DNA of 64,000 nt from Thermobifida halotolerans (GTDB lineage Bacteria; Actinomycetota; Actinomycetes; Streptosporangiales; Streptosporangiaceae): positions 2,790,001 to 2,854,000 of the forward strand of contig NZ_CP063196.1 in assembly GCF_003574835.2 (NCBI RefSeq), given 5' to 3'. The position numbers and the translations under genes are program-made. Shown piece after piece: positions 1 to 64,000 of this stretch. The notes under the pieces were generated by a model. The model saw only the letters and a list, made by a program, of their open reading frames with translations. It made no database searches and was not told where the DNA came from. The first letter of the stretch is position 1. Every line of letters starts with the position of its first letter.

Positions 1-161
1 TCGGTCTCCACCGTCATGTTCCGGGCGTGGGCCTCGGCGGTGAACCAGGTGCGGATCTCGGCGTCCACCGGTGTCCAGGAGTAGCGCTGGTAGCCGCCGG
101 TGGTGCGGTCGCGTCCCAGAGGGGCGAGACCAGCCCACAACCGGTCGAAGGTGTCGCTCAC
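1..161 (-). CDS. M20-family amidohydrolase (allantoate/N-carbamoyl amino acid type), N-terminal fragment
   Basis: Only the first 53 codons are inside the window; the gene runs off the left edge. Translation from GTG at 161 begins VSDTFDRLWAGLAPLGRDR and continues with TTGGYQRYSWTPVDAEIRTW, then FTAEAHARNMTVE. This matches the N-terminus of Zn-dependent hydantoinase/carbamoylase-family hydrolases, which cleave allantoate, ureidoglycolate or N-carbamoyl amino acids. A GAGGAG ribosome-binding site lies about 7 nt upstream of the GTG and supports this start. The catalytic metal ligands are outside the window, so the substrate cannot be decided. The gene is separated from the esterase operon by a strong terminator. 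Confidence 0.7.
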   Translation of the reverse strand, partial: MSDTFDRLWAGLAPLGRDRTTGGYQRYSWTPVDAEIRTWFTAEAHARNMTVET

Positions 162-375
162 GGGTCGCTCCTCATCGTCGCTGGGTCCTGCCTGTCGGGC
201 CGTGACGGCACGCGAACCGGCGCGCCTCCCGGTTCTAGTTTCCCGAAACGGACCTCTCCGGCACGAGTGTCCCGCACCGGCTGTGCCGAGACGGTTACCG
301 TCCCGCTCTCGGGAGCGTTCGCCTCCGTGTCGGCACTTCGGCCGGTCGACGCGCGACCGGGACGGGCAGCGCGGT

Positions 376-411
376 GGGCGCCCACCGGGACGGAAAAACC
401 GGTGGGCGCCC
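376..411 (-). terminator. Terminator hairpin after the esterase/dioxygenase pair
   Basis: A 13-bp perfect inverted repeat (376-388 with 399-411, arm GGGCGCCCACCGG) encloses a loop with a T-rich run on the minus strand. It lies about 40 bp beyond the esterase stop codon. It is the only strong structure in the roughly 290-bp gap between the two genes, which otherwise holds the promoter region of the amidohydrolase. Confidence 0.6.
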
Positions 412-452
412 TCCAGTGTGCGTGGGACGGACACGCACGGTGTGAGGAAGGT

Positions 453-1091
453 CTACGACACGGCTCCGGCGAACCATTGACGTGCCCTATTCAACACCTC
501 GGGAGGCAGTCCGTGTCCACCCGGGTGCTCGTGCATCTGCACGGTCGCAGAGCATTCTCGCAGTTGATCGGCCAACAGGCGAGCCTGATCGATGGGTGTG
601 ACGGTATCGGCGACCCCCGCCCCGACGAACACCGACACGTCCGAGAGGTCCACCGGCCGGATCGGTCTGCCCTGCAGCGGCGCGGCGACGGCGAACAGGG
701 CTGCCCTGCGCAGCAGGCCGGGGTGCAGCAACAGGGTGGCCGCGGCCATGTTCGCCCCGTTGGAGAAGCCGACCGCGGCCGTGGCTGCGGGGTCGAGGCC
801 GTAGGCCGCGGTGGCTGCCCGGACGAAGTCGGCCAGTTCGGCCGCGCGGGCGATCACGTCGTCGACGTCGAACACGCCCTCGCGCAGGCGGCGGAACCAG
901 CGGTTGGCCCCGTTCTCGTCGACCCTGCCGCGCGGCGACAGCAGCGCGGCGCCGGGGACCAGGACCTGTCCCAGCTCCAGCAGGTCGTACTCGTCGGCTC
1001 CGGTGCCGTGCAGCAGGAGCAGGGTGGGCGCGCCCGGATGGCTCCCCGGGCGGAACACGTGGGTGAAGCCGAGATCGGCCACCGGTCTCAC
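453..1091 (-). CDS. Alpha/beta-hydrolase (YpfH/carboxylesterase-like), 212 aa
   Basis: This is a small serine hydrolase of the phospholipase/carboxylesterase family. It shows the oxyanion-hole strand LLLLHGTGADEYD, the nucleophile elbow VGFSNGANMA (GxSxG) and the C-terminal catalytic His in EHPGGHGLPPEV; the acid is probably the Asp in VGAGVADTVTP. The length fits the single-domain family. The GTG start at 1091 overlaps the stop codon of the upstream dioxygenase (GTGA), so the two are translationally coupled; a second in-frame GTG lies 9 nt further in. Dioxygenase plus YpfH-like hydrolase is a recurrent pairing, typical of quinone/electrophile detoxification operons. The real substrate is unknown. 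Confidence 0.85.
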   Translation of the reverse strand: MRPVADLGFTHVFRPGSHPGAPTLLLLHGTGADEYDLLELGQVLVPGAALLSPRGRVDENGANRWFRRLREGVFDVDDVIARAAELADFVRAATAAYGLDPAATAAVGFSNGANMAAATLLLHPGLLRRAALFAVAAPLQGRPIRPVDLSDVSVFVGAGVADTVTPIDQARLLADQLRECSATVQMHEHPGGHGLPPEVLNRARQWFAGAVS

Positions 1092-2038
1092 TCCTCGGTC
1101 TTCAGGGCGGGCAGCGTCCGCTCGATCTGGGTCCGGTTGGGCTCCAGCCACGGCGGCAGCCGGAGTCTGCGGCCGAGTTCCAGCAGCGGCTCGTCGTAGT
1201 CGAATCCGGGGCCGTCGGTGGCGATCTCCAGCAGCACCCCGCCGGGCTCGCGGAAGTAGACGGAGGTGAAGTAGGAGCGGTCGCGCACCTCGGTCACGTT
1301 CACCCCGTCGTCCAGCAGGCGCTGCCGCCAGTCGAGTTGGGCCTGCTGGTCGGGGGCCCGGTAGGCGACGTGGTGCACGGTGCCCACGGCCACCTGGCCG
1401 AGCCGGGCGGTGGGCATGGCGACGACGTCCACGACGGTGCCCACGGCCTGTCCCGCCGCGCCGGTGCGGAAGCGCAGGCGCGCGCCGTCCTCGGCGGCCA
1501 GGGTGAAGCCGAGTCGGTCCTGGAGCATGGCGGCGGTCTGCTCGTGGTCGCGTTCGGTGAGGGTGACCGCGCGGATGCCGCGGATGGCGTGCTCGACCGG
1601 GACCCCGCCGCCGTCCCACGGGTCGGTGTCGTGGTGGTCGGGACCGGCTACCAGTTCGAGGAGCAGGCCGTCGGGGTCGCGCAGACTCAGCACGTCCTCC
1701 TCCAGCCGCTCCTCCGGCCTGCTGGAGGGCACGCCCAGCCGCGCCAGGTGCTGCTGCCACCAGCCGATCGATCCCTCGGGCACGGAGAAGGAGGTGACGG
1801 TGGCCTGGCCCGCCCCGATCCGCCCCCTGGGCGCCTCGGGCCACGGGAAGAAGGTCATGATGGTGCCCGGGTTGCCCGCGCGGTCGCCGTAGTACAGGTG
1901 GTAGGTGTCGGGGGCGTCGAAGTTGACCGTCCGTTTGACCAGCCGCATTCCCAACACGGTGCGGTAGAAGTCCGCGTTGGTCTGCGGGTCGCCGGCGATC
2001 GCGGTGACGTGGTGGATTCCTGACGGCCGCACGGTCAT
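1088..2038 (-). CDS. Ring-cleaving dioxygenase of the glyoxalase/VOC superfamily, 316 aa
   Basis: The protein has two VOC modules. The first begins SGIHHVTAIAGDPQTNADFY and the second is centred on GTVHHVAYRAPDQQAQ. Metal-ligand candidates are the His of IHHVT, the His of VHHVAY and the Glu of GVLLEIATDGPGF. Length and motifs match the MhqO/MhqA group of hydroquinone/catechol-type extradiol dioxygenases, Fe(II)-dependent enzymes that open quinol rings. It is the first gene of a two-gene unit with the esterase. An AT-rich stretch with an inverted repeat just upstream suggests control by a MarR-type repressor, as known for mhq operons. The exact quinol substrate cannot be read from sequence. 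Confidence 0.88.
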   Translation of the reverse strand: MTVRPSGIHHVTAIAGDPQTNADFYRTVLGMRLVKRTVNFDAPDTYHLYYGDRAGNPGTIMTFFPWPEAPRGRIGAGQATVTSFSVPEGSIGWWQQHLARLGVPSSRPEERLEEDVLSLRDPDGLLLELVAGPDHHDTDPWDGGGVPVEHAIRGIRAVTLTERDHEQTAAMLQDRLGFTLAAEDGARLRFRTGAAGQAVGTVVDVVAMPTARLGQVAVGTVHHVAYRAPDQQAQLDWRQRLLDDGVNVTEVRDRSYFTSVYFREPGGVLLEIATDGPGFDYDEPLLELGRRLRLPPWLEPNRTQIERTLPALKTEE

Positions 2039-2072
2039 GGCAGCGTCCTCGCTTCCGTTCGTTCGGGTTGCA

Positions 2073-2110
2073 CACCGAAAAACAGTTGAAAGTTAAACCT
2101 TATTTCGGTG
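2073..2110 (-). promoter_or_regulatory. Candidate promoter/operator of the dioxygenase-esterase operon
   Basis: An 8-bp inverted repeat (CACCGAAA at 2073-2080, TTTCGGTG at 2103-2110) flanks the AT-rich core GTTGAAAGTTAAAC. It stands out against roughly 70% G+C surroundings and lies 35-72 bp before the dioxygenase start. Placement and composition suit a repressor operator, MarR-like by analogy with mhq operons. No clean -35/-10 pair could be assigned. Confidence 0.4.
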
Positions 2111-2139
2111 GGGCGCCACCCCGACAGCCCGCGGACACG

Positions 2140-2175
2140 ACGAGGCCCCCACCGTCGTGTCGGCGGGGGCCTCGT
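2140..2175 (-). terminator. Terminator of rbpA
   Basis: An 11-bp stem (ACGAGGCCCCC at 2140-2150, GGGGGCCTCGT at 2165-2175) with a 14-nt loop starts about 80 bp after the rbpA stop. No U-tract follows, which is usual in G+C-rich actinomycetes. Confidence 0.55.
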
Positions 2176-2257
2176 GGCGATGTCGATCATGGGCCGCCCG
2201 GAGAGGACCTCGGGCCGGTCTCCCGGCCACCCTTCCGGCGGCGGGCGCGACCGCGGC

Positions 2258-2629
2258 TCAGTCGTTTCGAGGCTTGATGGCGGCCGCGATCGCGGCGCGC
2301 TCGGCACGCAGTTTGGCCAGCGCCTCTTCCAGGATGGCCTGGCCGTCGGCGTCGCTGCGCCGCTCCTTCACATAGGCCAGGTGGGTCTTGTAGGGCTCGG
2401 TCTTCGGAGGCGCCGGGGGGTTGTCAGGGTCCTTCCCGGCGGGGAAGCCGCAACGGGGGCAGTCCCATTCGTCGGGGACCTGAGCCTCGTGCGAGAAGCT
2501 CGGAACCACTTCGTGCTTGTTGGCGCAGTAGAACGCGACACGAATCCGCGGCGCCGCCTCACCGCGCTCGGCCTCGCCCATCGGGCCGGCGCCGACGCGA
2601 CTGCCGCGGATGGCACTGCCACTACCCAC
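2258..2629 (-). CDS. rbpA: RNA polymerase-binding protein RbpA, 123 aa
   Basis: RbpA is an actinobacterial RNA polymerase accessory factor. It binds principal sigma and core polymerase and stabilises open complexes. The GTG at 2629, giving VGSGSAIRGSRVGAGPMGE, was chosen because it matches family N-termini and has AAGGAG about 8 nt upstream; a longer in-frame extension is not credible. The Zn-ribbon-like core shows Cys35, His39, Cys57 and Cys60 (YCANKHE and CPRCG). The C-terminal sigma-interaction segment follows (THLAYVKERRSDADGQAILE). Length matches the S. coelicolor protein. In Streptomyces rbpA is a SigR target; no GGGAAT-N18-GTT site was seen directly upstream here. Confidence 0.95.
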   Translation of the reverse strand: MGSGSAIRGSRVGAGPMGEAERGEAAPRIRVAFYCANKHEVVPSFSHEAQVPDEWDCPRCGFPAGKDPDNPPAPPKTEPYKTHLAYVKERRSDADGQAILEEALAKLRAERAAIAAAIKPRND

Positions 2630-2735
2630 GAAAAACTCCTTCAGCGTGATGGGCCCCGGGCGGGAGAAGATCCGTCGCACACTCCGTGAGACACCAGACG
2701 CCGAGCGCGCGTGCCCGGGGCGTGCGAGCGCAGGG

Positions 2736-2978
2736 TCACGCCCCCTGTTGGAGGATGAGCAGGCCGAGCGCGACGATGCCGACGATCCAGACGAGACCGG
2801 TGGCGATGGTCAGCCGGTCGAGGTTGCGCTCGACCACCGATGACCCTCCCAGGGAGGAGGTGACACCGCCGCCGAACAGATCGGACAGGCCACCACCTTT
2901 GCCCTTGTGGAGCAGCACCAACATGATCATCAGCACGCTGACGACCATCAGGGCAATGGACAGACCGACGATAATCAC
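2736..2978 (-). CDS. secG: Preprotein translocase subunit SecG, 80 aa
   Basis: This is the small SecYEG auxiliary subunit. Two hydrophobic helices (about residues 1-25, IIVGLSIALMVVSVLMIMLV, and about 57-76) flank a Gly/Ser loop with the SecG-typical HKGKGGGLSDLFGGG. The position directly after gap-pgk-tpiA is the standard actinobacterial order. The 228-bp gap from tpiA holds a tpiA terminator and a possible promoter, so secG may be transcribed partly on its own. Confidence 0.95.
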   Translation of the reverse strand: MIIVGLSIALMVVSVLMIMLVLLHKGKGGGLSDLFGGGVTSSLGGSSVVERNLDRLTIATGLVWIVGIVALGLLILQQGA

Positions 2979-3112
2979 ATGCTCACCCGTAACTCGACCC
3001 CAACGAGGGGGAATTCAAACGATCTGGAATCCCGTCCGCTTCCGCACCGCCCGAGGGGAAAGCGAAAACTCCGGACAGGGTATCGGGAACATTACCTGAT
3101 TTTACCCCCGAC

Positions 3113-3142
3113 ACTGTAGGCCCCGGAGCACCCCGCCGCGAA
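3113..3142 (-). promoter_or_regulatory. Candidate promoter of secG
   Basis: On the minus strand TTCGCG (3137-3142) and TACAGT (3113-3118) are 18 bp apart, followed by the AT-rich run GGTAAAATCAGG. They lie about 135 bp before secG, after the tpiA terminator. The -35 match is weak. Confidence 0.35.
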
Positions 3143-3160
3143 AGTCGTCCCCGCGGTCGC

Positions 3161-3197
3161 GTGTCGGCGGGCCGCCGCCCGGCGCGCCCGCCGACAC
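3161..3197 (-). terminator. Terminator of the gap-pgk-tpiA unit
   Basis: A 12-bp perfect stem (GTGTCGGCGGGC at 3161-3172 with 3186-3197) lies 10 bp past the tpiA stop. It may be partial, since secG follows on the same strand. Confidence 0.6.
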
Positions 3198-3206
3198 CGT
3201 CGGCGC

Positions 3207-3992
3207 TCAGTCCTGCGTTCCGGCGCGGACCAGACTGACGAACTCGTCGGCCTTGAGGCTCGCCCCGCCGACGAGGGCGCCGTCGACGTCCTCCTTGGCC
3301 ATGATCGCGGCGACGTTTCCGCTCTTGACCGAACCGCCGTAGAGGATGCGGACCTGCTCCGCGGTCTCGGACGAGTACAGCTCACCGATCCGGCCGCGCA
3401 GCGCCGCGCACACCTCCTGGGCGTCCTCGGGGGTGGCGACCTCTCCGGTGCCGATCGCCCACACCGGTTCGTAGGCGATGACCAGGCGGCGGACCTGCTC
3501 CTCGGTGACGCCCTTGAGCGCGCCCTCCAACTGGGCGAGGGTGTGCTCGACCTGGCGGCCCGCCCTGCGGACCTCCAGGCCCTCGCCCAGGCACAGGATC
3601 GGCGTGATGTCGTTGGCGAAGGCCGCCCTGACCTTCGCGTTGACCACCGCGTCGTCCTCGTGGTGGTACTCGCGCCGCTCGGAGTGCCCGGCCAGCACGT
3701 AGGAGCAGCCGAGCTTGGCCAGCATCGGCCCCGACACCTCACCGGTGTAGGCACCCCTGTCGTGCTGGGAGATGTCCTGGGCGCCGTAGGCGATCTGCAG
3801 CTTGTCGCCCTCGACGAGGGTCTGCACGCTGCGCAGCGCCGTGAACGGCGGCAGCACCGCGATGTCCGCGGCGTCGAAGTCGGCCTCGTTGAGGGCGAAC
3901 GCCATCTTCTGCACCAGGGCGATGGCCTCGAGGTGGTTGTTGTGCAGCTTCCAGTTGCCCGCGATCAGCGGCTTGCGCTTGGCGGTTGCCAT
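3207..3992 (-). CDS. tpiA: Triosephosphate isomerase, 261 aa
   Basis: The enzyme interconverts dihydroxyacetone phosphate and glyceraldehyde-3-phosphate in cytosolic glycolysis/gluconeogenesis. The TIM-barrel catalytic residues are all present: Lys15 (AGNWKLHNN), His103 (VLAGHSERR) and Glu175 ([11 protein letters not shown]), plus the phosphate-binding ILYGGSV. The ATG at 3992 begins [15 protein letters not shown] and follows the pgk stop by 7 bp, so pgk and tpiA share a transcript. Length is normal for the family. Confidence 0.97.
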
Positions 3993-3999
3993 GGGTCTC

Positions 4000-5187
4000 C
4001 TAGTCCTCCAGTGCCGCGATGCCGGGCAGGGTCTTTCCTTCGAGGTACTCCAGGCTGGCGCCGCCGCCGGTGGAGATGTGTCCGAACGCCTTCTCGTCGA
4101 AGCCGAGCGCCCGCACGGCCGCCGCCGAGTCGCCGCCGCCGACCACGGTGAACGCGTCGGAGTCGGCCAGCGCCCGGGCCACCGCGCGCGTGCCGTTCGC
4201 GTACGGCTCCATCTCGAACACGCCCATCGGGCCGTTCCAGAACACGGTCGCCGCGTCGGCCAGCTTCGCGGCGAACAGTTCCGCCGAGGCCGGTCCGATG
4301 TCCAGCCCCATCCGCTCGGCGGGAATCCTGTCGACGGCGACCACGTCGTGCGCCGCGTCGGCGGCGAACTTCTCGGCGGCCACCACGTCGACGGGCAGGA
4401 CGAACTCCACACCGCGCTCCTCGGCGCGGCGCAGGTAGCCGTTGACGGTGTCGATCTGGTCGCGCTCCAGCAGGCTGGCGCCCACCTCGTAGCCCTTGGC
4501 CGCGAGGAAGGTGTAGGTCATGCCGCCGCCGATGAGGATGCGGTCGGCGGTGTCGAGCAGGTTGTCGATGACGCCCAGCTTGTCGGAGACCTTGGAGCCG
4601 CCCAGCACCACCGCGTAGGGGCGGTCCGGGGACTCGGTCAGCCTGCGCAGTACGTCGACCTCGGTGAACACCAGGCCGCCCGCGGCGTGCGGGAGGCGCT
4701 TGGGCAGGTCGTAGACGCTGGCGTGCTTGCGGTGCACCGCGCCGAAGCCGTCGCCGACGTACAGTTCGGCGAGCGCGGCGAGCCGGTCGGCGAACGCGCC
4801 GCGTTCGGTGTCGTCCTTGCTGGTCTCCCCCGGCTCGAACCGCAGGTTCTCGACCAGCGCCACCTCGCCGTCGGCCAGTTCGCGGCTGACCGCGAGGGCG
4901 GCCTCGCCCGCGGTGTCGGAGGCGAAGCGCACCCGCGTGCCCAGCAGTTCGCCCAGCCGGACGGCGACGGGACGCAGCGAGTAGGCGGGGTCGACCTTGC
5001 CCTTGGGGCGGCCCAGGTGGGCGCCGACGATCACGCGGGCGCCCCGCTCGCGGAGCTTGGTGATGGTGGGCAGGCTGGCCCGGATACGGCCGTCGTCGGT
5101 GATGCGGTCACCGTCGAGCGGCACGTTGAGATCGGCCCGGACGAAAACGCGCTTGCCCGCGACGTCGAGGTCCTCGATCGTCCGCAT
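4000..5187 (-). CDS. pgk: Phosphoglycerate kinase, 395 aa
   Basis: The enzyme transfers phosphate from 1,3-bisphosphoglycerate to ADP. The N-terminal substrate domain has [13 protein letters not shown] and GAHLGRPKG; the C-terminal nucleotide domain has GGSKVSDK, the WNGPMGVFE motif and the GGGDSAAA phosphate loop. The ATG at 5187 ([14 protein letters not shown]) was chosen because it gives the family N-terminus and a normal length. It sits between gap and tpiA in the usual glycolytic order, about 100 bp after the gap stop. Confidence 0.97.
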
Positions 5188-5290
5188 GTCTACTTCTCTT
5201 TCTGGAAGCGGTCTACATGGGCGGCGACGCCCCCCTCGGCCCCGCGAGGGCCGGTGGTGAGGGCGTCGCCGGTGCCGTGGGCGGCGTGTG

Positions 5291-6504
<1,214 letters not shown>

Positions 6505-6550
6505 AGATCGTATTTTTTGCCCTCGTACACCATCGTTTCCGCAGTTCGTG

Positions 6551-6586
6551 AAAGTGTGGGCGACCAGAGGAAACCATTCACACTTT
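6551..6586. promoter_or_regulatory. Inverted repeat upstream of gap
   Basis: AAAGTGTG (6551-6558) and CACACTTT (6579-6586) form an 8-bp dyad with a 20-bp spacer, about 250 bp before the gap start. It could be an operator pair or the 5' boundary of the promoter region. Confidence 0.35.
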
Positions 6587-6735
6587 ATTACGAGCGCATT
6601 AACGAGGTTTCTTGGCGTGCCGCTCGGCTCCGGCCGCCACCGTGCCCGCCGCAGCCCCCTCCCGCACCAGCCGCCGACCGCTTCCTGTGGTCATCCTCAC
6701 ATCAGGGTTTGAGCGTGTCGGCGCTCGTCCTCACA

Positions 6736-7716
6736 TCAGGGCACGAGCATGTCGGGAGTCAGGTTGGCCTCGGTGTTGGGGATGCCCAGATCCGCTGCGC
6801 GCTTGTCCGCCATGGCCAGCAGGCGCCGGATCCGCCCCGCGATGGCGTCCTTGGTCAACGGCGGGTCCGACAGCTGCCCCAACTCCTCCAGGGAGGCCTG
6901 CTTGTGCTCCAGACGCAGCTTGCCCGCGGCGACCAGGTGCTCGGGGGCGTCGTCGGCGAGGATCTCCAGGGCGCGCTCCACCCGGGCGCCCGCGGCGACC
7001 GCGGCACGGGCGCTGCGCCGCAGGTTCGCGTCGTCGAAGTTGGCCAGCCGGTTGGCGGTGGCCCGCACCTCGCGGCGCATCCGCCGCTCCTCCCACGCCA
7101 GCACGCTCTGGTGGGCGCCCAGCAGGGTCAGCAGCGCGCTGATGGAGTCGCCGTCGCGCACCACCACCCGGTCCACCCCCCGCACCTCGCGGGCCTTGGC
7201 GTGCACCTTGAGCCGCCGCGCCGCACCCACCAGGGCCAGCGCCGCCTCGGGGCCGGGACAGGTGATCTCCAGGGACATGGACCGCCCCGGCTCGGTGAGC
7301 GAACCGTGCGCGATGAAGGCGCCGCGCCAGGCCGACTCCGCGTCGCAGGCCCCGCCCGCCACCACGTGCCGCGGCAGGCCGCGGACGGGACGGCCGTTGC
7401 CGTCGATCAGCCCGGTCTGGCGGGCCAGGCTCTCACCGTCCCTGATGACCCGGACCACGTAGCGGTTGCCCTTGCGTAGACCACTGGGGGCCAGCACCAC
7501 CACCTCGGACTCGTGCCCGAAGACCTCGGAGACGTCCTTGCGCAGCCGCCGCGCGGCGGCTCCGGTGTCGAGTTCGGCCTCGATCACGATACGTCCGCCG
7601 ACCAGGTGCAGCCCGCCGGTGAAACGCAGAATCGTCGAGACTTCCGCTTTGCGGCAGCATGGCTTGAGAACGGTCAGCCGGCTCAACTCGTCCTTCACCA
7701 CGCCGGTCATCGCCAT
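6736..7716 (-). CDS. whiA: Sporulation/cell-division transcription factor WhiA, 326 aa
   Basis: WhiA is a DNA-binding protein with an N-terminal domain related to LAGLIDADG endonucleases and a C-terminal helix-turn-helix. In Streptomyces it works with WhiB to switch on septation genes. The sequence is close to Streptomyces Whi[21 protein letters not shown] near the N-terminus, [20 protein letters not shown] in the middle and [16 protein letters not shown] with [13 protein letters not shown] in the C-terminal part. The ATG at 7716 ([14 protein letters not shown]) was chosen by family similarity; the frame stays open upstream, with an in-frame ATG about 100 nt earlier. It follows rapZ and yvcK, the conserved order. 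Confidence 0.95.
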
Positions 7717-7889
7717 GGATGCGGCCCCTTCCCCCTGTAGAACGCACACGTGCGCGCCGCGGCCAAGCAGCGCCCTTCGTGGCAGACTACTTGCCAGCGC
7801 GGCCAACTCCATGCCCTCTGCGCGTGTGTCCGGTTCCTTGACCGATCCGACACCCCCGCACTTTCTCGAACCTTTGCGGCCAGGATCGC

Positions 7890-8882
7890 TCAGTCGGCGA
7901 ATATCTGATCGAAGGCGACCGCGAAGCGGTCCGGATCGTGCCGGGGGGAGCCGTCGTCGACGGCCAGGTCGGCCAGCACCAGCCGCGCTCCCAACTCCGC
8001 GGCCACCCGCTCCAACCGGACCGTGTCCTCCACCCCCTTGCGGTCGGCCAGCACCACGTCCACCCGCAACTCGGGCGCGTGGTCGGCCAGCACCTCCAGG
8101 TAGGTGTGCGCGGCGAACCCGTCGGTCTCGCCCCGCTGGGGCGACAGGTTGAGCGCGACCACCCGCCGCGCCCGGGTGTCCACCAGCGCCCGCGCCAGGT
8201 CCGGGACGAGCAGGTGCGGCAGCACACTGGTGAACCAGGAGCCGGGGCCGAACACCACCCAGTCGGCCTCGTGCACCGCCCTGACCACCTGACCGGGCAC
8301 CGGCGGCCGGTCGGGGATCAGCGAGATGGACCGCACCCGCCCCCGGGTGCTGGCGCAGGCCACCTGCCCGCGCACGGTCACCACCTCGTCGGGGCGGGCC
8401 GGATCGGCGCCCTCCACCTCGGCGACGATGTCGAGCGGCACCGAGGACATCGGCAGCACCCGGCCGTGCGCGCCGAGCAACTGCCCCACCCAGTCCAGGG
8501 CGGCCACCGAGTCGCCCAGCAGCTCCCACAGCGCCACGATGAGCAGGTTGCCCACCGCGTGCCCGTGCAGCTCGCCCTCGGAGCGGAACCGGTGCTGCAC
8601 GACCTCGCTCCAGGTGCTGCCCCACTCGTCGTCGCCGCACAGCGCCGCCAGCGCCATGCGCAGATCCCCCGGGGGAAGGACACCCAGCTCACGCCGGAGC
8701 CGCCCGCTGGAACCGCCGTCGTCGGCGACCGTCACCACCGCGGTGACGTCGGTGGTGACCCGGCGCAGTGCGGACAGCGAGGCGTACAGTCCGTGCCCCC
8801 CGCCCAGCGCGACCACGCGCGGCGGTGCGGAAACGCCGTCGTCCGCACCCGGTTTCTCCCAAGCGTCCTCATAACCCGACAT
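7890..8882 (-). CDS. yvcK: YvcK/CofD-like gluconeogenesis factor, 330 aa
   Basis: This is a Rossmann-fold protein of the CofD/YvcK family. It has the nucleotide-binding signature [18 protein letters not shown] near residue 25, followed by [31 protein letters not shown] and the GxGS-type [15 protein letters not shown]. In Bacillus and mycobacteria YvcK binds UDP-sugars and is needed for growth on gluconeogenic carbon and for wall synthesis. It lacks context for F420 biosynthesis, so YvcK is preferred over CofD. It lies between rapZ (84 bp upstream) and whiA (173 bp downstream), probably one transcript. Confidence 0.92.
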
Positions 8883-8966
8883 AGGTCTACGCGTACCTCT
8901 TCCCCTCCCGGCTCCGCCTCGGCGGTCCGGAACACCGTGGTGCGGCCCTCGGCGCCGCGTCGTCGC

Positions 8967-9866
8967 CTACTCGCGGCCCAGGTCGCGGTGGATGATGTTC
9001 ACCTCGACCCCCTCGTCGCGCAGCCGCTCGGCGAGCTGCTCGGACATGGCGACGCTGCGGTGCTTTCCTCCGGTGCAGCCCACCGCGAGTGTCATGTAGT
9101 GCTTGCCCTCGCGCAGGTACCCGCCGGCGAGCAGCCGCAACACCTCGGTGTAGGAGTCCAGTAGCTCCTTGGCCCCGCGCTGGGCCAGCACGTAGTCGCG
9201 GACCGGGTCGTCCTGCCCGGTCATCGGCCTCAGCTCCGGAACCCAGTGCGGGTTGGGCAGGAACCGGCAGTCGAGCACCAGGTCGGCGTCGACCGGAAGA
9301 CCGTGCTTGAACCCGAAGGAGACCACGTTGGCGCGCAGGTGGGTCTCGCGGGCCCGCCCGAAGAAGCCCACCATCTTGGCCTTGAGCTGGTGCACGTTGA
9401 GCTGGGAGGTGTCGATGACCAGGTCGGCCTCGCCGCGGATGGAGCGCAGCAGCTCGCGCTCCCGGCTGATCCCGTCGGTCAGCCGCCCGTCCCCCTGCAG
9501 CGGGTGCGGGCGGCGCACGCTCTCGAAGCGGCGCACCAGGGTGTCGTCGCCGGCCTCCAGGAACACCACGCGGGCGGCGATACCGCGGCTGCGCAGCTCC
9601 TCGACGCAGGACAGCAGGTCCTCGGTGAAGGCCATGCTGCGCACGTCGACGACGGCGGCCACCCGCGGCACCGCGCCGTGGGTGCGTCCGGCGAGGTCGA
9701 TCATGGTGGGCAGCAGCCCCGGCGGCAGGTTGTCGACGACGAACCAGTCGAGGTCCTCCAGCGCCCGCGCGGCGGTGCTGCGCCCGGCTCCCGACATGCC
9801 CGTCACGACGACGATCTCCGGTGAGAAGTCGCCTCCCCGACTGGTCGTCACGTGCTCATCTCCCAT
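8967..9866 (-). CDS. rapZ: RNase adaptor/P-loop nucleotide-binding protein RapZ (YvcJ family), 299 aa
   Basis: The N-terminal P-loop domain has Walker A GMSGAGRST (about residues 23-31) and the DNLPP motif (WFVVDNLPPGLLP). The C-terminal domain holds VGCTGGKHRSVAMSEQLAE, the family phosphate-binding signature. In E. coli RapZ steers RNase E to the sRNA GlmZ and senses glucosamine-6-phosphate. In Gram-positives the YvcJ homologue binds nucleotides and its RNA role is unproven. ATG at 9866 is used; a GTG six codons in is an alternative. It sits 13 bp after the uvrC stop. Confidence 0.93.
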   Translation of the reverse strand: MGDEHVTTSRGGDFSPEIVVVTGMSGAGRSTAARALEDLDWFVVDNLPPGLLPTMIDLAGRTHGAVPRVAAVVDVRSMAFTEDLLSCVEELRSRGIAARVVFLEAGDDTLVRRFESVRRPHPLQGDGRLTDGISRERELLRSIRGEADLVIDTSQLNVHQLKAKMVGFFGRARETHLRANVVSFGFKHGLPVDADLVLDCRFLPNPHWVPELRPMTGQDDPVRDYVLAQRGAKELLDSYTEVLRLLAGGYLREGKHYMTLAVGCTGGKHRSVAMSEQLAERLRDEGVEVNIIHRDLGRE

Positions 9867-9879
9867 GGTCTCGGTTGTC

Positions 9880-11877
9880 TCACTCGCTGTTGTCCGATGG
9901 TGTGTGACGCGCCCCGCCGGTGTCGGCGGTGCCGGTGAGCCGCTCGTGGATCGTCTGCGCGGTCCGCGTCCCGATGCCGGGCACCTCGGCGATCTCGGTG
10001 ACCGTGGCCTCCGCCAGGCGTCGCACCGATCCGAAGTGCTTGACCAGAGCGGCGCGCCGGACGGGGCCCAGCCCCGGGATGTCGTCCAGGGCGCTGGCGG
10101 TGAGCGCCCTGGCCCTCTTGCGTCGATGGTAGGAGATCGCGAACCGGTGTGCCTCGTCGCGGACCCGCTGCAGCAGGTACAGGCCCTCGCTGGCGCGCGG
10201 CAGGATGATCGGGTCCTCGTCGTCGGGCACCCACACCTCCTCCAGCCGCTTGGCCAGGCCGCACACCGCCACGTCCTCGATGCCCAGCTCCTCCAGAGCC
10301 CGCCGGGCCGCCGCGACCTGGGGGCGGCCGCCGTCCACGACGACCAGGTTGGGCGGGTAGGCGAACCTGGGGGCGGACGAGCCGGAGGAGCGGTCCGTGG
10401 CCGCGTGGCCGCCGCTGTCGCCCAGCGTGTCCAGTTCGCCGGAACGCTGGCTCTCCTCCAGGTAGCGGGTGAACCGGCGGGTGATGACCTCGTGCATCGC
10501 CGCCACGTCGCTGTGCTCGGCTCCGGAGCCGCCGCGGACGCTGAACCGCCGGTACTCGGACTTGCGGGCCAAGCCGTCCTCGAACACCACCATGGACGCC
10601 ACCGCGTGCTCGCCCTGGAGGTCGGAGACGTCGAAGCACTCGATGCGCAGCGGGGCCTCGGCCAGCCCCAGGGCCTCGGCGATCTCCGACAGCGCCCTGG
10701 AGCGGGTGGTCAGGTCGGAGGCGCGCTGGCTCTTGTGCCGGGCCAGCGCCTGCTCGGCGTTCTTGGCGACGGTCTCCATCAGGGCGCGCTTGTCGCCGCG
10801 CTGCGGCACCCGCACGTCCACGGCCGCGCCGCGCCGCGCCGCCAGCCAGGTGGTGACGGCGGCGCGGTCGGCGGGCTCGGCCGAGACGAGCACCTCGCGG
10901 GGGATGGCCGCGGCGGCCCCCGCCGTGCTCTCGTCCGCTTCGGCCGCGCCGTAGTTCTGGGAGAGGAACTGCTCGACGAGCTGTCCGGTGGAGACGTCCT
11001 CGACCTTGTCGACCACCCAGCCGCGTTCGCCGCGGACGCGTCCGCCGCGCACGTAGAACACCTGGACGGCGGCCTCCAACTGGTCCTCGGCGAAGGCGAT
11101 GACGTCGCAGTCGGTGCCGTCGCCGAGGACCACCGCCTGTTTCTCCATGACCGTGCGCAGCGCCTGGACGTCGTCGCGCAGGCGCGCGGCGCGCTCGTAC
11201 TCCTGCTCGGCGGCGGCCCGGCGCATCTCGGCCTCCAGCGCCCTGAGGAACCGGCCGGTCTCGCCCGCCATGAAGGCGCAGAAGTCCTCGGCGAGCGCGC
11301 GGTGCCCGGCCGCGTCGATCCGGCCCACGCACGGCGCGGAGCACTTGTCGATGTAGCCGAGCAGGCAGGGGCGTCCACTGGAGCGGGCGCGCCGGAACAC
11401 CCCCGCCGAGCAGGTCCGCACCGGAAAGACCCGCAGCAGCAGGTCCACGGTGTCGCGGATGGCCCAGGCGTAGGAGTAGGGCCCGAAGTAGCGCACTCCC
11501 CGGCGTTTGGCGCCGCGCATCACCTGCACCCGGGGGTACTCCTCGTTGAGCGTGACCGCGAGGTACGGGTAGCTCTTGTCGTCGCGGTAGCGGACGTTGA
11601 AGCGCGGGGCGTACTCCTTGATCCAGGAGTACTCCAACTGCAGCGCCTCCACCTCGGTGCCCACGACCGTCCAGTCGACGTCGGCCGCGGTGGAGACCAT
11701 GGACTGGGTGCGCGGGTGCAGCGCGCCGAAGTCCTGGAAGTAGGAGGACAGCCGCGCGCGCAGGTTCTTGGCCTTGCCGACGTAGATCACGCGGCCGTGC
11801 TCGTCCCGGAAGCGGTAGACCCCCGGGTCGGTGGGGATCGATCCGGGCTTGGGGCGCAGGGTCGGTCGGACGGTCAT
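9880..11877 (-). CDS. uvrC: Excinuclease ABC subunit C, 665 aa
   Basis: UvrC makes both incisions in nucleotide excision repair. Visible in order are the N-terminal GIY-YIG nuclease ([20 protein letters not shown]), the Cys motif ([10 protein letters not shown]), a UVR domain, the RNase H-like nuclease with [19 protein letters not shown] and [10 protein letters not shown], and a C-terminal helix-hairpin-helix pair ([38 protein letters not shown]). ATG at 11877 ([12 protein letters not shown]) gives the usual length. It heads the uvrC-rapZ-yvcK-whiA cluster; about 205 bp upstream are shared with the divergent channel gene. Confidence 0.96.
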
Positions 11878-12082
11878 GGTCCCATTGTGGTCGCGGGGCG
11901 GCACTGCTCGCACCCGGTCCGCCCCCGCCGCCCGCCCGGAGCCGCAGGCCTGCGCTTCCTTGAGAATGCGGTTACTCACCCCCGCGGATGTCACGGTTCG
12001 GCATAGGGATGTTCTAGGTTGTCCGTGTATTCGCGTTGCACACTTTACGTTCCCGAGCTTCGTTCAGGGGGTTCCTCCAGTG

Positions 12083-13222
12083 ATGTCAATCGGCAACTGG
12101 ATCGCGGTGGGAGTCGCCGTCGCGGTCTCGGTGCTCCTGATCACCGTGCTGCACTGGTTGCTGACTCACCAGCTGTCCAAGGTGTGGAGCGTGGCCGAGC
12201 ACCTGGTGCGGCGGTGCCGCTACTCGGCGTACGCCGCGGCCGCGGTGCTGGGGATCAACCTCGCGCTGCCCAACGCCAGCGGGTTCGAGAACCCCCGCTT
12301 CTGGTATCCGATCTTCCAGCACGGCATGCGCATCGCGATGATCGCCTCCCTGACCTGGCTGGGGCTGACCGTCGCCTACGCCATCACCGACACGGTGCTG
12401 GCCCGCCTGGCCGTTCACAACGGTGACGCCGACCGGCGCTCCCGCAGGCTGCAGACCCAGGTGCGGCTGCTGCGCCGGGTGGCGGCCACGGTCCTGGGCC
12501 TGCTGGCGGTCGCGGCGATCCTGTTCACCTTCCCCGCCGTCGCCGCCCTGGGCGCCGGGCTGCTGGCGTCGGCCGGTCTGATCGGCATCATCGCCGGTGT
12601 GGCGGCGCAGGCCACGCTGGGCAACCTGTTCGCGGGGCTGCAACTGGCGTTCAGCGACTCGCTGCGCATCAACGACGTCGTGGTCGTGGCGGGCGAGTGG
12701 GGGCGTGTGGAGGAACTGACCCTCACCAACGTGACCGTGCGCATCTGGGACGAGCGCCGCCTGGTCCTGCCGGTGTCCTACTTCACCACCACCCCGTTCG
12801 AGAACTGGACCAAGCACGGCAGCAACATCACCGGGGTGGTGGCGTTCCGGCTCGACTGGGAGGTCCCGGTGGACCGGCTGCGCGCCGAGGTCGAGTCGTT
12901 CGTGACCCGGCACCCGCTGTGGGACGGCCGCAGTTGGGCGCTGGAGGTCACCGACGTGCTGGACTCCGGGCTGATCGAGGTGCGCGCCACGGTGAGCGCC
13001 GCCGACTCCAGCGCCCGCTGGACGCTCTCGGTGGAGCTGCGCGAACACATGCTCGTCTACATCCGCGAGAACTTCCCCGAGGCGCTGCCGCGCAACCGCA
13101 CCCAGTTCACCGGGATGGACGGCGAGGAGCAGCGGTACGCCGCGATGTGGCCCTCCTCGGCGTTTCGCCACTCCTCCGCCGCGGCCGCCGTCGGCGGCGA
13201 GCGGGTCGACGAGGCCGACTGA
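12083..13222 (+). CDS. MscS-family small-conductance mechanosensitive channel, 379 aa
   Basis: This is an inner-membrane tension-gated channel. N-terminal hydrophobic helices (WIAVGVAVAVSVLLITVL and further segments near residues 45-60, 80-105 and 130-150) precede the pore helix ALGAGLLASAGLIGIIAGVA. The MscS beta-domain signature follows: LGNLFAGLQLAFSDSLRIND, VVVAGEWGRVEELTLTNV and RRLVLPVSYFTTTPFENWT. The C-terminal tail is short and polar. ATG at 12083 is used; a GTG codon directly precedes it. The gene is divergent from uvrC and convergent with the Rieske gene, leaving 19 bp between stops. Confidence 0.9.
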   Translation: MSIGNWIAVGVAVAVSVLLITVLHWLLTHQLSKVWSVAEHLVRRCRYSAYAAAAVLGINLALPNASGFENPRFWYPIFQHGMRIAMIASLTWLGLTVAYAITDTVLARLAVHNGDADRRSRRLQTQVRLLRRVAATVLGLLAVAAILFTFPAVAALGAGLLASAGLIGIIAGVAAQATLGNLFAGLQLAFSDSLRINDVVVVAGEWGRVEELTLTNVTVRIWDERRLVLPVSYFTTTPFENWTKHGSNITGVVAFRLDWEVPVDRLRAEVESFVTRHPLWDGRSWALEVTDVLDSGLIEVRATVSAADSSARWTLSVELREHMLVYIRENFPEALPRNRTQFTGMDGEEQRYAAMWPSSAFRHSSAAAAVGGERVDEAD

Positions 13223-13241
13223 CCCCCGCGCCGTCCCCGGC

Positions 13242-13658
13242 TCAGACCAGGATGATGTCGGTGCCCTCCACCCGCACCTCGAACGGCTCCAGCGGATCGA
13301 CGGCCGGTCCCTGGAGCACCTCCCCGTTGAGGTCGAACCTGCTGTGGTGACACAGGCAGTGGATGTCGGTGGTGACCTCCTGGATCGTGCAGCCCCCGTG
13401 GGTGCACGACGCGCCGAAGGCCCGGTACTCGCCCGGCGTGGGCTGGGTGATCACCAGTTTGGCGTCGACCACCAGGAGTCCGCCGCCCTCGGGAACGTCG
13501 GTGGTCTGGGCCACCACCCGCCCGCGCAGCGTGTCCTGCGGCTTGGGCGCGGTTCCGCAGGCCCCCGCGGTGAGCGCCACCGCTCCCGTGGCGCCCGCGC
13601 CCGCCAGCATCGTGCGTCGGCTGATCCGGCAGGCGCACGGCGACGGCTCCGTTGTCAT
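13242..13658 (-). CDS. Tat-exported Rieske [2Fe-2S] protein, 138 aa
   Basis: This is a small extracytoplasmic Rieske protein. The twin-arginine signal RISRRTMLAGAGATGAVALT ends at LTAGACG, a plausible lipobox, so it may be a Tat lipoprotein. The cluster ligands are complete: Cys85/His87 in CTHGGC and Cys103/His104 in CLCHHSRF, with Cys90 and Cys101 positioned for the Rieske disulfide. ATG at 13658 leaves a normal Tat n-region; the frame stays open 13 codons further up. Similar small proteins occur in many actinobacteria without a bc1 partner, and the redox partner is unknown. A TACTAC-N5-GTAGTA dyad lies about 30 bp upstream. Confidence 0.9.
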   Translation of the reverse strand: MTTEPSPCACRISRRTMLAGAGATGAVALTAGACGTAPKPQDTLRGRVVAQTTDVPEGGGLLVVDAKLVITQPTPGEYRAFGASCTHGGCTIQEVTTDIHCLCHHSRFDLNGEVLQGPAVDPLEPFEVRVEGTDIILV

Positions 13659-13687
13659 GACAGCTCCCTGAGTGGTCCGAACATACC

Positions 13688-13704
13688 TACTACGCAATGT
13701 AGTA
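13688..13704. promoter_or_regulatory. BlaI/MecI-type operator upstream of the Rieske gene
   Basis: A perfect 6-bp dyad TACTAC-GCAAT-GTAGTA lies 30 bp before the Rieske start. TACTAC...GTAGTA arms are the hallmark of BlaI/MecI-family winged-helix repressor sites. No blaI-like gene is in the window, so the regulator would act from elsewhere. Confidence 0.5.
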
Positions 13705-13742
13705 CCTGTTCGGAGGCGGACCGCCCCGGGGCGGCGGGCGGC

Positions 13743-14369
13743 TCAGTCCTGCCGCAGCACGACAGTCCGGGCGACCTTGTCGTGCACGCCCTGCCGGCTG
13801 GGCGCATCCCACAGCGGCCACAGGCAGAACAGCACCGCCCACAGCCCGTAGGCCAGGACCAGTGCCCACACAGGCGCCCACGTCGCCAGAGCCGGGAGCT
13901 GGAAGAGCGCGGAGCGGGCGACGAGGGCGTCGAGGGGGATCCTGGGCGCCCCGTTCACGGGCACCACCACGATCCCGGCGATCATCCTGCCCGGGGTGCG
14001 CCCCCAGTTGCGCAGGAAGATGACGTCGTAGAGCGTGCAGGCCAAAAACCCGCACACGCTCATGAAGATCATGCTTCCGCTGCTCGCGGACTCGACGGTC
14101 CTGTCGGCCAGCAAGGCGAGGAAGAACCAGAGCAGCCAGGCGAGAACCAGGACCACGCCCAGCGGGACGGCCACGAAGCAGGTGTCGAGTAGGCGCGCCA
14201 GGCACCGCTGCCCCCACGAGGCCAGCCCGTGCCGCCTCGCCGTGCCCGGCACGGAAGCCGACAGCGGGTGACCGTAGCCCGTGTACGCCACCGGCGGCCG
14301 GGGAACCGGCCACTGTCCGGGGCCGTGTGCCGCGGTCGCTCGGGGGTCCCGGGGCGGGGGGTGGGTCAT
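13743..14369 (-). CDS. RDD-family membrane protein, 208 aa
   Basis: A Pro-rich cytosolic N-terminus of about 45 residues is followed by the RDD domain: ASWGQRCLARLLDTCFV (R..D pattern), a long hydrophobic pair around residues 65-90 and 97-115, RNWGRTPGRMIAGIVVVPV, and a final helix pair ending in LWDAPSRQGVHDKVARTVVL. This matches the PF06271 architecture, whose function is largely unknown (an Na+/H+ antiport role has been shown for a few members). It lies 94 bp downstream of uvrA on the same strand. Confidence 0.85.
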   Translation of the reverse strand: MTHPPPRDPRATAAHGPGQWPVPRPPVAYTGYGHPLSASVPGTARRHGLASWGQRCLARLLDTCFVAVPLGVVLVLAWLLWFFLALLADRTVESASSGSMIFMSVCGFLACTLYDVIFLRNWGRTPGRMIAGIVVVPVNGAPRIPLDALVARSALFQLPALATWAPVWALVLAYGLWAVLFCLWPLWDAPSRQGVHDKVARTVVLRQD

Positions 14370-14463
14370 GGGGACAGCCTTCCGGTGTTGGTACGGACCC
14401 GCGCGGGACACCCCGGGGCGCGACAGGGCGCACAGGACCCCGCGGAGATCCGCTGCCGATTCC

Positions 14464-17301
14464 TCAGGTGAGAATCTTACGGAGAAACCGGCCCGTGTAA
14501 CTCTCCGGAACCTCCGCGATCTCCTCCGGCGTTCCGGTCGCCACCACCGTGCCGCCGCGCGCACCCCCCTCGGGTCCCATGTCGATGACGTAGTCGGCGG
14601 TCTTGACGACGTCGAGGTTGTGCTCGATGACGATGACGGTGTTGCCCGCGTCCACCAGGCGTCCCAGCACGCCCAGCAGCTTCTCGATGTCGGCGAAGTG
14701 CAGGCCCGTGGTGGGCTCGTCCAGGACGTAGACGGTGCGCCCGGTGGAGCGGCGCTGCAGTTCGGTGGCGAGCTTGACCCGCTGCGCCTCGCCGCCCGAC
14801 AGGGTGGTGGCGGGCTGGCCGAGTCGCACATAGCCCAGACCCACGTCGTTGAGGGTCTGCATGTGGCGGCGGATGGCGCTGATCGGCTCGAAGAACTCCA
14901 GCGCCTCCTCGATCGGCATGTCCAGCACGTCGGCGATGGTCCTGCCCTTGTAGTGCACGTCGAGCGTCTCCCGGTTGTACCGGGCGCCGTGGCAGACCTC
15001 GCACGGCACGTAGACGTCGGGGAGGAACTGCATCTCGATCCTGATCGTGCCGTCGCCCGCGCACGCCTCGCAGCGGCCGCCCTTGACGTTGAAGGAGAAC
15101 CGCCCCGGCTGGTATCCGCGCACCTTCGCCTCGGTGGTCTGCGCGAACAGCTTGCGGATGTGGTCGAACACGCCGGTGTAGGTGGCCGGGTTGGACCGCG
15201 GGGTGCGGCCGATGGGGCTCTGGTCGACGTGCACGACCTTGTCGACCTGGTTCGTCCCGTTGACCCGGGTGTGGCGCCCCGGCACCTCGCGCGCGCCGTT
15301 GAGCTCCTTGGCCAGCGCCTTGTACAGGATCTCGTTGACCAGTGTGGACTTGCCGGAGCCGGACACCCCGGTGACGGCGGTGAACACGCCCAGCGGGAAG
15401 GCCACGTCCAGGTCGCGCAGGTTGTTCTCGCGCGCCCCCTTGACGACGAGCTGGCGCCTGGCGTCGCGGGACCGCCGCACGTCCGGGACCTCGATCGCGC
15501 GCCGCCCGGACAGGTACTGGCCGGTGACCGACTCGGGGTTGTCCACCAACTCCCGGACCGGGCCGGAGACCACGACCCGGCCGCCGTGCTCGCCCGCCCC
15601 CGGACCGATGTCCACCACCCAGTCCGCGGCGCGGATGGTGTCCTCGTCGTGTTCGACGACGATCAGGGTGTTGCCGATGTTGCGCAGCCGCTGCAGGGTC
15701 TCCAGCAGCCGGAAGTTGTCGCGCTGGTGCAGCCCGATGGAGGGCTCGTCCAGCACGTAGAGCACCCCGACCAGCCCCGAGCCGATCTGGGTGGCCAGCC
15801 GGATGCGCTGCGCCTCGCCGCCGGACAGCGTCCCGGCGGCACGGCTGAGGCTGAGGTAGTCCAGACCCACGTCCAGCAGGAAGCCGAGCCGGGCGTTGAT
15901 CTCCTTGAGCACCTGGGCGGCGATGACCCGGTCGCGTTCGGACAGCTCCAGCGAACCGAGAAACCGCGCGCACTCGTTCAACGGCAGCGCGCTGACCTCG
16001 GCGATGGAGCGTCCGCCGACGGTCACCGCCAGCACGTCCGGCTTGAGGCGGCTGCCCTGGCACGCCGGGCAGGGCACCACGCGCATGTAGCCCTCGAGCC
16101 GCTCGCGCACGAAGTCGCTGTCGCTCTCGGAGTGGCGGCGGCGCACCCAGTTGACCACGCCCTCGAAGTCGGTGTAGTAGGCGCGCTGCCGCCCGTAGCG
16201 GTTGCGGTAGCTGACGTGCACCTGGGTGTCGTGGCCGTTGAGCAGCGCCCTGCGCGCCGCCCTGGACAGCTTCTCCCACGGGGTGTCCAGGTCGAAGCCG
16301 ATCGCCTCGCCCAGCGCCTGCATCAGGCGGGTGAAGTACTCGCTGGGGCTTCCCCCGCTCCACGGCGCGATGGCGCCCTCGTTGAGGGTCTTGGCGGGGT
16401 CGGGCACCACCAGTTCGGGGTCGACCTCCATGCGGGTGCCCAGCCCCGCGCACTCGGGACAGGCCCCGTAGGGCGAGTTGAAGGAGAACGACCGTGGCTC
16501 CAGCTCCTCGAACGACAGGTCGTCGTAGGGGCAGTACAGGTGTTCGGAGTAGATCCGCTCCCGCTCGGGGTCGTCGGCGGGCAGGTCCACGAACTCCAGC
16601 AGGATGGTGCCGCCCGCCAACTGCAGCGCGGTCTCCACCGAGTCGGTCAGCCGTTTGACGGCCGACGCCTTGACGCTGAGCCGGTCGACGACGACGGCGA
16701 TGTCGTGCGTCTCGTACTTCTTGAGGGCGGGCGCCTCGTCCAGCCGCACCAGGGCGCCGTCGACCCGCGCCCTGGTGAAGCCCTTGGCCTGCAGGTTGCG
16801 GAACAGTTCGGCGTACTCGCCCTTGCGTCCGCGCACCACGGGCGCCAGCACCTGGAAGCGGGTGCCCTCGGCGAGCTCCATCACCCGGTCGACGATCTGC
16901 TGCGGGGTCTGCCGGGAGATCTCCCTCCCGCACCGGGGACAGTGCGGCCTGCCGACGCGCGCCCACAGCAGCCTCAGGTAGTCGTACACCTCGGTGATGG
17001 TGCCGACCGTGGAGCGCGGGTTGCGGCTGGTGGACTTCTGGTCGATGGACACCGCCGGGGACAGGCCCTCGATGAAGTCGACGTCGGGCTTGTCCATCTG
17101 GCCGAGGAACTGGCGGGCGTAGGCCGACAGCGACTCGACGTAGCGGCGCTGCCCCTCGGCGAAGATGGTGTCGAAGGCCAGCGAGGACTTACCCGAACCG
17201 GACAGCCCGGTGAACACGATCATCGAGTCCCGGGGCAGGTCCAGGGAGACGTTCTTGAGGTTGTGCTCGCGGGCCCCGCGGATCACCAGACGATCGGCCA
17301 T
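14464..17301 (-). CDS. uvrA: Excinuclease ABC subunit A, 945 aa
   Basis: UvrA is the ATPase that finds bulky lesions and loads UvrB. There are two ABC modules: the first has [14 protein letters not shown] near residue 31, the second [15 protein letters not shown], and both carry signature motifs ([12 protein letters not shown] and [12 protein letters not shown]) and Walker B/H segments ([28 protein letters not shown]). Zn-finger Cys pairs are present ([36 protein letters not shown]). ATG at 17301 ([18 protein letters not shown]) is the canonical start. uvrC lies about 3 kb away, not in the same operon. A LexA-box-like half-site lies about 250 bp upstream. Confidence 0.97.
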
Positions 17302-17603
17302 GTCTCTTCGCGCGTGGACCCCGGCGGCTGCCGGGAGCCGGTGCGCTCCATCCTTCCTCGTCGAGGGGTGGGCAGACGCCCGCGGGCGGTACGGGAGGCC
17401 GTTCGACGGCCCCGCGCCCGCGGCGTCGTGAGTGATGTCTCTGCCGAAAGCGGGCGGAAGACGGCACGGCGGCGCCGCCTCGGGAAAGCTCTCCCCACGA
17501 TAACCAGCGGGGTCCCGGCCGCATTCCGACCGAGACCCCATTCTATGGGTACGCCTGTTCGACTGTGCGGGTTTCCCGCGAGGATTCCGCGCCGCCCGCG
17601 GGC
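17302..17603 (-). other. Gap between the TerC-like gene and uvrA
   Basis: No coding sequence was recognised. The gap holds the end of the TerC-like transcript, with a weak hairpin at 17567-17579 (GCGGG-TTT-CCCGC), and the uvrA promoter region including the LexA-like site. Confidence 0.5.
17540..17562 (-). promoter_or_regulatory. Candidate uvrA promoter with LexA-box-like sequence
   Basis: On the minus strand TCGAACAGGCGTAC (17549-17562) keeps a full left half of the actinobacterial SOS box TCGAAC-N4-GTTCGA and a degraded right half. It directly precedes a TAGAAT hexamer (17540-17545) suitable as a -10. SOS control of uvrA is known in other bacteria; here it is inference. Confidence 0.3.
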
Positions 17604-18617
17604 CTACTCGCCGGAGGTGATGCTGCCGGTGCGGTTCCTCAGCTTCCTGGCGTCGCTGCGGGCCTTGAGCACGCTGGCGATGACCGTGACGGTCATCACG
17701 CCGAGGATGACCGTCAGCGACAGTCCGGTACCGATCTCCGGGACGTGCACCCCGTTCTCGTGCAGCGCGTGCAGCAGCATCTTGACGCCGATGAACACCA
17801 TGATCGCGGCCAGGCCCCAACTGATGTAGGCCAGCTTGTCCATGAGTCCGGCCAGCAGGAAGTACAGGACCCGCAGGCCCAGCAGCGCGAAGGCGTTGGC
17901 GGTGAACACCAGGTAGGCGTCCTGGGTGAGACCGAAGATCGCCGGGATCGAGTCGACCGCGAAGACCAGGTCGGTGACGCCGATGGCGACGATGACCATG
18001 AACATCGGGGTGACGTGGCGGCGGCCGTCGAGCCTCACCGTCAGGTGCGAACCGTGGTAGCCGTCGGTGACCGGCCAGACCCTGCGGACCATGCGCACCG
18101 CGAAGTTGTTGGTGTAGTCGGTCTCCTCCTCCTCGGAGCCCTTGACGTTGTCCCGGACGATCTTGATCGCGGTGTAGATGAGGAACGCGCCGAACAGGTA
18201 GAAGACCTCGCTCCAGGCGTTGATGGCCTGCGCGCCCACGGCGATGAAGACGCCGCGCATGACCAGCGCCAGCACGATGCCGATCAGCAGCACCTCGTGC
18301 TGGTACTTCTTGGGCACCGCGAAGGAGGTGAGGATCAGGTAGAAGACGAAGAGGTTGTCGACGCTGAGGCTCTTCTCGGTGACGTAGCCCGCGAAGTACT
18401 CACCGGCCTTCTCCCAGCCCACGAAATACCAGATGCCGAACCCGAAGACGATCGCGACGGCTATGTAGAAGACCGACCACCAGGAGGCCTCCCTCATGCT
18501 GAACTCTTTGGGTTCGCGCTTCCTGCTCCACGGATGGTCGACGATGGCCAGGTCGATGGCCAGGATCGCGACGATTCCGACGATGGTCGCCAGCCAGACC
18601 CACAGGGGCACGTTCAT
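17604..18617 (-). CDS. TerC/Alx-family integral membrane protein, 337 aa
   Basis: This is a polytopic protein of the TerC (PF03741) family, members of which act in Mn2+ efflux and in metalation of exported proteins. Hydrophobic segments begin with [20 protein letters not shown]; acidic residues embedded in helices ([35 protein letters not shown]) are the family metal-site signatures. ATG at 18617 has GAGGAG 5 nt upstream. The 5' leader contains a yybP-ykoY Mn2+ riboswitch, the strongest evidence that this family member handles manganese. Confidence 0.92.
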
Positions 18618-18629
18618 TGGGGCTCCTCT

Positions 18630-18682
18630 CCTCCGGTTGCGGTGGCCGCCCTCACTCGCGCGGACACGACAAGAACCGGAGG
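18630..18682 (-). promoter_or_regulatory. Riboswitch expression platform: anti-Shine-Dalgarno pairing
   Basis: The 3' end of the aptamer reads CCTCCGGTT on the minus strand (18674-18682). It is perfectly complementary, over 9 nt, to AACCGGAGG (18630-18638), immediately before the GAGGAG that serves the TerC-like start. Pairing would bury the ribosome-binding region, and aptamer closure (P1) would release it. This suggests a translational ON switch with Mn2+; the mechanism is inference from complementarity. Confidence 0.6.
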
Positions 18683-18785
18683 TCTCTCCCGCCCACGGGG
18701 CACAGGTGTGGGCCGACGGCACCGGGAACGCGCCATTGCGTTCCGTGATGACGACGCCGCCGCGAAGGGATACTCCCCTACCGAA
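18675..18785 (-). ncRNA. yybP-ykoY (Mn2+) riboswitch
   Basis: The leader of the TerC-like gene contains the family hallmarks in order: GGGGAGTA (18771-18778), GTCGTCA, a P3 hairpin GGAACGC/GCGTTCC, GCCGTCGGCCC, a GCCCAC/GTGGGC stem and closing GAGACC (18683-18688). The overall length of about 110 nt fits the class. These riboswitches bind Mn2+ and control TerC/Alx-type genes in many bacteria, which agrees with the downstream gene. Confidence 0.9.
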
Positions 18786-18898
18786 CGGTGCAACGAAGCG
18801 GAGGCGAGAAAATTCCGTCCACTTTTGACACCGGGTCCATGATGCCACCACCGCGGAGCGCGGAGAACCACCGGTTCCGCCATTTTCGCTTGGAGAGA

Positions 18899-18918
18899 AG
18901 GTGAGGCTGGCCTCACCT
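18899..18918. promoter_or_regulatory. 20-bp palindrome at the end of the glycosyltransferase gene
   Basis: AGGTGAGGCTGGCCTCACCT is a 9-bp perfect dyad with a 2-bp centre. It overlaps the glycosyltransferase stop codon and lies beyond the riboswitch, in the region where the TerC-like promoter should begin. It may be a terminator hairpin, or a DtxR/IdeR/MntR-type metal-regulator site (the AGGTnAGGC half-site is reminiscent). Confidence 0.4.
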
Positions 18919-20010
18919 GAGCGCTCGCCCGTTGACGAGCTCCGCGTAGTAGCCGATGACCTGGTCGCAGTCCTCCCCCGGCAGGGGCAGCGCGGCTCCC
19001 GCCGCGCGTGAGCGGGCCCGCATCCGCGCCGCGAGCGCGCCGTCGTCCAGGATCCGCGACACCGCCCCGGCCAGCGCGGCGGCGTCCCCCCGCGGCACCA
19101 GGGCCGCGGCGTCCCCGGTCAGCTCCGCGACGCCCCCCACGTCCGTGGCCACCACGGGGACCCCGGCGCGCAGCGCCTCCTGGACCACCAGCGGCTGCCC
19201 CTCCCACACGCTCGCCAGGACGAACACGTCGGCGGCGGAGAGCAGGTCGGCGACGTCGCTGCGCCGCCCCAGCAGCCGCACCGGAAGGCCCTCGGCGGCG
19301 ATCCGCGCGGCGGTCCGCTCCCGCAGCGGTCCCTCCCCGGCGACCGCCACCAGCGGCGGCGGCGTGCGCCGCGCCCACGACCGGGCCGCGTCCAGCAGCA
19401 CCGGAAGCCCCTTCTGCTCGGCCAGCCGGGCCACGGTCACCAGCAGCGGCCGTCCCGGCTCCACCCCCAGACCGGCGCGGACCTCGGCCGGGTCCCGTCC
19501 GGAGGCGGCCATGGCGGGCGCGGGCACCAGCGCCCGTCCCACCCGGCGCGCGCCCCGGGCGCGCGCCCGTTCCACCAGATCGCCGGAGACCCCCAGGACC
19601 AGGTCCGCGCGCCGCGCCAGAACCCGCTCCAGCGCCCCGAACAGCAGGGCGCCGCCACCGGCGGGCGGCGCGTTGTGCAGGGTCGCCACCAGCGGCGCGG
19701 CCGGACGGGCCAGCGCCGCCAACGCTCCCGCGCGCACCCCGTGCGCGTGCACCACGTCGGCGCCCGCCAGCAGCGCGCGCAGCCGCAGCAGCGCCGCGGC
19801 GTCACCGAGCGGGCGGGGACGGTCCCCCACCTCCAGCGGGGCGAAGCGCACGCCCGCTCCGGTGAAGCCGAACCGCTCCCCGGTGGCCGCCGGGCCGACC
19901 ACCGCCACCCGGTGGCCCCGCTCGCCCAGCCCGGAGCACAGCGACCGCACGTGGCTGCCCACGCCCCCGCTGCTGGTGGCCAGCGCCAACACGATCCGCA
20001 ACCCGTTCAC
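18913..20010 (-). CDS. GT4-family glycosyltransferase (GT-B fold), 365 aa
   Basis: The acceptor-side N-terminal domain begins LRIVLALATSSGGVGSHV and shows ADVVHAHGVRAG. The donor-side domain has LLVTVARLAEQKGLPVLLDA, VAVAGEGPLRE and the GT4 EX7E motif in SVWEGQPLVVQEALRAGVPVV. It transfers a sugar from a nucleotide-sugar donor; donor and acceptor are unknown. GTG at 20010 overlaps the MurJ-like stop (GTGA), so it is translationally coupled and probably acts on a lipid-linked substrate in the same envelope pathway. The last codons overlap a strong palindrome. Confidence 0.88.
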   Translation of the reverse strand: MNGLRIVLALATSSGGVGSHVRSLCSGLGERGHRVAVVGPAATGERFGFTGAGVRFAPLEVGDRPRPLGDAAALLRLRALLAGADVVHAHGVRAGALAALARPAAPLVATLHNAPPAGGGALLFGALERVLARRADLVLGVSGDLVERARARGARRVGRALVPAPAMAASGRDPAEVRAGLGVEPGRPLLVTVARLAEQKGLPVLLDAARSWARRTPPPLVAVAGEGPLRERTAARIAAEGLPVRLLGRRSDVADLLSAADVFVLASVWEGQPLVVQEALRAGVPVVATDVGGVAELTGDAAALVPRGDAAALAGAVSRILDDGALAARMRARSRAAGAALPLPGEDCDQVIGYYAELVNGRALR

Positions 20011-21626
20011 TCCGACGTCTCCTCCGTGGTGTCTCGCGCGCCGACACGGCGGGTGAGCGCCGCGCGCAGCGCCGCGGCGTCGACCACCGCCACCGCCGCC
20101 CCGTATCCCAGTACCGCCGCGGCCCCGCCGAGCAGCGCCGCGGCCGCGGCGAGCAGCGTCGAACCGGTGGGCAGCAGCGCGGTCGTGCCCGCCCCGCACC
20201 CGTATCCCACCGCCGCGCCCAGCGCACAGGCCGCCGTGGTACGGCCGAGAGAGGTGAACGCGGCCCGTCCGCGTACCCGCAGCACCGCCGCTGCCAGCAG
20301 CACCGCGCCCACCCCCAACCCCAGCGACGTGCCCGCGCCCAACGCGGCGACCGTCTGCCCGGGCGGCCACAGCGCCACCGCGCCCCCGGCCGCGACCACC
20401 GCCACCGCCCACCCGCTCACCTGCGCCACGGCGGCGGCGCGCCCCTGGTGGACGGCGTACAGGGCGCGGCTGAGCAGAGCCGTCATCCCGAAGGCGACGA
20501 CCCCGGGCGCGTACGCGAGCAGCGCCACCTCCAACGGGTAGGCCCCGTCGTGCGCGAACAGCCGGGCCACCGGTGCGGCCGCCGCGGCGAGCGCGACGGC
20601 CGCACCGGTGACGGCGATGAGGCAGGCACGCGTCCCGACCGACAGGACCCGGTCGTAGCCGTCCCGGTCCCGCTCCCCGTGGCGCTCCGCCAGGGCGGTG
20701 AACGCACTCGTCGCGATGGGAACGGCGACGATGCCGTAGGGGAGGGTGAACAGTGTCCAGGCGTAGCTGTAGAGGACCCCCGTCCCCCCGCCGCCGCCGT
20801 GGTTGGCCAGCCACATCGACACCAGCAGGGTCACCTGCATGGCGGCCAGCGGCAGCAGCGCGGCGACGGCCAGGGAGCGCACCCTGGGCGCGACTCCGGG
20901 CGGGAAGGACAGGGCGGGCCGCAGTCCCAGCCGCATCCGCAGCACCGGGACGAGCGCGGTGAGGAACAGCGCGACCACCCCCGCGGTGGTGCCCGCCGAC
21001 AGGGCGAGTTCGGCCGCGACGGGAAGCGCGCCGACGTCGTCGGCTCCCCCGCTCAACGGGAGGAAGGCGAGGTAGGCGCAGATGACGACGAGACTGGACA
21101 GCAGCGGCGCCAGCGCCGGGGCGAGGAAGCGCCGGTGCGCCTGCAGGACGCCGTACAGCACCGCCGCCAGACCGTAGAAGAGGACCTGCGGGGCGAAGAC
21201 CACCAGGAAGCGCGCGGCGAGCGCGAGAAGTTCGGCGGAGGCACACCCCGGTGTCCCGGCCAGCAGCAGCCGCGCCGCCGTCTCCGAGGCCGCGGCGAGC
21301 AGCAGGCTCAGCGGCACGGCGACGACCACCACCCAGGTGACGAGCGCCGACGCGGTGCGGCGCACGTACTCGGCGTCTCCCCGGCGGGCCGCGGCGGCCA
21401 GCACCGGCACGACCACCCCCGACAGCGCGCCGCCGATGACGATCTCGTACAGCACCGTCGGCACCTGGTTGGCGGTGACGTAGGCGGTTCCCAGGCAGTT
21501 CTCCCCGACCGTGTGCGCGAACACGACGGTGCGGCCGAACCCGGCGATGCGCGCGAAGACCGTGGCGACGCCGATGAGCACCGCGGCTCCCGCCAGGGAG
21601 GCCGCTGTTCCCCGTTCCCTGACCAC
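20007..21626 (-). CDS. MurJ/MVN-family lipid flippase, 539 aa
   Basis: This is a polytopic protein of the MOP exporter superfamily with about 14 hydrophobic segments along its whole length. The N-terminal LIGVATVFARIAGFGRTVVF and ENCLGTAYVTANQVPTVLYE match the MVN (MurJ) signature; MurJ flips lipid II. A paralogue role (another lipid-linked sugar) is possible because the neighbours are an MraY-like and a GT4 enzyme, and actinobacterial murJ proper usually sits near the replication terminus-distal parA/trxB region. It is coupled to the downstream glycosyltransferase by a 4-bp overlap. Confidence 0.85.
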   Translation of the reverse strand: MVRERGTAASLAGAAVLIGVATVFARIAGFGRTVVFAHTVGENCLGTAYVTANQVPTVLYEIVIGGALSGVVVPVLAAAARRGDAEYVRRTASALVTWVVVVAVPLSLLLAAASETAARLLLAGTPGCASAELLALAARFLVVFAPQVLFYGLAAVLYGVLQAHRRFLAPALAPLLSSLVVICAYLAFLPLSGGADDVGALPVAAELALSAGTTAGVVALFLTALVPVLRMRLGLRPALSFPPGVAPRVRSLAVAALLPLAAMQVTLLVSMWLANHGGGGGTGVLYSYAWTLFTLPYGIVAVPIATSAFTALAERHGERDRDGYDRVLSVGTRACLIAVTGAAVALAAAAAPVARLFAHDGAYPLEVALLAYAPGVVAFGMTALLSRALYAVHQGRAAAVAQVSGWAVAVVAAGGAVALWPPGQTVAALGAGTSLGLGVGAVLLAAAVLRVRGRAAFTSLGRTTAACALGAAVGYGCGAGTTALLPTGSTLLAAAAALLGGAAAVLGYGAAVAVVDAAALRAALTRRVGARDTTEETSE

Positions 21627-21692
21627 CGCCGGTCCGCTCCCTTCCGTCAGTCGGCCGCACCGGTCACGGGCGTTGCCCGCGGTCCGGCGCGC

Positions 21693-22643
21693 TCACCCCG
21701 GGCGCAGCGCCGGCACGGGCCGGGGGACGGGGACGGGAGGCGGCCTGCGCCCCCACTCGTCGAGGCGGCGCAGCGGCGGAGTCGTCGCGATGACCCTGGT
21801 GAAGCTCACGAACTCGCTGGCCGCGGTCAGGCCGACCACTCCGGCGAGCAGTCCGACGCGGACACGCCGCGACAGGCCCGCCGCGGCGGCCACCCCCAGC
21901 AGTGCGCCCAGGGCGTTGGCTCCCGCGTCACCGAGCATCGCCCGCTCCCCCAGGTCCTCGGGGAGCAGGGCGGCGGTCGCCCCCAGCGCCGGGGCGGCGA
22001 CCGCCGCGGCGGCGGGACGGGCCAGCGCCGAGGCTCCCGCCAGCAGCCCCACCTTGGCCGCGCGTCCCGGCCGCAGGTCGAACAGGTTGAGCAGGTTGGC
22101 GCTGCCCGCGATGAGCGCGCCGTTGACGAGCACGTCCACGGGGTCGCGGGTCAGTGCCGCGGCGGCGGCCAGTCCGCTCGCGCCGATGCCCGCGATCTTG
22201 ACCGCCCCGGTGGTCACACGGCCGCGGGCCAGCGCCCGCAGATGCCCCCCAAAGCCCCGGGAGTCCTGCGAGCCGTACAGGTCGTCGTAGGCGCCGAACG
22301 CCGCCGCGCCGCATCCGGCGAGCACGGCCGCCGCACGCAGCCCGGGGCGCGCCCCCGGAGTGAGGGCGATCCCCGCGCACGCTCCGGCCGCCAGGGCGGG
22401 GCCCTCCAGCAGGGTGACCCGTTCGCCCCGGAAGTTGACGCGGTGCCAGGGGGTGCGGGAGGCGTCGCCTTCCGCACCCCACCGGCCGGTCAGCACCGTG
22501 TACAGGCCCCGGGCGGCGACCGCGCCGACGGCCGCGCCCGTCAGGTTCGCGGCCGTGCGCGCCCGTCGGCGCGGCGTGTGGCCGCCCCGCCGCCCGGGAC
22601 GTGCGCGGTGGGCGGCGGAGAGCGGAGAGAGCAGAGAGGACAT
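21693..22643 (-). CDS. MraY/WecA-like phospho-sugar transferase (GT4 polyprenyl-phosphate type), 316 aa
   Basis: This hydrophobic protein carries several motifs of the polyprenyl-phosphate N-acetylhexosamine-1-P transferase superfamily: FGAYDDLYGSQDSRGFGGHL (the DD pair), ANLLNLFDLRPGRAAK (the NxxNLxDxxxG-like motif) and AMLGDAGANALGALLG (the GD motif). Length and topology (about 9-10 helices) agree. Members start lipid-linked glycan synthesis by moving a sugar-1-phosphate to a polyprenyl phosphate. The sequence is divergent from true MraY, and an unknown envelope glycan is the likely product. It lies 13 bp after the SteB stop. Confidence 0.75.
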   Translation of the reverse strand: MSSLLSPLSAAHRARPGRRGGHTPRRRARTAANLTGAAVGAVAARGLYTVLTGRWGAEGDASRTPWHRVNFRGERVTLLEGPALAAGACAGIALTPGARPGLRAAAVLAGCGAAAFGAYDDLYGSQDSRGFGGHLRALARGRVTTGAVKIAGIGASGLAAAAALTRDPVDVLVNGALIAGSANLLNLFDLRPGRAAKVGLLAGASALARPAAAAVAAPALGATAALLPEDLGERAMLGDAGANALGALLGVAAAAGLSRRVRVGLLAGVVGLTAASEFVSFTRVIATTPPLRRLDEWGRRPPPVPVPRPVPALRPG

Positions 22644-22656
22644 GGGTGAGGACTCG

Positions 22657-23694
22657 CTATGACTCGTTGCCGGTCGAGGAGACGTCGTCGGTCGAGACGC
22701 CGCCGACCGACGGCTCGGGGGTCGGGTCGGGACGGGGGGTGGGCAGCGAGGCGGGCAGGAAGCCCTCGACCCCCGCGCCGATCCCGTAGTGGCCGTTGCG
22801 GCCCTCGTCGGCCAGCGCCAGCGCCAGCACGGTGACGACGTCGCCCGCGGGGGTGCCCGCCGTGTCCACGGTGGTGAACCGGGCCTCCTCGGCCCGCGCC
22901 TGCCGGATGACGCCGGTGGGGCCGTCCGCGTTCGGCGCCCCGGCCAGGACGGTGCCGCCGCCCGCCCGCTCGAGGGCGCGCGCCAGCGCCAGCACCATCG
23001 CGTTCGCGGGAGGGGTGGCGTCGCTGTCCTCGCGGCCGTCGGAGAGCGCGAAGGGCTCGGCGGGGGCCAGCAGCAGTGCCGTGTCGGCGCCCGAGGCGGG
23101 CTCGCCGTGCACGGCGAGCAGTCCGGCCTCGACGTATTCGTCGATGAGCGCCCGGGGGTCGAACCCGTCCCCCCGCCGCGCGCCCTCGGTGTCCTCTCCC
23201 CCGGCGAGCACCGCCCGCGCGATCCCGGCTCCGGCCCGCTCGTAGGGGTTGCCTTCGGCCTCGTCGCCCTCTTCGCTCCACCGGTCGGCGATCTCCTCGA
23301 CGGCGTCGGACTCGCCGGGGTCGAGGTAGCTGTCGGTGAGGACCAGACGGCCGGTGACCGTTCCGCCGGCGCCGCGCACCAGCTCGGCGATCTCCTCGCG
23401 GGAGGCGGCGTCCACCCCGGGGGGCTCCACCACCACGACGCGCACGCCGGTGAGCCGACGGTCGAGCATCGCCTCCGCGTAGGCGGCGACGAGTTCGGCG
23501 TTGCCCGCGTTGAGCCGGTCGGCGCGGTCCTTGTCCGTGCGCAGCCGCTCGCTCTGTTCGCGCAGTTGCGAGGTCTCGGCCTTGAGCGTGTGCAGCAGCG
23601 GATCCTGCAGCATGGTGGTTCCCAGCACGATGCCGACGGTGAGCGCCAGGAAGATCGCGACGGTGGAGACCAGGTGGTAACGGAAGTCGATCAC
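22657..23694 (-). CDS. steB: SteB/MctB-like membrane-anchored protein, 345 aa
   Basis: The protein starts VIDFRYHLVSTVAIFLALTV, with one N-terminal transmembrane helix, followed by a coiled-coil segment (LKAETSQLREQSERLRTDKD) and a large extracytoplasmic alpha/beta domain. It ends in a Pro/Ser-rich tail. It matches the actinobacterial SteB/MctB (copper transporter) family; in corynebacteria and mycobacteria SteB forms a complex with SteA that promotes daughter-cell separation. GTG at 23694 overlaps the SteA stop (GTGA), so the pair is translationally coupled, which supports complex formation. Confidence 0.85.
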   Translation of the reverse strand: MIDFRYHLVSTVAIFLALTVGIVLGTTMLQDPLLHTLKAETSQLREQSERLRTDKDRADRLNAGNAELVAAYAEAMLDRRLTGVRVVVVEPPGVDAASREEIAELVRGAGGTVTGRLVLTDSYLDPGESDAVEEIADRWSEEGDEAEGNPYERAGAGIARAVLAGGEDTEGARRGDGFDPRALIDEYVEAGLLAVHGEPASGADTALLLAPAEPFALSDGREDSDATPPANAMVLALARALERAGGGTVLAGAPNADGPTGVIRQARAEEARFTTVDTAGTPAGDVVTVLALALADEGRNGHYGIGAGVEGFLPASLPTPRPDPTPEPSVGGVSTDDVSSTGNES

Positions 23695-24905
23695 GCGAAG
23701 AGCCCCGTGAGCCAGTAGAGGAACGCGTCCCACCGCACGGCGAGGAAGGTCATGTAGACCTGGCCCGCCGGAGAGCTGTAGGCCGCGACGACGATGGTGA
23801 GCAGGCTGGCCGCCACGAGCAGCAGCAGCGTCCACGGTGAGATGCGGCTGCGGTGGAGGCGGCTGACGCCCTTGGCGTCGACGAGCTTGCCGCCGACCCG
23901 GAGGCGGGTGAGGAAGGTGCTGGCCATCCCCGCGCGTCCCTTGTCCAGGAACTCCTCGAGGGTGGCGTGGGTTCCGACCGCGACGATGAGCGCGGCTCCG
24001 GCGTCGTCGGCGAGCATCATCGCCACGTCCTCACTGGTCCCGGTGGCCGGGAAGACGACGGCCTCGTACCCCAGTTCGGTGAGGCGGCGCAGCCCGGGCG
24101 CCCGCCCGTCCCGGTAGGCGTGCACCACCAGTTCCGCGCCGCAGGCCAGTGCCCGGTCGGACACCGAGTCGAAGTCGCCGACGATGATGTCGGGCCGGTA
24201 GCCGGCCTCCAGGAGCGCGTCGGCGCCGCCGTCCACCCCGATGATGACGGGCTGGTACTCGCGGATGTAGGGGCGCAGCGCCGCGAGGTCCTCCCGGTAG
24301 TGGTAGCCGCGCACCACGATCAGGACGTGCCGTCCCTCGATCTGCGTGGCGAGGTCGGGAACGCCGACCCCCTCCAGCAGCAGGGTCCGCTCGCGTCTGA
24401 GGTACTCCATGGTGTTGGCGGCGAACGCCTCCAACTGGACCGCGAGCCCGGCGCGCGCCTCGATCATGGCGGCCTTGACCGATTCGTCGTCCTGTTCGGT
24501 GCCCTTGGCCACGACCGTGTCGCCGCGCATCAGGACGCCGCCCTCCAACCGGAGCCGCTCCCCCTCCTCCACCTGGGCGAAGATCTCCGGTCCCACCTCG
24601 TCGACCAGGGGGATTCCCGCCTCGACGATGAGCTGCGGGCCGAGGTTGGGGTAGCGGCCGCTGATGCTCCTGGCGGCGTTCACCACCGCCGACACCCCGC
24701 ACTCCACGAGGGCCTCGGCGCTCACCCGGTCGATGTCGACGTGGTCGATGATCGCGATGTCGCCGGGTCTGAGCCGCTTGGTGAGGTTCTTGGTGCGGCG
24801 GTCCGCTCGGACAGGGGCGGTCACGCCGGCCATCCCGGTGGGCTTGGCGCGACGGAGCCTCGGAAGTCGCGCGCTCAGCGCGGTCGGAACCTTCATCGCC
24901 CGCAT
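23691..24905 (-). CDS. steA: Putative cytokinetic ring protein SteA, 404 aa
   Basis: This is a thiamin-pyrophosphokinase-like cytosolic protein with a C-terminal membrane helix. Features in order: the conserved DRRTKNLTKRLRPGDIAIID, the IDRVSAEALVECGVSAVVNA segment, a central IGVDGGADALLEAGYRPDII followed by GDFDSVSD (TPK-like active-site loop), and the C-terminal hydrophobic helix ISPWTLLLLVAASLLTIVVA. It acts in septation and cell separation with SteB. The start is uncertain: ATG at 24905 or at 24896, and neither has a clear ribosome-binding site. It is the first gene of the steA-steB-transferase-murJ-glycosyltransferase block. Confidence 0.88.
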   Translation of the reverse strand: MRAMKVPTALSARLPRLRRAKPTGMAGVTAPVRADRRTKNLTKRLRPGDIAIIDHVDIDRVSAEALVECGVSAVVNAARSISGRYPNLGPQLIVEAGIPLVDEVGPEIFAQVEEGERLRLEGGVLMRGDTVVAKGTEQDDESVKAAMIEARAGLAVQLEAFAANTMEYLRRERTLLLEGVGVPDLATQIEGRHVLIVVRGYHYREDLAALRPYIREYQPVIIGVDGGADALLEAGYRPDIIVGDFDSVSDRALACGAELVVHAYRDGRAPGLRRLTELGYEAVVFPATGTSEDVAMMLADDAGAALIVAVGTHATLEEFLDKGRAGMASTFLTRLRVGGKLVDAKGVSRLHRSRISPWTLLLLVAASLLTIVVAAYSSPAGQVYMTFLAVRWDAFLYWLTGLFA

Positions 24906-24996
24906 ACTGCCACGGAAGGAGTCGGGCAGGTGACACCGCGTCACCGCTCGGCGTGTCGGGGTGCCCGGCGGGCCGCCCGGTCCGCCGGACGCGGGC

Positions 24997-26694
24997 TCAG
25001 GCGCGGTCGGCCGCCGCGAGCGTGAGCAGCTCCTCCGCGTGGGCGCGGCCGAGCTCGGAGTCCTCCATCCCGGCCAGCATGCGGGAGAGCTCCCGCACCC
25101 GCCCCGCACGGTCCAGGCGGGTCACCCCGCTCTCGGTGACCATGCCGTCGTTGGACTTCTCCACCACCAGGTGGGCGTCGGCGAAGGCCGCGACCTGCGG
25201 CAGGTGGGTGACCACGATGACCTGGGCGCGGCGGGCCAGCCGGGCCAGGCGGCGACCGATCTCGACCGCCGCCTTGCCGCCGACTCCGGCGTCCACCTCG
25301 TCGAACACGAAGGTCGGCACGGGATCGGCTCCGGCGAAGACCACCTCGATGGCCAGCATGACCCGGGACAGCTCACCCCCGGAGGCTCCCTTGTGCAGCG
25401 GCAGCGCCGGAGCGCTGGGGTGCGGCGCGAGCAGCAGTTCGACGTCGTCGCGGCCGTGCGGCCCGAACCCCTCGCCGGTGCGGATGCGGACCGTGACGCG
25501 GGCGTGCGGCATGGCCAGCGCGGTGAGCTCCTCGGTGACCGCCGCCCCGAACCGCTCGGCGGCCGCCGTGCGGGTGGCGGTGAGCTGGTCGGCGAGCTCG
25601 GTCATCCGCTCCCGCAGCCGCTCCTCCTCCACGGTGAGCGCCTCGATGCGCTCGTCGTCGCCCTCCAGTTCGGTCAACCGCTTGGCGGCGTCCTCGGCCC
25701 AGGCCAGAACGTCCTCGACGGTGTCGCCGTACTTGCGGGTGAGCTGGGCGAGCACCGCGCGGCGCTCCTGCACCGCGGCCAGCCGCATCGGGTCGGCGTC
25801 CACGGACTCGGCGTAGGAGGCCAGTTCGGTGGCGGCGTCGCTGATCACGTAGCTGACCTCGTCCAGGCGGTCGGCGAGGGAGGCGAGCGCGGCGTCGTGC
25901 TGGCGGACCCCCGACAGTGCCTGGCGCGCTCCCGCCAACAGGGCGGTGACGTCCACCTCCACGTCGCCGGCGGGATCGCCGGCCAGGGCCTGGTGCGCGG
26001 TGGTGGCGGCCAGGCGCAGCGCGTCGGCGTGCGCCAGGCGGGTCTCCTCCGCCAGCAGTTCGGCGTCCTCGCCCGGCCTGGGTTCTGCCGCGGCGATCTC
26101 CTCCACCCCGAACCGCAGCAGGTCGGCCTCCTGGGCGCGCTCGCGGGCCCGGGTGGTCAGCTCCGCCAACTCCGCCTCGACCTCCTGGTGCTTGCGGTAG
26201 GCGGCGGTGTAGGCGGCGAGCGTCGTGCTCAGCCCCTCACCCGCGTAGCGGTCGAGCGCGGCGCGCTGCCGGTCGGTGCGCAGCAGCCGCTGCTGGTCGG
26301 ACTGGCCGTGCACCGCCACCAGGTCGTCGGCCAGGTAGGCGAGCAGACTGACCGGCGCCGAGCGTCCGCCGAGACTGGCCCGTGAACGCCCCTCCGCGGA
26401 CACGCTACGCGAGACGATCAGCACACCGTCGTCGAGTTCACCGCCGGCCTCCTCGACGCGCTGGGCGACCCTGCTGCCGGCCTCCACCGTCAGCCGCCCC
26501 TCCACGACCGCCCGCTGGGCGCCGGGACGCACCCGCTGCGGGTCGGCCCGCCCGCCGAAGAGCAGCCCCAGACCGGTGACCACCATCGTCTTACCCGCAC
26601 CGGTCTCGCCGGTGACCACGGTGAATCCTGGAGACAGCTCCAGAACCGCGTCGTCGATCACGCCGAGGCCTTGGATTCGGACTTCTTCGAGCAC
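24997..26694 (-). CDS. recN: DNA repair protein RecN, 565 aa
   Basis: RecN is an SMC-like ATPase acting on double-strand breaks. Walker A is VVTGETGAGKTMVVTGL; a long central coiled coil (about residues 150-350, rich in Glu/Arg/Ala) separates it from the ABC signature (GASGGELSRVMLA) and Walker B (FVFDEVDAGVGGKAA). GTG at 26694 (VLEEVRIQGLGVID) matches family N-termini and has GGGAGAG about 8 nt upstream; an in-frame upstream start adds 8 residues. It follows nadK by 66 bp, the conserved tlyA-nadK-recN order. Confidence 0.94.
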   Translation of the reverse strand: MLEEVRIQGLGVIDDAVLELSPGFTVVTGETGAGKTMVVTGLGLLFGGRADPQRVRPGAQRAVVEGRLTVEAGSRVAQRVEEAGGELDDGVLIVSRSVSAEGRSRASLGGRSAPVSLLAYLADDLVAVHGQSDQQRLLRTDRQRAALDRYAGEGLSTTLAAYTAAYRKHQEVEAELAELTTRARERAQEADLLRFGVEEIAAAEPRPGEDAELLAEETRLAHADALRLAATTAHQALAGDPAGDVEVDVTALLAGARQALSGVRQHDAALASLADRLDEVSYVISDAATELASYAESVDADPMRLAAVQERRAVLAQLTRKYGDTVEDVLAWAEDAAKRLTELEGDDERIEALTVEEERLRERMTELADQLTATRTAAAERFGAAVTEELTALAMPHARVTVRIRTGEGFGPHGRDDVELLLAPHPSAPALPLHKGASGGELSRVMLAIEVVFAGADPVPTFVFDEVDAGVGGKAAVEIGRRLARLARRAQVIVVTHLPQVAAFADAHLVVEKSNDGMVTESGVTRLDRAGRVRELSRMLAGMEDSELGRAHAEELLTLAAADRA

Positions 26695-26760
26695 CGGTCT
26701 CTCTCCCGTAACCACCACTGCCGAGACGCCGCGCGGTCCAGCCGCCCACGCCCGGACCGC

Positions 26761-27732
26761 CTATCCGCCGTCGCGCTCGGCCCGTCCCCGCCAGCCTGCC
26801 ACCGGAAGGCCGAACTTCGCGACCAGTCGATCGGTGAACGGCGCGTGCTGCAACCGCGCCAAGCGCACCGGCGTGCCCGACCGCGAGATCTCGATCCGCG
26901 CTCCGGCCGGCAATTCGACCATACGGCGTCCATCACACCAGAGCACCCCGTCGGTCGTGTCCGGCAGCACCTCGAGTGCGATCACCGCGTCGGGCGAGAC
27001 CACCAGGGGCCGGGCGAACAGCGCGTGCGCGCTCAACGGCACCACCAGCAGCGCCTCCACGGAAGGCCACACGATGGGGCCGCCCGCGGAGAACGCGTGC
27101 GCGGTCGAACCGGTGGGCGTGGCACACACCACCCCGTCGCATCCCCAGCGTGACAGCGGACGCCCGTCGATCTCCAGTACCACTTCCAGCATGCGCCCCG
27201 CCTCGAGCTTCTCGGCGGTGGCCTCGTTCAGCGCCCATGTGCGCACCGGCGGCCCCATGCCGCCACGGCCCTCGCCGTAGACCGCGACGTCGATGGTCAT
27301 GCGCTCCTCCACCGAGTAGTCGCACTCGACCACGCAGCGGACCGTGTCGGACAGGTCGTCGCGTTCGGCCTCGGCGAGGAAGCCCACGTGCCCCAGGTTC
27401 ACGCCCAGCAGCGGGACTCCGGTGGGGCGGGCGAGTTCGGCGGCGCGCAGCAGGGTCCCGTCACCGCCCAGGACCATGATGAGCTCGGCGCCCAGCGCGG
27501 CGTCCACACCGGGCTCGACGATCTCCACCGGGTGCATCCGCGCCCCGGTCTGCTTGATCGCGTCGAACTCGGAGGCGAACATCCGCACCCTCACCCCGGC
27601 CCGGGTGAGGCGGTCGTGGACCAGCCTGGCGCTACGCACGGCGGCGGGCCGCCCCGTGTGGGCCAGGAGGAGCACGGTACGGCCGGTCTCCCCGCCCACG
27701 TCGACGGACGTGTCCTCACCTGCGCCGGTCAT
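26761..27732 (-). CDS. nadK: NAD kinase, 323 aa
   Basis: The enzyme phosphorylates NAD+ to NADP+. The GGDG motif (MVLGGDGTLLRAAELA), the NE motif (ALNEATAEKLEAG) and the Gly/Thr-rich loop (CATPTGSTAHAFSAGGPI) are intact. ATG at 27732 gives 323 residues with a short acidic N-terminal extension before TVLLLAHTGRPAAV. It lies in tlyA-nadK-recN, an order shared by most actinobacteria. The mycobacterial enzyme can use polyphosphate or ATP; the donor here is not readable. Confidence 0.95.
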   Translation of the reverse strand: MTGAGEDTSVDVGGETGRTVLLLAHTGRPAAVRSARLVHDRLTRAGVRVRMFASEFDAIKQTGARMHPVEIVEPGVDAALGAELIMVLGGDGTLLRAAELARPTGVPLLGVNLGHVGFLAEAERDDLSDTVRCVVECDYSVEERMTIDVAVYGEGRGGMGPPVRTWALNEATAEKLEAGRMLEVVLEIDGRPLSRWGCDGVVCATPTGSTAHAFSAGGPIVWPSVEALLVVPLSAHALFARPLVVSPDAVIALEVLPDTTDGVLWCDGRRMVELPAGARIEISRSGTPVRLARLQHAPFTDRLVAKFGLPVAGWRGRAERDGG

Positions 27733-27848
27733 CGGAAAAGGCCCTCCTCGTCGCCGTGCCCGGCCACCGTCTGCGGTGGCGGCCGGATCTGCCGGTGGCC
27801 GAGTCACGTTATCCGACCCCCGGGGCCGGACGGACGCGCGGTCCACGA

Positions 27849-28649
27849 CTACTGCGGCCCCTCCGCGATCGCCCCGCGCAGTCGGGCCTCGTCCAGGGGC
27901 GGGGCGCCCGAACGCAGCCACAGGAAGTACTCGACGTTGCCGGACGGGCCGGGCAGCGGGCTGGCGGCCACGCCGCACACTCCCAGCCCGAGTGTCCGGG
28001 CGTGGTCGGCGACGCCGCGCACCGCCTCGGCACGCAGTTCGGGGTCGCGGACCACGCCGCCGGAGCCGACCCGTTCCCGCCCCACCTCGAACTGGGGTTT
28101 GACCATCAGCGCGAAGTCGGCGCCGGGGGTGGCGCAGGCGGCCAGCGGGGCGAGCACCAGCCGCAGGGAGATGAAGGAGAGGTCGCCGACCACCAGGTCG
28201 GGGGCGGGCTCTCCGACGTGGGCGGGCGTGAGTTCGCGGACGTTCTGTCGTTCCAGCACCGTCACCCGGGGATCGCACCGCAGCGACCAGGCCAACTGGC
28301 CGTAGCCCACGTCGACCGCGATGACGTGGGCGGCTCCGCGCCGCAGCAGCACGTCGGTGAAGCCTCCCGTGGAGGCGCCCGCGTCCAGACAGCGGCGTCC
28401 CGCGACATCGATACCGAAGGCGTCGAGCGCGCCGACGAGCTTGTGGGCGCCCCGGGAGACGTAGACCGGTTCGTCGTCGGCCTTCACCACCACGATCGCC
28501 TGGTCGGCGCCGACCTGGGTGGCCGCCTTGGTGGCGGTGCCTCCCGCGACGCGGACCAGTCCCGCGTCGATGAGTTCGGCCGCGTGCGCCCGCGAGCGCG
28601 CATGGCCGCGCCGTACCAGTTCGGCGTCCAGTCGGCTGCGTCTGGCCAT
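27849..28649 (-). CDS. tlyA: TlyA-family rRNA (cytidine-2'-O)-methyltransferase, 266 aa
   Basis: An N-terminal S4 RNA-binding domain (RLDAELVRRGHARSRAHAAE, about residues 5-65) precedes a Rossmann methyltransferase. That domain has the SAM loop CLDAGASTGGFTDVLLRRGA and the K-D-K-E tetrad candidates in GAHKL, VVGDLSFISLR, MVKPQFEVG and NVEYFLW. Mycobacterial TlyA methylates 16S C1409 and 23S C1920, giving capreomycin sensitivity. ATG at 28649 was chosen by family length; GGAGGAG lies 14 nt upstream, somewhat far. Confidence 0.93.
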   Translation of the reverse strand: MARRSRLDAELVRRGHARSRAHAAELIDAGLVRVAGGTATKAATQVGADQAIVVVKADDEPVYVSRGAHKLVGALDAFGIDVAGRRCLDAGASTGGFTDVLLRRGAAHVIAVDVGYGQLAWSLRCDPRVTVLERQNVRELTPAHVGEPAPDLVVGDLSFISLRLVLAPLAACATPGADFALMVKPQFEVGRERVGSGGVVRDPELRAEAVRGVADHARTLGLGVCGVAASPLPGPSGNVEYFLWLRSGAPPLDEARLRGAIAEGPQ

Positions 28650-28752
28650 GTTCCGGTGTCCGTCTCCTCCGCCGTCACGGTTGCTGCTCACCCCACCGTA
28701 CGACTCCGGGGCGGGTGCGGCGTACAGCGGTCCGCCGTGCGCCGCGGCGGGG

Positions 28753-28926
28753 TCACGGTCGGCGGTCCCGGCCGTGGACGTCGAGGACGGAGAGCACCTC
28801 GGAGAGTTCCCGGTGCACCGTCTCGAACACGGCGACGTGCTCGGCGGTGGGGAGCCCGTCGAGGGACTCCAGCCGGCTCCGCACTCCCTCGGCGGTGCGT
28901 TCGGCGAGCGCTTCCTCGTCGGTCAT
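28753..28926 (-). CDS. Small acidic hypothetical protein, 57 aa
   Basis: A short frame starts ATG at 28926, overlapping the stop of the phasin-like gene by ATGA, and ends at 28753. The peptide runs MTDEEALAERTAEGVRSRLE and ends ELSEVLSVLDVHGRDRRP; it is acidic and predicted to be all-helical, with no transmembrane segment. Coupled placement and a sensible codon pattern support it being real. Small proteins like this between tlyA and a phasin-like gene recur in actinobacteria. Its function is unknown. Confidence 0.7.
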   Translation of the reverse strand: MTDEEALAERTAEGVRSRLESLDGLPTAEHVAVFETVHRELSEVLSVLDVHGRDRRP

Positions 28927-29711
28927 GACCTGTTCCCGTTCCTGGTGGAGCCGCGGCGCGCCGCGGACCGCTTGGTCTGGCTCTTGGTCGGGCGCGCGCG
29001 CGTGCTCTTGGTCCTGGCGCCGCGGGCGGCGCCCTTGGAATCGGGGGCGTCGGCGGCCTCCTCGGCCGGCTGCGGCCGCTCCGCCGGGGCCGCCGCCTCG
29101 CTTTTGTCCGCCGCCTCGCTTTTGTCCGCGGCCTCGGCCGCGTCCTCGGGGGTGTCGGGGAGCTCGGCGGGTCCGGGGGTTCGGGCGGAGGTCCGGGTTT
29201 CGGGCTCCGGCGCCGCCTCCGCGGCCGGGGTGTCCCCGGCGGTCGCGGCGTCCTCGGTCTCGGGCGGCTCGGGTGCGGTGGCCGCCGCGGTCCGCGCGGC
29301 GTCCTCGGCCGCGCTCCGTCGACGCTGGGCCGCCGTCACCGCGGCCAGGCGCCGCTCCAGTTCCGCGACCCGGCGGGCCAGCCGGTCGTAGTCGTCCCGG
29401 GGGACCACGTCGAGACGGTCCAGCAGCCGCGTGACCTCGCCCTCGACGAGGCGGCCGATCGCGGCGCGGTTGCTCCGGTTGGTCTCGATCAGTTCGGTCG
29501 CCAACGCCTGGATGCTGGGCCCCACGCGGACGCCGAGCACCGGCGCCTCACCGCTCTCCGCTCCGTTCCCACCGCCGTCGGCGGCGCGGACCGGCGTACG
29601 CTCGTCACTCTCCCTGAGCAGGGTCTTGGCCGCCGCGACCGCTCCCTTGCGGGTGAGTTCGGTGAGACCGCTGGCGGCTTCCAGATAGGCGCGTACCACG
29701 TCGACGACCAT
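28923..29711 (-). CDS. Phasin-like/coiled-coil protein with Ala-Glu and Lys-Arg-rich tail, 262 aa
   Basis: The N-terminal half (about residues 1-130) is helical and resembles PHA-granule phasin/polyhydroxyalkanoate-regulator proteins: VVDVVRAYLEAASGLTEL and ELIETNRSNRAAIGRLVEGE. A coiled coil follows, DDYDRLARRVAELERRLAAV. The second half is disordered: Ala/Glu/Pro-rich with a tandem DKSEAA-DKSEAA, then a basic end (KSTRARPTKSQTKRSAARRG) like histone H1 tails. The basic tail suggests nucleic-acid binding; both roles are inference. GAGGAG lies about 10 nt before ATG at 29711. It is divergent from the SCP2-like gene. Confidence 0.7.
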   Translation of the reverse strand: MVVDVVRAYLEAASGLTELTRKGAVAAAKTLLRESDERTPVRAADGGGNGAESGEAPVLGVRVGPSIQALATELIETNRSNRAAIGRLVEGEVTRLLDRLDVVPRDDYDRLARRVAELERRLAAVTAAQRRRSAAEDAARTAAATAPEPPETEDAATAGDTPAAEAAPEPETRTSARTPGPAELPDTPEDAAEAADKSEAADKSEAAAPAERPQPAEEAADAPDSKGAARGARTKSTRARPTKSQTKRSAARRGSTRNGNRS

Positions 29712-29904
29712 ATTGAACGTGCTCCTCGAAGAATCCAGGTGTGCCGGCGGTGCCCGCTGAGAAAAGCCCCGGGAGAAACCTACCCGTATCCTCCCGGCCG
29801 CGGGGCCCGACCTCGCAGAACCGCACCTTCCCACACCCTCTGTCCGGCTTGTCACAGATGCGGCTTGACTTCCGAACGCCGCCTGTTGGGGCATGATGGG
29901 GGGT

Positions 29905-30255
29905 ATGGCCAACGTGGAAGAATGCCGTTCCGCCATCGACCGGGTGTCCGACCGGATCAACCGGCTCGACGAGGCGCAGCGGCGCGCGCACATCGTGGAG
30001 CGGACGGTCAGCCTCACCGTCAGCGACCTGCGGACCGTCTTCACGATGCGACTGACCCCCCAGGGGCTGGTCGACGCCGCCGAGCACCCCCTCGGCTCCG
30101 GGGACGGACGCGCCCAGGTGCGCATCACCGTCGCCAGCGACGACCTCGTGGCCCTGGCCGACGACCGCATGGACTTCGCCAAGGCCCTGCTGACCGGCCG
30201 AATCAAGGTGAAGGCAAGCCTCGGTGACATGGCACGGCTGCGCAAACTGCTGTAG
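29905..30255 (+). CDS. SCP2-like sterol-carrier-fold protein, 116 aa
   Basis: This small protein contains an SCP2-type fold: LTVSDLRTVFTMRLTPQGLV and ITVASDDLVALADDRMDFAK, ending ALLTGRIKVKASLGDMARLR. The last segment, a lipid-carrier C-terminal pattern with G-R-I/L-K-V-K, is the family hallmark. ATG at 29905 (MANVEECRSAID) has a G-rich element (TGGGGGG) directly upstream. The ligand is unknown, and the family occurs beside HAD-IIA/tlyA clusters in actinobacteria. It lies 49 bp upstream of the DUF1015 gene on the same strand. Confidence 0.85.
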   Translation: MANVEECRSAIDRVSDRINRLDEAQRRAHIVERTVSLTVSDLRTVFTMRLTPQGLVDAAEHPLGSGDGRAQVRITVASDDLVALADDRMDFAKALLTGRIKVKASLGDMARLRKLL

Positions 30256-30304
30256 TCGCCGCGTTCCCCCGGTCCCGGGAGCATCCGACCGGTATCGTTC
30301 TGGG

Positions 30305-31645
30305 GTGTCGGAATCCGCAGCAGACGTCCTCTCCCTCGTGCCGTTCCGCGGGCTGCGCTACGCGTCCCCCGACGCCCGTCCCCTCCTCGAGACTCCCGAC
30401 CTGGATCCGGCGCTCGCGCTGGCTCCTCCCTACGACGTGTTGACCGCCGACGCCGTCACCGACCTGGTGCGGGCCGATCCCCGCAACGCCGTCCGCCTGA
30501 CGCTGCCCCCGGCGGCCGACCCCCGAAGCGGCCTGTCCGGTCCCGACCGCTACGCGCGGGCCGCGCGCACGCTGCACCGCTGGATCGCCGAGGGCGTCCT
30601 CGTCCGCGACGCCGATCCCGCACTGTACGTGTACGAGCAGACCGGTCCCGACGGCGTCCGCCAACGCGGCCTCATCGGGGCCCTGCGGCTTCCCCCTCCC
30701 CGCGGCCGGGCGGTGCGCGGCCACGAGGACGTCCTCGAGTCCTCCGTCGCCGACCGCGTCCGGCTGATGGAGCGGACCCGCGCGAACCTGGAACCGATCT
30801 TCCTGCTCTACCGGGGCGGCACGGGACCGTCGAGGGGAGCGGCGACCACGCTGACCGGTGCCGCGTGCCGGGAGACCCCGCTGACCGACACCGTCACCGG
30901 TGACGGCACCCGGCACCGGCTGTGGGCGATCACCGATCCGGACCGGCACGCCGCCGTCGCGGCCGACCTGTCCTCCCGGAGCGCGATGATCGCCGACGGC
31001 CACCACCGGTACGCCGCCTACCAGAGGCTGCGGGCGAGGCATCCGGGGCGGCGGTCGTGGGCCCACGGACTCGCCCTTCTCGTCGACTCCGACTCCTTCC
31101 CCCCTCGCCTCAACGCGATCCACCGCGTGTTCGACGGGGTGGCCGCGCGACGGATGGCGCGTGCGGCCACCGCGCACGCCCGGGTGGACGACCTCACCGG
31201 CCTGTCCCTCGCCGAGGCCGCGGCCCGACTGGCCGATGCGGCCCGGCGGGGCCCCGCGCTGCTGCTGGCCGACACCCGGCACGGTTTCCTCGTGCACGAG
31301 GTGGACCGCGCCGCGCTGGCCGCCGCCCTTCCGCACCGCTCCGAGCAGTGGCGCTCGCTGCCCACCGCGGTACTGTGCCACGTGCTCCTCCCACGGTGCG
31401 GGCTGCGTGACGAGGACGCCCGCCTGGTCCACGACGACGCGGCCGAGGCCGCCGCGGCGGCCGGGAAGGGCCGGGGGACCGCGGTGATCCTGCCCCCTCC
31501 GCGGATCGACGACGTCTACGCGGTGGCCGCCCACGGCGAACTGACCCCCCGTAAATCAACGTCCTTCACCCCCAAACCGCGCACCGGTCTGGTGCTGCGT
31601 GTCCTCGAACCCGCCGACGACCCGGACAGTGACGGAAGACGATGA
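30305..31645 (+). CDS. DUF1015-family protein, 446 aa
   Basis: The protein matches the widespread DUF1015 (PF06245) family: LVPFRGLRYASPDARP near the start, ALAPPYDVLTADAV, the highly conserved MIADGHHRYAAYQRLR in the middle (ADGHHRY is the family signature) and MERTRANLEPIFLLY. It is soluble and of unknown biochemical function. GTG at 30305 was chosen because the family N-terminus follows it directly. Its stop overlaps the HAD gene start (ATGA), so the two are coupled, an association recurring in actinobacteria. Confidence 0.85.
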   Translation: MSESAADVLSLVPFRGLRYASPDARPLLETPDLDPALALAPPYDVLTADAVTDLVRADPRNAVRLTLPPAADPRSGLSGPDRYARAARTLHRWIAEGVLVRDADPALYVYEQTGPDGVRQRGLIGALRLPPPRGRAVRGHEDVLESSVADRVRLMERTRANLEPIFLLYRGGTGPSRGAATTLTGAACRETPLTDTVTGDGTRHRLWAITDPDRHAAVAADLSSRSAMIADGHHRYAAYQRLRARHPGRRSWAHGLALLVDSDSFPPRLNAIHRVFDGVAARRMARAATAHARVDDLTGLSLAEAAARLADAARRGPALLLADTRHGFLVHEVDRAALAAALPHRSEQWRSLPTAVLCHVLLPRCGLRDEDARLVHDDAAEAAAAAGKGRGTAVILPPPRIDDVYAVAAHGELTPRKSTSFTPKPRTGLVLRVLEPADDPDSDGRR

Positions 31646-32646
31646 CTCTGCTGGCCGCATCCCGCCCTCTGCACTCGGTCTACGACACCGCCCTGATCGA
31701 CCTGGACGGTGTGGTCTACCTCGGTCCCCGAGTGGTTCCCGCCGCCCCCGACGCCGTGGCCAAGGCCCGCGCCCAGGGGATGCGGGTGGCCTTCGTGACC
31801 AACAACGCCGCACGCACCCCCGCGGCCATCGCCGAGCGCCTCACCGCGCTGGGGGTCACCGCGGCGGTCGACGAGGTGGTCACCTCCGCACAGGCCGCCG
31901 CCCGGCTGATCGCCGAACGGGTCGCCCCGGGCTCGCCGGTGCTGGTGGTCGGTGACACGGGACTGCGTCAGGCGGTGCGCGCCCAGGGGCTGCGCCCGGT
32001 GACGACCGTCCACGACCGGCCGGTGGCCGTGGTCCAGGGGTATGCGCCCCGCTCGGGGTTCGACCTGGCGATCGAGGGGGCGCTCGCGGTGGCCGCGGGC
32101 GCCCTGTTCGTGGTGAGCAACAACGACGCCACCGCCCCCATGGGCCGCGGCATCCAACCGGGAAACGGGTCCTTCGCCCGGGTGATCGCCCACGCCACCC
32201 GGCAGGAGCCGCTCGTGGCGGGCAAACCGGAACCGCCGCTGCACGACGAGGGCGTGCGCCGCACCGGTGCCGTCGACCCGCTGGTGATCGGCGACCGCCT
32301 CGACACCGACATCGAGAGCGCGACCCGGCGCGGCGCACACAGTCTGCTGGTGCTGTCGGGGGTGACCACCCCTCTGGAACTCCTGCTGGCTCCGCCCAAG
32401 CACCGCCCCTCCTACCTCGCCCACGACATCGGAGGACTCAACGAGACGCACCCGCAGGTCCTGCTGGACGGCGGTCGGGCGCACTGCGGAGGGTGGACCG
32501 CCTCGGTGCGCGGGGGTCGACTGGAACTCCGGGGAGCGGGAGAGCGCCTCGACGGCCTCCGGGCGCTGTGCGTGGCCGCGTGGCACAGCGACCACGTGCT
32601 CTCCCCCGCCTCGCTTCGGGAGACCACCGGTCTGCTGGGCTGGTGA
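31642..32646 (+). CDS. HAD-IIA (NagD-like) sugar-phosphatase, 334 aa
   Basis: This is a HAD-superfamily phosphatase of subclass IIA. Motif I is ALIDLDGVVYLG (DxD nucleophile), motif II VAFVTNNAARTP, motif III the Lys in VAGKPEPPLHDE, and motif IV VIGDRLDTDIESATRRG. The C2 cap sits between motifs II and III. An extra C-terminal domain of about 60 residues extends it beyond E. coli NagD. It is translationally coupled to the DUF1015 gene. The substrate is unknown; small phosphorylated metabolites or damaged glycolytic by-products are usual for the group. It ends 8 bp from the convergent SSB-like gene. Confidence 0.9.
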   Translation: MTLLAASRPLHSVYDTALIDLDGVVYLGPRVVPAAPDAVAKARAQGMRVAFVTNNAARTPAAIAERLTALGVTAAVDEVVTSAQAAARLIAERVAPGSPVLVVGDTGLRQAVRAQGLRPVTTVHDRPVAVVQGYAPRSGFDLAIEGALAVAAGALFVVSNNDATAPMGRGIQPGNGSFARVIAHATRQEPLVAGKPEPPLHDEGVRRTGAVDPLVIGDRLDTDIESATRRGAHSLLVLSGVTTPLELLLAPPKHRPSYLAHDIGGLNETHPQVLLDGGRAHCGGWTASVRGGRLELRGAGERLDGLRALCVAAWHSDHVLSPASLRETTGLLGW

Positions 32647-32654
32647 CCGGAGTC

Positions 32655-33074
32655 TCATGCCCCTGCCCTGACCCGCCACGCGGTCTTGGCCTCGACCTCG
32701 AAGACGCTGGCCGCGCCGTTCGCGGAACGCCAGAACCGCCGCCGCAGCGCACCGGTGACCTGGACGGTGTCGCCGATCCGCCAGTCCCGGGTGAGTTCGA
32801 CCATGTCCTTGTGGAAGCTGACACAGGTGATGGGATCGACCTGCTGGTTGGAGCGCTGCTCCGACGGAGGCCGGGCCACCGCGATGCGCCAGGTCACCAA
32901 CTGGTCCCCGCTGGGAAGTTCCCGCACCGAGGGTTCGGCGGTGACCCGGCCGGCGAGCAGGATCTCGTTGCGGTGCCCGACGGCCCGCTGGGCTGCCTGC
33001 TCGCGGCGGGGCGCGGTCCGCTCCCCGGACGCGGAACCGTTCGGAGAGACGGGGATCGGCGACGGGTTGTGCAT
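32655..33074 (-). CDS. SSB-family (OB-fold) single-stranded DNA-binding protein paralogue, 139 aa
   Basis: An OB fold is recognisable: NEILLAGRVTAEPSVRELPS, LVTWRIAVARPPSEQRSNQQ, ITCVSFHKDMVELTRDWRIG and DTVQVTGALRRRFWRS. About 33 basic/Ser-Pro residues precede the fold. It lacks the acidic DDxPF-type C-terminal tip of the replicative SSB and ends FEVEAKTAWRVRAGA, so it is a tailless secondary SSB. Similar proteins function in competence or sporulation-septum chromosome handling in streptomycetes (SsbB). ATG at 33074 has GAGAGGA upstream. It is divergent from the metallo-beta-lactamase gene. Confidence 0.82.
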   Translation of the reverse strand: MHNPSPIPVSPNGSASGERTAPRREQAAQRAVGHRNEILLAGRVTAEPSVRELPSGDQLVTWRIAVARPPSEQRSNQQVDPITCVSFHKDMVELTRDWRIGDTVQVTGALRRRFWRSANGAASVFEVEAKTAWRVRAGA

Positions 33075-33276
33075 GATCGTCCTCTCAGACTGGGGAACCG
33101 GTGACTCCCGTGCCGCGGGAGCCTGCCTCCATTCCAGAGTCGCCCGGTTCCCCGGCGTGACGGAAGCCGAATCCGTCGCCTGTGGACAACGGGAGGACAG
33201 CCCTGCCACCGCGGCACAGAAGATGTGAACTAGATTCGGATTCGGCCGGCGGAGAGTCGAGGGAGAGGAACAGAGC

Positions 33277-34272
33277 ATGGTGGAGCAGACAGCGGATGCC
33301 GTCAACGACGACATCGTCCCGCTCGGTGACGAGACCTTCGCGATCGACACCAGGATGGCGGGCTACCGGGGCATCACGTCCAGCTACCTGATCCGTTCGG
33401 AACGCCCGTGCGTCGTGGAGGTCGGCACCGCCGGATCCGCTCCGGTGCTCCGCGACGCGGTGTTCTCCCTGGGCGTGGCGGCGGAGGAGTTGGCCACGGT
33501 GGTGGTCACCCACATCCACCTGGACCACGCGGGCGGCACCGGAGAACTCGCCCGGATGTTTCCCAACGCCGAGATCGTGGTGCACGAGCGCGGCGCCCGC
33601 CACCTCGCCGACCCGTCCCGCCTGATGCGCAGCGCCCGCATGGTGTGGGGCGACCGCCTCGACGTGCTGTTCGGCGAGATGTCGCCGACCGAGGCGAACC
33701 GGATCCGGGCGGTGAACACCGGCGACGCGATCGACCTGGGAGCGGGGCGCACGCTGACCGCCCACTACTCTCCCGGCCACGCCAAGCACCACGTCGGACT
33801 GGTGGACTCCGCGACCGGCGACCTGTACGTGGGGGACGCGGCCGGTATGTACAACCCGTACACCGGTGACGTGCGTCCGGCCACCCCGCCACCGGACTTC
33901 GACCTGGAGGCGGCTTTGGGCTCGCTGCGGCTGTTCGGCGACATCCGACCGCAACGGCTGATGTTCTCGCATTTCGGAGCGGTCGACGAGGTCGAGACGA
34001 CCCTGGAGCGCTCGGTCGAGGAACTGCGTGTGTGGGTGGACACCGTGCGGGAGTCCCACAGCACCGGTGGGGACCTGGACCACGCGGTCGCCATGGTGCG
34101 CGAGCGTGTGCTGGACCGGTACCGCCCGGTTCCCGAGGAGGTCCCGGAGGGGACACAGGAGATCCTGGAGACTCTCAGCGGCGCGGAGGGCAACGTCTCC
34201 GGCATCGTGCACTGGCTCGACCGGCTCCGGGCGGAGCAGGAGGCGGCCGGGCGGCACGGGTCCGCGGACTGA
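33277..34272 (+). CDS. Metallo-beta-lactamase-fold hydrolase, 331 aa
   Basis: This Zn hydrolase fold has the HxHxDH signature VVTHIHLDHAGGTGELA (about residues 78-94), a second-site His in HYSPGHAKHHVGL, the bridging Asp in LYVGDAAGMYNPYTG and a C-terminal His in LMFSHFGAVDEV. About 90 C-terminal helical residues are specific to this subgroup. It is similar to uncharacterised actinobacterial MBL proteins; a thioesterase/glyoxalase-II-like role is possible. It is followed by a 274-bp gap containing only GC-rich short repeats and a weak hairpin near 34365. Confidence 0.85.
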   Translation: MVEQTADAVNDDIVPLGDETFAIDTRMAGYRGITSSYLIRSERPCVVEVGTAGSAPVLRDAVFSLGVAAEELATVVVTHIHLDHAGGTGELARMFPNAEIVVHERGARHLADPSRLMRSARMVWGDRLDVLFGEMSPTEANRIRAVNTGDAIDLGAGRTLTAHYSPGHAKHHVGLVDSATGDLYVGDAAGMYNPYTGDVRPATPPPDFDLEAALGSLRLFGDIRPQRLMFSHFGAVDEVETTLERSVEELRVWVDTVRESHSTGGDLDHAVAMVRERVLDRYRPVPEEVPEGTQEILETLSGAEGNVSGIVHWLDRLRAEQEAAGRHGSAD

Positions 34273-34546
34273 CCACCGCGACCCGGGCGGCTCAGGAGAG
34301 TCTCGAGGCTGCCTCGGCCTCAGGAGGAGTTCCGGGCGGCCCGGCCCTGGGGGACGTGAAGCATCAGCCCCGGGGGTGCTGACGGCGAAGCGGTCAGGGC
34401 GGCCCGGCGCCGAACCGCGAAAGCCCCGCCCCGCAGCCCCGCCTCCGGAGAAGCACCTCGTCGCGCCCGCAATCTCCCGGGCATCGGCCCTGCCGCCGAT
34501 GCGGGGAGACTCGTCCTGGCTGTCCGGCGTCGGCCGCTAGAGTCGT

Positions 34547-35527
34547 GTGGTGGGTCTCATTCTGCGTCATTTCCGTCCCGCCGACGCACCGGCCGTCCTC
34601 GACCTCAGTCGACACGTCACTCCCCGTCTGGTCGACACCGCCGTGGCGTTTCGGGAACGGGTGGCTCGCCTGTCGAGCGGCGGACAGGCCCGGTTCGTCG
34701 TCGCGGAGCTCGACGGAGCCGTCGTGGGCCACGCCGCGGCCGAACCGGACCGGGAGACCCCGCTTCCCGGTCAGGGTGTGGTGAACGTGGTTGTCGCTCC
34801 ACACCACCGGCGCAGAGGCGTGGGAAGCGCACTGCTGCGCACCGCCGAGAAGCACGTGGTCGACTCCGGCGGTGTCGTGCTGCGCACCGTTGTCCAGGAC
34901 ACGCCGGAATCGGTGCGGTTCGCCGAGCAGCGCGGCTACGCACGCCGTTCCAGCACCCGGTTCCAGGAGCTGGACCTGGCCGCGCTGCCCCCGGTTCCTC
35001 CTCCGCCCGAGGGCGCCCGGCTGTGCTCCTACCGGGACTTCCGGTCCGATCCGCGTTCCCTGCACGCCGTCGAGGAGGTCGCGGCGCGGGACGAGCCCTT
35101 CGACATCCCCTATGGCAGCCCCTCCTATCCGGAGTGGCTGGCCGCGATCTGGCGGAACCCGCTGCTGGACCTCGACCTGAGCACCGCGGTGGTGGTGGAC
35201 GACCGTCCGGTGTGCGTCGTCACGCTGCTGGCCGAGGGGCCGGCGGTGTACTCCGTCATGACCGGCACGTCTCCCGGCCACCGCGGCCGTGGACTGGCCA
35301 GATACGCCAAGAGCGCCGCCCTGCACCGCGCCAGAGAGCGCGGCTTCCGGGTCGCTCTCACCGGGAACGCCGAGGAGAACGCGCCCATGCTCGCGGTGAA
35401 CGAGTGGCTGGGCTACCGGACCCACGCGAGGGAGTTCCTGTACACCAAGTCGGTGCGTCCGCCGGGGTCCCGACGGTGGTCCGGAATCCGAGCTCTCAGG
35501 GTGCTCCCGGCAGCCCGAGGGCGGTGA
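34547..35527 (+). CDS. Tandem GNAT N-acetyltransferase, 326 aa
   Basis: Two GNAT domains are present. The N-terminal one has VNVVVAPHHRRRGVGSALLR (acetyl-CoA loop R/Q-x2-G-x-G/A); the C-terminal one has VMTGTSPGHRGRGLARYAKS. Such duplicates acetylate small molecules or aminoglycoside-like compounds; the substrate is unknown. Two consecutive GTG codons (34547 and 34550) compete as start. The 3' end overlaps the convergent NUDIX gene by 32 bp. Confidence 0.85.
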   Translation: MVGLILRHFRPADAPAVLDLSRHVTPRLVDTAVAFRERVARLSSGGQARFVVAELDGAVVGHAAAEPDRETPLPGQGVVNVVVAPHHRRRGVGSALLRTAEKHVVDSGGVVLRTVVQDTPESVRFAEQRGYARRSSTRFQELDLAALPPVPPPPEGARLCSYRDFRSDPRSLHAVEEVAARDEPFDIPYGSPSYPEWLAAIWRNPLLDLDLSTAVVVDDRPVCVVTLLAEGPAVYSVMTGTSPGHRGRGLARYAKSAALHRARERGFRVALTGNAEENAPMLAVNEWLGYRTHAREFLYTKSVRPPGSRRWSGIRALRVLPAARGR

Positions 35528-35927
35528 GCAGATGCGCGTACAGGCCGTCGGTGAAGGACAGGTCGGGCGGCAGCACGTCGAAGGCCCGCACCTCCACGGT
35601 CTCGTGTTCTCCGGTCAGCGGTGCCAGAGCGGCCAGTCGGGCGTGGGTGACCACGGTCGTGTGCCCGCTGGGCAGCACGTAGTGGCCGACGACGCGCAGG
35701 TCCGCCAGTTCCGCCCCGGCCTCCTCGCGTGCCTCCCGGCGGGCGGTGGCCTCGATGTCCTCCCCCGCCTCGGCGTGCCCTCCGGGGAACTCCCAGGCGC
35801 GGTCACGGTGGCGGACCATGACGGGCCTGCGCCCGGAGAACAGCAGGACGACGACGGAGTCGTGGACGGTCGGCAGGTCTCCGAGGCGGACGGTGGCTCC
35901 GTTCAGCGGACGCGGGTCCACGGTCAT
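35496..35927 (-). CDS. NUDIX hydrolase, 143 aa
   Basis: The complete NUDIX box GX5EX7REUXEEXGU is visible as GGHAEAGEDIEATARREARE followed by EAGAEL. It hydrolyses nucleoside diphosphates linked to another moiety; substrate is unknown. The preceding strand DSVVVLLFSGRRPVMVRHRD and EFPGGHAEAG are normal for the family. ATG at 35927. Tail-to-tail overlap with the GNAT gene is unusual but plausible in compact genomes. Confidence 0.9.
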   Translation of the reverse strand: MTVDPRPLNGATVRLGDLPTVHDSVVVLLFSGRRPVMVRHRDRAWEFPGGHAEAGEDIEATARREAREEAGAELADLRVVGHYVLPSGHTTVVTHARLAALAPLTGEHETVEVRAFDVLPPDLSFTDGLYAHLLTALGLPGAP

Positions 35928-36030
35928 GGGCGGGGACTGCCTCCCTTCCGGACAGAGGGCCTCTGCTGTCGAGGCCGTGGTTGCTCCCGCTCCGCCCCGG
36001 CCGCGGATCCCGTACCGGTGGGGAGGGACC

Positions 36031-36062
36031 GGTCCGGTCCCGGTACGTTCCGGAACCGGACC
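36031..36062 (-). terminator. Terminator of the TPR-like gene
   Basis: A 13-bp stem with one mismatch (36031-36043 with 36050-36062, GGTCCGGT...ACCGGACC) closes a 6-nt loop. It begins about 30 bp after the TPR-like stop codon. Confidence 0.55.
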
Positions 36063-36092
36063 GTGTGCGGGAGAGGGCTGGGACGGGCGGAG

Positions 36093-37283
36093 CTAGCGGT
36101 CCTCCTCGGCCGAGCGGCCCCCCGTCTCCGGTGCCGCGGCCCCGCCGTCCCCCTCGGAGAAGTCGTCGAAGTCGGGCTCCTCGGCGTCGCTCCACACCAC
36201 GTCGTCGCCGACGTCGACGATCTCCAGCCCTTCCAGGACGGCCAGTCGCTCGTCGGCGTCGGTCACGCCCTCCCGGTCCACGGCCGAGGCACGGGAGAAG
36301 TACTCGCGGGCCTCCTCCTTGCGTCCCAGCTCCAGGAGGACGTCGGCGTAGGCGTAGAACAGCCGTGCCACCCACGGCCGGGCCCGCCGTTCCTTGAGTT
36401 GCGGGCACTGCAGTTCGACCAGGGCGCCCTGGAGGTCGCCCATGTCGCGCCGCGCTCCCGAGGCGACGATGCGCAGTTCGATCTGGTCGGCCATGTCGAG
36501 TCTGTCGGTCCCGGGCCCGTGCGCGATCTCCAGGGCGCGCTCCGGGCGTCCGACACCGCGTTCGCAGTCGGCGATCATGGGAAGGTAGGTGTCCTGCCCC
36601 GTGATGCGGCGGGCGGCACGCAGCTCCGAGAGCGCCTCCTGCCACCTGCCCACGGTGTAGGCCGCGACACCGGCCGCCTCCCGCACCGCGCCGACGCGGG
36701 ACGCCCTGCGACGCGCGTAGAGAGCGTGCTGGTAGGCGCGTTCCGGGTCCTGGTCGAGCAGGTCTCCTGCCGCGACCAGGTGCTTGGCGACCAACTCCGC
36801 CAGCGACTTGGGCAGAGTCCGCAGTTCGCCGCGGATCTCGGGGTCCAGGCGGTGGACGAGCGCGTCCTCCGGAAGTTCCGGAGCGGCCTCCTTCGGAGTG
36901 GCCGTCTCCTCCGCCGGACGGCGGTCCCGTTCCTGGGCACGGTCACGGCCTGAGCGGTCGGAGCGACCTCCACCGGCGCGGGCGGGCTGGCCGCCGCGAC
37001 GCTGGCCGTACCTGCGCTCTCCTCGGTCCTTCGGGTACTCCCGACGCTCACCGCCCTCGCGGGATTCACCACCGCGGCGCTGCTGGCGCTCGTCACGGCG
37101 GCCGTCGTGCTCGGTGTCCCGGTTCCTCCACGAGCGGCGGCTCTGACCGGAGTTCCCCCGACGGCCACTGTGGCCGGACCGGGAGCCGCCCTGTCCTCCC
37201 TGACCGTGTCCGCCAGATCGGGAACCTTTCCGGTTTCGGGCTCCGAAGTCGTCGTGCCCTTCCGATCGGCTGTCGTCAGTCAT
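36093..37283 (-). CDS. TPR-like protein with R/G-rich disordered N-terminus, 396 aa
   Basis: Residues 1 to about 130 are low-complexity Arg/Gly/Ser/Gln-rich with repeated RGG/GG-R patterns (e.g. SGRRGNSGQSRRSWRNRD, REGGERREYPKDRGERRYGQ). The remainder is a helical-repeat domain: LPKSLAELVAKHLVAAGDLL, AYQHALYARRRASRVGAVRE, AGVAAYTVGRWQEALSELRA and YAYADVLLELGRKEEAREYF, consistent with TPR units. The last 40 residues are acidic. Homologues sit next to tyrS/rRNA in related actinobacteria; no function is established. The RGG-like tail suggests RNA or ribosome association (inference). It is the next gene after the rRNA operon terminator. Confidence 0.8.
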   Translation of the reverse strand: MTDDSRSEGHDDFGARNRKGSRSGGHGQGGQGGSRSGHSGRRGNSGQSRRSWRNRDTEHDGRRDERQQRRGGESREGGERREYPKDRGERRYGQRRGGQPARAGGGRSDRSGRDRAQERDRRPAEETATPKEAAPELPEDALVHRLDPEIRGELRTLPKSLAELVAKHLVAAGDLLDQDPERAYQHALYARRRASRVGAVREAAGVAAYTVGRWQEALSELRAARRITGQDTYLPMIADCERGVGRPERALEIAHGPGTDRLDMADQIELRIVASGARRDMGDLQGALVELQCPQLKERRARPWVARLFYAYADVLLELGRKEEAREYFSRASAVDREGVTDADERLAVLEGLEIVDVGDDVVWSDAEEPDFDDFSEGDGGAAAPETGGRSAEEDR

Positions 37284-37393
37284 GTTCCGTCCGTAAACAG
37301 TCAAAAGCGCTGCCACTTCCCCGTAGCAGCGCGAAGTGATTCCGAAGATGCACCTCAACTCTACGGTATCGGTGAATCTCCCGAGCATACGAA

Positions 37394-37426
37394 AGAGGGG
37401 CCGCCCCTTGCGGGGGCGGCCCCTCT
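37394..37426 (-). terminator. rRNA operon terminator
   Basis: A perfect 14-bp stem (AGAGGGGCCGCCCC at 37394-37407 with 37413-37426) with a 5-nt loop follows the 5S gene by about 10 bp. On the transcribed strand it is followed by TTTCG, a short U-tract. Confidence 0.9.
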
Positions 37427-37436
37427 CCAACACTGT

Positions 37437-37554
37437 GTACGGCGGCGACCTACTCTCCCACCCCACCAAAGAGGCAGTACCATCGGCGCTGGACGGCTTA
37501 ACTACCGGGTTCGGAAAGGGACCGGGTGGACCCCGCCCGCTATGACCGCCGTAA
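37437..37554 (-). rRNA. rrf: 5S ribosomal RNA
   Basis: On the minus strand the gene begins TTACGGCGGTCATAGCGGGC and ends near GGTCGCCGCCGTAC, forming the terminal helix I with its 5' end. Internal landmarks include CCCGGTCCCTTTCCGAACC and GCCTCTTTGGTGGGGTGGGA. Ends are approximate within about 5 nt. Confidence 0.92.
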
Positions 37555-37616
37555 CCCTCACACCCACCCACACACCCAACAAAAGCATGCAAGCAGGAAA
37601 CCTCAACATGAACAAC

Positions 37617-37627
37617 GTGCGCGAGCA
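37617..37627 (-). other. 3' arm of the pre-23S processing stem
   Basis: TGCTCGCGCAC on the transcribed strand follows the 23S 3' end. It is perfectly complementary over 11 nt to GTGCGCGAGCA at 40742-40752, just before the 23S 5' end. This would be the RNase III-type processing helix. Confidence 0.6.
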
Positions 37628-37644
37628 CCCAGCATCTGCGGTGG

Positions 37645-40726
<3,082 letters not shown>

Positions 40727-40741
40727 ACCACAGAAACAAGA

Positions 40742-40752
40742 TGCTCGCGCAC
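40742..40752 (-). other. 5' arm of the pre-23S processing stem
   Basis: GTGCGCGAGCA on the transcribed strand pairs perfectly with the trailer at 37617-37627, bracketing 23S rRNA. Confidence 0.6.
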
Positions 40753-41080
40753 ACTATCCACAAATCAAAACACACACCACACACCCGACCACCACCGAAC
40801 CCACAACCAGCAACCCCACCCACACAGGCAGAACCACCAAGCCCGGAGTTCGTCGGGATGGCACCCGCGGAAACAACCACCCAGCACCCCACCCACCCGG
40901 GCAGGACACCAAGGAAACACGGTTGCTCCCTCAGACACCCAACAGCGCGCCCCCACACCACCACAGGCAGCACAGGGGAAGTTCGCTCTCACAACCGAGT
41001 ACCACCCGCCCTCCAGCACCAAGCCAGACGACGAGGGTTCCACTTACGAGCTGGTCGGCCACATCGGAAAAACAACCGAC

Positions 41081-41090
41081 ACTCAACAGC
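41081..41090 (-). other. 3' arm of the pre-16S processing stem
   Basis: GCTGTTGAGT on the transcribed strand, a few nucleotides after the 16S 3' end, pairs over 10 nt with ACTCAACAGC in the leader at 42804-42813. Confidence 0.6.
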
Positions 41091-41091
41091 T

Positions 41092-42632
<1,541 letters not shown>

Positions 42633-42803
42633 GGCCAAACACCACCCACACCCGCCAGGGCGCAGGCAGCAAACCTGAAACAGAGGCTCATCCCGACCAG
42701 ACACCCAAACCAGGGTGCCGATCAAAGGAACCCCCACCCCCTCACAACCATGAGGAAGTGGCAGGAGCCAAAATCACAAACTCGGCTGTAAAAACAAACA
42801 CGC

Positions 42804-42820
42804 GCTGTTGAGTTCTCAAG
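42804..42820 (-). promoter_or_regulatory. rRNA leader: pre-16S processing arm with boxA-like element
   Basis: The transcribed strand reads TTGTTTCTTGAGAACTCAAC then AGCGCG, the TTGAGAACTCAACAG element common in actinobacterial rRNA leaders. ACTCAACAGC (42804-42813) is complementary to the 16S trailer at 41081-41090. The adjoining TTCTTGAGAAC is a likely antitermination/boxA-type segment (inference). Confidence 0.6.
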
Positions 42821-42933
42821 AAACAACCGCCGACCGTCCACAAGCCACCAGGCTCTTCCCCAGCCGCGGCATTCCCGCTACACCCCCCAGAAACCAACCG
42901 ACTCGCGTCAGTCCTTGTTTCCGGGGTGTTTCC

Positions 42934-42939
42934 ACTCTA
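42934..42939 (-). promoter_or_regulatory. -10-like hexamer TAGAGT, proximal rRNA promoter candidate
   Basis: On the minus strand GGGGGTAGAGTGGAAAC contains TAGAGT about 300 bp before 16S. It is the third of three similarly spaced hexamers. No good -35 is seen; Streptomyces rRNA promoters also often lack one. Confidence 0.35.
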
Positions 42940-43038
42940 CCCCCTGCCCGAGACTCCTCGGACCACCCGGTTCGGAGTGGAACCAGAACCAGCCCGCCCG
43001 CGACCCTCGCCGCGTTCGTTCCGCTCAGTTCACTTCCC

Positions 43039-43044
43039 AGACTA
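43039..43044 (-). promoter_or_regulatory. -10-like hexamer TAGTCT, middle rRNA promoter candidate
   Basis: GCGGGTAGTCTGGGAAG on the minus strand places TAGTCT 105 bp upstream of the proximal hexamer. A TTGTGC lies 20 bp before it, slightly too far for an ideal -35. Confidence 0.35.
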
Positions 43045-43138
43045 CCCGCTCCGCAGAGTGCTCCGCACAACCACCGAACGGACCCTGGACACGCCACCTC
43101 ACACCCGGGAAACCCCAGGCCATCGGCGACGCCGAAAG

Positions 43139-43144
43139 ACTCTA
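43139..43144 (-). promoter_or_regulatory. -10-like hexamer TAGAGT, distal rRNA promoter candidate
   Basis: GGTCGGCTAGAGTCTTTCGG on the minus strand; the hexamer TTCGCC lies 18 bp upstream as a weak -35. It is 100 bp upstream of the middle hexamer and 45 bp downstream of the last ECF-type promoter unit. Confidence 0.4.
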
Positions 43145-43188
43145 GCCGACCCCCGCCCATTTGGCGAACCAGGCCGGGCAAACCAGTA

Positions 43189-43216
43189 CAACAGGCATCA
43201 GGCCCAGGCTATTCCC
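43189..43216 (-). promoter_or_regulatory. ECF (SigR/SigH-type) promoter candidate, unit 1
   Basis: GGGAAT (43211-43216), 18-bp spacer, GTTG (43189-43192). It is the unit nearest the rRNA genes, about 560 bp from the 16S 5' end. Confidence 0.65.
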
Positions 43217-43264
43217 GGCCCCCTCCCGAAGGAGGTACCGCCTGCTGACGGCTCCGACTCGGTC

Positions 43265-43292
43265 CAACAGGATCAGGTCCGGGGTTATTCCC
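43265..43292 (-). promoter_or_regulatory. ECF (SigR/SigH-type) promoter candidate, unit 2
   Basis: GGGAAT (43287-43292), 18-bp spacer, GTTG (43265-43268). Confidence 0.65.
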
Positions 43293-43344
43293 CGACCCCC
43301 TCCTACGGGAGGAGGAGCCACCTGCCGGCCGGTCCTACCCGCTA

Positions 43345-43372
43345 CAACAGGCGCAGGCCCCGGATTGTTCCC
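43345..43372 (-). promoter_or_regulatory. ECF (SigR/SigH-type) promoter candidate, unit 3
   Basis: GGGAAC (43367-43372), 18-bp spacer, GTTG (43345-43348). The whole promoter core is identical to unit 6. Confidence 0.65.
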
Positions 43373-43407
43373 GAACCCTCCCGCCTGTCCAGCGGACCGA
43401 ACCAGTC

Positions 43408-43435
43408 CAACAGACGCCGGGGCCGGACTATTCCC
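43408..43435 (-). promoter_or_regulatory. ECF (SigR/SigH-type) promoter candidate, unit 4
   Basis: GGGAAT (43430-43435), 18-bp spacer, GTTG (43408-43411). The sequence upstream of its -35 is identical to that of unit 1. Confidence 0.65.
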
Positions 43436-43475
43436 GGCCCCCTCCCGAAGGAGGTACCGCCTGCTGACAGGCATC

Positions 43476-43503
43476 CAACAGCCACAGGGCCCCGGCTGTT
43501 CCC
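43476..43503 (-). promoter_or_regulatory. ECF (SigR/SigH-type) promoter candidate, unit 5
   Basis: GGGAAC (43498-43503), 18-bp spacer, GTTG (43476-43479). Confidence 0.65.
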
Positions 43504-43536
43504 GGACCTTCCCGACTGCTGGGGACCGACCTGTTC

Positions 43537-43564
43537 CAACAGGCGCAGGCCCCGGATTGTTCCC
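43537..43564 (-). promoter_or_regulatory. ECF (SigR/SigH-type) promoter candidate, unit 6
   Basis: GGGAAC (43559-43564), 18-bp spacer, GTTG (43537-43540). Identical in core to unit 3. Confidence 0.65.
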
Positions 43565-43598
43565 GAGTCCTCCAGCCCGTCTGGCGGACAAACAGCCC

Positions 43599-43626
43599 CA
43601 ACAGCCACGAAGCCCCGGTTGTTCCC
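43599..43626 (-). promoter_or_regulatory. ECF (SigR/SigH-type) promoter candidate, unit 7
   Basis: GGGAAC (43621-43626), 18-bp spacer, GTTG (43599-43602). Confidence 0.65.
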
Positions 43627-43677
43627 CGGTGCCTCCCCTGGACGGAGGACCGCCTGCCGAACAGGGCCGAACTACTC

Positions 43678-43705
43678 GAACACGCCGCGGTGGCCGACTG
43701 TTCCC
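43678..43705 (-). promoter_or_regulatory. ECF (SigR/SigH-type) promoter candidate, unit 8 (outermost)
   Basis: GGGAAC (43700-43705), 18-bp spacer, GTTC (43678-43681). It is the most divergent unit, about 155 bp after the tyrS stop codon. Confidence 0.55.
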
Positions 43706-43827
43706 GAGCCTTTCCGGACCCTCGCCTCGTCTGCCCGCGAAGCCCGCGGCACACGGATCGCAGCGGAGATCCCGGCCCGACGGACGACGACGCCGCCGGA
43801 AACACGGGGCACGCCACGCCGTAGGAA

Positions 43828-43851
43828 TCCCCTCCCCCTCGAGGGAGGGGA
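43828..43851 (-). terminator. Terminator of tyrS
   Basis: A 9-bp stem (TCCCCTCCC at 43828-43836 with 43843-43851) closes a 6-nt loop, 7 bp after the tyrS stop. It insulates tyrS from the promoter array that follows. Confidence 0.6.
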
Positions 43852-43858
43852 ACGGAGG

Positions 43859-45157
43859 TCAGCGCAGGACCACTCCGCCGACGTTGCGCTTGCCCCGACG
43901 GAGCACCAGGTAGCGTCCGTGCAGCAGATCCTCCTCGGAGACCCGCGCCTCGATGTCGGTGATCTTGGCGTTGTTCAGGTAGGCCCCGCCCTCCTGCACC
44001 GCCCGGCGGGCCGCCGACTTGCTGGGCACCAGCCCGGTGGCCGCCAGCAGGTCCACCACGGGCGGCAGTTCGCCCACCGGTCCCGCGAGTTCGACGTGGG
44101 GGACCTCGGCCAGGGCCGCCCCGAGGGTTCCCGGGTTGAGTTCCGCCAGCGTCCCCTGACCGAACAGCGCCCTGCTGGCCTCGATGACGTTGCGGCACTC
44201 CTGTTCCCCGTGGACCAGGGTGGTCAGCTCCTCCGCCAGCGCCCGCTGCGCCGCACGCGCGGCGGGCCGCTCGGCGGTCTGCCGCTCCAGCTCCTCGATC
44301 TCCTCACGGGAGCGGAAGCTGAAGATGCGCAGGTACCGGGAGACGTCCCGGTCGTCGGAGTTGAACCAGAACTGGTAGAAGGCGTAGGGGCTGGTCAGTT
44401 CGGCGTCCAGCCACACCGCGCCGCTCTCGGTCTTGCCGAACTTGGTGCCGTCGGCCTTGGTGAGCAGGTTGGTGGTGAGGGCGTGGGCGGGACCGTGCGG
44501 CTCGTTGCCGTCCATCCGGCGGATCAGGTCCAGGCCGGCGGTGATGTTGCCCCACTGGTCGCTGCCGCCGATCTGGAGCGTGCAGCCGTGTCTGCGGTAC
44601 AGCTCCACGTAGTCGTAGGACTGCAGCAGCACGTAGCTGAACTCGGTGTAGCTCATCCCCACACCGTCGAGTCTGCTCCTGACGGTCTCCCGGGCGAGCA
44701 TCTGGTTGATGCTGAAGTGTTTGCCGACGTCGCGCAGCAGTTCGATCGCGCCCAGCTTCCCGAGCCATTCGGCGTTGTCCACGAGAACGGCGTCGGTGGG
44801 CCGCGGCGTCTCGCCCTCGGGGGTGAAGTCCAGGAACGCCGAGAGCTGGCGTCCCAGGTTCCCGACCCACTCCTGGACGGTCTCCACCGAGTTGAGGGCG
44901 CGTTCGGCGTTGGGTTTGGGGTCGCCGATCATGCCGGTGCCACCACCGACCAGAGCGATCGGCCGGTGCCCCGCTCGCTGGAAGCGGGCCAGGGTGAGTG
45001 CCTGGGTCAGGTGGCCGACGTGCAGGCTCCCCGCCGTGGGATCGAATCCGCAATAGAGGGTGACCGGGCCATCGGCGAGCGCCTTGCGCAGATCGTCAAG
45101 GTCGGTGGTCTGCGCGATGAGTCCGCGCCACTGCAGGTCGTCGATGATGTCGGTCAT
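43859..45157 (-). CDS. tyrS: Tyrosyl-tRNA synthetase, 432 aa
   Basis: This class I synthetase charges tRNA-Tyr. The Rossmann domain begins [20 protein letters not shown] (HIGH-type motif HVGH); tyrosine-site residues lie in [20 protein letters not shown] and [10 protein letters not shown]. The KMSKS-type loop reads [16 protein letters not shown]. The C-terminal S4 domain is [23 protein letters not shown] at 45157 ([16 protein letters not shown]) has an adequate GGAAAGA upstream. Length is standard. It lies directly upstream of the rRNA promoter array and is divergent from the hydrolase gene. Confidence 0.96.
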
Positions 45158-45287
45158 GAGGTCTTTCCGTAGGACTCTCTGGTTCGGTGGCCGGGACGCC
45201 TGAGGGTTCGCCGACCGCCTCTCTACGGTATCGGCTCACCGCGTGGACCGACGCGACGGTTCGTTTCCGCACCCCCTTGCGCTCCGT

Positions 45288-45326
45288 GGTTAATGCTATT
45301 AGCCTTCTGGTTATGGACGTTAACCA
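45288..45326. promoter_or_regulatory. Two candidate TetR operators before the hydrolase-TetR operon
   Basis: Operator 1 is GGTTAATGCTATTAGCC (45288-45304), a 7-bp dyad with one mismatch. Operator 2 is TGGTTATGGACGTTAACCA (45308-45326), with 6-bp arms TGGTTA/TAACCA around 7 bp. Both share GGTTA half-sites, are AT-rich against the background and lie just before the hydrolase start. The TetR protein encoded second in the operon is the natural candidate regulator. Confidence 0.55.
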
Positions 45327-45339
45327 AGAGGTTGTGACC

Positions 45340-46152
45340 ATGAGATTCCTGCAACGGCGGCACGGACGCGTCGCCTACGACCTCCGCGGAGCCGACAACA
45401 CCGGACCGCTCGTGGTGTGCGTGCCCGGCATGGGGTCGGTGCGCGCGAGCTTCCGCTTCCTCGCCCCGGCGCTCGCCGCCCAGAACCACCGGGTGGCCGT
45501 GATGGACCTCCGCGGCCACGGCGACAGCGACACCACCTTCGACGACTACGGGGACGAGGCGACGGGATCCGACGTCCTCGCGCTCGTCACCGAACTGGGC
45601 GACGCCCCGGCCCTCGTGGTGGGCAACTCGATGGGGGCGGCGGCCGCGGCGTGGGCCGCCGCGGAACGCCCCGACCTGGTCTCCGGACTGGTGCTGGTCG
45701 GCCCGTTCCTGCGGGACGCGGCGGGCGGAGCGGCACTGCGGCTCCTCATGCGGCTGATGCTGCTGCGCCCGTGGGGACCGGCCCTGCTCAGGGGCTACCT
45801 GACCAAGCTGTACTCGGGACGCGTCCCCGAGGGCCACGCCGCACACGAAGCCGCCGTGCTGGCCGCGCTGCGCCCGCGTGACCGCTACCGCGCGATCACG
45901 CGGACCGTCACGGGCACCACCCACGCTCCCGTGACGGCGCGGCTGCCCGAGGTGGCCGCCCCCTCCCTGGTGGTGATGGGCGAGGCCGACCCGGACTGGA
46001 AGGACCCCGCGGCCGAGGCCGCGTGGATCCGCGACCGGATCGGCTCCGAGGTGCTCATGGTCCCCGAAGCGGGCCACTACCCGCACGAGCAGCGCCCCGA
46101 CCTGGTCAACCCGGCGGTGCTGGAGTTCGCCGAACGGGTCTGCCGTGGCTAG
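45340..46152 (+). CDS. Alpha/beta-hydrolase, 270 aa
   Basis: Catalytic elements are the oxyanion strand LVVCVPGMGSVRASF, nucleophile elbow ALVVGNSMGAAAAAW (GxSxG), acid in VVMGEADPDWKD and His in VPEAGHYPHEQRPD. ATG at 45340 was chosen because AGAGG lies 9 nt upstream and because the alternative ATG at 45313 falls inside the operator 2 dyad. The substrate is unknown. Its end overlaps the TetR gene by 8 bp, and the pair probably forms an autoregulated detoxification or lipid-handling operon. Confidence 0.88.
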   Translation: MRFLQRRHGRVAYDLRGADNTGPLVVCVPGMGSVRASFRFLAPALAAQNHRVAVMDLRGHGDSDTTFDDYGDEATGSDVLALVTELGDAPALVVGNSMGAAAAAWAAAERPDLVSGLVLVGPFLRDAAGGAALRLLMRLMLLRPWGPALLRGYLTKLYSGRVPEGHAAHEAAVLAALRPRDRYRAITRTVTGTTHAPVTARLPEVAAPSLVVMGEADPDWKDPAAEAAWIRDRIGSEVLMVPEAGHYPHEQRPDLVNPAVLEFAERVCRG

Positions 46153-46732
46153 GGCGGGGCTGAGCGCCGCCTCCGTGGTCGAGGAGGCGGCGCGGGTCAG
46201 CGACGAGGAGGGCTACGCGCAGTTGACCCTGGCCGCGGTGGCCAAACGGCTGGGCGTGACCGTGCCCAGCCTGTACAAGCACGTGGCCGGGCTGGACGGG
46301 CTGCGCAGCGGGCTGCGTGTCCGGGCCGCGCGGGAGTTCGCCGAGGTGCTGGGGCGGGCTGTGCTGGGGCGCTCGGGACCGGACGCGCTGCGGTCCATGG
46401 CCCGCGCCTACCGCGACTACGCGCGCCGCCACCCCGGCCGGTACGCGGCCCTGCAGCAGGCTCCCGCCCCGGACGACCCGGAGGGGCAGGCCGCGGCGCA
46501 GTCGGTGCTGGAGGTGATCATCGCCGCGCTGCGCGGCTTCGACCTGCCGGAGGAAGCGGTGATCGACGCGATCCGGGCGACGCGCAGCGCCCTGCACGGT
46601 TTTGTCGCCCTGGAGGCCGACGGCGGCTTCGGTCTCCCGCAGGACGTCGACCACAGCTTCGACGTGATGGTCGAGATGTTCGTCCGGGCCTTTCGGACCT
46701 GGAACGCGGATCGGGAAAGGACGGTGTCGTGA
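46145..46732 (+). CDS. TetR-family regulator with WHG-type C-terminal domain, 195 aa
   Basis: An N-terminal helix-turn-helix (LTLAAVAKRLGVTVPSLYKH, about residues 27-46) is followed by an all-helical ligand domain whose end (SALHGFVALEADGGFGLP) fits the WHG-domain TetR subgroup. GTG at 46145 overlaps the hydrolase stop. The ligand is unknown. Two GGTTA dyads upstream of the operon are the likely binding sites. Confidence 0.9.
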   Translation: MARAGLSAASVVEEAARVSDEEGYAQLTLAAVAKRLGVTVPSLYKHVAGLDGLRSGLRVRAAREFAEVLGRAVLGRSGPDALRSMARAYRDYARRHPGRYAALQQAPAPDDPEGQAAAQSVLEVIIAALRGFDLPEEAVIDAIRATRSALHGFVALEADGGFGLPQDVDHSFDVMVEMFVRAFRTWNADRERTVS

Positions 46733-47307
46733 TGCTGGCCGGACACTTCGGGGTCTCGGGAATGGTGAAGGCGTGGCGGCCGGAACTGCCCATGGGGGTG
46801 CTCCTGGTGGCGAGCCAGGCACCCGACATCCTGTTCCTCTCCCTGGCCGCCGCCGGAGTCGAGAGCCTGGAACCGGTGGCGGGGCGCTCCGGCTACGGGT
46901 CGCTGCTGATCCACGCGCCCTACTCGCACGCGCTGCTCTCCGCCGTGCTGTTGTCGGCGGTCCTCGGGCTGCTGGTCCACCTGTGGGCCCGGGGCCGGTG
47001 GGGACCGGACTCCGGATGGGTGGTGGGAGGGGTGGTGTTCAGCCACTGGCTGCTGGACCTGCTGGTGCACCGGCCGGACATCGCGGTGCTGACGGGAGGC
47101 GCGGGCGGCCTCCCGTACCTGGGCCTGGGCCTGTGGGAGTTCCCGCTCCTGGCGGCGCTGGTCGAGGGTGCGCTGGTGGTGGCGGGGACGGTGCTGTACG
47201 CGTGGCGGACGCTGCGCGACCATCCCCGCCGCACCAGGGCGGTGCTCTACTCGGTCGGCGTGGCGCTGCTGCTCGTGGGCTCGTTCGTCTGGGACCTTCT
47301 GGGCTGA
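46729..47307 (+). CDS. Polytopic membrane protein (YdjM/metal-dependent hydrolase-like), 192 aa
   Basis: The protein is very hydrophobic with about five helices: residues 1-20 and 45-70 then VVGGVVFSHWLLDLLVH, EFPLLAALVEGALVVAGTVL and AVLYSVGVALLLVGSFVWDL. Conserved His/Asp positions (HFGVSG, SQAPDILF, YSHALLSAV, SHWLLDLLVHRPD) follow the pattern of inner-membrane YdjM/PF04307-type putative metal-dependent hydrolases. Start is GTG at 46729 or ATG at 46732; the GTG overlaps the TetR stop (GTGA). Function is unknown. Confidence 0.75.
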   Translation: MMLAGHFGVSGMVKAWRPELPMGVLLVASQAPDILFLSLAAAGVESLEPVAGRSGYGSLLIHAPYSHALLSAVLLSAVLGLLVHLWARGRWGPDSGWVVGGVVFSHWLLDLLVHRPDIAVLTGGAGGLPYLGLGLWEFPLLAALVEGALVVAGTVLYAWRTLRDHPRRTRAVLYSVGVALLLVGSFVWDLLG

Positions 47308-47318
47308 GGCTCACCCGG

Positions 47319-47354
47319 CGCGCTCCGGCGGTCCTCCCGCGCTGCCGGAGCGCG
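47319..47354. terminator. Bidirectional terminator between convergent genes
   Basis: An 11-bp perfect stem (CGCGCTCCGGC at 47319-47329 with 47344-47354) lies between the stops of the membrane protein (plus) and the DUF742 gene (minus). Confidence 0.6.
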
Positions 47355-47418
47355 TCCCCGCCACGGCTCGACCGCCGGTCCCGTCCACCGCCCGGCGCTC
47401 CCGGACGGGCGGAGGGGT

Positions 47419-47769
47419 TCACAGCGCGCGCAGTCCCTCCAGGACCGCCTGGAGCATGGAGTCGGTGGGCTCGGCGTCGGGCGGGGCGCCCACGCGCAGC
47501 GCTCCCGCCGCGACCATGTCACTCACCAGGAGCCGGGTCAGGCTCGGCGGAGCGGCCAGCGCGGAGGCGACCTCGGCGATGGACCGCGGGGTCGCGCACA
47601 ACCGCAGCACGGTGGCCTGCTCGGGGCGGAGTTCGTCCTCCTCCCCCGGTTCCCTGGCGGCCACGACCATGCTCGCCAGGTCCAGCACCGGAGTCGTGTC
47701 GCCCGCACCGGCGGTCAGGACGAACGGCCGCAGCAGCCGTCCCGGATCGGCGTCGGAGACCGCGGTCAT
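47419..47769 (-). CDS. DUF742 protein (CvnC-like), 116 aa
   Basis: This is a winged-helix-like small protein of the conservon C family: RLLRPFVLTAGAGDTTPVLD at the start, LRPEQATVLRLCATPRSIAE and LAAPPSLTRLLVSDMVAAGA. ATG at 47769 overlaps the kinase stop by ATGA. It is a second copy of CvnC; here no partner CvnB or CvnD follows, so this half-conservon has only the kinase and DUF742. Confidence 0.85.
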   Translation of the reverse strand: MTAVSDADPGRLLRPFVLTAGAGDTTPVLDLASMVVAAREPGEEDELRPEQATVLRLCATPRSIAEVASALAAPPSLTRLLVSDMVAAGALRVGAPPDAEPTDSMLQAVLEGLRAL

Positions 47770-49784
47770 GACGTGGCTCCGTTGCGCACCGCGGCCGTCT
47801 CCTGCTCGGCGGGCCGTGTCCCGGTGTCCTCCTCGGCACCGCTGGCCCCCTCCGTCAGGAGGGAGTGCGGCAGCACCACCCGCGCCAGCGCGCCCCCGTA
47901 CGGCGACGGTTCCAGCCGGACGGTGACACCGTGCCGGGCCGCCAGGCGTGCCACCACGAACAGCCCGAGGCGGGGCTCGTCGGACAGGGTCATCACGTCG
48001 AACTCGGGCGGTTCGGCCAGCCTGCCGTTGGCTTCGGCGTACTGCTCGGCGCTCATTCCCAGTCCCCGGTCCGTCACCTCCACGACCGCACCGGCTCGGA
48101 CACGCCTGCTGTGGACGTCCACCTGTGCGGGGTCCGGGGAGAAGTGGACGGCGTTCTCCACCAGTTCGGCGATCAGGTGGGTGAGGTCCGCGACCGCGTG
48201 CCCACGCACTCCGGCTCTGGCCGCCGACCTCAGCCGCACCCGTTCGTAGTCCTCGATCTCGGAGGTCGCCGCGCGCAGCACGTCCAGCAGCGGCATCGGG
48301 TCCTTCCACCGGCGGGCCGTCGCGGCTCCGGCGAGGATGAGGAGGTTGTCGGCGTAGCGGCGTCCCCGGGTGACCAGGTGGTCCAGGCGGAGCAGCCTGC
48401 GCAGGCTGTCGGGGTTGTCCTCGGCCGACTCGATCTCGTCGAGGAGCCGGAGTTGGCGCTGGATGAGGGTCTGGTTGCGGTAGGCGATCCCCAGGAAGGC
48501 CCGGTTGGCGCCCTCGCGGATCTCGGCCTGTCTGACGGCCGCGGCGGCCGCCGTGCGCTGGGCGGTGTTGAAGGCGTCGGCGACCCTGCCGAGTTCGTCC
48601 TGTCCGTGGCGCAGCGTGGGCAGCTCGGCGGTCACGTCCACCCGCAGGCCGGTTCCCGCCCTGGCGACGAGCTCGGGCAGGCGGGAGTCCGCGACCTCCA
48701 GTGTCTCGGTGTGCAGGCGGTGCAGTCGTCCGGTCAGTCGCCGGGCGGACCGCAGCGCGTAGACGATGGCGGCGATTCCCGCCAGCAGGATGATCAGGGA
48801 GCCCACGACGTTGAAGGCGATGGCTCGCACCGCCGAACTCCACGCGGCGTCGAGTGCCGTCTCGGTCTGGGCGGCGACCAACCGTTGGACCACCGGTTCG
48901 GTGTCGCCCATGGCCCGGTCCCACTCCTCGGCGTCGACGGGGATCTCGCTGTTGAACTCGGCCTCGCCCGAGGCGTCGATCACCGGGGGCCGGGAGAGGA
49001 CGCGCAGACTCAGGTCCTGGAGTCGGATCCAGGAGGGGGACTGGTTCAGTGCCTGGTGCTCGGCGCGGGCCGGTTCGCTCAGGTCGGGCCCGGTCCGGTT
49101 GAGGATGTCGCGGTAGGAGGCGGTGAGGTAGGTGAAGTGCGCGGTCTCGGAGTACCCCATGGCCCCCGCCGCCATCGCCCCGGACAGCAGCGCGTCGGCC
49201 TGTGTGTAGCGGTCCTGGGCGCGCATGAGTTCCAGGACGGTGAAGCCGTCGGGGCGGGAGTCGCCGTGCAACCGGGCCACGACGGCGTCGTTGACCAGCA
49301 GGACGGCCGACAGCAGCGCGGTGTAGTCCTGGAGGGCCGCCTCCCGGTCGGTCTCCCCGTTGTCGACCTTCTTCCGCAGGTCGGGCAGGCCGCCCCAGGC
49401 GTCGAAGAAGGCGCGGGCGCGCTCAGTGAGCCCGGTGTCGTCGGAGTCGAGCAGAGCCTCGACCCGCTCCCGTTCCCGGGCGAAGGTCGCGTCGGTGCGT
49501 TCCCTGCCGTCGAGAAGCGCGTCCTGGGCCGCCGCGGAACCGGCGCCCAGGAACACCTGGGTCAACTCCCGTTCCGTGCGCAGTTCCGCGGCGATCAGGT
49601 CCAACGCCGCCAGTCCGGCCTTCCCCTGCTGGACCGAGGAGGTCAGGCGGAGCGCACCGGTGGTGCCCGCGGCGGTCAGCAGCGCCCACAGCAACAGGAA
49701 GCTGACGCTCGGAATGAGCACCATCCGGGTGAGTTGTCCGCGGATGGCGCTTCTTCCAACTGGATTGTGCTTGCACGTGGTCAT
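47766..49784 (-). CDS. NIT-domain sensor histidine kinase (CvnA-like), 672 aa
   Basis: TM1 near residues 20-45 (MVLIPSVSFLLLWALLTAAG) is followed by an extracytoplasmic all-helical nitrate/nitrite-sensing-like (NIT) region of about 270 residues (LRTERELTQVFLGAG...), TM2 (AFNVVGSLIILLAGIAAIVY), a HAMP-like linker and a kinase core. The phosphoacceptor-like segment has LDHLVTRGRRYADNLLILAG; the ATPase has HLIAELVENAVHFSPDPAQV and VTDRGLGMSAEQYAEA. It lacks a conventional HisKA domain, as CvnA proteins do. GGGGGAAG precedes ATG at 49784. It resembles the kinase at 52517-54865, so it is a paralogue. Confidence 0.85.
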   Translation of the reverse strand: MTTCKHNPVGRSAIRGQLTRMVLIPSVSFLLLWALLTAAGTTGALRLTSSVQQGKAGLAALDLIAAELRTERELTQVFLGAGSAAAQDALLDGRERTDATFARERERVEALLDSDDTGLTERARAFFDAWGGLPDLRKKVDNGETDREAALQDYTALLSAVLLVNDAVVARLHGDSRPDGFTVLELMRAQDRYTQADALLSGAMAAGAMGYSETAHFTYLTASYRDILNRTGPDLSEPARAEHQALNQSPSWIRLQDLSLRVLSRPPVIDASGEAEFNSEIPVDAEEWDRAMGDTEPVVQRLVAAQTETALDAAWSSAVRAIAFNVVGSLIILLAGIAAIVYALRSARRLTGRLHRLHTETLEVADSRLPELVARAGTGLRVDVTAELPTLRHGQDELGRVADAFNTAQRTAAAAAVRQAEIREGANRAFLGIAYRNQTLIQRQLRLLDEIESAEDNPDSLRRLLRLDHLVTRGRRYADNLLILAGAATARRWKDPMPLLDVLRAATSEIEDYERVRLRSAARAGVRGHAVADLTHLIAELVENAVHFSPDPAQVDVHSRRVRAGAVVEVTDRGLGMSAEQYAEANGRLAEPPEFDVMTLSDEPRLGLFVVARLAARHGVTVRLEPSPYGGALARVVLPHSLLTEGASGAEEDTGTRPAEQETAAVRNGATS

Positions 49785-49817
49785 GGTCTTCCCCCTCAGG
49801 GGACGACCGTACCGAAA

Positions 49818-49848
49818 TCCATAGCCCTGAGTCGCCACTTTGTGACAA
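49818..49848 (-). promoter_or_regulatory. Candidate promoter of the second kinase
   Basis: On the minus strand TTGTCA (49843-49848) and TATGGA (49818-49823) are separated by 19 bp, about 35 bp upstream of the kinase start and after the chelatase stop. It suggests the second kinase-DUF742 pair has its own promoter. Confidence 0.45.
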
Positions 49849-49888
49849 CCGGTCATCGCCGTGTGGAAAACCCCGTGCGGGTGGGGCG

Positions 49889-50836
49889 TCAGTCCTCCTG
49901 CCGGTGCCGGGAACCCACCGGGCGGGGCAGATCCTCCAGCGTCGGCTGCCGCTCCACGCCCAGAGCGTTGAGCATCTCGGCGTAGCGCAGCGCCACGATC
50001 TTGGCCGTGATGGTGTTCGCGCCCAGCGGGCCGCCGGAGCGTGCCCCGTGCTTGCTCGCCAGCGCGCTGGTCTCGACCGCCGGGAACTCCTGGCCCACGA
50101 CACTGGGCGCGATCGCCGGACGGCGGCATCCCGCGGCGGCGAGCTGCGCGAAGGCCTGTTCCATCTGGCCGGGGTCGTCCAGCGGCGCGGGAAGCACCGT
50201 CACTCCCAGGCGTGCGGCCAGGAGCACGGCGGTGACGCCCGCCGCGTTGAGCGCGTCGGGGCCGCCGACCGAGCCGACCAGTACGCCGTCGGCCATGGTG
50301 TCGCTGGGAGCCACCACGCTGATCAGCCGCATCCGGTCGGCGCGTACGCAGCCGGCCTCGGCCAGACGCAGGTGCAGCGCCTCGGCGAGCATCGGGTGGG
50401 GGCCGAGGGCGTCGGTGACGCGGGCGCGCACCCCGGTGGTCCGGACCGCCTCGTCGATCGCGGTCAGGGTGGGCTGGTGCGGTCCGGCCACCATGGGCAC
50501 GATGACCGCGTCGCACGGGTCGGCGACGGTCTGCTGCTCGTCGTCCCGCCGCGCCGCCAGCTCGGCCAGGACCTCGGACACGCTGTGCGTCTCCCCGTGG
50601 GTGTAGGCGAGGTGCAGGGAGGTCTCGGGCCGGTAGGGGCGGACCAGGTCCACCATCTCCGTGGCGAAGTCGGCCCCGTCGGCCGCCCCCTCGGCCGTGC
50701 CGAAGGCGACCAGGACGAGTGGCGGCGTGCCGACCCACTTGTCGAAGGACAACGGGTCGCGGTGCCGTCCCGAACGCCGTCTCGGAGTGACACGGGGAGG
50801 AAGCCTGTCAGAATTGTGCATACCGTCTGAACTCAC
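49889..50836 (-). CDS. Sirohydrochlorin ferrochelatase/CbiX-like protein, 315 aa
   Basis: This is a class II chelatase fold. The first half has PPLVLVAFGTAEGAADGADF (chelatase N-terminal strand) and CDAVIVPMVAGPHQPTLTA with a metal-ligand-like His; the second half repeats the architecture (MRLISVVAPSDTMADGVL; IAPSVVGQEFPAVETSALAS). It inserts metal into a tetrapyrrole, for siroheme or cobalamin. The start is uncertain: GTG at 50836 or ATG at 50821. It sits between the conservon and the second NIT kinase; siroheme is the cofactor of nitrite and sulfite reductases, which links it to nitrate/nitrite sensing by context only. The catalytic His pair was not fully verified. Confidence 0.8.
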   Translation of the reverse strand: MSSDGMHNSDRLPPRVTPRRRSGRHRDPLSFDKWVGTPPLVLVAFGTAEGAADGADFATEMVDLVRPYRPETSLHLAYTHGETHSVSEVLAELAARRDDEQQTVADPCDAVIVPMVAGPHQPTLTAIDEAVRTTGVRARVTDALGPHPMLAEALHLRLAEAGCVRADRMRLISVVAPSDTMADGVLVGSVGGPDALNAAGVTAVLLAARLGVTVLPAPLDDPGQMEQAFAQLAAAGCRRPAIAPSVVGQEFPAVETSALASKHGARSGGPLGANTITAKIVALRYAEMLNALGVERQPTLEDLPRPVGSRHRQED

Positions 50837-50915
50837 GCGAGAGATAGTAACGAGTTGAGGTGCTCAGCCTGCCACGGTCGATTCTCAGCGGTGAAGATCG
50901 CGCCGTGGTAACGGA

Positions 50916-51548
50916 TCATCCCATGGTTGTGGCACGCCGGGGTGCCGCGCGCCCCGTTCCGGCGGGGGACCGGCGCCTGATGACGTGCCGTACCAGGGTG
51001 ATCAGCACCTCCTTGCCGGATTCGCGCCTGCGGGCGTCGGCCTGCACGACGGGGACGTCCGGTTCGACGTCCACGGCCTCACGGAGCTCCTCGGCGGTGT
51101 AGGACGGCGTGTCGTCGAAGCGGTTCACCGCCACCACGAAGGGGATGCCGCGGCGTTCGAAGAAGTCCACCGACGGAAAGCAGGACTCCAGGCGGCGGGT
51201 GTCGGCGATCACCACCGCCCCCAGTGCGCCCGAGGCCAGTTCGTTCCACATGAACCAGAACCGCTCCTGGCCGGGGGTGCCGAACAGGTAGAGCACCAGT
51301 TCGGAGCTGACGGTGATCCGCCCGAAGTCCAGCGCGACGGTGGTGGTGGTCTTGCTCTCCACCCCCGACAGGTCGTCCACGCCGAGACTGGCCTCGGTCA
51401 TCACCTCCTCGGTGCTGAGCGGGGTGATCTCGCTGACCGAGCCGACCATGGTGGTCTTGCCCGCGCCGAATCCACCCGCGACGAGGATCTTGAGCGCCGC
51501 CGGCAGCGGGGCCTCACCCGCGGGCGCGTCAGAGTCTGCGAATGCCAT
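50916..51548 (-). CDS. cvnD: Conservon GTPase CvnD, 210 aa
   Basis: This is a small Ras-like GTPase: P-loop LVAGGFGAGKTTMVGSVS, switch II YLFGTPGQERFWFMW and the NKxD-type VAVNRFDDTPS. It is an ATP/GTP-binding partner of CvnB in the conservon signalling complex, which associates with the kinase-like CvnA at the membrane. Its 5' end overlaps the CvnC gene by 20 bp. The C-terminus is basic. The membrane anchor, if any, is not seen. Confidence 0.92.
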   Translation of the reverse strand: MAFADSDAPAGEAPLPAALKILVAGGFGAGKTTMVGSVSEITPLSTEEVMTEASLGVDDLSGVESKTTTTVALDFGRITVSSELVLYLFGTPGQERFWFMWNELASGALGAVVIADTRRLESCFPSVDFFERRGIPFVVAVNRFDDTPSYTAEELREAVDVEPDVPVVQADARRRESGKEVLITLVRHVIRRRSPAGTGRAAPRRATTMG

Positions 51549-51912
51549 CGAGAACCGCCTGGAGTAGGGTCATCTCGGGTGCCTCGGTCCGGGGCATCGG
51601 GGCTCGGGCCAGGACGAAACCTTTGGCGACGAGGTCTCCCAGCAGCACCTTGACCACGGTCATGGGCAGGTCCAGGTGGGCCGCGACCTCGGCCACCGAC
51701 ATCGGGGAGCGGCACAGTCGCAGGATGGAGAGATGCTCGGGCTGCAGCAGCGAGGTGTCCGCCTCGCGCCGCGAGGCGACGACGGTGCTGATCATGTCCA
51801 GCCGGGTCTGCCCCGAACGGGTCCGGCCGCCGGTCACCGTGTAGGGGCGTACCAGCGGCCCGGGGGCATCGTCCCACGCGGGGGTCCTGTCGGAGCCGCG
51901 GTGGCCGCTCAT
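51529..51912 (-). CDS. cvnC: Conservon DUF742 protein CvnC, 127 aa
   Basis: DUF742: LVRPYTVTGGRTRSGQTRLD, followed by a winged-helix-like domain (LQPEHLSILRLCRSPMSVAE; HLDLPMTVVKVLLGDLVAKG). It is coupled to cvnB by an ATGA overlap and to cvnD by a 20-bp overlap. It acts with CvnA/B/D; biochemical role is not established. Confidence 0.92.
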   Translation of the reverse strand: MSGHRGSDRTPAWDDAPGPLVRPYTVTGGRTRSGQTRLDMISTVVASRREADTSLLQPEHLSILRLCRSPMSVAEVAAHLDLPMTVVKVLLGDLVAKGFVLARAPMPRTEAPEMTLLQAVLDGIRRL

Positions 51913-52331
51913 GAGCCGGTTGGGACGCGGTCGGCGGTTTCGGGGAACCTCGGGGCACTGCTCAGGAACTGACCGACCCGCTTGATGCGGGCGTTCATCT
52001 CGTAGGCGATCATCCCCACGTCGGCCTGCTCGTCGGCGAGGACGGCCATGCACGCGCCTTCGCCCGCGGCCGTGACGAACAGGTAGGCGCGCTCCATCTC
52101 CACGATGGTCTGCAGCACCGCTCCCCCGTCGAACTGGCTGCTGGTTCCGCGGGCCAGGCTCTGGAACGCCGACGCGACCGCCGACAGGTGCTCGCCCTCC
52201 TCGTCGGAGAGGCCGCGGGACCTGCCGATGAGCAGGCCGTCCGCGGACAGCACGATGGCGTGGTCGGCTCCCACGACGCGGTCGACCAGGTCGTCGAGGA
52301 GCCAGTTGAGGTTTCCTGGGGCGTTACTCAT
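51909..52331 (-). CDS. cvnB: Conservon roadblock/LC7 protein CvnB, 140 aa
   Basis: This is a roadblock/LC7-fold regulator of small GTPases: LNWLLDDLVDRVVGADHAIV, LSADGLLIGRSRGLSDEEGE and VLADEQADVGMIAYEMNARI. ATG at 52331 (MSNAPGNLNWLL) has GGGTGAGA upstream; an in-frame ATG five codons earlier has no ribosome-binding site. It is probably the GTPase-activating or scaffolding partner of CvnD. It lies 185 bp downstream of the CvnA kinase. Confidence 0.93.
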   Translation of the reverse strand: MSNAPGNLNWLLDDLVDRVVGADHAIVLSADGLLIGRSRGLSDEEGEHLSAVASAFQSLARGTSSQFDGGAVLQTIVEMERAYLFVTAAGEGACMAVLADEQADVGMIAYEMNARIKRVGQFLSSAPRFPETADRVPTGS

Positions 52332-52516
52332 CCGGTTCTCACCCATTCGTGTCGATTTCTGTGGTTCCGGGCTGTCTGCCGTGATCCGGGCAGCGCGTCT
52401 TCGACGTGCCGCGGATGCGCGGACGGTCGCGGGACCGGCGGAGCCCTGCTCCGCGCGCCCCCGGAGACGGATGGCGGTCGGCGAGGCGGCGGACACGTGT
52501 CGCCCCATGGGAACGC

Positions 52517-54865
52517 CTACTCGGACACGGTCTCGGAGACCTGTGTCGGGTCGCTCCGGCGCCCCCTGCGGGTGCCGCTGTGGAAGGCCTCCATCATCCG
52601 TCGCGCCTCCTCCGGTGTTCTCCGCGGAGCGGTCGGTTCCGGGACGTCCCCCTCGGGGCCGGTTCCGTCCCGGAGAGGGGGCGCGAGATGGGTCTGCCGG
52701 CGGCGTCTGGGAAGCGGGGGGCGGGAGTCCGCGCCGTTCTGTGCCCCGGATCCGGCGGGAGGTCCTCCCCCGGCCGTCGTGTCCGGCCGTTCCTGCGCGG
52801 CCGAACGGTCCGGCGGCCCGGGCTCCCGGGCCTCCGGAAGTGCCGGCGCCGCACGCTCGGTGGGGGGGACCTCCTCGGCCGGGGAGCGTCCGGCCCCCTG
52901 CCGGTCGTCGGCGGGATCGTCGGCGGGTCCGGTCTCCTCGTCGGCGGCGGTCCGGGAACCGGTCTGGACCACCAGTCCGTTCGGGATCAGCACGACCGCC
53001 CGGGTCCCGCCGTAGGGTGCGGCGCACAGCCGCACCTGGATGTCGTACCTGGCGGCCAGACGAGCCACCACGAACAGCCCCAGCCGGGGGTCCTCGTCGA
53101 GAGCCACCACGTCGAACTCGGGGACCGTGGCGAGCCGTTCGTTGGCCTCGGCCAGACTCTCCTCGCTCATGCCCAGGCCCTGGTCGCTGATCTCCACCGC
53201 CAGTCCCCTGGGCACCACCTCGCTGTGCACCTCGACCCTGGTGTACGGCGGCGAGTAGCGTGCGGCGTTCTCCACGAGTTCGGCGAACAGGTGGATGACG
53301 TCGGCGACGACCTCACCGCGGAGCGCCCGGTCCGGTGCCGGGAGCACGGTGATCCTCGCGTACTCCTCGACCTCGGAGACGGCGCTGCGCAGCACGTCGA
53401 CCAGCGGGATGGGGGACCGCCAGCGCCGCCCCGACCTGCCTCCGGCGAGGATGATGAGGTTCTCGGCGTTGCGCCGCCCCCGGGTCGCCAGGTGGTCCAG
53501 GTGGAACAGGTCCTCCAGGAGGTCGGGGTCCTCCTCCTCGCGTTCGATGCGGTCGAGCAGGCGGAGTTGGCGCTGCAGCAGGGACTGGTCGCGGTGGGCC
53601 AGGGCCAGGAACACCCGGTTGGCGCCCTCGCGGATCTCGACCTGTCTGACGGCCGCGGCCACCGCCGTGCGCTGGGCGGTGTTGAACGCGTCGGCGACCT
53701 GGCCGATCTCGTCGCCGCCGTAGTCGAGGCGACGCGGCTGCACTCCCAGGTCGACGTCCTCTCCCCGTCCGAGGCGGCGGACGATCTCCGGCAGCTCGCC
53801 TTCGGCCAGGTCCAGGGTGTCGCGGCGCAGGCGGGACAGCCGGTCGGTGAGCCTGACCGCGGTCTTGGAGGCGATGCCGTAGGCGAGGGCGCCCGCGAAC
53901 AGGGCCAGGATCGATCCGCCGATCGCGGTGGAGAGCACCTGGGCGCCCGCCGCCTTCGTCGCCTCCACGGTCGCCCGCGCCTGGGTGTTGGTCATCGCGA
54001 CGAGCATGGTGTTGACGCTGTCGGCGTCGGAGTCCCAGTCGGCCACGGCCGACGGCAGGGTGTCGTCCGGTTCCGCCTCGGGTTCGGTCCGGGGTCCCGC
54101 GGTCAGCCGCCAGGAGGTGATCTGTCCCGCGGTGTCGACCATCCGGCTCCACTCGGACGACTCGGCGAGTGCGACGTAGTCGCGGGCCGCGGGTTCGGTC
54201 AGCGCCCACCGCAGTTCGTTCAGGCGCCGTTCGAGTTCGCTGATCAGCCCGGAGAACGCGGTCTGGTCTGCCGCGGTGAGCTCGCCCGCCGCCCGCGCGC
54301 CCGCCAGCACCGCGTCGGCCTGCGCGAAGGTCTCCTGGGCGCGCATCGTCTGGACGAGGACGCCTCCCACGGCGACGGCGGCGCCGTCGCCGAACTGCCG
54401 GCTGTGCGCCGCGTAGTGGTCGATGCCCGCGACGATGATGGCGCTGTAGCGCCTGTGGCTGTCGGTCCGGTCGATCCGCCCGGCGGCCACGTCCTCGCGC
54501 AGCGGGCCCCGTTCGGCCAGCGTGGAGCGGAGATCGACCTCGAAGGCGTCCTCGTCGTCCAGTTCCACCTCGGCCAGGGCCTCGTCGACCGCCGCCTGCT
54601 GGGCGCGCAGCGCCCCCAGGCTCTCGGCGGACGGAGCGCCCAGGTGCTCCGCGGCGAGTCCACGCTCCCGCTGCAGCTCCACCAGAGCGGAGTAGAGTTG
54701 GGCGCCCTCCTCGCTTGTGGCCGCGGCCGTGCGCAGCGTCAGCGCCTGGGCCACCGTGGCCGCGCTCAGCACGACGAACAGGACAAGAAAAGTGACCGCT
54801 GGGATCAGCACGATCTTGTTGAGCTGTGCCCTGATACCGCGGTCCGTACCGTCCGGCTCGGTCAT
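52517..54865 (-). CDS. cvnA: Conservon sensor kinase CvnA with NIT-like domain, 782 aa
   Basis: TM1 (IVLIPAVTFLVLFVVLSAAT), a large extracytoplasmic helical NIT-like region, TM2 (AIGGSILALFAGALAYGIAS), a HAMP-like linker and the kinase core: FNTAQRTAVAAAVRQVEIRE, LDHLATRGRRNAENLIILAG, then HATPase N-box HLFAELVENAARYSPPYTRV and VEISDQGLGMSEESL. About 150 C-terminal residues are Pro/Glu/Arg-rich and disordered. ATG at 54865 has GGGGGAGGGG upstream; an in-frame GTG 15 nt earlier is an alternative. It is the first gene of the conservon. Confidence 0.9.
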   Translation of the reverse strand: MTEPDGTDRGIRAQLNKIVLIPAVTFLVLFVVLSAATVAQALTLRTAAATSEEGAQLYSALVELQRERGLAAEHLGAPSAESLGALRAQQAAVDEALAEVELDDEDAFEVDLRSTLAERGPLREDVAAGRIDRTDSHRRYSAIIVAGIDHYAAHSRQFGDGAAVAVGGVLVQTMRAQETFAQADAVLAGARAAGELTAADQTAFSGLISELERRLNELRWALTEPAARDYVALAESSEWSRMVDTAGQITSWRLTAGPRTEPEAEPDDTLPSAVADWDSDADSVNTMLVAMTNTQARATVEATKAAGAQVLSTAIGGSILALFAGALAYGIASKTAVRLTDRLSRLRRDTLDLAEGELPEIVRRLGRGEDVDLGVQPRRLDYGGDEIGQVADAFNTAQRTAVAAAVRQVEIREGANRVFLALAHRDQSLLQRQLRLLDRIEREEEDPDLLEDLFHLDHLATRGRRNAENLIILAGGRSGRRWRSPIPLVDVLRSAVSEVEEYARITVLPAPDRALRGEVVADVIHLFAELVENAARYSPPYTRVEVHSEVVPRGLAVEISDQGLGMSEESLAEANERLATVPEFDVVALDEDPRLGLFVVARLAARYDIQVRLCAAPYGGTRAVVLIPNGLVVQTGSRTAADEETGPADDPADDRQGAGRSPAEEVPPTERAAPALPEAREPGPPDRSAAQERPDTTAGGGPPAGSGAQNGADSRPPLPRRRRQTHLAPPLRDGTGPEGDVPEPTAPRRTPEEARRMMEAFHSGTRRGRRSDPTQVSETVSE

Positions 54866-54990
54866 GAACCCCTCCCCCACACCGTGATACGCCAGCTACT
54901 GATCGTTATGGAGCTCGCACCGACGGTGTCGTGACTGGACGCTACCGGAAACACCCCACAGGTGTGGGAGCTTTGGCCAAACCCGTCTTT

Positions 54991-55032
54991 AGGGTGATGC
55001 CGGGAGGTTGGGGGAGGAGAGCGTCCGGGCGG
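54991..55032. repeat. 42-bp direct repeat, copy A
   Basis: It matches copy B (55271-55312) at 40 of 42 positions and contains GCCGGGAGGTTGGGGGAGGA. Copies start 280 bp apart. Confidence 0.8.
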
Positions 55033-55247
55033 CCTCGGCCGGGGGGCGGGCGGCACCACCCCGGGAGACGGGCGAGAAGCGTTGCAGGACAGGCCCACCC
55101 GAGGGGGTGGGCCGGGGTGCTGTGGTGCGGGCTCACCGGTGGGGTGCGGGAAGGCGGGGGCGCGGGTGGGTCGGCGCCGGGGCGCCTCCCCACTCCAGCG
55201 CCACCCCCTGGCGGCCCCCGGGGGCCTGGGTGGAACACCTCACCCGC

Positions 55248-55291
55248 CCAACCTCCCGGCATTGGTCTCCAGGGTGGTGCCGGGAGGTTGG
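55248..55291 (-). terminator. Terminator-like inverted repeat after argH
   Basis: CCAACCTCCCGGCA (55248-55261) and its reverse complement (55278-55291) make a 14-bp perfect stem with a 16-nt loop, about 25 bp beyond the argH stop. One arm is part of direct repeat copy B. It probably ends the arg operon. Confidence 0.65.
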
Positions 55292-55312
55292 GGGAGGAGC
55301 GCGTCCGGGCGG
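55271..55312. repeat. 42-bp direct repeat, copy B
   Basis: Second copy of the repeat at 54991-55032, ending 3 bp from the argH stop codon. Confidence 0.8.
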
Positions 55313-55314
55313 GT

Positions 55315-56754
<1,440 letters not shown>

Positions 56755-56790
56755 TTAACAGTGGATGGGTCGGTGGTCGGAGGGGACGGG

Positions 56791-56838
56791 ACGCGGCGCC
56801 CCCGCGCGGTCCGGCCGGACCGCGCGGGGGCGCCGCGT
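56791..56838. terminator. Perfect 48-bp palindrome between argG and argH
   Basis: The two 24-bp halves (56791-56814, 56815-56838) are exact reverse complements; the centre is CCGGCCGG. It lies 23 bp after the argG stop and 45 bp before argH. In RNA it forms a very stable GC stem with a minimal loop. No U-tract follows in the argG-to-argH direction, so it may attenuate, protect mRNA ends or terminate partially. Confidence 0.75.
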
Positions 56839-56861
56839 CCGGCGCGGGGGCGTGCTCCCGC

Positions 56862-58061
56862 TCAGGCGAGCCGCTGGTCGCGCATGCTGGAGATCTTGGC
56901 GGGCATGCTCCAGATGTCGATGAAGCCGCGGGCCAGGCTCTGGTCGTAGGCGTCGCCGGTGTCGTAGGTGGCCAGGTCGTACTCGTAGAGGGAGGCCTCG
57001 CTGCGGCGGCCGGTGACCACCGCCCGTCCCCCGTGCAGCACCATCCGGATGTCACCGGTGACGTGCTTGTTCGCTTCGAGGACGAAGCTGTCCAGGGCGT
57101 TCTTCAGCGGGGAGAACCACAGGCCGTCGTAGACCAGCTCGCCCCACCGCTGGTCCACGCCGCGCTTGAAGCGGGCGAGCTCCCGCTCGACGGTGACGTT
57201 CTCCAGTTCCTGGTGCGCGGCGATCAGCGCGATCGCGCCGGGGGCCTCGTAGACCTCGCGGCTCTTGATGCCGACGAGGCGGTCCTCGACCATGTCGATG
57301 CGGCCCACGCCCTGGGCTCCGGCGCGCCGGTTCAGCTCCTCGATGATCTGCAGCGGGCTGAGCTCCTTGCCGTCGACGGCGGTGGGCACGCCGGAGGTGA
57401 AGGAGATGACAAGCTCGTCGGGTTCCCGCGGTTCGGCCGGGTTCTGGGTGTAGGAGTAGACGTCCTCGATGGGGCCGTTCCAGATGTCCTCCAGGAAGCC
57501 GGTCTCCACGGCCCGACCGAACAGGTTCTGGTCGATGGAGTACGGCGACTTCTTGGTGACGTCGATCGGCAGGCCCTTCTCCTCGGCGAAGGCGATGGCC
57601 TTGTCGCGGGTCATTCCCGAGTCGCGGACCGGGGCGAGCACCTTCAGCTCGGGGAAGAGCGCGGCCAGCCCCGCCTCGAAACGCACCTGGTCGTTGCCCT
57701 TGCCGGTGCAGCCGTGGGCGACCATGGTCGCCCCGTGGTAGCGGGCCGCCTCGGCGAGGTGCTTGACGATCAGCGGCCGCGACAGGGCCGAGACCAGCGG
57801 GTAGCGGTCCATGTAGAGCGCGTTGGCCTGGATGGCGGGAACGCAGTATTCGCCGGCGAACTCCTCGCGGGCGTCGGCCACGACGGCCTCGACCGCGCCG
57901 CAGGCCAGGGCGCGCTGGCGGACGACCTCCAGGTCCTCGCCGCCCTGGCCGCAGTCGATGGCGACGGCCACGACCTCGGCGCCGGTCTCCTCGGCGATCC
58001 ATCCGATGGCCACGGAGGTGTCGAGTCCTCCGGAGTATGCGAGTACGACCCGCTCGGTCAT
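56862..58061 (-). CDS. argG: Argininosuccinate synthase, 399 aa
   Basis: The enzyme condenses citrulline and aspartate with ATP. P-loop-like [16 protein letters not shown], citrulline/aspartate-site segment [13 protein letters not shown], and [13 protein letters not shown] are standard. ATG at 58061 has AGGAGAGA about 5 nt upstream. It follows argR by 66 bp; that gap holds a small GGGTGC/GCACCC hairpin (58084-58100) and a TGTATA hexamer, so an internal promoter is possible. Confidence 0.97.
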
Positions 58062-58127
58062 GAGTGTCTCTCCTATACAGCGCGGGTGCGTGGTGCACCC
58101 GGATCGACGGTGGTCAGTGGGCCCTGG

Positions 58128-58661
58128 CTAGGGGCGCCGGTTGGCGAGCCGCAGCAACGCCGAAGCGAGTTCCTCGCCTCCCTGGGGGTCGCGGGCGACC
58201 ACGAGGATGGTGTCGTCGCCCGCGATGGTGCCCAGGATGGCGGGGATGTCGGTGTGGTCGATCGCCGAGGCCAGGTACTGGGCCGCCCCCGGCGGGGTTC
58301 GGACGACGACCATGTTGGCCGACGCCTCGGCCGAGACCAGCAGGTCCTCGGCCAGTCTGCTCATGCGTGAATTGGACACGTGCTCCAGTCCGAGGTGGTC
58401 GGGACGCGCCCGTGGCAGGCGCTCACCGCCTTCCCCGGGCAGGACGTAGACGAGGCTTCCGTCGACGGTGCGGAGCTTGACCGCGCCCAGCTCGTCCAGG
58501 TCACGCGAGAGCGTGGCCTGCGTGACCTGGACGCCCTCCTCGGCCAGCCGGCGGGCCAACTCGCTTTGGGAGCGGACGTCGTACCTGGTCAGCATCTCGG
58601 CGATCTTGGCGTGGCGGGCGGCCTTGGTGGGAGGCACGGATCTCGCACCGTCGAGGGTCAT
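58128..58661 (-). CDS. argR: Arginine repressor ArgR, 177 aa
   Basis: The N-terminal winged helix ([40 protein letters not shown]) binds ARG boxes; the C-terminal oligomerisation/arginine-sensing core has [20 protein letters not shown] (GTIAGDDT motif contacting arginine). GAGGAGGA precedes ATG at 58661, which overlaps the argD stop by ATGA. It represses this operon in response to arginine and is here part of the operon it controls. Confidence 0.96.
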
Positions 58662-59869
58662 CGTCGCTGGTCCTCCTCGGCGTCTCGGGCCGCGGCGGCC
58701 AGGATGCCCGGCAGCGCCCCGGTGAATTCGAGGATCTCCTCGCGGGTGACGGTCAGCGGCGGGGCCAGGCGGACCACGTCGGGGGTGACCGCGTTGACCA
58801 GGAACCCGGCCTCGGCGGCGCGAGTCTGGACGTGGGCCGCCGCGGGGGTGGCCAACTGGACGCCCCGCCACAGTCCGGCACCGCGCACCCCCGCGAGCAG
58901 GGGGTGGTCGACGGCACCGATCTCCGCGGCGAGCAGGTCGCCCAGTTCGGTGACGGAGTCGAGCAGGTTGTCGCTTTCGATGGTGGTGATGACGGCGAGG
59001 GCGGCGGCGGCCGCGACCGGGTTGCCGCCGAACGTGGAGCCGTGGTCGCCCTTGGCGAACGCGGTCCCGTACCGTCCGAAGCCGACGCACGCGCCGATGG
59101 GCAGTCCCCCGCCGAGGCCCTTGGCGAGGGTGAGCACGTCGGGGCGCACCCCTTCGGCCTGGTGGGCGAACCACCGCCCGGTGCGGCCGACGCCGCTTTG
59201 GATCTCGTCGAGCACGAAGGCGGCGCCGGTGTCGTCGCAGACGGCGCGGACCGCGGCGAGGTAGCCCTCGGCGGCCGGCACGACTCCGGCCTCGCCCTGC
59301 ACGGGTTCGACGAAGACCGCGACGCACTCCTCGGTGACGGCCTGGCGCAGCGCGGCGACGTCGCCGTGCGGGACGAACCGCACCTCCGCCCCGAACGGGC
59401 CGAACGGTTCGCGGATGGCGGGTTTGCCGGTCAGGGCCAGCGCTCCGGAGGTGCGGCCGTGGAAGCCCGCGACGGTGGAGACGTAGTAGGTCCGCTCCGC
59501 TCCCGCTGCGCGTCGGACGAGTTTGAGCGCCGCCTCGTTGGCCTCGGTTCCGGAGTTGGCGAGGAAGACGCGGGCGGGCGCGCCGAGCAGGTCGACGAGT
59601 TTCTCGGCGAGCTCGACCTCCCGTTCGTGCAGGAACAGGTTGCTGGTGTGGGCGAGCGCGGCGGTCTGCTCGGCGACCGCCTTCACCAGGGCCGGGTGGC
59701 CGTGGCCCAGCGACGACACCGCGATTCCGGCGATGAGGTCGAGGTAGCGTCTGCCGTCGACGTCGAAGACGTGGCGGCCCTCACCGCGCGCCAGCGCGAC
59801 GGGCGGGGTGCCGTAATTGGGCATGAGGACCGCGTCGAAGCGCTTCTGCAGCCGTTCGGTGGCGTTCAT
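58658..59869 (-). CDS. argD: Acetylornithine aminotransferase, 403 aa
   Basis: This PLP class III aminotransferase makes N-acetylornithine. [54 protein letters not shown] and the Schiff-base lysine in [15 protein letters not shown] are present. ATG at 59869 overlaps the argB stop by ATGA; its own stop overlaps argR. It may also serve in lysine biosynthesis as in other bacteria. Confidence 0.96.
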
Positions 59870-60770
59870 GCGGCGTCTCCCGTGGCCGGTTCGTCCGGCA
59901 GCACCATGGTGCCGACTCCTTCGTCGGTGAAGATCTCCAGCAGCATCGCGTTGGGCACCCGCCCGTCGAGCACGTGCGCCTGCGGCACTCCGCCGCGCAC
60001 CGCGCGCAGGCAGGCTTCCATCTTGGGCACCATTCCCGACGACAGCCGGGGCAGCAGGCCCTCCAGTTCGGCGGCGGTCAGGTGGCTGATCAGTTCGGAG
60101 TTGGTCGGGTAGTCGGCGTAGAGGCCCTCGACGTCGGTGAGCACGATGAGTTTGGTCGCGTCCAGTGCCACGGCCAGGGCCGCGGCGGCGGTGTCGGCGT
60201 TGACGTTGTACACGCCGCCCTCCGCGGAGCGGGCGATGCTGGAGATGACGGGGATCCGCCCGTCGTCCAGCAGGCTGCGCACCGCGCCGGGCTGCACGTC
60301 GACGACCTCGCCGACCAGGCCGATGTCGACGGGTTCGCCGTCCACGATGGCGGGCTTGCGTTCGGCGGTGAACAGGTGGGCGTCCTCGCCCGACATCCCC
60401 ACGGCGAAGGGGCCGTGCTCGTTGACCAGCCCGACGATCTCTCGGTTGACCTGGCCGACCAGGACCATGCGGACGACCTCCATCGTCTCGGGCGTGGTGA
60501 CCCGCAGTCCGCCCGCGAAGGTGCTCTCCACGCCGAGCCGTTCCAGGTGCGCGTTGATCTGGGGACCGCCACCGTGCACGACGACCGGGCGCAGCCCGGC
60601 GTAGCGCAGGAACACGATGTTCTCGGCGAACCGCGCCCGCAGTCCGGGGTCGGTCATGGCGTTGCCGCCGTACTTGACGACGACGGTCCTGCCGTGGAGG
60701 GCGCTCAGCCACGGAAGCGCCTCGATGAGGGTGTTCGCCTTGTCCAGGGCGGTCTGGTGGATTCTGGAGA

Positions 60771-60774
<4 letters not shown>
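59866..60774 (-). CDS. argB: N-acetylglutamate kinase, 302 aa
   Basis: This amino-acid kinase-fold enzyme has [20 protein letters not shown], the Gly-rich [19 protein letters not shown], and [23 protein letters not shown] at 60774 overlaps the argJ stop. It is the typical feedback-inhibited step in the cyclic pathway; an N-terminal helix ([20 protein letters not shown]) of the kind used for arginine-sensitive hexamers is present, so arginine inhibition is likely (inference). Confidence 0.96.
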
Positions 60775-63012
<2,238 letters not shown>

Positions 63013-63235
63013 GCCAGTGTATAGGACCTCACCCCACGGTCGGGCGGGGGGTGCCGGACGGACCCGGCCCGGGGGGACGACGGAGGAGACCCGCCCGGGG
63101 AGTGTGCCCCCAACGATGTCCGCCCTCTGCTGGACTGGGGTCACCCACCCCTCCGGGGCCGAGGCCGCCCGGGACGCTCTCCTGGAGCGAGACCGCACCC
63201 CCGGGTCCGGGCCGCCCGGAACCGCGGCGGCCCGG

Positions 63236-64000
63236 TCAGCGTCCCGAGAGCCTGGAGGCCAGCTCGGCGAGCGTCGAGGTCTCGACGGTTCGGGAGGACT
63301 CGCGCCGGTCGGCGGTGCGGTAGAGGCCGTAGACGAGGTGCGTGCCGATCCACCGCAGCGGCTCGGGCTCCCAGCCGCGCACCTGGTGGCCCACCCAGGG
63401 CAGCCGGGTCAGTTCGGTGCTGCGTTCCAGGACCAGGTCGCACAGGGTGCGCCCGGCCAGGTTGGAGGTGGTGACGCCGCTGCCGACGTACCCTCCGGCC
63501 CAGCCCAGTCCCTCGGAGCGGTCCAGGCGCACGGCGGGGCACCAGTCCCGGGGAACCCCCAGGACACCGGACCAGGCGTGCGCCACGGGGGTCTCGGACG
63601 CGGCGGGGAACAGCCGGGCCAGCGCCCGCCACAGTTCCGCGATCGCCTGCGGCTGGGTGACGCCGTTGTCGTCGTGGCCGGAACCGAACCGGTAGGGCAC
63701 CCCCCGTCCGCCGATGGCGATGCGGCCGTCGGCGGTGCGCTGGGCGTAGATGTAGGCGTGTGCGGCGTCGCCGAGGACCTCCCCGCCCTCCCAGCCGATC
63801 CGCTTCCACACCTCGGCGCTCAGCGGCTCGGTGACGATCATCGAGGAGTTCATGGGCAGCCACTGGCGGCGGTAGCCGTTGAGTTCGGCGGTGAACCCCT
63901 CGGTGGCGCGGATGACGTGGTCGGCGCGGACCGTGCCGTGCTCGGTCACCGCGGCGGGCCGCTGGTCTCCCTTGCGCGGTCGGATCTCGATGACCGCGGT
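63236..64000 (-). CDS. FAD-dependent oxidoreductase (DadA/glycine oxidase-like), C-terminal fragment
   Basis: The gene continues past the right edge; at least 254 C-terminal residues are visible. The frame contains VIRATEGFTAELNGYRRQWL, MNSSMIVTEPLSAEVWKRIG, RTADGRIAIGGRGVPYRFGS and the FAD-binding C-terminal GWAGGYVGSGVTTSNLAGRT, as in DAO-superfamily amine/amino-acid oxidases (gamma-glutamylputrescine oxidase-like). The N-terminal Rossmann motif is outside. Substrate is undetermined. About 215 bp of non-coding sequence without recognised features separates it from the arg promoter. Confidence 0.8.
   Translation of the reverse strand, partial: TAVIEIRPRKGDQRPAAVTEHGTVRADHVIRATEGFTAELNGYRRQWLPMNSSMIVTEPLSAEVWKRIGWEGGEVLGDAAHAYIYAQRTADGRIAIGGRGVPYRFGSGHDDNGVTQPQAIAELWRALARLFPAASETPVAHAWSGVLGVPRDWCPAVRLDRSEGLGWAGGYVGSGVTTSNLAGRTLCDLVLERSTELTRLPWVGHQVRGWEPEPLRWIGTHLVYGLYRTADRRESSRTVETSTLAELASRLSGR

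Follow-up and report, generated by a model that had tools for sequence, protein, structure and literature searches.

The housekeeping sigma factor normally drives rRNA synthesis, which is reduced under stress. The rrnD operon of Streptomyces coelicolor, like the operon described here, presumably carries multiple tandem promoters before its 16S gene, and to our knowledge these are not known as SigR-type promoters.

The promoters closest in sequence to the present locus are those of S. coelicolor SigR and of mycobacterial and corynebacterial SigH. The S. coelicolor SigR consensus is GGAAT-N18-19-GTT (PMC9205884), and SigR and SigH promoter forms are quoted in PMC3489674. SigR is released under thiol stress and increases during translation inhibition, and "ribosome modulation" genes have been linked to it (PMC4921905). 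In addition, SigR is linked to the ribosome through RbpA and two ribosomal-protein genes (PMC2374992). The closest arrangement is the hypervariable multiple promoter region of mycobacterial rrn operons, one of which lies downstream of tyrS; the number of tandem promoters varies by species, with two in one and five in another (PMC10218544). The -35 box of one mycobacterial rrnA promoter is noted there as similar to a SigD site, which is a partial precedent for alternative-sigma input to rRNA promoters (PMC10218544).

This study was concerned with a row of eight repeats between tyrS and an rRNA operon. The repeats share with the SigR and SigH promoters the GGGAAY -35 box, the GTT -10 box and the 18-bp spacing, and the genome likewise has a SigR-RsrA pair and a similar site upstream of sigR. 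However, the SigR and SigH promoters described in the sources above are sites before stress genes, not arrays. As in the mycobacterial region, several promoter-like sites lie between the upstream gene and the 16S gene, but the multiplied promoters described there have sigma-70-type boxes (PMC10218544), whereas the units here are ECF-type repeats (GGGAAY-N18-GTT), eight or eleven of them, upstream of three housekeeping-type promoters. A non-exhaustive search of titles and abstract openings in the open-access literature found no account of rRNA operons preceded by arrays of ECF or SigR promoters. We consider it likely that the repeats are tandem ECF promoters of the SigR (SigH) class, directed into the rRNA operon and standing upstream of three conserved housekeeping-type promoters. 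This reading rests on the boxes, their spacing and strand, the selective conservation of the boxes, the presence of SigR and RsrA genes, the likeness to sigR upstream sites and the recurrence of the arrangement at other rRNA operons.

The array in the window and in its genome

The window is the whole 64-kb stretch of DNA that was analysed. A pattern search of the window for GGGAAY-N18-GTT found eight matches on the minus strand, which is the rRNA strand, between 43190 and 43705, and none on the plus strand. The features of the locus are as follows, with the evidence in brackets.

43679..43705, minus strand: putative promoter unit 1, farthest from 16S, GGGAAC-N18-GTT (pattern; reads TGTTC; outside the box-blind 29-nt family)
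43600..43626, minus strand: putative promoter unit 2, GGGAAC-N18-GTT (pattern and box-blind family)
43538..43564, minus strand: putative promoter unit 3, GGGAAC-N18-GTT (pattern and box-blind family)
43477..43503, minus strand: putative promoter unit 4, GGGAAC-N18-GTT (pattern and box-blind family)
43409..43435, minus strand: putative promoter unit 5, GGGAAT-N18-GTT; its core recurs unchanged three times in operon 3 (pattern and box-blind family)
43346..43372, minus strand: putative promoter unit 6, GGGAAC-N18-GTT; 27-nt core the same as in unit 3 (pattern and box-blind family)
43266..43292, minus strand: putative promoter unit 7, GGGAAT-N18-GTT (pattern and box-blind family)
43190..43216, minus strand: putative promoter unit 8, nearest 16S, GGGAAT-N18-GTT (pattern and box-blind family)
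43139..43144, minus strand: -10-like box TAGAGT of putative housekeeping-type promoter P1 (aligned in relative G001, TAAAGT)
43039..43044, minus strand: -10-like box TAGTCT of putative housekeeping-type promoter P2 (aligned in G001, TATTCT)
42934..42939, minus strand: -10-like box TAGAGT of putative housekeeping-type promoter P3 (identical in G001)
42805..42823, minus strand: rRNA leader element TTTCTTGAGAACTCAACAG, downstream of the array and P1-P3 (sequence and G001 alignment)
41098..42631, minus strand: 16S rRNA
37640..40727, minus strand: 23S rRNA
37437..37553, minus strand: 5S rRNA
43859..45157, minus strand: tyrS, tyrosine--tRNA ligase, upstream neighbour of the array (TIGR00234, 380.6 bits)

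The first G of the units lies at 43705, 43626, 43564, 43503, 43435, 43372, 43292 and 43216, which gives start-to-start periods of 79, 62, 61, 68, 63, 80 and 76 bp. The longer form GGGAAYAR-N15-TGTT is present in all eight units, every GGGAAY of the array has a GTT at 18 bp, and the spacing is exactly 18 bp in the 11 copies of operon 3 as well. Under a first-order Markov null for the 555-bp region, the expected number of sites is 0.007 on average, with a maximum of two in 5000 trials. Two of the eight 27-nt cores are identical (units 3 and 6).

The repeats were also recovered when the boxes were not used to find them. A box-blind repeat search placed seven of the eight units in one 29-nt family, each at least 68% identical to the reference copy; Tandem Repeats Finder reported 2.6 copies only. 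In these seven units, all of them distinct, 14 of 28 columns are invariant (the Y being left out), including all nine letters of GGGAA and TGTT (p = 2.9e-4). A stronger value (p = 1.8e-5) is partly circular because its units were chosen by the pattern itself. The initial annotation had proposed eight GGGAAYAR-N15-TGTT repeats on the rRNA strand, with constant spacing inside units of 61 to 80 bp and with divergence concentrated outside the two boxes, and all of this was borne out by these searches. The array region also contains one sigma-70-like sequence (a 9-of-12 match).

The source genome (G000) comprises 5.5 Mb in two contigs and has four rRNA operons, of which the window operon is operon 1. 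The search of the other operons that the initial annotation had suggested found 11 copies upstream of operon 3, whose neighbour is a PcrA/UvrD-type helicase gene, and none in the upstream regions of operons 2 and 4. Among the 19 copies found with the pattern in the two arrays, the -35 box is GGGAAT in ten and GGGAAC in nine; A follows GGGAAY in 19 of 19, T precedes GTT in 19 of 19, and G follows GTT in 18 of 19. Operon 3 contains a 222-bp higher-order repeat (3.4 copies, 96% matches), and thus plain tandem duplication has been at work. Operons 1 and 3 are identical across 828 bp upstream of 16S, four promoter units included. Together with the 222-bp repeat, this identity argues that the array has evidently been amplified recently and copied from operon to operon.

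The nearest complete relative (G001) lacks the array at all three of its rRNA operons, and both neighbour genes, on the tyrS side and the pcrA side, also precede rRNA operons there. An alignment of the pcrA-side operons of the two genomes shows three common -10-like boxes and the leader motif. The array lies between the upstream gene and the conserved P1, a position at which G001 has nothing comparable. The array thus appears to be an addition to the housekeeping-type promoters P1-P3 and not a replacement for them, where P1-P3 are read as promoters from their -10-like boxes. The upstream region of the tyrS-side operon differs in G001. This difference, taken with the identity of operons 1 and 3, makes operon 3 the probable source of the entire promoter region of operon 1.

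GGGAAYA-N16-TGTTG occurs 20 times in the genome, with 18 copies in the two arrays (window unit 1, which reads TGTTC, is uncounted) and two elsewhere; a dispersed repeat of the REP or MITE kind was rejected on this confinement. Among the matches listed (100 of 177, less three from the arrays), a spacing of 18 is not over-represented between GGGAAT and GTT, with 10 pairs against 11 at 15 and 11 at 24, in a range of 4 to 11. Single sites were examined at 26 loci (25 distinct sites), with 12 lying inside likely genes and 8 having no clear downstream gene. These loci and 14 further stretches gave no clear SigR regulon. At one of the 26 loci the site stands 19 bp ahead of an apparent transaldolase gene, and the one plausible site among the 14 stretches stands 164 bp ahead of an apparent pdxS gene, both genes being identified by eye. 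At another locus (G000:C1:4267277-4269300) a 245-bp stretch occurs twice, 259 bp apart, with GGGAAT-N18-GTT near each start (4267477 and 4267736) and, by eye, an apparent terminator hairpin after the second copy. This is perhaps a duplicated small-RNA unit; in Rfam it gave a sub-threshold ctRNA_pGA1 match only, on the opposite strand (33.1 versus 45 bits).

Candidate sigma factors

The genome encodes SigR (TIGR02947, 347.3 bits) and RsrA (TIGR03988, 106.6 bits) in adjacent genes, both above the curated cut-off. Within 400 bp upstream of sigR, GGAAY-N18-GTT was found in 18 of 21 genomes sampled from genus to class, the source genome included. Other spacings from 12 to 24 gave nine matches in total, six of them N15, and the antisense strand of these 21 upstream regions gave no GGAAY-N18-GTT. 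TGTT is present in all 18 of the sigR sites and in all 19 array copies. Most of the sigR sites lie at positions compatible with the sigRp2 probe used in S. coelicolor, which spans -311 to -186 (PMC4921905). The S. coelicolor form quoted in PMC3489674 has G or C after GGGAAT, C or G before GTT and G after it. The A and T flanks of the arrays are unlike this form but like other SigH forms quoted there, and like the TGTT of the sigR sites.

A second SigR-class sigma factor is encoded at C1:4778667-4779203 (positions 2111-2710 of locus L100), with 302.3 bits to TIGR02947, over the cut-off. It has over-cut-off counterparts in several family genomes, and no RsrA-like gene was seen beside it in the list of open reading frames for the locus. 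None of nine genes for such SigR-like paralogues (sigR2) has the upstream site, one of them with 206 bp available only. One of four other ECF genes of the source genome (C1:5290147, locus L318) has GGAAC-N18-GTT 180 bp upstream, so the motif may not be exclusive to SigR. The SigR/SigH-type match claimed in the initial annotation is backed by the published consensus, the 18 sigR upstream sites, the SigR and RsrA genes and the recurrence at other rRNA operons, and the array can be assigned to SigR with fair confidence.

Similar arrays in other actinobacteria

A tandem pair of the boxes was found in 10 of 200 genomes of the family. A three-copy pattern was found in one of 393 genomes of the class sample, which is the source genome, and in 24 of 354 Micromonosporaceae genomes. 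Reversed-pattern controls gave none in each set (0 of 200, 0 of 393 and 0 of 354). A separate scan, over named genomes, gave 97 stretches; among the 80 listed, the spacers of the first triple are at least 0.6 identical in 66 and less so in 14. These 14 comprise four rRNA-type or contig-end loci (L142, L153, L173, L174), three Micromonospora secreted-protein loci (L158, L170, L181), one locus each from Actinomadura (L167) and Streptomyces (L178), and five from other phyla (L117, L155, L177, L182, L187). By eye, 24 actinobacterial loci were read, and for 16 of them and L178 the downstream sequence was read as well. The last (Streptomyces sp. DI166) has three diverged GGGAAC-N18-GTT sites on the reverse strand, at 1995-2156, before a gene read by eye as a response regulator.

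Arrays or pairs are present before rRNA operons in three lineages: the source genus, where the 16S gene is in place, and genus g71 (same family) and the Micromonosporaceae, where the rRNA leader is in view. That other actinobacterial lineages have matching boxes and spacing before rRNA operons appears to be new. The core of the leader element TTTCTTGAGAACTCAACAG served as the marker for rRNA operons at contig ends. Such a leader is visible after the sites at three loci (L075, L251 and L252; one in g71 and two in the Micromonosporaceae). At eight further loci the arrays or pairs reach contig ends, and most show homology to such leaders. In 13 rRNA-linked or contig-end loci GTT stands at 18 for 69 of 70 GGGAAY boxes, a count that is partly circular since the loci were found with the pattern. 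At each of the 13 the sites face the operon or the contig end. The flanking bases at the g71 and Micromonosporaceae rRNA loci are mostly G after GGGAAY and C or G before GTT, compared with A and T in the source genome, and this dependence on lineage makes one sigma for all arrays uncertain.

Three genomes of genus g71 (G106, G162, G201) have one conserved box pair in common. The pair of G106 is followed by the leader GAGAACTCAACAG and therefore precedes an rRNA operon. The sequence after the pair of G201 is 93% identical to G106 over 361 bp, up to the contig end. G162 has a short stretch after the pair before its contig ends and is alignable around the pair. Three other genomes, G056, G129 and G063, are also among the ten of the family with a tandem pair; that of G063 (L084, 1501-1582) is a GGGAAY-N18-GTT pair between genes read by eye as rplL and rpoB. 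In genus g44, which supplies three more of the ten (G157, G171 and G199; L095 2712-4129, L096 and L097), five or six GGGAAT-N18-GTT copies stand before a c-di-AMP riboswitch, present in all three, and a secreted-protein gene; the one protein scanned (L095) has a CHAP domain.

Micromonosporaceae arrays are of two kinds, those before secreted-protein genes and those before rRNA operons. In G556 (contig 13) and G779 the rRNA leader is visible after four copies. Six more arrays reach contig ends: G556 C21, G557 C59, G557 C83, two in G885 and one in G884. Compared with the G779 leader region, G556 C21 is 66% identical over 120 bp (E 2.7e-7) and G557 C59 is 73% identical over 77 bp (E 5.6e-9). G557 C83 and both G885 arrays are 80-84% identical to G557 C59, and the G884 contig has too little sequence after the array for comparison. 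None of these six arrays reaches a 16S gene. Rfam gave no rRNA in 18 of the loci read by eye and no 16S in the G556 and G557 contigs examined, so the contig-end arrays are not joined to a 16S gene. Spacers within the rRNA-type arrays are 36-51% alike (91% in G779). Spacer identity between these arrays and that of the source genome is 0.27, about chance, with the boxes kept, which points to separate origins or to complete spacer turnover. The initial annotation had named a repeat with unconserved boxes in relatives as evidence against promoter function; no degenerate copy was seen, and the boxes recur with unrelated spacers.

The trait is rare and patchy among lineages. The 1.8 kb upstream of each of 60 Micromonosporaceae rRNA operons contained no array, and one of the 60 had two isolated sites; the array was thus rejected as a trait of that family. 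The operons were drawn from matches in 48 of 91 genomes, after incomplete matches, operons located at the start of a contig or on a short one, and two of the three G689 operons had been set aside.

By eye, arrays before secreted-protein genes were seen in Micromonospora and Phytohabitans (L121, L122, L127, L140, L145, L158, L170, L171, L176, L181, L184, L256, L257), at several loci per genome in some. C or G precedes GTT in all 44 sites counted there. Two of the secreted proteins were scanned; one (L256) has a C39-like peptidase domain and the other no Pfam match.

Alternative readings and proposed role

Other explanations were considered for the array. The units could be promoters for another ECF sigma with similar GGGAAY/GTT specificity, such as the SigR-like factor of C1:4778667 or the ECF factor of C1:5290147. 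Two SigR-class sigmas exceed the TIGR02947 cut-off in the genome, the C1:5290147 gene has its own upstream site, and like arrays stand before the riboswitch and secreted-protein genes of the three g44 genomes and before Micromonospora secreted-protein genes, where under a different sigma they would mark a cell-envelope response. We regard this reading as unlikely but deserving of some weight, since the copies carry TGTT as do all 18 sigR sites and the site is absent upstream of the nine sigR2 genes. Alternatively, one former promoter, or junk, may have been duplicated in tandem without selection and multiplied through recombination between the rRNA operons, which would fit the 222-bp repeat, the 828-bp identity and the lack of any trace in G001. 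This is nevertheless quite improbable: the boxes are invariant while the remainder of the unit diverges, unrelated spacer sequences separate the same boxes at the same distance before rRNA operons in other lineages, and at all 13 loci the sites face the operon or the contig end.

The high copy number at one place would suit a decoy, in which the array would sequester free SigR holoenzyme and weaken the stress response, or hold polymerase close to the rRNA genes, with no productive pre-rRNA. All copies face into the operon, which a decoy would presumably not need, and we give this reading little credence. A repeated operator for a DNA-binding regulator is very improbable. In the GGGAAC units AACA forms an inverted pair with TGTT, and unit 4 has a perfect longer inverted repeat, but the symmetry is lost in three of eight unique cores, which have AATA instead, and the repeat search found no inverted repeat of at least 16 nt in the array region. 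C or T at that -35 position is normal for ECF -35 boxes. The palindromic operator was rejected on the missing symmetry. Scarcely credible is a structured RNA repeated in the rRNA leader, serving processing or antitermination. Hairpins of the CCTCCTTCGGGAGG type are seen by eye upstream of some -35 boxes, but the eight units fold no better than shuffled sequences (z-scores -0.87 to 0.35), and the RNA element was rejected for lack of signal.

For the preferred reading, tandem SigR-class promoters, a mechanism can be proposed in which we infer the firing of the sites, SigR as the sigma factor, the kind of stress that acts as signal and an advantage of many copies. Each unit would provide a -35 GGGAAY and a -10 GTT(G), 18 bp apart. 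SigR would be freed by RsrA under thiol stress, or more SigR would be made under translation-inhibiting antibiotics. The SigR holoenzyme could then start pre-rRNA at additional sites, as many as eight in operon 1 and eleven in operon 3, and the transcripts would pass the leader element and enter the usual processing. Synthesis of rRNA may thus be kept up or restored when the housekeeping holoenzyme is short, with many copies offsetting the lower strength of a single unit compared with an ordinary rRNA promoter. Absence from G001 and from two of the four operons of the source genome speaks against an essential role.

The arrays suggest that some of these bacteria can make rRNA on a stress signal. 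Whether rows of SigR promoters arose independently before some rRNA operons in several actinobacterial lineages, giving growth operons that lack the array and stress operons that have it within one cell, seems to us evenly balanced. If so, ribosome synthesis would be handed from the housekeeping sigma to a redox and antibiotic-stress sigma, with the number of repeats setting its strength. RbpA and ribosomal-protein genes already connect SigR with ribosome production (PMC2374992), and the array would be a direct tie. Natural variants in repeat number would allow study of how tandem promoters add up, and the separateness of growth and stress rRNA operons becomes a directly testable question. Multiple copies of an ECF promoter before selected rRNA operons would reverse the usual wiring and give ribosome production a direct and tunable stress input.
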